IMG/VR virus record: IMGVR_UViG_3300021964_000435
Coordinates: 1 to 26,434 of that record
Direction: 5' to 3' (one strand)
Origin: a virus
DNA length: 26,434 nucleotides
This document shows positions 1 through 26,434 of this stretch, in pieces. A program made the position numbers and the translations under genes. How positions within the stretch are numbered: position 1 is the first letter of the stretch; the number at the start of each line of letters is the position of its first letter. The notes below the pieces were generated by a model. The model searched no databases. It was not told the DNA's origin and worked only from the letters and a program-made list of their open reading frames with translations.

Positions 1-9
1 GGAAAAATT

Positions 10-195
10 ATGGAAAAAAGAATAGTATATAAGAACGATGATGGAACAATATCAATTATTGTACCAGCAGATTGTGGTTTAACGATTGAAGAAATAGCAG
101 CTAAAGATGTTCCAGCTGGTAAGGAACATTGGATTGTTGATGCTTCTGAGATCCCTTCTGATAGAACTTTTAGAAACGCATGGGAGTGGGCATAA
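10..195 (+). CDS. Conserved small phage protein, 61 aa, function unknown
   Basis: This is the first complete gene in the window. The protein begins MEKRIVYKNDDG, has a central CGLTIEEIAAKDVP segment and ends in DRTFRNAWEW. From memory of the family, small proteins with this IVY-DG start and DRTFR-AWEW ending are common next to tail-fibre genes in alphaproteobacterial and marine phages, but no function is established. It is soluble, with no signal peptide or membrane segment. Its TAA stop shares a base with the ATG of the next gene (TAATG), which suggests translational coupling in a run of three small genes ahead of a fibre-like protein. A role in tail-fibre assembly is inferred from position only. 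Confidence 0.75.
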   Translation: MEKRIVYKNDDGTISIIVPADCGLTIEEIAAKDVPAGKEHWIVDASEIPSDRTFRNAWEWA

Positions 196-419
196 TGGGT
201 ATACAAGTAAACATTAACAAAGCAAAAGATATTACTAAAGACAGACTTCGTGCTGAACGTGAACCCTTACTAGAAGCACAAGATGTATTATACATGAGAG
301 CGCAAGAAGCTGGTGAAGATACAACAGCAATCGTAGCTGAGAAACAAAGACTGCGTGATATTACTAATCAGGTAGACAGTATGACAACTGTTGAAGAACT
401 TAAAGGAGCATCAGTATAA
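195..419 (+). CDS. Small tail-assembly-chaperone-like protein, 74 aa
   Basis: The protein has an N-terminal VNINKAKDITKDRLRAER segment, a LLEAQDVLYMRAQEAGED helix, a QRLRDITNQV helix and a C-terminal TTVEELKGA. This order (NI-KAKEI, R-PLL-A-D, LRD, TPEELK) matches a family of small helical proteins found beside tail-fibre genes and often annotated as phage tail assembly chaperones. I start it at the ATG at 195, which overlaps the previous stop as TAATG, not at the in-frame ATG at 180, because the family normally begins a few residues before the VNI motif. It is rich in Glu, Ala and Lys and predicted all-alpha. The assignment rests on motif memory and position, not on a search. Confidence 0.7.
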   Translation: MGIQVNINKAKDITKDRLRAEREPLLEAQDVLYMRAQEAGEDTTAIVAEKQRLRDITNQVDSMTTVEELKGASV

Positions 420-595
420 TGGCACTATACGATAAAATATTAACACTCAGACCTAACCTATCATCAGATGATTTTTCACCTGAAGGTACAATCATGCTAC
501 AAAATGATAGCGATGGTAAAGGTGACTACATCAGAGAATGGAATCACGCAACAGAAACTCAACCAACACAGGCTGAACTAGACGGAGCAGAGTAA
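419..595 (+). CDS. XkdW-like small tail-fibre-associated protein, 58 aa
   Basis: This short gene is linked by TAATG overlaps on both sides (stop at 417-419 of the previous gene, start of the next at 595). The protein contains ILTLRPNL, then MLQNDSDGKGDYIREWN, then QPTQAELDGAE. The ITLQNDSDG-YI-EW block followed by QPTQ-ELD is typical of XkdW-like and tail-fibre-assembly small proteins of phages. No membrane segment is present. It sits directly upstream of a C1q-like fibre protein, so a role as fibre chaperone or minor tail component is likely but inferred. Confidence 0.7.
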   Translation: MALYDKILTLRPNLSSDDFSPEGTIMLQNDSDGKGDYIREWNHATETQPTQAELDGAE

Positions 596-1131
596 TGACT
601 ATAGCGATTAAACCCACAGCATCAGGATCAACGATAGAGCAAGACGGCAGTACCATTCTAACTGTTGACAGCAGTGGGAATATTACGCCTAGCAATAACT
701 TGTATCCTAAAGGTCCAACTTTCAGAGCATACAATACTACAACTGTGCAATCTATTACAAATGGTTCTTATACTAAAGCTCTTTATCCAACAGAAGAGTT
801 TGACACAGATGGATGTTATGATACTACCAATTCTCGATTTACTCCAAATGTAGCTGGTTACTATCAAATAAACGCTGGTAATGGATTTGTTTCAAATCTT
901 ACTGGCACAAGATGGATTTTGTTATACAAAAATGGTTCTGAATTATTAACATTTCAAAGAATAGGGGCTTCTGGAACTGGTACGTTTAGATTTAGTGGAT
1001 CGTCTTTAGCGTATGCTAATGGAACAACAGATTACTTTGAAATATATTTATGGCAAGATAGTGGTGGAACATTAGACAATTTTACTAGCAATCAAACAAC
1101 TTGTTTTTCAGCATCATTAGTGAGCGTATAA
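595..1131 (+). CDS. C1q-like fibre or adhesin protein, 178 aa
   Basis: The N-terminal 40 residues are low in complexity and rich in Ser, Thr and Gly (STIEQDGSTILTVDSSGNI), resembling the attachment region of phage fibres. Residues from about 42 read as a C1q-type jelly-roll: FRAYNTTTVQSI, EEFDTDGCYDTTNSRFTPNVAGYYQINAG, LYKNGSE, and a C-terminal FSASLVSV strand. The FTP-VAGYYQINA signature is characteristic of bacterial and phage C1q-domain proteins, which trimerise and bind ligands. Probable role: short tail or head fibre involved in receptor or glycan contact. The preceding three small genes may act as its chaperones. The C-terminal TAA overlaps the next ATG. The domain call is fairly secure; the location on the virion is not known. 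Confidence 0.75.
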   Translation: MTIAIKPTASGSTIEQDGSTILTVDSSGNITPSNNLYPKGPTFRAYNTTTVQSITNGSYTKALYPTEEFDTDGCYDTTNSRFTPNVAGYYQINAGNGFVSNLTGTRWILLYKNGSELLTFQRIGASGTGTFRFSGSSLAYANGTTDYFEIYLWQDSGGTLDNFTSNQTTCFSASLVSV

Positions 1132-1298
1132 TGACACCACACGAAGAACTAGTAGCCCACGAAAAACTCTGTGCCGAACGCTACAGCACAATACACAAAC
1201 GTTTGGATCGCATCGAGGGTATGTTAAACAAACTAATATGGGGAGCACTAACTGGATTTGGTGCTGTATTTATAACTGTTATTGTTCATAATATATAA
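1131..1298 (+). CDS. XhlA-like membrane anchor of the lysis cassette, 55 aa
   Basis: I start this protein at the ATG at 1131 (TAATG overlap with the fibre gene), not at the upstream in-frame codon at 1101, which lies inside the fibre gene. Residues 1-33 are a charged helix (HEKLCAERYSTIHKRLDRIEGMLNK) and residues 34-53 are a single membrane span (LIWGALTGFGAVFITVIV). A short amphipathic coiled coil followed by a C-terminal membrane segment is the architecture of haemolysin XhlA-type proteins, which accompany holins and endolysins. It opens a block of membrane and lysis genes. Family assignment is by architecture; direct participation in lysis is inferred. Confidence 0.7.
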   Translation: MTPHEELVAHEKLCAERYSTIHKRLDRIEGMLNKLIWGALTGFGAVFITVIVHNI

Positions 1299-1504
1299 TG
1301 TTAAGTAGAATTTGTAGATATATTTTAAGAGAGGAAAACCATGGAAATAGCGATGTATTTAATTTTAATCTGTTTGATTATAGGGGTTTACGAGCTTATC
1401 CGAAATCCACTCCTAGAAAGCAAAGACAAGTTAATAGAGAAACTCAAAAAAATGTACACTGTTCTAAAGGAGACTGTATCTCGATTGAAGGAGATTGTGT
1501 TTAA
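1298..1504 (+). CDS. Small basic Cys-containing protein, 68 aa, overlapped by another ORF
   Basis: This ORF begins at an ATG overlapping the previous stop (TAATG), the junction used repeatedly in this operon. The product is basic in the middle (STPRKQRQVNRETQKN) and ends in a Cys-rich tail, CSKGDCISIEGDC. It has no signal peptide or membrane span. By my count only about 10 of 54 third codon positions in the overlapped part are G or C, as expected for a real gene in this AT-rich genome, whereas the other frame has many G/C-ending codons. It overlaps a 55-aa ORF (1341-1508) in the +1 frame over almost all of that ORF's length. Function unknown; either or both ORFs could be expressed. Confidence 0.5.
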   Translation: MLSRICRYILREENHGNSDVFNFNLFDYRGLRAYPKSTPRKQRQVNRETQKNVHCSKGDCISIEGDCV

Positions 1505-1508
1505 GTGA
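1341..1508 (+). CDS. Single-span membrane protein with amphipathic helix, 55 aa, nested in another frame
   Basis: An ATG preceded by GAGAGGAAAACC gives a good ribosome binding site. Residues 3-20 form a strong membrane span (IAMYLILICLIIGVYELI), and residues 25-55 form a charged helix with coiled-coil character (ESKDKLIEKLKKMYTVLKETVSRLKEI). Its TGA overlaps the GTG start of the next gene. An N-terminal span followed by a coiled coil, within a lysis cassette and overlapping another ORF, recalls Rz/Rz1 spanin pairs. However, it is much shorter than a usual Rz, and the partner ORF lacks a lipobox. It could instead be a small holin or antiholin. G/C-rich third positions suggest it was overprinted on the older 68-aa frame. 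Confidence 0.5.
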   Translation: MEIAMYLILICLIIGVYELIRNPLLESKDKLIEKLKKMYTVLKETVSRLKEIVFK

Positions 1509-1858
1509 AGAAATACTTATCAGTATTTTCTAAACGACTAAGTGAGTCAACTATTTCATGTATGGTAGCTATGACTCAAGGTAATTTACTTATTATGACA
1601 CTTGGTCATTGGCAAAAAGCATTACAAGTAGGAACAGTAGCTTCATTAGCTACAATATTATTTATATTAATAGATAAAGAACATATTACAAAAAGTAAAT
1701 TTGCTATGGCAGGAGTTATTGGATTCTTTACTGCTATTGCAGATTTTATATTACATCCATCAGGTTTTGGTGGACCAACAACAGAAGCAGTAGTTACAGG
1801 TATAGGAGCAGGTTTACTGTGTTTAGCTATGACTTCTGTATGGAGAACAAATGATTAA
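1505..1858 (+). CDS. Three-span membrane protein of the lysis cassette, 117 aa
   Basis: The start is a GTG that overlaps the preceding TGA; an AAGGAG lies about 11 nt upstream. The protein has an amphipathic N-terminus (MKKYLSVFSKRLSESTISCM) and three hydrophobic segments at about residues 39-56, 66-84 and 95-112. The segments are Gly/Ala rich, with GVIGFFTAIADFILHPSGFGG and AVVTGIGAGLLCLA. Proteins of this kind occur beside holin and endolysin genes in marine phages. Its size, topology and position make it a candidate holin or pinholin partner of the next gene. Its 3' end overlaps the next gene by 8 nt in another frame. I do not recognise a named family with certainty. Confidence 0.7.
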   Translation: MKKYLSVFSKRLSESTISCMVAMTQGNLLIMTLGHWQKALQVGTVASLATILFILIDKEHITKSKFAMAGVIGFFTAIADFILHPSGFGGPTTEAVVTGIGAGLLCLAMTSVWRTND

Positions 1859-2243
1859 CGCTATTTTACCATTAATAGGGACTGTATTAGACAAGGTTAT
1901 ACCAGACAACAATGCAAAACAAAAAGCCAAACAAGAAATTGAAAAAGCTCTTATCGATAATGCAGCTAAGATTAATCTCACTCAGGCTGAGACAAATAAG
2001 ATTGAAGCTGCTCATCGCTCTATTTTCGTTAGTGGTTGGCGTCCTTTCCTTGGTTGGTGCAGTGGGTTTGGTTTTGCTTGGGTGTTTGTTGTATCCCCAG
2101 TTGCTCAGTGGGTGCTTGCATTACAGGGCATTAATTTAGTATTACCACAATTACAAACAGATGTTTTAATGGAATTAACTTTAGCCATGCTTGGTCTTGC
2201 AGGTCTTAGAACTTGGGAAAAAAGCAAAGGCTTAACTAAATGA
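1851..2243 (+). CDS. Holin of the 3TM (GTA holin) type, 130 aa
   Basis: Residues 1-55 form a long charged helix (KQKAKQEIEKALIDNAAKINLTQAETNKIEAAH). The conserved block SGWRPFLGWCSGFGFAWVFV follows at 61-80, with membrane segments at about 66-91 and 106-119 and a C-terminal RTWEKSKG tail. A Glu/Lys-rich N-terminus, S-W-RP at the first span and a C-terminal TWEK are the hallmarks of the 3TM phage holin family (GTA_holin_3TM). Holins form inner-membrane lesions that trigger lysis. Immediately downstream, with a 4-nt ATGA overlap, is the peptidase endolysin, which supports the holin role. Confidence in the family is good; which of the cassette's membrane proteins sets lysis timing is unknown. 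Confidence 0.8.
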   Translation: MINAILPLIGTVLDKVIPDNNAKQKAKQEIEKALIDNAAKINLTQAETNKIEAAHRSIFVSGWRPFLGWCSGFGFAWVFVVSPVAQWVLALQGINLVLPQLQTDVLMELTLAMLGLAGLRTWEKSKGLTK

Positions 2244-2677
2244 GATTATCAGAAAATTTTAGATTAATCGAATTTACTAGATCTCAAACTGCTTCTAGAT
2301 ATGGAATAGATAACACTCCTAACGAAGAACAATTAGAGAATTTAAAAACTTTAGCAAAAGGATTAGAAGATGTTAGGACTAAGCTTGATAGTAACCCTAT
2401 TAATATTAGCAGTGGTTTTAGGTGTGAGGCTCTCAATGATCGTTTGGGATCAAAACGAACAAGTAGACATATTATGGGTCTCGCTGCTGACTTTACTGCT
2501 GATCGTTATGATAGCGTTGAACGAGTATTTAGCGTACTAAAAGATTCATCTATTGGATTTGATCAGTTGATATTAGAATATAACTCTTGGATACATATAT
2601 CGTTTCCAAAAGAAGGTGAAGAACCTAAAAAACAAGTGTTAATTATAGATAAAGATGGAGTAAGAAATGACTATTGA
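2240..2677 (+). CDS. Peptidase M15-type endolysin, 145 aa
   Basis: This single-domain enzyme has the M15 (D-Ala-D-Ala carboxypeptidase / L-alanyl-D-glutamate peptidase-like) signatures. The N-terminal NFRLIEFTRSQTASRYGIDN is followed by ISSGFRCEALNDRLG (56-70) and SRHIMGLAADF, with zinc ligands His77 and Asp84, and WIHISF with the third ligand His119. It probably cleaves peptide bonds in host peptidoglycan at the end of infection. There is no signal peptide, so release through the upstream holin is expected. The ATG overlaps the holin stop (ATGA). The protein is near the usual size of M15_3 phage endolysins and appears intact. The exact bond cleaved cannot be read from the sequence. Confidence 0.9.
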   Translation: MRLSENFRLIEFTRSQTASRYGIDNTPNEEQLENLKTLAKGLEDVRTKLDSNPINISSGFRCEALNDRLGSKRTSRHIMGLAADFTADRYDSVERVFSVLKDSSIGFDQLILEYNSWIHISFPKEGEEPKKQVLIIDKDGVRNDY

Positions 2678-2936
2678 ATATAGAGGTGAAAAGTTTTCAG
2701 GTTATAACAAACCTAAGAAAACACCTGGTGCTAAAAAGTCTCATGCAGTATTAGCTAAAGATGGAGACAAAGTTAAGTTAATTAGATTTGGTCAGCAAGG
2801 TGTAAGTGGTGCAGGATCTAATCCTAAGACTGCTTCTGAAAAAGCAAGACAAAAATCATTTAAAGCACGTCATGCTACAAACATAAGTAAAGGTAAAATG
2901 TCAGCAGCCTACTGGGCAGATAAGGTGAAATGGTAA
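2667..2936 (+). CDS. Conserved basic phage protein, 89 aa, function unknown
   Basis: The product begins MTIEYRGEKFSGYNKPKKTPG and continues with SHAVLAKDGDKVKLIRFGQQGVSGAG, NPKTASEKARQKSFKARHATNI and SAAYWADKVKW. I recognise this as a conserved small protein of T7-like marine and other phages (RFG-QG..G, ARRKSFKARH, AAYWA..VKW blocks). No established function is known to me. It is very basic (many Lys and Arg), soluble, and overlaps the endolysin gene by 11 nt in another frame. Nucleic-acid binding or a role near packaging is conceivable from charge and position, between lysis genes and terminase, but is not demonstrated. Confidence 0.8.
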   Translation: MTIEYRGEKFSGYNKPKKTPGAKKSHAVLAKDGDKVKLIRFGQQGVSGAGSNPKTASEKARQKSFKARHATNISKGKMSAAYWADKVKW

Positions 2937-3073
2937 TGAGTTTAGTAGAAAACATAAATAAAAGAAAAAAAGCAGGAACAAGTAGAACTAAAAAGAAGAC
3001 TACTATTACTTCAAAAGCTTACAAAGATATGAAAAATAACTGGGGTAAAAAGAAAAAAACTAAGAAGGCTTAG
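2936..3073 (+). CDS. Very small basic protein, 45 aa
   Basis: The start ATG overlaps the previous stop in a TAATG junction. The product is MSLVENINKRKKAGTSRTKK followed by TTITSKAYKDMKNNWGKKKKTKKA. It is extremely Lys rich and without hydrophobic segments. Similar proteins beginning MSL-ENI--RKKAGTSR-K occur at the same place beside the preceding 89-aa protein in related phages as far as I recall, which supports it being real. Its stop is followed two bases later by the next ATG. Function unknown; charge suggests nucleic-acid contact. Confidence 0.65.
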   Translation: MSLVENINKRKKAGTSRTKKKTTITSKAYKDMKNNWGKKKKTKKA

Positions 3074-3075
3074 TA

Positions 3076-3552
3076 ATGATAATTAATAACGATACTCCAT
3101 TATATGATTTTGTAAATTATTGGATGGAGCATAAACCTTTTAAAGTACCTGAAGATATTAAAAATCCAGTTCAATTTGTTAAGAATGCTCAAGAAACTAT
3201 ATTATATAGAGAAGGACCTTTTCAAGTAGAACTAATAGCATTAAAACCTAATGCAGCTTCAGTACCTCACACTCATCCTAACACAGATACTGTTTTAGTA
3301 TATGTTTCAGGAGATGTAGATATTAAAAGAAAGCATAAATGGTATTATCATCCATTTGATATTTTTAAAGGAAAAATGCCTTATCCTGCTTTACCTATAG
3401 CACATGATACAGTTCATTCAGCTTGTACTGGACCTTTAGGTGGATCTTTTTTAAACATAGAAAAATGGATTAATAAAGCTAAACCTACTTTTATTGGTAA
3501 TGATTGGATGGATGAAGAAGGTAAAACTAGTTACGAAGAAAGTAAATTATGA
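3076..3552 (+). CDS. Cupin-fold protein upstream of terminase, 158 aa
   Basis: The core contains the first cupin motif, VPHTHPNTDTVLVYVSGDV (His65 and His67 as likely metal ligands, with an acidic residue at Asp71). A second motif lies around PIAHDTVHSACTGPLGGSFLNIEKW (His110, His114). The flanks include a basic KRKHKWYYHPF segment. The protein is a single-domain cupin of usual size, probably binding a divalent metal. Substrate cannot be deduced. It lies where a terminase small subunit gene might be expected, overlapping the start of the terminase large subunit gene by 4 nt (ATGA), but the fold is not that of a small terminase. It may be virion-associated or an auxiliary enzyme; this is open. 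Confidence 0.7.
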   Translation: MIINNDTPLYDFVNYWMEHKPFKVPEDIKNPVQFVKNAQETILYREGPFQVELIALKPNAASVPHTHPNTDTVLVYVSGDVDIKRKHKWYYHPFDIFKGKMPYPALPIAHDTVHSACTGPLGGSFLNIEKWINKAKPTFIGNDWMDEEGKTSYEESKL

Positions 3553-5084
3553 GTACAACTAAAATAGATCAAATTAGAGAAGCAGCAGAAAATGATCTAT
3601 TAACGTTCATTAAACTAGTAGCACCTCATTTAATGTTAGGTGGTGTTCACGAAGAGTTAATTAGTTGGTGGGTTAGACAAGATGCTAAAGAAAACCAATT
3701 AGTTCTACTACCTCGTGGACACATGAAGTCTAAGTTGATTGCTTACAGAACAGCTTGGTGGTTAACTAAGCATCCTGAAACAACTATATTATATGTTTCA
3801 GCTACAGCAGATTTAGCAGAAAAACAGTTGTATCAAGTTAAACAAATTATTGATAGTCCTATCTATAGACGTTACTGGTCTGAAATGATACACCCTGAAG
3901 AGGGTAAACGAGAACGATGGGCAGTTGCTGAAATAGCAGTTGACCATCCTAAAAGAAAATTAGAAGGAGTTAGAGATGCTAGCATTAAAGCAGTTGGGCT
4001 TACCAGTAATACTACTGGCTTCCATGCTGATGTTGTGGTGCTTGACGATATTGTTGTACCAGGTAATGCTTATACTGAGGAAGGAAGAGACAAAGTTGCT
4101 TCAGCATACAGCCAACTGGCTTCCATTGAAAACCCTGGTGCTTATGAGTGGGTTGTTGGGACTCGTTATCACCCTAGAGATATATATGATACTATGATTA
4201 ACATGAAAGAATCTCTATATGATGATGATGGAGAACTTATTTCAGAAGAACCAGTATATGAGTTGTTTCAAAAAGTTGTAGAAACAAATGGTGAGTTTTT
4301 ATGGGCTAAACAAAAAAGAGAAGATGGTAAAGCTTTTGGTTTTGATGCAAAAGAACTAGCTAGAATTAAAGCTAAATATGTAGATACAACACAATTTTAT
4401 GCTCAGTACTATAATAATCCAAATAGTAATGAAACTGCTAGGATTAAACAAGATAGTTTTCAATACTATGATCGCTCTATATTAACAAATAGAGAAGGTG
4501 ATTGGATGATAAGAGATCGTAAGTTAAATATATATGCAGCAATTGACTTTGCGTTTTCTCTTAGAAAACAAGCTGACTACACTGCATTAGTTGTTGTAGG
4601 TGTAGATCATCAAAATAATTACTATGTACTAGACATAGATAGATTTAAAACAGATCGTATTGTAGATTATTATTCACATATTTTAACTGCTTGGGAAAAG
4701 TGGGGATTTAGAAAACTTAGAGCTGAAACAACAGTAGCTCAACAAACAATTGTAAGAGAGTTAAAAGATAGTTATCTTAAACCTAATGGTATACCTCTTG
4801 CTATTGATGAGTTTAGACCTACACGAAACCTAGGTGATAAGTTTGAAAGAGTTAGTGCAGTACTTGAACCTAAGTATGATAATCTTCAAGTATGGCATTA
4901 TAAAGGTGGTAATTGTCAATCGTTAGAAGAAGAACTTGTAATGGTTCATCCACCTCATGATGATATTAAAGATGCACTAGCTAATGCAATATCAATAGCT
5001 ACAGCTCCTAAACAAAGAGTAGGTTCTTTTAGTTTAGGTAAAAATGTTATGACACACTCTCGTTTTGGAGGAGTATCTTACTAA
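3549..5084 (+). CDS. Terminase large subunit, 511 aa
   Basis: This is the ATP-driven DNA packaging motor with an N-terminal ATPase and a C-terminal RNase H-like nuclease. Walker A is PRGHMKS at residues 55-61, Walker B is VVVLDD at 162-167, and the coupling motif region is VGTRYHPRD at 203-211. Nuclease acidic residues are Asp333 in AAIDFAFS, Glu393 in RAETT and the Asp cluster 471-475 in HDDIKDALANA. Length fits the T7 gp19-like family and no catalytic motif is missing. The portal gene follows after 9 nt with a weak GGAAAA ribosome site. No small terminase subunit is evident nearby. Identification is very secure. Confidence 0.95.
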   Translation: MSTTKIDQIREAAENDLLTFIKLVAPHLMLGGVHEELISWWVRQDAKENQLVLLPRGHMKSKLIAYRTAWWLTKHPETTILYVSATADLAEKQLYQVKQIIDSPIYRRYWSEMIHPEEGKRERWAVAEIAVDHPKRKLEGVRDASIKAVGLTSNTTGFHADVVVLDDIVVPGNAYTEEGRDKVASAYSQLASIENPGAYEWVVGTRYHPRDIYDTMINMKESLYDDDGELISEEPVYELFQKVVETNGEFLWAKQKREDGKAFGFDAKELARIKAKYVDTTQFYAQYYNNPNSNETARIKQDSFQYYDRSILTNREGDWMIRDRKLNIYAAIDFAFSLRKQADYTALVVVGVDHQNNYYVLDIDRFKTDRIVDYYSHILTAWEKWGFRKLRAETTVAQQTIVRELKDSYLKPNGIPLAIDEFRPTRNLGDKFERVSAVLEPKYDNLQVWHYKGGNCQSLEEELVMVHPPHDDIKDALANAISIATAPKQRVGSFSLGKNVMTHSRFGGVSY

Positions 5085-5093
5085 GGAAAATTT

Positions 5094-6920
5094 ATGGCAG
5101 GAAAAACAGCACAAATTAGAGAACTAATGGATAGAGACGGAATGGCTCGTCAGTTAGCTGGACTCTATAATAATTGGTGGATTCAAAGACGAGATAAAGA
5201 AGGTGAATGGAGAGAACTAAGGAATTATTTATTTGCAACTGATACAACTAAAACAACTAATTCTAAACTTCCTTGGAAGAATAAAACTACTCTGCCTAAG
5301 CTTACTCAGATACGAGACAACCTTCATGCTAACTATATGGATGCGTTGTTTCCAAATGATAATTGGATGAAGTGGGAAGGTCATAATCTAAAAGATGCTA
5401 CTGCTAAAAAACGTAAAGCTATTACAGCTTATCTACAGACTAAACTAAAAGAGTCTAACTTTAGAGAGACTGTTTCTGATTTAGTATATGACTACATTGA
5501 CTATGGAAACTGTTTTGGTGAAGTTACTTTTGTAGATGAAAGCCATACTGATCCTTATGATGGTTCAGAAGTAGTTACATATCGTGGTCCTAAGTTACAA
5601 AGAGTATCACCATTTGATATAGTGTTTAATCCTGTAGCTAGCTCATTTAAAGAGTCACCTAAGTTTACTCGTTATGTAAAAACAGTAGGTGAAATAATGA
5701 AAGAAGCTAAGACTAGACCTGACCTTAACTATGATGAAGATAAACTTAAGAAAGCTATTGAGTTTAGAAAGCAGATTTCATCTTTCCAAATGGAAGATAT
5801 TAACAAATCAGAAGGTTTTTTAGTAGATGGTTTTGGTTCTTTATATGAATACTATCAATCAGGTTTAGTAGAGATACTAGAATTTGAAGGTGATATTTAT
5901 GATGAAGTAAATGATGAACTACTAGAAAACAAAATCATTACTATTGTTGATCGTAGTTATGTAGTACGAAATATAGACAATCCTTCTTACTTAGGTAAAG
6001 ATACTAAGCATCATGTTGGTTGGAGATCTCGTCCTGATAACTTATATGGTATGGGTCCACTAGATAACTTAGTTGGATTACAATATCGTGTAGATCACTT
6101 AGAGAACTTAAAAGCAGATGCTTTAGATATGACTATACATCCACCTCTTAAAATTAAAGGTGATGTAGAACCATTCGAATGGCATCCTGAGTCAACAATT
6201 CATATTCCTGAAGATGGTGAAGTAGAAGCTATGCCTCCAAACGCAGCAGCTTTCCAAGTTAATAACGAAATAGGTACATTATTAGCTCTTATGGAAGAAA
6301 TGGCAGGAGCTCCTAAAGAAGCTATGGGCTTTAGAAGTCCTGGTGAAAAGACAGCTTTTGAAGTTCAACAGCTACAAACAGCAGCTTCTAGAATCTTCCA
6401 ACATAAGATTAATCAGTTTGAAGTAGAGTTCTTAGAACCTATTCTAAATATGATGTTAGAAATGGCTAGAAGAAACCTAGATGCAGCAGAAGTTGCTCGA
6501 ACAATGGATGATGATTTAGGTGTAGCAGACTTTATGTCTATTACTAAAGAAGATATAACAGCTCGTGGTAAGTTAAGACCTATTGGAGCTAGACACTATG
6601 CAGCTAGAGCACAGTTAATACAGAATATGTTAGGTTTATTTAATAGCCCTATGGGTCAGTTAATACAGCCTCATATTTCTGCTAAACGACTAGCTAAGAT
6701 GGTAGAAGAATACATGGGCTTTGAAGATTATGAGTTCATAAAAGACAATGCAGCCTTATTTGAACAAGGTGAGCAGGCACAAATTCAGCAACAAATACAG
6801 TCTTCTGTACAGGCACAGCAACAGCAGCCTGGTATGCAAGAACAAATGTTAGCTGAACAAGAGGCAGAACTAGCAGGTCAAGTTTCAGAGGATGGAGAAA
6901 TACCTCCTGAAATGCAGTAA
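5094..6920 (+). CDS. Portal (head-tail connector) protein, 608 aa
   Basis: This large soluble protein directly follows the terminase and precedes the scaffold and capsid genes, the canonical portal position. Recognisable features are the N-terminal WWIQRRDKEGEWRELRNYLFATDT, LHANYMDALFPNDNWMKWEG, DYIDYGNCFGEVTF, the RPDNLYGMGPLDNLVGLQYRVDHLENLKADA block around the middle, and MEEMAGAPKEAMGFRSPGEKTAFEVQQLQ, which is typical of podovirus portals. The C-terminal about 60 residues are Gln/Glu-rich and probably disordered (QIQQQIQSSVQAQQQQ). As a dodecamer it would form the channel at the unique vertex, bind terminase during packaging and the gp11-like adaptor afterwards. It appears complete. Confidence 0.92.
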   Translation: MAGKTAQIRELMDRDGMARQLAGLYNNWWIQRRDKEGEWRELRNYLFATDTTKTTNSKLPWKNKTTLPKLTQIRDNLHANYMDALFPNDNWMKWEGHNLKDATAKKRKAITAYLQTKLKESNFRETVSDLVYDYIDYGNCFGEVTFVDESHTDPYDGSEVVTYRGPKLQRVSPFDIVFNPVASSFKESPKFTRYVKTVGEIMKEAKTRPDLNYDEDKLKKAIEFRKQISSFQMEDINKSEGFLVDGFGSLYEYYQSGLVEILEFEGDIYDEVNDELLENKIITIVDRSYVVRNIDNPSYLGKDTKHHVGWRSRPDNLYGMGPLDNLVGLQYRVDHLENLKADALDMTIHPPLKIKGDVEPFEWHPESTIHIPEDGEVEAMPPNAAAFQVNNEIGTLLALMEEMAGAPKEAMGFRSPGEKTAFEVQQLQTAASRIFQHKINQFEVEFLEPILNMMLEMARRNLDAAEVARTMDDDLGVADFMSITKEDITARGKLRPIGARHYAARAQLIQNMLGLFNSPMGQLIQPHISAKRLAKMVEEYMGFEDYEFIKDNAALFEQGEQAQIQQQIQSSVQAQQQQPGMQEQMLAEQEAELAGQVSEDGEIPPEMQ

Positions 6921-6924
6921 TTGC

Positions 6925-6953
6925 TTGACTTTTATAATGACTTATGGTATAAT
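6925..6953 (+). promoter_or_regulatory. Sigma70-type promoter with extended -10, upstream of scaffold/capsid genes
   Basis: A -35 box TTGACT (6925-6930), a 17-nt spacer and a consensus -10 TATAAT (6948-6953) preceded by TGG give a near-ideal extended -10 host promoter in the portal/74-aa gene gap. The ATG of the next gene lies at 6960, 6 nt after the -10, so initiation at the usual distance would start at or next to the start codon. A second TATAAT (6933-6938) lies inside the spacer but has no -35 partner. The core TATGGTATAATA is identical to that of the - strand promoter at 25795-25823. Confidence 0.75.
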
Positions 6954-6959
6954 AATTGT

Positions 6960-7184
6960 ATGGATTTAAAATCAGATAAAGCTAAAAGCTTATCCAAGCA
7001 AGAAGCTTTTCAACTTATTCGAGAGTATATCAAAGATCAGATAGATTTGTCAAGACGTAAGCAGTTAGATGAAGATAATTTTACTTTACCTGCATGGTCT
7101 GAGCATCAAGCTTATCTAAATGGTTTTCAGAAATCTCTCTCAAAACTATATAATCTCATACCTGACCAAGGAGAAAATAAATGA
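6960..7184 (+). CDS. Small protein between portal and scaffold, 74 aa
   Basis: The start is the ATG at 6960, giving MDLKSDKAKSLSKQEAF. The frame is open back to a TTG at 6921, but that stretch is occupied by a strong promoter and would be a poor coding start. The protein is helical and charged (FQLIREYIKDQIDLSRRKQLDED) with a LPAWSEHQAYLNGFQKSLSKLYNLIPD C-terminus. It has no Shine-Dalgarno sequence, fitting a leaderless message from the promoter just upstream. Its stop overlaps the scaffold start (ATGA), and the scaffold ribosome site AAGGAG lies within its last codons. Function unknown; assembly-related by position. Confidence 0.65.
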   Translation: MDLKSDKAKSLSKQEAFQLIREYIKDQIDLSRRKQLDEDNFTLPAWSEHQAYLNGFQKSLSKLYNLIPDQGENK

Positions 7185-7900
7185 GTGAAGAACAAAACGC
7201 AACACAAGAACAACAAGTTTCAACAGAGCAGACTACCCAGGAAGCTCAAAATTTAGATAGCCCTTCAAAGGCTTTTGAAATTCCGACAGAAGCTCAAGAG
7301 TTTGTAGGAGAGGGTAAAAAGTACAAGAGTGCAGAAGATGCTCTTAGATCAGTTCCTCATGCACAACAGCATATTCAGACTTTAGAATCTGAACTAGCTG
7401 AAGTAAAAGAAGAACTAGCTAAGAGAAGAACGACTCAAGAACTTATAGATGAATTAAAGTCTGATCGTCAGGAAGAGCCGACAGCTCAACAACCTGAAGT
7501 GGATACAGATAGCTTAGAACAGTTAGTCCAAGCTACTTTAGATAGAAGAGAACAACAACGTTCTGCTAAACAAAATGCTGATTCAGTTGCTAGTAAGTTT
7601 ACTGATGCTTTTGGTGATGCTGCAGAGCAAAGTTATAATCACCTAGCTAAAGAAAATGGAATGACTATTCAACAATTAAATAATTTGGCTGCTTCTTCGC
7701 CAAGTGCTGTACTAAGACTTGCAGGATTAGATGGTAAACCTGCTACTAATGTAGCTAAAACATCTAGCTCTGTAAATACTGAAGCTCTAAAAGGTACACC
7801 TAATGCAGAGTTATCTGCTAAAGTTCCTCAAGGTGCTTCTACTAAAGACTTAGTTAAGGCTTGGAGAGCTGCAGGTGAAAAAGTAAAATCTCAACTATAA
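7181..7900 (+). CDS. Capsid assembly scaffolding protein, 239 aa
   Basis: This is an acidic, Gln/Glu-rich protein of low complexity at its N-terminus (EEQNATQEQQVSTEQTTQEAQN). It has a coiled coil at about 62-92 (QQHIQTLESELAEVKEELAKRR) and a C-terminal Lys/Arg-containing helix (ASTKDLVKAWRAAGEKVKSQL) like the capsid-binding helix of scaffolds. It lies immediately before the major capsid gene, in the order seen in T7-like phages (gp9 before gp10). It should direct procapsid shell assembly and leave before or during packaging. Its ribosome site AAGGAG is strong. The assignment is from composition, architecture and synteny. Confidence 0.85.
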   Translation: MSEEQNATQEQQVSTEQTTQEAQNLDSPSKAFEIPTEAQEFVGEGKKYKSAEDALRSVPHAQQHIQTLESELAEVKEELAKRRTTQELIDELKSDRQEEPTAQQPEVDTDSLEQLVQATLDRREQQRSAKQNADSVASKFTDAFGDAAEQSYNHLAKENGMTIQQLNNLAASSPSAVLRLAGLDGKPATNVAKTSSSVNTEALKGTPNAELSAKVPQGASTKDLVKAWRAAGEKVKSQL

Positions 7901-7911
7901 AGGAGACTTAA

Positions 7912-8892
7912 ATGTCACAATTAACAGGAAATACAACTGCGTTTATCGAATCGCAACAGTATTCTCAGTTTATCCTTGAGAACTTACATGACTATCTGTT
8001 ACCTGAAGGTATGTGGAGAGATGTTTCTGACTTTGGTTCAGGCACAACTCTTAACATTAAAACAGTTGGTACTGTAACAATTCAAGATGCAGCTGAGGAC
8101 ACACCTCTTAACTACTCACCTATCGACACAGGTAACTTAACACTTTCTATTACTGACTATGTTGGTGATGCTTGGAAAGTGTCTGATGATCTTCGTGAAG
8201 ATGGTTCTCAAGTTGATTCATTAATGGCTATGCGTGCTATGGAATCTACTCGTGCTCTTGGTGAAAACCACGAATCACGTTTCTTAGCAGTTGCTAACGC
8301 AGCTCACACAGGTGCTGATCTTAACTTAGTTAATGCTAGACCTCATAGATGGGTTGGTTCTGCAGCTTCTAACGTTAGAACTATCACATTAGAAGACTTT
8401 ATCGCTATGAAATTAGCTTTTGATAAAGCTAACGTTCCTGCAGGTGGTCGTATTGCTATCGTTGACCCAGTTGTTGAAGCTACATTAAACAGCTTACAAA
8501 ACTTAGTTAACGTTTCTAACAACCCAATGTTCGAAGGTATCGTTACAGAAGGTTTTGCTCGTGATCATAAATTCGTTAAGAATATCTTTGGTTTCGATGT
8601 ATACACTTCTAACTTCTTACCATCACTAACTGCTACAGAGGCTATCGATGCTTCAGGCTACGGCTTAACATCTGAAACAGCTCAGGTTGGTGACAAAGCT
8701 AACGTATTCATGTGTGTTGCTGATGATTCATGCAAACCAGTTATGCACGCTTGGAGACGAGCTCCGAAAACAGAAGGTTGGAGAGATCAAGAAGAAAGAG
8801 CTGATAAGTTCCAAGTAACTTCTAGATTCGGTTTTGGTGCTCAACGTGTTGACACATTGGGTGTAATTTTAACTTCAGCGACAGCTTACTAA
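7912..8892 (+). CDS. Major capsid protein, 326 aa
   Basis: This is an HK97-fold-type coat protein by context, following the scaffold gene with a strong AAGGAG ribosome site. Typical features are the N-terminal helix SQQYSQFILENLHDYLLPEGMWRDVSDFG, DTPLNYSPIDTGNLTLSITDYVGDAWKVSDDLRED, EDFIAMKLAFDKANVPAGGRIAIVDP and the conserved NIFGFDVYTSNFLP block of podovirus coats. Codon choice differs from its neighbours: Arg is frequently CGT, and Asn, Ile and Val codons often end in C or T (AAC, ATC, GTT), consistent with selection for very high expression. It should form the icosahedral shell. No truncation is seen. Confidence 0.92.
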   Translation: MSQLTGNTTAFIESQQYSQFILENLHDYLLPEGMWRDVSDFGSGTTLNIKTVGTVTIQDAAEDTPLNYSPIDTGNLTLSITDYVGDAWKVSDDLREDGSQVDSLMAMRAMESTRALGENHESRFLAVANAAHTGADLNLVNARPHRWVGSAASNVRTITLEDFIAMKLAFDKANVPAGGRIAIVDPVVEATLNSLQNLVNVSNNPMFEGIVTEGFARDHKFVKNIFGFDVYTSNFLPSLTATEAIDASGYGLTSETAQVGDKANVFMCVADDSCKPVMHAWRRAPKTEGWRDQEERADKFQVTSRFGFGAQRVDTLGVILTSATAY

Positions 8893-8902
8893 GGAGATCA
8901 TT

Positions 8903-9358
8903 ATGACTATTGAATATGATGCAAAACGAGGTGTAGCTGCTCACTATGGTGTTAGAACAACTGATGCTAAATATGGTGGACAAGCTAAATCGACTGGTAA
9001 GATTAAACGTGCTGAATGGTCTTTTGACTATAACGACTTACCTGATGCAGAGCAAGGAAACTTAGCTTTTGCTATTCCTGCTAATGCTACAGTTGTTTCA
9101 GCAACATTGATTGCTAATGCTGACTGGACTGGTGGTACATCTTTTGACGTAGGTCTTCAAACTTCAGCTGGTGCTGAAATTGATAATGATGGCTTAATCG
9201 TTGATGTAACTACACCTTCAGCAGGTGATGTTGTTACTGGTGCTGGTGCTTTAGTTGGTGCTACTATCGGTGCTTCTGCTGGTGAAGTAGCTGTAACAGG
9301 TGTTGCAGGTACATACTCAGGTGGTTCAGCAACTTTAATCGTAGAGTACTACGTTTAA
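8903..9358 (+). CDS. Probable capsid decoration protein, 151 aa
   Basis: The protein opens GVAAHYGVRTTDAKYGG, then KIKRAEWSFDYNDLPDAEQGNLAFAIPANATVVSATLIANADWTGGTSFDVGLQTSAGAEIDNDGL, and is Gly/Ala/Val rich and beta-like to the end (SGGSATLIVEYYV). Proteins with the HYG-R--D-K-GG start and FDVGLQ-SAG--ID-DGL core follow the major capsid gene in related marine podoviruses. It is preceded by AAGGAGATC, a strong ribosome site, and followed by a terminator-like hairpin, so it should be produced abundantly with the coat. A shell-decorating or minor capsid role is inferred from position, beta-rich composition and expression signals. Confidence 0.7.
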   Translation: MTIEYDAKRGVAAHYGVRTTDAKYGGQAKSTGKIKRAEWSFDYNDLPDAEQGNLAFAIPANATVVSATLIANADWTGGTSFDVGLQTSAGAEIDNDGLIVDVTTPSAGDVVTGAGALVGATIGASAGEVAVTGVAGTYSGGSATLIVEYYV

Positions 9359-9360
9359 TT

Positions 9361-9385
9361 AGGTTGGGGTCTTCGGACCCCTCCT
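9361..9385 (+). terminator. UUCG-loop hairpin after the capsid/decoration genes
   Basis: A perfect GGGGTC-TTCG-GACCCC hairpin (9366-9381) lies three bases past an extra AGG/CCT pairing (9361-9363 with 9383-9385). UUCG tetraloops are exceptionally stable and common in terminators and stabilisers. The following bases are AT-rich (ATTATAATTA) but not a clean T run, so partial termination or 3'-end protection of capsid mRNA is the likeliest role. Confidence 0.7.
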
Positions 9386-9407
9386 ATTATAATTAGGAAT
9401 TTTATAA

Positions 9408-10061
9408 ATGACAATTCAACATAATATTATCACAGACCCTGATATACATGAGCCTAAAGGGGTTGCATCTGCAACTTCAGGAACTGTATATAAAGCTGAT
9501 GGCACAGGTTCAGGTAATTGGGTGTATCCTTTAACAGGATTAGATACTGCCTTAAATAGTCAAGTATTTGAATCTGATGGTTCTGGAAGTGGTTCTTGGA
9601 AATATCCACCAGCTAAAGGACACGCAGAGATCTATATTAATGGAGGAACTACAGCTCATACATTAGGAAGTGCTTCAGCGTTTACTTTGCTAAACCCATC
9701 AGGTGAATGGACAGCTTCTGGATATGAAGATATACTTAGTGTTACTGCTGCTAGTGGCGAAGTTGACTTAGATTTAGCAGGACATTATAAAATTGACTTT
9801 TGGTGTAACTTTACAACTGCTTCTGTAGCTGCAGGAGCTTTATATAAATTTAAATTTGCTATTGATGGTGTAGTATCACCAAGGGTAGTTACTGTAACTA
9901 AACCAACTAATGGTGCTGATATTTTACACGTTGCAGCAACAGGTCTTGTTAGTGCTACTGCAGGACAAGCATTGTCTATGTATGTAGGAGGCGATGGTTC
10001 TTCTTCTTCTACTAATATAACAGTAACTGAAGCAGGTTTAGTAGCCCTACACTTAGATTAG
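9408..10061 (+). CDS. Head-fibre-like virion protein with C1q-like C-terminus, 217 aa
   Basis: The N-terminal MTIQHNIITDPDIHEPKG followed by GTVYKADGTGSGNW and VFESDGSGSGSWKYPP is a short imperfect repeat (ADG-GSGNW / SDGSGSGSW), characteristic of head-fibre and decoration proteins that bind the capsid through an ITDP-IHEPKG segment. The C-terminal region (KGHAEIYINGG, DLDLAGHYKIDFWCNFTTASVAAGALYKFKFAIDG) resembles a C1q/TNF-like beta sandwich. It follows the decoration gene and lies ahead of the tail genes. Possible role: surface fibre on the head mediating weak host or particle contacts. The family call is by motif memory and the function is inferred. Confidence 0.65.
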   Translation: MTIQHNIITDPDIHEPKGVASATSGTVYKADGTGSGNWVYPLTGLDTALNSQVFESDGSGSGSWKYPPAKGHAEIYINGGTTAHTLGSASAFTLLNPSGEWTASGYEDILSVTAASGEVDLDLAGHYKIDFWCNFTTASVAAGALYKFKFAIDGVVSPRVVTVTKPTNGADILHVAATGLVSATAGQALSMYVGGDGSSSSTNITVTEAGLVALHLD

Positions 10062-10070
10062 GAATAAATT

Positions 10071-10820
10071 ATGGCTAAAATGACACTACTTGATATTGTA
10101 CAAGACATAATGTCAGATATGGATTCTGACGAAATTAACAGTATTTCAGATACTGCTGAATCATTACAAGTAGCTCAAATTGTAAAAACAACTTACTACA
10201 ATATTATTGATGGTAAAGATTTTCCGTGGATGTATGAACTGTTCCAATTAAATACAAGTGGAACTACTTCTAGACCAACTCACATGAGTTTACCTGACGA
10301 TATTATAGATCTTAAATGGATTAAATACAATAATAAAAAGTCAACAGATACAAAAAATAAATTAGAAAAAGTTATTTATAAAACTCCTGAAGATTTTATT
10401 AATATAGTAGATTCAAGAGACAGCTCTTCATCTAATATATCTATAATAACAGACCCTAGTGATATTACTATTAATGTATACACAGATAGAGGTCCAATGT
10501 ATTTTACTTCTTTTGATGATGAGACTTTAGTATTTGATGCTTATGACTCTGCAAAAGAAACGAATTTAACTAACAGTAATACTCAAGTATATGGAAAACG
10601 ATCAGTAACCTTTACTTTATCTGATTCTTTTACTCCTGACTTACCAGTACAAATGTTTAGTTATTTACTTAATGAGGCTAAATCAACTGCTTTCTTAACC
10701 TTAAAACAAATGGCTAATCAAAAAGCAGAACAACAATCCGTTTCTCAAAGACGTAGAATGTCACAAGAAGCTTGGAAGATCACTAACGGCATTACTTATG
10801 GTAACTACGGAAGGAAATAA
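10071..10820 (+). CDS. Tail tubular protein A / adaptor (T7 gp11-like), 249 aa
   Basis: This is a mostly helical protein with N-terminal MTLLDIVQDIMSDMDSDEINSISDTAESLQVAQIVKTTYYNII and a PTHMSLPDDIIDLKWIKYN strand segment. The C-terminal part, NEAKSTAFLTLKQMANQKAEQQSVSQRRRMSQEAWKI, is typical of gp11-like adaptors that attach to the portal underside. Synteny (between capsid genes and the gp12-like nozzle) agrees. It should form the dodecameric ring connecting portal and nozzle. The start has no strong Shine-Dalgarno sequence (GGAATAAATT). The TAA overlaps the ATG of a 45-aa gene. Confidence 0.85.
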   Translation: MAKMTLLDIVQDIMSDMDSDEINSISDTAESLQVAQIVKTTYYNIIDGKDFPWMYELFQLNTSGTTSRPTHMSLPDDIIDLKWIKYNNKKSTDTKNKLEKVIYKTPEDFINIVDSRDSSSSNISIITDPSDITINVYTDRGPMYFTSFDDETLVFDAYDSAKETNLTNSNTQVYGKRSVTFTLSDSFTPDLPVQMFSYLLNEAKSTAFLTLKQMANQKAEQQSVSQRRRMSQEAWKITNGITYGNYGRK

Positions 10821-10957
10821 TGGATACAAGTAACACAAAAGCTTTTATACACAGTCAGCAATATGGACTAGTTAAAAAAAGTAGAGTCAAAATTAAAAAC
10901 CCATATAAACATTTACAAATTAAAGGAGTTAAAAATGGCAACAAAAAAAACAAATGA
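10820..10957 (+). CDS. Very small basic protein, 45 aa
   Basis: It starts at an ATG overlapping the adaptor gene stop (TAATG), preceded by AAGGAAATA as a ribosome site. The product MDTSNTKAFIHSQQYGLVKK continues with SRVKIKNPYKHLQIKGVKNG and a Lys/Asn tail. It is basic, with no membrane span. Its last 23 nt overlap the next gene in another frame and carry that gene's AAAGGAG ribosome site. TAATG coupling and a complete open frame filling an otherwise empty gap support it being real. Function unknown. Confidence 0.6.
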   Translation: MDTSNTKAFIHSQQYGLVKKSRVKIKNPYKHLQIKGVKNGNKKNK

Positions 10958-11429
10958 ATTAAAAGGTGCAGCTAAAGACAGAGCTAAAAAAGTTTTTGGT
11001 GGTGAGAAAAAAGGCTTATCAAAAAAATTAAGTGACTTCGTATCAGGTGTTAAAAAGCGTAAGGCTGAAGCAGATAAAAAAGCTTCAGACAAAGTAAAAG
11101 CTAAGAAGACAACTGCTACAGCTAAAAAGAAACCTACAGCAGCACCAGGTTCTACAGCTTATAAACCTACTAAAACAAACGTAGGTCCAAACTATGGAGC
11201 AACTACTAGAAAAACTCCAAAAAGAGCTGCTGGTTCTGAAGGCTACAAACCTACTAAGACTAATCAAGGTCCTAATATGTCTCGTGGCACTAAAGCTAAG
11301 AAAACTTCAGATGCTAACAAATCTGCACCTGCTACTAAGAAACGTATGGAAGATAAGAAAGCAGCTCAGAAGAAAGTAAACAAACGTAGAGGACCTTCAG
11401 GACCTTCTATGACAGGCTTTGGTCGATAA
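10935..11429 (+). CDS. Lysine-rich histone-like protein with internal repeat, 164 aa
   Basis: This is an extremely basic protein dominated by Lys, Ala, Thr and Ser, resembling histone H1 tails. Residues 1-65 are Lys/Ala helices (KKRKAEADKKASDKVKAKK). Two 15-residue repeats follow at 72-86 and 100-114 (GS--YKPTKTN-GPN), and the C-terminus is RRGPSGPSMTGFGR. It sits between the tail adaptor and the nozzle genes, suggesting a packaged or tail-associated protein. Non-specific DNA binding is likely from composition. A good AAAGGAG ribosome site lies upstream within the preceding small gene. No named family is recognised. Confidence 0.75.
   Translation: MATKKTNELKGAAKDRAKKVFGGEKKGLSKKLSDFVSGVKKRKAEADKKASDKVKAKKTTATAKKKPTAAPGSTAYKPTKTNVGPNYGATTRKTPKRAAGSEGYKPTKTNQGPNMSRGTKAKKTSDANKSAPATKKRMEDKKAAQKKVNKRRGPSGPSMTGFGR
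11148..11276 (+). repeat. Coding tandem-type repeat in the Lys-rich protein (two units)
   Basis: Units at 11148-11192 and 11232-11276 encode GSTAYKPTKTNVGPN and GSEGYKPTKTNQGPN, separated by 39 nt. The amino-acid identity (12 of 15) exceeds the nucleotide identity, because many codons differ at the third position. This points to an old duplication maintained for protein function, not a recent DNA repeat. Confidence 0.8.
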
Positions 11430-11430
11430 T

Positions 11431-11697
11431 ATGGAAACTTATAAAACAGCAGGAGGTAAAGAAATAGAAGTTTATCATGATCCTGCAACTGCTCATGTAA
11501 AAATTAAGTTTAAAGAAGGTGGACAACTTCCTGCAGAGCTTACAGGTGTATTTACATCTAAAGCTGTAGCAGAAGTAGCTGTACGTTCTTATATTCTTAA
11601 TAATCCAGTAAGTAAGCATAAAGAAAATAAAGAGTTTGAAAAAGAACTAATTAAAACTGCAAAGAAAAAGAAGGAAGTAGATGGCAGCGAAGACTGA
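11431..11697 (+). CDS. Small protein before the tail nozzle gene, 88 aa
   Basis: I start it at the ATG at 11431, one base after the previous stop, not at the TTG at 11419, which lies inside the upstream gene. The product METYKTAGGKEIEVYHDPATAHVKIKFKEGG reads as a small beta-rich domain, followed by a helical part (FTSKAVAEVAVRSYILNNPVSKHKEN) and a Lys/Glu C-terminal tail. It overlaps the nozzle gene by 17 nt in another frame, so the two are probably translationally coupled. I do not recognise a family; location among tail genes suggests a virion or assembly role. Confidence 0.65.
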   Translation: METYKTAGGKEIEVYHDPATAHVKIKFKEGGQLPAELTGVFTSKAVAEVAVRSYILNNPVSKHKENKEFEKELIKTAKKKKEVDGSED

Positions 11698-13996
11698 AAA
11701 GGTTTTTAATTCTTTTGTTAAGGGCTTAGTTACTGAAGCAAGTCCTTTAACATTTCCTGAGAATGCTTCTGTTGACGAAGAAAACTTTGTGCTTAACAGA
11801 GATGGCTCTCGTTCTAGACGTTTAGGCATAGACTATGAAGATCTATATGCTAAGACTTCTACAGGGTTTACAGCAACACAGATTCAAACAGGAAAACAGT
11901 CTTTTCATAAATGGGAATCTCCAGGAGGAGATACTACTGTTTCAATAGGTATTATAAGAGTCATTAATAAGTTATGGTTCTTAGATATGTTAACACCTAA
12001 TCCAAGTGCTAATTTACTAAACAGTGGTAATCCTATTACACTTTCAGGTTTAAGTAATTCAAATATTGAAACCACAGTTATCAATAATAAATGTATTATT
12101 GTTTCACAGGATTTAGATAAACCTATACTTTTATCTTATAATCCTACTACACAGGCAGTTTCACAAGAAGAAGTTTCTATTAAAATTAGAGATATTTATG
12201 GAGTTAATGATGGATATGATCCTGATTATCGACCACCAGGATGGACAGGTGGGTCAGGAGGATCTCAAATTGCTATTACTCCTGAACATAAATATAATCT
12301 TAGAAACCAAGGTTGGAATCCTAACATTGATTTTTATAATGATGGTACTATTTATGGAGCTACTCCTACTAATGTACTAGATCATTGTGCTAGACAAACA
12401 GAATTTCTAGCTTATCCGAGTAATTCAGATCAGTGGACTTTAGGTAAAAACTCTAATCCTAGTAATAGTAACTATGAAAAATTTAATGCTAAGATCTTAA
12501 AGAAAAACTCTACTTCTATTTATCAAGCTGCTAGAGGTTCTAAAATTATAGATGCTTTTGATAGAGGTACTTCTAGAATGGCAGAATCTGATGTTAATTC
12601 AGGTTTACCTTTAGATCAAGAAAATGGAACAATAACTACTGTAGCTTCTTATGCTCAAAGAATATTCTATTCAGGTGTAGCCTCTTCTGTAACAGATGGA
12701 GATGCTCGATCACCTAACTATTCAGGTTATATATTCTTTACTAGAGTTATCCAATCAAATGATGACTTAGCTAAATGTTATCAGGATGCTGACCCAACAG
12801 ATCCAGCAATTAATGATTTGATTGACTCTGATGGTGGATCTATCCAGATTCCAGAAGCAACCAGAATTATTAAAATTGTAGCTTCTCAAGCTTCACTTCT
12901 AGTATTCTGTGAAAATGGTGTATGGGAAGTTTATGGTGACACAGGTGGATTTATTGCTACATCATTCCAAACAAGTAAAGTATCTACAAATGGTGTATTA
13001 AATGGCAAATCTATTGTTAATGTTAATGGTAACTTTATCTACTGGTCAAAAGCAGGTATTTATATTTTAACACCTGAGTCAGTATCAGGACGATTTAAAG
13101 CTGAATCTATTTCATTACAGTCTGTACAGACTTTATTCTTAAACATACCTGATGTAGGTAAGAATAACTGTAAAGGTTTCTATGACGAAAAAGAAAACAG
13201 AGTTAGATGGCTATATAATGATTCTGATGATTATTCTACAAATAATTATATTAATAAATACAATAAAGAATTAGTTTTAGATTTAACCTTAGAAGCCTTT
13301 TATTTAAATACTATTTCAGATTTAGCAAGTAATAGTCCTTTTATTGCTGACTATATTGAAGTTCCAGGATATGCTGTATCAACTACAGATGCTGCTGTAG
13401 AAGCAGGTACAGATGCTGTAATTGTTACATCTACAGATCAAGTTGTAGTATCTCAACCTTTACTGGTTAATCGTAGTTCTTTATTTAGTTTTTTAACAAT
13501 TCAAGGGACTTCTTTTACAGTATCTAAATATATTAATACAGCATTTAGAGATTGGGTTGAAGAGGATAGTACAGGAGCTGATTACACAAGTTATTTAGTT
13601 ACAGGCTATGAGCTATTTAATGATTTAATGAGAAGTAAACAAACTCCTTATGTATTCTTTTACTTTAAGAAAACAGAAGATGGTTTTTCAGAAAATGCAG
13701 ATGGAAGTTTAGAACCTACTAATCAATCTTCTTGTAAAGTACAAGCTCAATGGAATTGGGCTAATAGTGCTACAAGTGGTAAATGGGGAACAGAGTTTCA
13801 AGCTTACAGAATATTAAGATTCTATACACCTACAAACGTTAACGATGATTTCGATACTGGCGATGATGTTATCGTAACAAAGAATAAACTTAGAGGCTCA
13901 GGTAAAACCCTTAGCTTAAAGATTACCTCTGAAAGTGGTAAAGATATGAGACTTTTAGGCTGGGCATTACCTGCAACAACGCTAACAACAGTCTAA
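11681..13996 (+). CDS. Tail nozzle / tail tubular protein B (T7 gp12-like), 771 aa
   Basis: The N-terminal VFNSFVKGLVTEASPLTFPENASVDEENFVLNRDGSRSRRLGIDYE block is typical of gp12-like tail nozzle proteins of podoviruses. Further signatures are FCENGVWEVYGDTGGFIATSFQTSKVSTNGVLNGKSIVNVNGNFIYWSKAGIYIL in the middle (a beta-propeller-like region) and the C-terminal GSGKTLSLKITSESGKDMRLLGWA. Length is close to T7 gp12 (about 790 aa). It would form the hexameric nozzle below the gp11-like ring and contact fibres. It follows the adaptor gene after three small genes. The assignment is strong on sequence style and synteny. Confidence 0.88.
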   Translation: MAAKTEKVFNSFVKGLVTEASPLTFPENASVDEENFVLNRDGSRSRRLGIDYEDLYAKTSTGFTATQIQTGKQSFHKWESPGGDTTVSIGIIRVINKLWFLDMLTPNPSANLLNSGNPITLSGLSNSNIETTVINNKCIIVSQDLDKPILLSYNPTTQAVSQEEVSIKIRDIYGVNDGYDPDYRPPGWTGGSGGSQIAITPEHKYNLRNQGWNPNIDFYNDGTIYGATPTNVLDHCARQTEFLAYPSNSDQWTLGKNSNPSNSNYEKFNAKILKKNSTSIYQAARGSKIIDAFDRGTSRMAESDVNSGLPLDQENGTITTVASYAQRIFYSGVASSVTDGDARSPNYSGYIFFTRVIQSNDDLAKCYQDADPTDPAINDLIDSDGGSIQIPEATRIIKIVASQASLLVFCENGVWEVYGDTGGFIATSFQTSKVSTNGVLNGKSIVNVNGNFIYWSKAGIYILTPESVSGRFKAESISLQSVQTLFLNIPDVGKNNCKGFYDEKENRVRWLYNDSDDYSTNNYINKYNKELVLDLTLEAFYLNTISDLASNSPFIADYIEVPGYAVSTTDAAVEAGTDAVIVTSTDQVVVSQPLLVNRSSLFSFLTIQGTSFTVSKYINTAFRDWVEEDSTGADYTSYLVTGYELFNDLMRSKQTPYVFFYFKKTEDGFSENADGSLEPTNQSSCKVQAQWNWANSATSGKWGTEFQAYRILRFYTPTNVNDDFDTGDDVIVTKNKLRGSGKTLSLKITSESGKDMRLLGWALPATTLTTV

Positions 13997-14009
13997 TAAG
14001 GATTATATT

Positions 14010-14339
14010 ATGATAGAGAAACCAGGACCTGGCATAGAGGTTATCTATGAGGAAGGTGAAGATGGATGGGTAGGACTTTCTTGGCATGAAGACATTCCTG
14101 GATGGGTTCTTCACTTTGTTGTAGATCCTACTTTATGGAGTCCTCAAAACTATAAAAGATGGAAAAAAATAGAAAAAGTTTGTAGACAAATACTTAGATC
14201 TAGAGGTATTACTAAATGTTATGGGTTTAGTAAAACAGCTAAAGAAGTTAAATATAATGCTTTTTGGGGAGCAAGACCCACAGGTAAATTAGTTCAACAA
14301 GGTGATCATTACGAAATGTTATTAGAAGGAGAAATATAA
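14010..14339 (+). CDS. T7 gp13-position protein, GNAT-like, 109 aa
   Basis: The protein has WVGLSWHEDIPGWVLHFVVDP, then a helix YKRWKKIEKVCRQILRSRGITKCYGFS, then KEVKYNAFWGARPTGKLVQQGDHYEML. Strand, helix, strand, then a GF/GA-P-G-like segment followed by a final strand resembles a degenerate acetyltransferase (GNAT) C-terminal half, as described for gp13-like internal virion protein A of T7-like phages. It lies between the nozzle and the gp14-like gene, exactly the gp13 position. It is shorter than T7 gp13 (138 aa) and catalysis is doubtful. Its stop overlaps the next ATG (TAATG). Confidence 0.6.
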   Translation: MIEKPGPGIEVIYEEGEDGWVGLSWHEDIPGWVLHFVVDPTLWSPQNYKRWKKIEKVCRQILRSRGITKCYGFSKTAKEVKYNAFWGARPTGKLVQQGDHYEMLLEGEI

Positions 14340-14965
14340 TGGGTGGAGGTGTAGGAGCAGCTATAGGTACAGTAGTAAGTGTTATGGGAGGACCTGTAGG
14401 TACAGCTGCAGGTATGGCTCTAACTGGCTATAGTATGCTTAAACAAAGACGAGCTGCTAAAAAAGCTGCTAAAGCACAAAGAGCTGCAGCCGAAACACAA
14501 CGTAGAGCAGAAGAGACTAAACAACGTTACTCAGAAGTTCAAGCTCAACGACAACGAGTAGAACAACAAAGACAGGCTAGGATTAAACAAGGTCAGATAT
14601 TAGCTCAAATGGGTTCTTCAGGTTTAGGTATGACAGGAACAGCTCCATTTATAGGTGCTACAGGTTCTGTTGCCTCACAACTAGGTACTAACCTACAACA
14701 AATTAATGAAGGTGTAGGCTTTGGACGAGCAGTAGGTGGTTTAAATCAAGCTGCAGCAGCAAGTCAACAAAAAGCTATAGAATACCAAGCACAAGGAGCA
14801 GGTTGGCAACAGGTTCAGTCTCTAGCTTCTAACTTAGGTGGAACATTTGGTAACATTTTTGATACATCTAATCAACAAATGAAATCACCTCAAACTCCTG
14901 GTATAACCCAGCAAAACGTATACTCAGGTGGACAAATAGCTCCTTCATTTATGAGAGGCAACTAA
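14339..14965 (+). CDS. Internal virion protein B-like (T7 gp14-like), 208 aa
   Basis: The N-terminal 30 residues are hydrophobic and Gly/Ala rich (GVGAAIGTVVSVMGGPVGTAAGMALTGYSML). A long Ala/Gln/Arg/Glu coiled coil follows at about 35-85 (KKAAKAQRAAAETQRRAEETKQR), then Gly-rich helical stretches. This matches the layout and size of T7 gp14 (196 aa), an ejection protein that is delivered first and forms an outer-membrane pore. It sits directly before the giant ejection protein, as expected. The C-terminal FMRGN is followed after 11 nt by the next start with an AAGGAA ribosome site. The assignment is by architecture and order. Confidence 0.8.
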   Translation: MGGGVGAAIGTVVSVMGGPVGTAAGMALTGYSMLKQRRAAKKAAKAQRAAAETQRRAEETKQRYSEVQAQRQRVEQQRQARIKQGQILAQMGSSGLGMTGTAPFIGATGSVASQLGTNLQQINEGVGFGRAVGGLNQAAAASQQKAIEYQAQGAGWQQVQSLASNLGGTFGNIFDTSNQQMKSPQTPGITQQNVYSGGQIAPSFMRGN

Positions 14966-14976
14966 AAGGAAATTTA

Positions 14977-17900
14977 ATGCTCAGAGAAGACACAAACTTA
15001 AACTTACTCGGTGATGAGCCTGTAGTAGCTCTTCAGCCTTATCCAAGTGATGAGTTAGTTAAGCCTAAAAAAGCTATTGATGAAGCTTATTATACAGTAG
15101 AGTCTCTAGGATTAGAGCAAGAACAAACTGCTCAGACTTTTGATCGTATCTACAATAACTTAACTCAAGCAGGATATGATGATGCTGTAGAAGAAACTAA
15201 AGCTAAGTTTAGAGAGGAACAGGATTATCAAACTGAGTTAGCGATGACTAACCTTATTGAAGATCCTAATGTACCTACTCAATCTAAAATTAGTATTCTT
15301 AATAATTATACTAAGTTTGATTTAGTTACAGATGATCTTAGAACTAAGTATGCCCAAGATGTAGCTATTTTAGATAATAGTGAGTCTTACTTTGAACAGG
15401 ATGCTCAAGAACTGTATGTAGATAATCTTGAATATAATCTTAGTAAAACTCAAGAAGAACGTGATGCTAATGATGCAGATGATGCCTTAGAAGATATAGG
15501 TGGTGAGATTGTATCTATAGCTAATATTGTTGCTACCAGTGTCGCAGGTATAGTTGACTTTGGTGTAAGAGTTTATGATGCTATTAAACAGAAAATGGAC
15601 AAAGGTGAAGTAGATTGGGTAGAAAACTCAACTGCTTCTGAAAGACTAGATAAAGGTGTTCTTAAAGGTATTACAGAGTGGAAGTTAGATTCTGTAGCTG
15701 AATATATGGGTATTAAAGAAGACTTTGATACTTCGTATACTAATAGAACATTTGGATATATTGGAGAAAAACTACAAGCACTAGCAGAATTCTCTGTAGA
15801 AAAAGGTTTATTCAAAAACCCTGAACAAGCTATGTTTACAATGGAAGCTGTAGGTACTCTTATTCCTGCAGGTATAGCTACTAAAAAAGCTATTAAGTCT
15901 ATGAGACATACCCCAGGTGGTGGTGCAGATGTTACTACAAAAGCTAATCCTAAAAAAGCAGGTGATGATCTTACTAAAGCTTTAACAGATGATACAGATA
16001 CCAAAGCAAAACAAATGAATACTTCTAAAGAAAACATTGTTGCTGAAAATGTATTACCAAAAGCTAATGAAGTTCCTGATGATCTTATTCCTGATCTATC
16101 TAAAAGATTAGATAAGATTAATGATGTTTCTGAATTAAACATGAGAGATCGTTTAGTCTTTGAAACTTTCTTTGATGATAACATTGGTAGAAGAGAACAA
16201 CGTTTCTTAGATAGAAATGCTCGTATTAAAGTTATGGAAGACTCTAAGTTAAATGTTAATGTAGCTTCTTCTCAAATAGATATGGATGTTAATAGTTTAT
16301 CAGGACGTTTAGTATTTGGTAGAACTTCTGACTATCCATTTACTAAGAAAAAAGATGTTATTGAAGCAGCAGAACGTGTTTCTGTACTAGCTAAAAAATC
16401 TGATGAGATAGAACTTAAAAAAGATAGAGATCTTGGTATAGCTACAAAAGAAAAAGACATTAAAAGTAATGTAGTAGTTAGAGATATTGATTCTAAAACT
16501 GAGTTTACGCTTGATGAATTTAAGAAAATGAAGATGGACAATCGTAAATTTGTTGTCGATTACAAATTCAACAAGAAGTACAACTTCGTAGCAGATGATC
16601 TGTTAGGTCAAAAACTTAACGATTCTCAAGTGTCTTTACTAGGTAGTAAAAAGATAGGCGAAGCTGTAAATAACACTATATTAGGTGAGTTTGCCTTTGG
16701 TACTGGTTATACAGCTAAATGGTTTGAAAGAGCGAAAGCTGCTGTTGCAGGTAAAGCAGGTCGAATCAAGAAAGAAATACAATTAGACTTTAAAAAGAAA
16801 CTTGATACTAATAAAAAACTAAGATCAGAGATTGCTGATGTTGTTAATATGCAAGCTCAACTCGGTGTTGATATTGTAGATAGAGCTACTTTAAAGAAAA
16901 CATTTAGAGGCTATACTGAGAAACAAATTGATGCTATCGATGAAACACAAAGAGCTTTCAGAAAAACTCAGAAACTAATTCATGCTGTAAACAATGAAGC
17001 TTTTAGAATGGAACTTAAACGTCAAGGTTTTAATAAAGGATATTATGATCCTAAAACTAATGAATTTAAGATGGCTATTCGTGATATAGGTAAAAAGAAT
17101 AGAAAACAGTTTGAAGGCGAAGGTGTTCGAGTATACGATCCAGTTAAAGATGAATTCATAGAGTTTAATCTAAGTGATAGGCTAGATGGTATTTATCATA
17201 GTGACGGACGTAAGCTAGTTCGTATGGAAAACCATCAAGTCATTAAAAATAGAAGAGGTAATCAAATCTCTGACTATGCTTTAGTTAAAGAAAGTGACAT
17301 AGATATTCTTCCTAGTAAGGTTCTTGATGAACTTCCTGGATATATACAAAGAGAATATAAGAGTAAAATCTTTGTTGAAGCTATTCCTAAAGTAATGTAT
17401 ATCAATGGCAAGAAAGTAACTGACCCTAATATTCTTAGAAACTACAAAGAAACTATTGGTACAGCTATGACTAAGACTGAGGCAGATGCTGTTAAGACTC
17501 AGGCTATGAAACGTCTAGATGATGCTGATAACTATGAATATAGTACAAGAAGTTCTAACTTAGATAATATTAGAGATGTTACTGATGAGTATCGTGATGT
17601 TAAAGAGGTATACCAACATACTAAAACTCGTAACATGGATATGGAAATGGGTGCAGATGTATTAGCTGATCCTCTAGTAGCTATGGAAAAAGCTATTAAC
17701 AGAACAGTGAATACAGGTGCTTATTCTATGTATGACAAAGCATTTAAGAAAGCTTTTGAAAGAGACTATAAAGAAGTCTTAGGTAGAAATGGTGGTAGAT
17801 ACCCTGAAAACATTACTGATATTGCTCCTAGAGTAGAAGGTGATGCTAGATTAGATGCTCTTGCTAAGAACGCTAGACAAATGTGGAGAAGACAACAGCA

Positions 17901-19743
17901 TTTCCAAGGTAACATGAATAGAATGCTTGACGTTCCTTTCCAAAATGCGTTACACACTCTTGCAGATGTATTTGAAAAAGTTAAAATTCCAGGTATATCT
18001 AGAACAGGATCTGTAATTGCTAGAGATGTAGGTGATTTAGGTTTATCAGGAGTTAACCAAAAGATCATGGGTTATGCTGGTACTTTATATATTACATTTA
18101 GTAGTCCTATGAGACAGTTGTTTATTCAGCCTATGATGTGGTTAGAACAGCAAATGATTTATCCTAAGTCATTTACTAAGACAACAAGTCGACTCCCTAT
18201 GCACACCATAGGTTTATTACATATGGACAATCCTATGCTCAAAGGAACTTATAATGCTTACCTAAAACGTTTAAATAAAGCTGATAGAGCTGACTTCTTA
18301 GCAGAACAAGCTATTATGAAAAGACAGGGTATTTTAGAATCTGTGAACATGAACTTGGCTTTAGAAGAAACTCTTAAAAGTAGAATTAATAAATTAGATC
18401 CTAAGAAACTAGAAAAAGTTTTAGAACCTGGAGCAAAAGGTTATGGTAATCTTAAAGGTGTATTTAATAAGTATGGTTTTAGTAATGCTGAATTAATGAA
18501 CAGGGTTGGTCTATGGTTACAGAATAAATATAGATGGGTAGATGATCCTAGAAATAAAGGTAAGAACTGGGCTGATATTAAAAATGCAGAAGATATTGCC
18601 TTTGAAGCTTGGAAACAATCAGGTTCGATGACTCGTGCTGGTGCTGTTGGTATGCAAAGAGTTCCTTTATTAGCATTTATAACACAGTTCCAATCTATTG
18701 GTCTTAAATCATTCATGAATGTAATCCAAGATAATGCGACTAACCTCACTAGAGCTGATAGAGTAAAACTTGTAGCTACTCGTATGGTAATGCACGGCAT
18801 GGAATTTGGTGCTCCATTAGCTGCAGGTAAATATTTATTAGACTATATGGCAGGACATGAAGACGAAGAAGTAAGAGAATTAGCAGATACTATATCTTCA
18901 GGTGTTATTGATAATGTATGGCAAGGATTAACAGAAACTGACTTAAGTATCTCTGAATCAGCTTCTGTAGCTAACGTTAACTTCTTTGGTGATGTTATTG
19001 AAGAAATGGTTAATATTGGTCAAATAGCTATGGGAAGCCCTGATGCAAGAGCACCTAACATACCTTCAGTAAAAGCTATTGGTAGAACATTTGAGAAGTT
19101 AGACGATGTTAAGAATATGTTTATTATGAATCCTGTAAATGCAGAGACTTTAACTAAGTCTGTAGGTAAACTATTTGAGATAACTTCTGCAGGTAATAAT
19201 GCTATGAGAGCTTTACAATACTATGCTGCTGAACAAATCTTAACTAAAGATGGACGTAGACGTGGTATTAGTATTACAGGTAAAGAGGCTTTCTTTAAGG
19301 GTGTCTTTGGATTTAACACTGAGCAAGAGATTGACCAGTATATAGCAAGACAGCTACAAAGAGATGAGCAAGATCTAATTAAAGATGGTATTGATGATGG
19401 TTATGACATTATTATGTCTAATGTTAAGAGTGAAAAAGACTTTGCTAAGGTTGCTCCTCTTATTAATCAATACTTCTCTATCATGGAACAAGGTGGTGTC
19501 TTTGATACTAACCAAATGCTTAAAATTAAACAAGGCATTATGAGTAAGATGAAAGGTGCTTATATTAATAATGAGTCTTATACTCTTTATAAATATATTA
19601 TGATTGATCTAAGTGGTAACAAAGAGAAACAAAGAAAAGCAGCATTTAGATTAAAGGATCATCCTGATCCTATTATTAGAGAAGGTGCAAGAAAGATCTT
19701 AGGTGAGAAATCACAAACAAACTTAATGGAGCAAGGAAACTAA
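14977..19743 (+). CDS. Giant ejection / internal virion protein (T7 gp16-like), 1588 aa
   Basis: This is the largest gene in the window, encoding a soluble, mostly helical and Lys/Asp-rich protein. One hydrophobic segment lies at about 176-200 (IVSIANIVATSVAGIVDFGV). A region near the C-terminal third contains SGSMTRAGAVGMQRVPLLAFITQFQSIGLKSF followed by a hydrophobic FGAPLAAGKYLLDYM, similar in style to the C-terminal part of podovirus gp16-like proteins. Unlike T7 gp16 it shows no lytic transglycosylase motif at its N-terminus; that activity is in a separate gene at 21507. It should reside inside the head and be ejected to form a DNA-translocating conduit. Confidence in the ejectosome role is good; one-to-one equivalence with gp16 is less sure. 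Confidence 0.8.
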   Translation: MLREDTNLNLLGDEPVVALQPYPSDELVKPKKAIDEAYYTVESLGLEQEQTAQTFDRIYNNLTQAGYDDAVEETKAKFREEQDYQTELAMTNLIEDPNVPTQSKISILNNYTKFDLVTDDLRTKYAQDVAILDNSESYFEQDAQELYVDNLEYNLSKTQEERDANDADDALEDIGGEIVSIANIVATSVAGIVDFGVRVYDAIKQKMDKGEVDWVENSTASERLDKGVLKGITEWKLDSVAEYMGIKEDFDTSYTNRTFGYIGEKLQALAEFSVEKGLFKNPEQAMFTMEAVGTLIPAGIATKKAIKSMRHTPGGGADVTTKANPKKAGDDLTKALTDDTDTKAKQMNTSKENIVAENVLPKANEVPDDLIPDLSKRLDKINDVSELNMRDRLVFETFFDDNIGRREQRFLDRNARIKVMEDSKLNVNVASSQIDMDVNSLSGRLVFGRTSDYPFTKKKDVIEAAERVSVLAKKSDEIELKKDRDLGIATKEKDIKSNVVVRDIDSKTEFTLDEFKKMKMDNRKFVVDYKFNKKYNFVADDLLGQKLNDSQVSLLGSKKIGEAVNNTILGEFAFGTGYTAKWFERAKAAVAGKAGRIKKEIQLDFKKKLDTNKKLRSEIADVVNMQAQLGVDIVDRATLKKTFRGYTEKQIDAIDETQRAFRKTQKLIHAVNNEAFRMELKRQGFNKGYYDPKTNEFKMAIRDIGKKNRKQFEGEGVRVYDPVKDEFIEFNLSDRLDGIYHSDGRKLVRMENHQVIKNRRGNQISDYALVKESDIDILPSKVLDELPGYIQREYKSKIFVEAIPKVMYINGKKVTDPNILRNYKETIGTAMTKTEADAVKTQAMKRLDDADNYEYSTRSSNLDNIRDVTDEYRDVKEVYQHTKTRNMDMEMGADVLADPLVAMEKAINRTVNTGAYSMYDKAFKKAFERDYKEVLGRNGGRYPENITDIAPRVEGDARLDALAKNARQMWRRQQHFQGNMNRMLDVPFQNALHTLADVFEKVKIPGISRTGSVIARDVGDLGLSGVNQKIMGYAGTLYITFSSPMRQLFIQPMMWLEQQMIYPKSFTKTTSRLPMHTIGLLHMDNPMLKGTYNAYLKRLNKADRADFLAEQAIMKRQGILESVNMNLALEETLKSRINKLDPKKLEKVLEPGAKGYGNLKGVFNKYGFSNAELMNRVGLWLQNKYRWVDDPRNKGKNWADIKNAEDIAFEAWKQSGSMTRAGAVGMQRVPLLAFITQFQSIGLKSFMNVIQDNATNLTRADRVKLVATRMVMHGMEFGAPLAAGKYLLDYMAGHEDEEVRELADTISSGVIDNVWQGLTETDLSISESASVANVNFFGDVIEEMVNIGQIAMGSPDARAPNIPSVKAIGRTFEKLDDVKNMFIMNPVNAETLTKSVGKLFEITSAGNNAMRALQYYAAEQILTKDGRRRGISITGKEAFFKGVFGFNTEQEIDQYIARQLQRDEQDLIKDGIDDGYDIIMSNVKSEKDFAKVAPLINQYFSIMEQGGVFDTNQMLKIKQGIMSKMKGAYINNESYTLYKYIMIDLSGNKEKQRKAAFRLKDHPDPIIREGARKILGEKSQTNLMEQGN

Positions 19744-19744
19744 A

Positions 19745-21616
19745 ATGGCAGAATTTGGAACAAAATTAACAGACTTAGGCACAACCAACTTTACTGGTTA
19801 TGCCAAACAAGGTGTCGTAGATAAGTCTAAAGCTATGGAAACAGAGTCTAAGTTTAGCTTAGGTACACAGGCTGTTGAATATGGCATAGATAAACTAAAG
19901 GAATACGATAAATATCAAACTCTTAAAGGTGTAGCCGAAGAGATTGGCGGCATTATGCAAGAACAAGAAGATCGTAGTTATCTAGGTCAAGCTGCTTTAG
20001 CAGAAGACCAAGAGGCTTTAAAAGTTGAAATGGGTTTTGCTCAAGATCAAGTAGGTTATGATGGTTCTTATCCTTCTGTATTAAATCAAGAACTAACAGA
20101 TAATACTAGAGGAGTTACTAATGCTTTAGCAGAGAAGACTGATCGTCTTAATAAAGCTAGAGCTCAAGGAGCTATGACTGAGTTTGAATTAGAAACAAGA
20201 CTTGCTCAATTAACACAAGAAGCTATAGCTAGAAACCCAGCTCTTGCCCCTGAGATTATGAAACACGTTAGTCAAGTAGCTAATATGAATAACCTTACTG
20301 CCAAGGTTAAACAAGATGCTGCTGTTTTACAATCTCAACAAGAAGCTCAAGATGAATATAACAAATCTATTCTAAAGATGGCTGAATCAGATACTATTGA
20401 TCTTAACCTTGCTGATCCTAAGTATTTTGATCCTGCTACAGGTGGATATAACTATAAAGAAATTCGTAAAGCTATCGAAGAAAAACAAGGTCTTGTAGAA
20501 GCTAACACTGCCATTGAACAGCTTGTTAAGAACAAAGACTTACGTTTTAAATTAAATGGTAAAGCATTTATAGAAAAAGGTCTTCATGTTGAAGCTAATA
20601 GAGCTCGTTTAGCTAAGTTTCAAACTGATGTAAATCTTATTCTTAAATCTAATATGCCTCAAGCTGATAAACTAGCTGCAATTGAAACTGCTAAAGTTAA
20701 TAACAGAGCTGAACTAGAACAAGCCTATGGTTTATCAGGTATTAGTATTACAGATCCTGATATTAAAGCAGGTTTAGATAGTCTTGATAATCAAATGGCT
20801 GCTCTATCTAAACAGATTACTGAAAAAGTAGGTAATGCAGGACAGTTAAAAATTGTTCAAGATGCCAATAAACTTATCATAGAAACTAAGAAAGGTAAAG
20901 CTTTAGAAGAAATGCCAGGACTTTCTGCTGAATTAGCTCTCTTTGATTTGTATGGTGAGAATGCTAGATTAGCAAGTCTTGATACTCTAGGATCTAATTT
21001 ATCAATGTTCCATGACTTTATAGCTAGTGATCGTGCTCAAATGGCTAGTGAAAAGAAGGCAAGAAAAAATAGTAAGCTGTTTGAAATTGATCCTAATACA
21101 AACAAATCTATTGCTTACCAAGGTATGGAAGTAACTAGAAATAGAGCTTTAACTGAAGATGATTCTTTTTCTCTACTTGAACAAGAGATAGATAATACAC
21201 TAGGTTTTGTGATGAGTGGTAGTCGTCAAAATAAAACAGCTGCTGCTAGAGATCTTATGAAGCTTTTCCATGATCCTAGAACTACTGAAGACTTAGTCAT
21301 GAAGATGAATCCAACAATGAAAGCTGAGTTAGAAAATGTAGCATTAGACTATAAAAATGTGTTAAAATCTAGAGAATTAGACACCTTTATAGCAGTAAAT
21401 CCTAATGCAAAATTTGAATTGGATAGAAATGGTGAACTTAAATTTGCCTCAGGTACTTATAAAGATGATTACAGAAACTTTACAAGACAAGGCTTAAGGA
21501 GTATCAATGAAACCTTCGGAGCTTTCCATAAACTTAGTGGCAACAATTCTTTGGATAAATCTATCGAGCTATTCTATTCAGACCTTGGCATACCAGGAAT
21601 CTCTGAAAAGAAGTAA
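19745..21616 (+). CDS. Internal virion protein (T7 gp15-like), 623 aa
   Basis: This is an all-alpha, charged protein with long coiled-coil stretches (DKLKEYDKYQTLKGVAEEIGGIMQEQEDR, LAEKTDRLNKARAQGAMTEFELETRLAQLTQEAI) and no membrane span. It lies two bases after the giant ejection protein gene with an AAGGAA ribosome site. Its size is near T7 gp15 (747 aa), and it occupies the ejectosome cluster, although the gp15/gp16 order is reversed relative to T7. It probably forms a tube with the giant protein across the periplasm. Its last 110 nt overlap the next gene in the +1 frame and contain that gene's Shine-Dalgarno sequence. Confidence 0.75.
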   Translation: MAEFGTKLTDLGTTNFTGYAKQGVVDKSKAMETESKFSLGTQAVEYGIDKLKEYDKYQTLKGVAEEIGGIMQEQEDRSYLGQAALAEDQEALKVEMGFAQDQVGYDGSYPSVLNQELTDNTRGVTNALAEKTDRLNKARAQGAMTEFELETRLAQLTQEAIARNPALAPEIMKHVSQVANMNNLTAKVKQDAAVLQSQQEAQDEYNKSILKMAESDTIDLNLADPKYFDPATGGYNYKEIRKAIEEKQGLVEANTAIEQLVKNKDLRFKLNGKAFIEKGLHVEANRARLAKFQTDVNLILKSNMPQADKLAAIETAKVNNRAELEQAYGLSGISITDPDIKAGLDSLDNQMAALSKQITEKVGNAGQLKIVQDANKLIIETKKGKALEEMPGLSAELALFDLYGENARLASLDTLGSNLSMFHDFIASDRAQMASEKKARKNSKLFEIDPNTNKSIAYQGMEVTRNRALTEDDSFSLLEQEIDNTLGFVMSGSRQNKTAAARDLMKLFHDPRTTEDLVMKMNPTMKAELENVALDYKNVLKSRELDTFIAVNPNAKFELDRNGELKFASGTYKDDYRNFTRQGLRSINETFGAFHKLSGNNSLDKSIELFYSDLGIPGISEKK

Positions 21617-22538
21617 CGAGCCTGTAGCTTCCGAAGAGGTTGCAGGCAGTAATATACTATCTCAAGCTGAAGAACAATTTCCTTACTTAAAAGGTAAAAA
21701 CATTAATGTTGTTGTAAATCCTGAAAGTAAAATTGGAGGTAAACTTGAGTTCTATAATGAGGATGAACCTGGTTTTGGAGATACTCCTAGACCTGAAGGT
21801 ATTCCTATGGGACAAGTAGGTCTTGAGATTAGAGATCCTAATGTACGTCCTATAGATGTTTTAGGTGATTATGTTTCTCATTATGCTGTATATAATGACC
21901 CTAAACTTAAACCTTTATATGATGAGTTTATAAAAACTATTCCTGAAAGACAGCAAAGAGATAGATATAATTATGCTGTAGAAAACTTCGGTGAAGATAG
22001 ACCTTATGAAGATTGGAAAGAAATGTCAGGCGATCCAGGAATGTTACGAGGATACGTCTTTGATCAGTTTCCTAAAGATGAACTTAATAAGATCTATAGT
22101 CCTGAACAAATAAAATTACTTGATCAAATAAAAGATTATTTAGGAATTGAAAAACAATCTTCTATTGAAATCATGGATAAGATAGCTATGGTAGAGTCAA
22201 GTAATCAGCATACTGATGCTCAAGGTAACTTAACTAAGTCTTCTGTAGGTGCTCTAGGTAAGTATCAGATTATGCCTGAAACAGCTCAAGATCCTGGATA
22301 TGGTATTAAACCTATCCCTAATTTAGAGAAAGCTTCTGAAGCTGAGCATAAACGTTTTGCTACTGAATACTTTCAAGCTATGTTAACTGAGTTTGATGGT
22401 GACGAAGAAAAAGCTCTCGCAGCTTATAATGGTGGACCAACTACTGTTAAAGAAGCTGTTAAGAAATATGGTGTGGATTGGAAAGCAGGTATTCCGTTAG
22501 AATCTAAAAACTATATACAAAAAGTGGCTAGCTTATGA
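21507..22538 (+). CDS. Virion-associated lytic transglycosylase, 343 aa
   Basis: The C-terminal SLT (soluble lytic transglycosylase, lysozyme-like) domain has catalytic Glu230 in IAMVESSNQ, GALGKYQIMPETA at 248-260 and AAYNGGP at 305-311. Residues 55-190 form a separate domain (VLGDYVSHYAVYNDP, MLRGYVFDQFP) of a type I associate with phage internal virion proteins. It should cleave peptidoglycan during DNA entry. The start at 21507 has a strong AAGGAG with 5-nt spacing but lies 110 nt inside the previous gene. The resulting N-terminus (SINLVATILWINLSSYSIQTLA) is hydrophobic and may be overprinted, a signal-like segment, or replaced by frameshifting. Catalytic identification is secure; the start is less certain. 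Confidence 0.85.
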   Translation: MKPSELSINLVATILWINLSSYSIQTLAYQESLKRSNEPVASEEVAGSNILSQAEEQFPYLKGKNINVVVNPESKIGGKLEFYNEDEPGFGDTPRPEGIPMGQVGLEIRDPNVRPIDVLGDYVSHYAVYNDPKLKPLYDEFIKTIPERQQRDRYNYAVENFGEDRPYEDWKEMSGDPGMLRGYVFDQFPKDELNKIYSPEQIKLLDQIKDYLGIEKQSSIEIMDKIAMVESSNQHTDAQGNLTKSSVGALGKYQIMPETAQDPGYGIKPIPNLEKASEAEHKRFATEYFQAMLTEFDGDEEKALAAYNGGPTTVKEAVKKYGVDWKAGIPLESKNYIQKVASL

Positions 22539-22663
22539 TAGATTGGGAAGATATTAACTTCCCTCCTATCAATCTTTGGAACATTCCTCAGGATGGATTG
22601 GAACAAAACCTTCAGGCAAGAACAAATAATCTTGATGCTGACATGAAACATAATAATCACTAG
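22535..22663 (+). CDS. Small last gene of the virion operon, 42 aa
   Basis: The ATG overlaps the transglycosylase stop (ATGA), so translation is probably coupled; no independent ribosome site is obvious. The product is MIDWEDINFPPINLWNIPQD followed by a polar tail ending DADMKHNNH. The W--INFPPINLWN pattern is, as far as I recall, shared by small proteins of marine phages, which supports expression. The 3' 95 nt overlap a - strand gene tail to tail. Function unknown. Confidence 0.55.
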   Translation: MIDWEDINFPPINLWNIPQDGLEQNLQARTNNLDADMKHNNH

Positions 22664-22781
22664 GATTAACTGTTTTAAAATAACAATTTTGAATATAGTT
22701 ATTGGCATGAGCACAGGTCTTAAAGTTACCTATGTAATTAGGTTGGTCTTGTAGATATAAAACTAAGACATATTCAAACAT
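22569..22781 (-). CDS. Last gene of the - strand operon, 70-aa protein
   Basis: An ATG at 22781 is preceded by AGAGGAG with 6-nt spacing, one of the strongest ribosome sites in the window. The product MFEYVLVLYLQDQPNYIGNF is followed by several Cys and Tyr residues (TCAHANNYIQNCYF, YVSCQHQDYLFLPEGF). A hydrophobic strand, then C-HAN-Y, then C-H-DY--LPE-F reads as a compact domain; similar small proteins with a C-H-DY-LP ending occur in marine phages in my recollection. It overlaps the + strand 42-aa gene antisense. Function unknown. Confidence 0.65.
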   Translation of the reverse strand: MFEYVLVLYLQDQPNYIGNFKTCAHANNYIQNCYFKTVNPSDYYVSCQHQDYLFLPEGFVPIHPEECSKD

Positions 22782-22786
22782 AATAT

Positions 22787-22832
22787 TCTCCTCTAAAGCT
22801 ATTGTAGTAGAGGAGAGGCAAACCTCTACTAC
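22787..22832 (-). promoter_or_regulatory. Alternative hairpins around the ribosome site of the 70-aa gene
   Basis: On the - strand, a perfect 10-bp stem (GTAGTAGAGG / CCTCTACTAC, at 22823-22832 and 22804-22813, 9-nt loop) lies between the SLOG gene and the 70-aa gene. The segment TCTCCTCT (22809-22816), made of part of the loop and the 3' arm, can instead pair over 8 bp with AGAGGAGA (22787-22794), which contains the ribosome site. The two structures exclude each other. A switch function is inferred. Confidence 0.45.
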
Positions 22833-22840
22833 TTTAGCAC

Positions 22841-22866
22841 GTCCCAGTGGCTAGCTAGGGACTTTT
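22841..22866 (+). terminator. Possible rho-independent terminator of the + strand virion operon
   Basis: GTCCC (22841-22845) can pair with GGGAC (22858-22862) around a 12-nt loop containing the palindrome CTAGCTAG, and TTTT follows immediately. It lies after the larger 10-bp hairpin at 22804-22832 at the point where the two operons converge, where termination is expected. The stem is short, so this is tentative. Confidence 0.4.
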
Positions 22867-23225
22867 ACTACCATCACTGGTAGATTTCTTTTTTGGGCAT
22901 ACTTAATACCATACTCTGTACCCTTACTACGAGTATCCCAAATGGCTAGGACTCTATCAGCATTGTCAATCATCTGTTTAGTCCTAACAAAAAAGTATTT
23001 TGAATTAAACTCTGTAGTAGTATCTATCAAGTGATATGGTAAAAATTCTACTACATCTATTCCTCTAGCCTCAGCGTATTTCTTGGATAATGGATCGACA
23101 CCTTTGGCACTCCCTAGGAGGAAGGTGAGAGTGCCTGTGCCGTGTTCCTTAATAAAGCGATCAATTATAGGAAAGATGTCTTCAGCCTTATCAATGGAAC
23201 GTGAACCTATGATACAAACTTTCAT
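22851..23225 (-). CDS. SLOG-superfamily (DUF2493/YspA-like) nucleotide-binding protein, 124 aa
   Basis: A Rossmann-like protein starting MKVCIIGSRSI, with FLLGSAKGVDPLSKKYAEARGIDVVEFLP and later NADRVLAIWDTRSKGTEYGIKYAQKRNLPVMVV. GSR at the N-terminus, G-A-GVD-L..A and AD-V-A-WD--S-GT--I--A are the hallmark motifs of the DUF2493/SLOG family, related to DprA and LOG proteins, which bind nucleotide-derived ligands. Length is typical. Its ATG overlaps the stop of the 46-aa gene (ATGA), placing it in the same operon as the ribonucleotide reductase, so a role in nucleotide sensing or processing during infection is plausible but inferred. Confidence 0.8.
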   Translation of the reverse strand: MKVCIIGSRSIDKAEDIFPIIDRFIKEHGTGTLTFLLGSAKGVDPLSKKYAEARGIDVVEFLPYHLIDTTTEFNSKYFFVRTKQMIDNADRVLAIWDTRSKGTEYGIKYAQKRNLPVMVVKVPS

Positions 23226-23362
23226 TTATACCACGCTATTTGTATTCTCAAGATTAATAAGTCTATTAGAACATAACCAATCTCTTGATCATCTACTTCT
23301 GCTTCAGTAAGTTCAAAACCTAACTGAACTCCACATATAGGTTGTATTGTAGTAATCATCAT
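23222..23362 (-). CDS. Small protein between RNR and SLOG genes, 46 aa
   Basis: This short gene fills the gap between the reductase and the SLOG protein, with ATGA overlaps at both ends. It may start at 23362 or at the second ATG at 23359. The product is MMITTIQPICGVQLGFELTE, then AEVDDQEIGYVLIDLLILRI and QIAWYK. The pattern GFE, then a hydrophobic LIDLLILRIQIAW end, is familiar from small proteins of marine podoviruses. The C-terminal 15-17 residues are hydrophobic but interrupted by Asp and Arg, suggesting a buried strand or membrane-peripheral segment. Function unknown. Confidence 0.65.
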   Translation of the reverse strand: MMITTIQPICGVQLGFELTEAEVDDQEIGYVLIDLLILRIQIAWYK

Positions 23363-25236
23363 ATTTCGCAAGTGCCTCCAGTACACGCTAAGGTTTGTGC
23401 TCCTTCAGTATTATCTGTTTCTTCTACAAACTCTGTCCAGTCAATAACTTTAGGAGTCTTAGCTAGAAGTTCTTCATACTGTTCTTTACTACAATCCTCG
23501 TAAGGAGCTTGTTGATATGTATGATCACTGTGTGGTAAGAAGGATACACCACTAATCTCATCAAAGTGTTTCCATACCCATGCACCTACTTCAACCCATT
23601 CATCATCTTTAACAGAGATAGTAACTGAAGGTTTATGTTCACACCAATGACGTTGATAGATAATCCAGTTCTCTAGTTGCTCAATAGCAGTCATACCATC
23701 TCTAAGTATAGCACCTTTAGGAGCTTTCATAGGGAAAGTAAAGACTGCTGTAGAGTCAGGTCTAAAGGCTTCATCTTCAACTTCTACACCTTTATTTTTT
23801 AAGAACGTATAGATTGGATCTTTCTTGTCCATTCTGATTCTTCTATAGTAATAGTCATTGTGTCGTGTATGAATACCACTAGCACTGTCCACAAGCTGAG
23901 AAACAGTACCGCTAGGCTTAACACAAGTAATTGATGCAGACACAGGTATATCCAATTTCTTGGCGATCTTTTCATTTGTTTGTCTTGCAACATCTCTTAA
24001 CCTTTCTAACATTTTAGGATCAGGATTAGATGTAATCTTAGCATCCATGATACCTGTCATTGACACACCTAATAGTCTTTCTTCTGAAGTATTCTTCTTC
24101 CATTCAGCAGATAAGAAGTTAAAGTTTGTTAAAGTAGACTGGATAGTTCCCAAAATTGTAGCAAGTTTAACTTTTCTTGCAAGGCTCTCTTCGGTGTCTC
24201 CGTTCCGAACAACAACCTCTGTAAGGTTACAGAATTGCTTATCACGGAGTATAATTTCGCTGCATGGGTTTGTTCCGTAAGGGTGATCCTTTGTACGTCT
24301 TCCCCATTTCGCAGCTTGTTCCTGAGCAGCAATCCTATTAAATATTCCTCGTTCACCAGATTTTGACTTAACCAGACTGAGCCATTCTTCCATGAAAGTC
24401 TCACTATCAGGTTTTTCGGTATAGGCGACTGAGTTGTTTGCGAGTCCTCTGTGTGGGTGATCATTGTACCATGCTCCCATTTTAGCTTCACGCATTCTGC
24501 GATCAGTTAAGTTAGATAAAGAGATTAGAGCAGATCGTCTTACACCACCAACCACTACTATCTCACCAATCATACACATAATATCATGTACTTCTATTGA
24601 GTTAAGCTGACGACCCCTAGCTTCTTTGAAAGTCTCAACACAAAAATCAAAAAGACGTTTAAGAGGATCAGGACCACTTGCACGTCCACCAAAGGTCTTC
24701 AGCCTAGCACCTGCAGGTCTTACCTTATTAAAATCAAACGTTGGAATATCACCTTCATATAAAGAAGAAATTAGCTTTTTAAGGGCTTTAGCCCAACCTA
24801 GTTTAGAATCTTCTACTACAATAATATCATCACAGTAGTCTAAGTCAGCAGGAATCTCAGGTAGTTTGTTAATATCTTGACGTTCACAAGAGAAACCAAC
24901 TCCTGTTCCATTCATTAAAATATACAGAGCTTCACTAAATGCTCGCTTATTGTTGACTGCCAAATAAGAACAGTTATAAGCAGATATGTTATCTCTTTCA
25001 CAGGCTTCTCCTGCAGTCATAAGCAGTCTCATAGACGGCATGACTTCTAAGTTAAGAACAGCTTCTCTTACTTCTTTAAGTTCCTTTTTAAGGTCAGGTG
25101 TTTTTGTTTCTAGGTAGGTTACTAAACGATCAACTGTTTCATCCCAAGTCTCTCGTCTATTCTTTTCAGGTATGAATCGTGCATATCTAGACAATGCAAT
25201 CACATCTTGGTATACACTAGGTAAAGTCTTACTCAT
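23359..25236 (-). CDS. Adenosylcobalamin-dependent ribonucleotide reductase (class II, monomeric), 625 aa
   Basis: This enzyme reduces ribonucleotides to deoxyribonucleotides with a thiyl radical generated from vitamin B12 coenzyme. The active-site set is visible: Cys89 in AYNCSYLAV, NPCSE with Asn323, Cys325 (radical site) and Glu327, Cys336 in FCNLTEV, and the C-terminal redox pair Cys618/Cys623 in ACTGGTCEI. It resembles the monomeric ribonucleoside-triphosphate reductase type of Lactobacillus leichmannii (739 aa) but is shorter. The CVKPSGTVSQLVDSASGIHTRH phosphate-binding block is intact. It overlaps both neighbours by a few bases. It probably supplies dNTPs for phage replication when the host provides cobalamin. 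Class II is supported by the motif set and absence of a small radical subunit gene. Confidence 0.92.
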   Translation of the reverse strand: MSKTLPSVYQDVIALSRYARFIPEKNRRETWDETVDRLVTYLETKTPDLKKELKEVREAVLNLEVMPSMRLLMTAGEACERDNISAYNCSYLAVNNKRAFSEALYILMNGTGVGFSCERQDINKLPEIPADLDYCDDIIVVEDSKLGWAKALKKLISSLYEGDIPTFDFNKVRPAGARLKTFGGRASGPDPLKRLFDFCVETFKEARGRQLNSIEVHDIMCMIGEIVVVGGVRRSALISLSNLTDRRMREAKMGAWYNDHPHRGLANNSVAYTEKPDSETFMEEWLSLVKSKSGERGIFNRIAAQEQAAKWGRRTKDHPYGTNPCSEIILRDKQFCNLTEVVVRNGDTEESLARKVKLATILGTIQSTLTNFNFLSAEWKKNTSEERLLGVSMTGIMDAKITSNPDPKMLERLRDVARQTNEKIAKKLDIPVSASITCVKPSGTVSQLVDSASGIHTRHNDYYYRRIRMDKKDPIYTFLKNKGVEVEDEAFRPDSTAVFTFPMKAPKGAILRDGMTAIEQLENWIIYQRHWCEHKPSVTISVKDDEWVEVGAWVWKHFDEISGVSFLPHSDHTYQQAPYEDCSKEQYEELLAKTPKVIDWTEFVEETDNTEGAQTLACTGGTCEI

Positions 25237-25417
25237 CTGTATCTATCTCCTCTTTTAAATTATCTACTTCTTCAATTAACTTGTCGAAGTTATCTTCTAT
25301 TTTATCTTGAAACTTCTCTACTATCTCTAAAGAATCTATGTCCAGTAGCTCTAGTAGCTCAGTCTCTTCCATCTTTTCAAGCTCTTCGCAGAGTTCATGG
25401 TGTGTTAGGTTTATCAT
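25229..25417 (-). CDS. Acidic helical protein upstream of RNR, 62 aa
   Basis: I start it at the ATG at 25417 (AGAAGAAGG just upstream). The same frame is open to 25507, but that extension is antiparallel in style, very basic and overlaps another small gene in a different frame. The product MINLTHHELCEELEKMEETE continues with LLELLDIDSLEIVEKFQDKI and an acidic helix. The LLELL-I-S-EIVE-F-D-IED core is a conserved pattern of small phage proteins. It overlaps the reductase start by 8 nt. Unknown function; strong negative charge and helices suggest a protein-protein role. Confidence 0.6.
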   Translation of the reverse strand: MINLTHHELCEELEKMEETELLELLDIDSLEIVEKFQDKIEDNFDKLIEEVDNLKEEIDTDE

Positions 25418-25517
25418 CCTTCTTCTCTTTGTCCTTCTTGAAAATTCTATCAAAGTTTTCTTCGAACTTCTTGTTATTTGCTCTTGAGTTAAACTTAGTC
25501 TTTTCAAACTGTGTCAT
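25395..25517 (-). CDS. Very small basic protein, 40 aa
   Basis: An ATG at 25517 preceded by GAGGAG with about 7-nt spacing gives a strong ribosome site. The product is MTQFEKTKFNSRANNKKFEE followed by NFDRIFKKDKEKKDDKPNTP. It is highly charged and Lys rich. The 5' end overlaps the 94-aa gene by 14 nt and the 3' end overlaps the 62-aa gene by 23 nt, each in a different frame. The strong ribosome site and compact packing argue for expression; function is unknown. Confidence 0.6.
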   Translation of the reverse strand: MTQFEKTKFNSRANNKKFEENFDRIFKKDKEKKDDKPNTP

Positions 25518-25788
25518 CGGAGTTCTCCTCATAAAGTAAAGCCATAGCTAAATAGTTAATAGCACCAAGAATCTCACGTTTATACCAAAGATAGTTAGTA
25601 TCTTCTTTGTTCTTTACTGCTTCCATGATCTTTTTTTGAGCCTGTCCTGTTAAAAAACCAACTCCATGAGTCTTAGTAATACTGACCCAAGGTTGTTGTA
25701 AAAAGTCTTGACCATTACCATGACGTTCATTACCTTTGCCTTGGTTAACTTGATCTAATGCTTCATCAAATATATTTTCTAATCTCAT
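25504..25788 (-). CDS. Conserved phage protein, 94 aa, function unknown
   Basis: The product contains NERHGNGQDFLQQPWVSITKTHGVGFLTGQAQKKIMEA and KREILGAINYLAMALLYEE. The ERHG--..F--QP...G-GFL-GQA-KK--EA...E-LGAINYLA-A pattern is a conserved family in phages of marine and other bacteria, often near nucleotide metabolism genes, without a proven role. The C-terminal helix is amphipathic with no true membrane span. It is the first gene after the - strand promoter at 25795-25823. It has no Shine-Dalgarno sequence, and its ATG lies 6 nt after the -10 box. It precedes the reductase operon. Confidence 0.75.
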   Translation of the reverse strand: MRLENIFDEALDQVNQGKGNERHGNGQDFLQQPWVSITKTHGVGFLTGQAQKKIMEAVKNKEDTNYLWYKREILGAINYLAMALLYEENSDDTV

Positions 25789-25794
25789 AACTAT

Positions 25795-25823
25795 ATTATA
25801 CCATATTATTGTTAAAAATACAA
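25795..25823 (-). promoter_or_regulatory. Sigma70-type promoter with extended -10 driving the nucleotide-metabolism operon
   Basis: Read on the - strand: -35 TTGTAT (25818-25823), a 17-nt spacer, TGG and -10 TATAAT (25795-25800), then 6 nt to the ATG at 25788. It lies between the exonuclease stop and the 94-aa gene. It shares the 12-nt core TATGGTATAATA and the same -10-to-ATG distance with the + strand promoter at 6925-6953. This strongly suggests a shared promoter design and a leaderless message for the first gene. Confidence 0.7.
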
Positions 25824-26434
25824 CTAAACTGCCTTAAGAAGTACATCTTTTTTATGCTCTTTTTCAGCTTTATTACTCTTGCTCCACTTACCACAGCTTT
25901 GACAATGAAAACGTTGATATTTATTAGCACCTACAACACTAAACCCTCTACGCTGAAGGTTAGTAGAGTCACAAGCAGGACATACATGATCATGAGAATG
26001 AGCATTAAAGTTAAACTGTGTTACGATCCAACCTTGTAATCTCTTGTATACATCCTCTGTAAGGTTAACGTCTTGAATGTTATACTTCTTCATAACCTTC
26101 CATGCTTTAGGATTCTTTGCCATACATTCAATCCAAAGAGGCATACCTTCATGAGATACTTTCATACCAATACCTAACTCCTGTGCAATATGATCTAACT
26201 TATTACTAGCAAAGTTAAACTTAGATCTAACTGTTTGTATTAGGTCAATGTCTTTATAAGGACTTGGTGGTGCTAATCTATGTAACAAGAACTCACGCTG
26301 TAATGTAGGCAGGTCAAACTTCTTACCATTATACGTTACAATGGCATCTGCTTCGTCAATAAGCTTGTGAATCTTTTTGATCATAGTTCTAGGACTATCG
26401 TCAAGAATACTAGCGAAGTGAACTTGTTTGTGAC
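25824..26434 (-). CDS. DnaQ-like 3'-5' exonuclease with C-terminal zinc ribbon, 5' end outside window
   Basis: The open frame continues past the ATG at 26384 to the window edge (HFASILDDSPRT before MIKK), so the true start and the first acidic motif (DxE) are missing. Visible are the Exo II-like YNGKKFDLPTL (Asn and Asp) and Exo III-like YNIQDVNLTEDVY of the DEDDy RNase H-like superfamily. A C-terminal four-cysteine zinc ribbon (CPAC and CQSC) is at residues 135-164 counted from the ATG at 26384. It probably trims DNA or RNA 3' ends in phage DNA metabolism. It is followed by a promoter for the downstream operon. Substrate specificity is not evident. Confidence 0.8.
   Translation of the reverse strand, partial: HKQVHFASILDDSPRTMIKKIHKLIDEADAIVTYNGKKFDLPTLQREFLLHRLAPPSPYKDIDLIQTVRSKFNFASNKLDHIAQELGIGMKVSHEGMPLWIECMAKNPKAWKVMKKYNIQDVNLTEDVYKRLQGWIVTQFNFNAHSHDHVCPACDSTNLQRRGFSVVGANKYQRFHCQSCGKWSKSNKAEKEHKKDVLLKAV

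Follow-up and report, generated by a model that had tools for sequence, protein, structure and literature searches.

Lambda PRM is a sigma-70 promoter that places an AUG at the 5′ end of its RNA. T7-like phages carry internal promoters before their capsid genes, have a polymerase of their own, and make leadered mRNAs that bear a Shine-Dalgarno (SD) sequence. The lambda cI mRNA is leaderless and is translated without an SD sequence (PMC9031893). It has already been remarked that phage transcripts are often leaderless (PMC5312081), thus a leaderless layout in a phage is of a known kind. The preferred start of RNA polymerase lies 7 bp after the -10 element (PMC5730371), so that a gap of 6 nt between the -10 and an ATG makes the A of that ATG the preferred RNA start.

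We analyzed a 26.4-kb fragment of a viral contig (26,434 nucleotides, 65% AT), hereafter the window. Its nearest isolates are MEP401 and MEP402, phages of OM43 (Methylophilales) that belong to the family Zobellviridae, with identities of 79-80% for the ribonucleotide reductase and 81% for the terminase. The + strand of the window carries virion genes, and the - strand carries the ribonucleotide reductase and replication genes. Two promoters of the same design precede ATG 6960 on the + strand (site A) and ATG 25788 on the - strand (site B). These sites and their neighbours are as follows:

5094..6920, + strand: portal gene, the upstream neighbour of site A
6925..6930, + strand: site A -35, TTGACT, 5/6 sigma-70 matches
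6943..6953, + strand: site A extended -10, TATGG followed by TATAAT (6948-6953), 17-nt spacer
6954..6959, + strand: 6 nt from the site A -10 to the ATG, whose A (6960) is the predicted RNA start
6960..7184, + strand: first gene after site A, 74 aa, function unknown (phrog_8956), with the portal on one side and the scaffold on the other
7181..7900, + strand: scaffold-position gene, in ATGA overlap with the stop of the 74-aa gene and in synteny with the scaffold/capsid genes of MEP401/402
7912-8892, + strand: major capsid gene, next after the scaffold-position gene
25824..26432, - strand: 3′-5′ exonuclease (DNA polymerase exonuclease subunit; phrog_403), upstream of site B, its stop abutting the promoter
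25818..25823, - strand: site B -35, TTGTAT, weak, 3/6 sigma-70 matches
25817-25801, - strand: site B 17-nt spacer, read from the letters
25795..25805, - strand: site B extended -10, TATGG followed by TATAAT (25800-25795)
25789..25794, - strand: 6 nt from the site B -10 to the ATG (25788-25786), whose A (25788) is the predicted RNA start
25504..25788, - strand: first gene after site B, 94 aa, function unknown (phrog_13898, E 3e-22)
23359..25236, - strand: B12-dependent (class II) ribonucleotide reductase, downstream of the 94-aa gene and probably a beneficiary of site B
22851-23225, - strand: YspA/SLOG-like nucleotide-binding protein (PF10686, E 5e-9), after the ribonucleotide reductase

Near the convergence of the two operons, a perfect 10-bp inverted repeat (GTAGTAGAGG/CCTCTACTAC, at 22804-22832) is flanked by two minus-strand genes. 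On the virion side, a GC-rich perfect hairpin, GGGGTCTTCGGACCCC, occupies 9366-9381 in the gap 3′ of the gene after the capsid gene; it has no clear T-run and is a possible RNA processing or attenuation site.

We postulate, with a probability of roughly 0.75, that sites A and B are internal booster promoters for the host sigma-70 RNA polymerase and that their first genes are leaderless. Both would be near-consensus or extended -10 promoters, located in short gaps within long unidirectional operons. RNA synthesis would begin with the A of the ATG, 7 bp beyond the -10, and the first gene of each sub-operon would be made from a leaderless mRNA on which 70S ribosomes start at the 5′-terminal AUG. 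As internal boosters, site A would raise the scaffold/capsid block and site B the ribonucleotide-reductase block. The coincidence of a 6-nt gap, which gives the preferred RNA start, with first genes that have no good SD is what favours leaderless mRNA from internal booster promoters. Since these first genes lack a ribosome site, each is expected to be translated well only from the RNA of its own promoter. We hold this more firmly for site A than for site B.

The sequence-only reading had described the - strand site as TTGTAT, 17 nt, TATAAT, 6 nt and an ATG, which the letters from 25823 to 25786 bear out one by one. The 12-nt core that it regarded as shared, TATGGTATAATA, occurs exactly twice in the window (+ 6943-6954 and - 25805-25794), and the distance of 6 nt to the ATG is likewise the same at the + strand twin (6925-6959, ATG 6960). 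Among 400 dinucleotide-preserving shuffles of the window, this 12-mer had a mean of 0.01 copies; two copies never occurred together (0/400), nor did an ATG ever follow the -10 of TATGGTATAATA at a distance of 6 nt (0/400). Scanning the window by itself for consensus promoters told us little, with 56 promoters found vs 48 expected in one scan and 30 vs 46 in another. Site B is a weaker copy that the consensus scan missed because TTGTAT matches the sigma-70 -35 at only 3/6 positions, and with this poor -35 it relies on the extended -10. The stretch TATGGTATAA (6944-6952; 25804-25796) contains ATG GTA TAA, a start-valine-stop minigene that would be present in read-through RNA only and is probably incidental to the extended -10.

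Neither first gene of the window has a good SD, as had been noted from the letters: both score -2.8 kcal/mol, the 5th and 6th weakest among the 27 genes of the window, and the weak pairing of both falls within the promoter, ahead of the position at which the RNA is predicted to start. The site-B genes of MEP401 and MEP402 are the weakest of 66 and the 3rd weakest of 68 in SD pairing. Meanwhile, the site-A genes of MEP401/402 are outside the 14 weakest scores; their weak pairing would fall inside the promoter and outside the predicted RNA.

Conservation at site A was assessed in 67 distinct regions from public viral contigs, each lying ahead of the gene that follows the portal gene; these sequences are related and not independent. 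The promoter was present in all 67 and adjacent to the gene in 61. Each of the 61 adjacent promoters matched sigma-70 at 10/12 positions or more and had the TGN motif and a spacer of precisely 17 nt, and their gap from the -10 to the ATG was 6 nt in 55, 7 nt in four, 8 nt in one and 12 nt in one. Between the portal stop and the -35 the spacing varies over a range of ~30 nt, and still the gap from the -10 to the ATG is 6 nt in 50/56. Information content per base was 1.86 bits for the -35, 1.88 for the extended element and 1.96 for the -10, compared with 1.15 for the six-base gap and 0.40 for upstream DNA; the gap is thus variable in sequence and hardly so in length. The ATG itself was present in all distinct regions, with no in-frame ATG upstream in 66/67. 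Directly after it the genes differ by synonymous changes, including an AGT/TCT serine switch, and because variation is synonymous from the first codons on, this ATG is the likely start of the gene.

The remaining 6/67 regions keep the promoter 73-85 nt upstream. In clade L172-L181 the kept promoter is followed by an AU-rich leader of 73-85 nt that has no clear SD or stable fold, so that leaderlessness is not essential at site A. This clade is a natural leadered counterpart to the leaderless layout. Promoter loss in this clade was considered and rejected, the promoter having been found 73-85 nt upstream, as was a structured leader, since two leaders fold worse than shuffles (z ~ +2).

For site B the set comprised 20 distinct regions, with one unrelated row that had a 1-nt gap left out. 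A strong promoter was found in all relatives, with TTGACA or TTGACT as the -35 (5-6/6 matches); TATAAT or TATACT is kept in 20/20 and TG in part of them only. MEP401/402 have TTGACT-17-TATAAT-6-ATG here despite a different next gene, which encodes a DUF3310 protein. The gap from the -10 to the ATG was 2 nt in one region, 3 nt in eight, 5 nt in two, 6 nt in eight and 7 nt in one, and because it drifts in this way, leaderlessness is less certain at site B. Where the gap is 2-3 nt, the expected site of RNA initiation would lie beyond the ATG, and the same leaderless start becomes impossible unless the polymerase starts unusually early. Seven of the nine regions with such a gap have GAGG, AAGG or AGGG ~8-10 nt before the ATG, ahead of the -10, which could serve read-through RNA as an SD.

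The sequence-only reading had suggested scanning relatives for the same design before the first genes of operons. In the complete genomes of MEP401 and MEP402 the design recurs at the same two places, before genes that lead sub-operons: TTGACT-17-TATAAT-6-ATG stands at both places in both isolates, 2 per genome vs ~0.01 expected. The genes so led are gp21 and gp43 in MEP401 and gp22 and gp45 in MEP402. With the class defined as TATAAT, a spacer of 17 nt and no more than one mismatch in the -35 (~0.6 sites per genome expected by chance), the same four sites were found in each isolate. Two of them have the ATG at 6 nt, another precedes a gene with an SD leader, and the fourth, which heads the virion strand, has a leader of ~240 nt. 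Hence, the proposal that start codons are placed at the transcription start agrees with the expected start at both window sites and in relatives, but describes only 2/4 sites of the class. The same layout occurs in two other records before a 177-aa relative of MEP402 gp69, which makes this gene a third candidate for leaderless expression.

All four sites of MEP402 read TTGACTTTT-N8-TRTGNTATAAT, whereas in MEP401 three have TTGACTTTT and one has TTGACTTTC. The T-run after the -35, which sigma-70 does not require, is in the four MEP402 sites and has 1.1-1.6 bits in the site-A family. The conserved portion of the class is the sigma-70 set, namely TTGACW, 17 nt, TGN and TATAAT. The base after TG varies (TATGG, TGTGC, TATGA), and therefore the 12-base identity in the window marks no special operator. 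We searched six related records and found no match to T7-type RNA polymerase (PF00940; the T7 control was positive, E 1e-109) or to sigma-70 region 4 (PF04545). The idea of a phage-specific class thus stands as far as a consensus shared across the genus is concerned, but this consensus is of sigma-70 type and, as neither protein was found, gives no evidence for a phage polymerase. Recognition of the sites by the host holoenzyme would agree with both absences, which lend it indirect support. A literature search found no promoters or leaderless genes described for MEP401/402 or Zobellviridae.

Between the virion-strand promoter and gp69, these genomes contain an unannotated 23-aa ORF with an SD, MWTKPEAVEMRFGFEVTMYVLNK, located at 43118-43047 on the minus strand of MEP402 (L030), from 41970 on the minus strand of MEP401 (L031), and also in L469 and L752. 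Both Pfam PF08042 and TIGR02107 identify it as the PqqA precursor peptide. The MEP paper makes no mention of this ORF; phage PqqA was reported earlier from Lake Baikal (PMC7678222).

In a wider test, unrelated viral contigs were scanned for TTGACAAA-N12-TGN-TATAAT with an ATG at a set distance; fractions were compared among the matches listed only. Among these, an ORF of 40 aa or longer began at the ATG in 50/74 sites with a 6-nt gap, in 6/88 with a 4-nt gap and in 31/67 with a 9-nt gap. Within this listing, a 4-nt gap does no better than chance in unrelated phages, unlike a 6-nt gap, and because 31/67 of the listed 9-nt sites also open ORFs, 6 nt is not the sole workable spacing. Other strong sites in the contigs listed for 4 and 9 nt had gaps of 4, 5, 6, 7 and 8 nt in 1, 1, 6, 2 and 0 cases, and the same contigs displayed a broad leadered peak at ~25-35 nt. 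These small numbers, taken among the matches listed, suggest a small, sharp excess of start codons exactly 6 nt after the -10, and an ATG at the RNA start as a less common arrangement that many phages have. In many unrelated IMG/VR contigs (loci L299-L378 and L419-L498), long ORFs were also seen whose ATG follows a strong sigma-70 site at exactly 6 nt. Two further scans of the collection used a 16-nt spacer and are a sign of a widespread layout only.

How the first gene is translated is the point at which another explanation deserves weighing. The promoters could be real and serve only the genes further down, with the first gene translated from read-through RNA through weak or coupled initiation. 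The short gaps in 9/20 site-B regions, seven of them with a possible SD, speak for this, as do the SD-less leaders of 73-85 nt in the one site-A clade. We nevertheless consider it unlikely, since the gap at site A holds at 6 nt in 55/61 while flanking distances drift, the window offers read-through RNA no good SD, and in unrelated phages ORFs open no more often than by chance after a 4-nt gap, unlike after a 6-nt gap (among the matches listed).

The identity of the polymerase and the reality of the sites raise two further alternatives. That a phage or phage-modified polymerase co-regulates virion and nucleotide genes through a phage-specific class would explain why the four MEP402 sites share one motif, including a T-run that sigma-70 does not need and that is also informative in the site-A family. 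Yet each invariant base is a sigma-70 determinant, six related records are without T7-type polymerase or sigma-70 region 4, and unrelated phages display the same layout, which makes this explanation highly improbable. A chance resemblance might be expected in a window of 65% AT, where loose promoter matches are about as frequent as in shuffles; but the pair arose in 0/400 shuffles, site A is conserved in 67 distinct regions and two complete isolates, which refutes chance for it, and site B has a syntenic promoter in relatives. Its overall probability is close to nil.

Host sigma-70 boosters with leaderless first genes would have several implications. Since the 6-nt spacing is exact, RNA 5′ ends become predictable to the base, which provides a predicted, sequence-level map of RNA starts in OM43 Zobellviridae. 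The prediction also includes leaderless genes that are conserved as a set in lytic marine phages, while leaderless expression is mostly discussed for repressors such as lambda cI. Moreover, start finders that expect an SD can misplace such genes. A tentative extension, which we hold to be possible rather than likely, is that in many lytic phages sigma-70 promoters serve as a "private start", with their +1 on the A of the start codon. If true, translation would occur only from the RNA of a gene's own internal promoter, resulting in promoter-locked expression of chosen genes within long operons.

Compared with described systems, the two sites combine features of several. They resemble T7-like phages in that extra promoters within a late operon would raise scaffold/capsid output, a role that we infer here; unlike in T7, no own polymerase or leadered SD-bearing mRNA is seen at these sites. 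The order portal, small gene, scaffold, capsid is shared with Cobavirinae of the Zobellviridae (Roseobacter phage CRP-4 and Lentibacter phage ICBM2), but those genomes have no such promoter there, and their small gene either follows a purine-rich leader or overlaps with the stop of the portal gene. The TANNNT-type leaderless system is similar in that a -10 box directly upstream of an ORF gives a leaderless mRNA. That system covers about one third of host genes and its -35 only enhances, whereas here we find few phage sites, a -35 at 17-nt spacing and other phage genes that are SD-led. Finally, sites A and B are like lambda PRM-cI in pairing a sigma-70 promoter with an AUG at the RNA 5′ end, predicted in our case. 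The lambda promoter serves a lysogeny repressor, whereas the internal promoters described here, at which no operators were recognised, belong to lytic virion and nucleotide genes.
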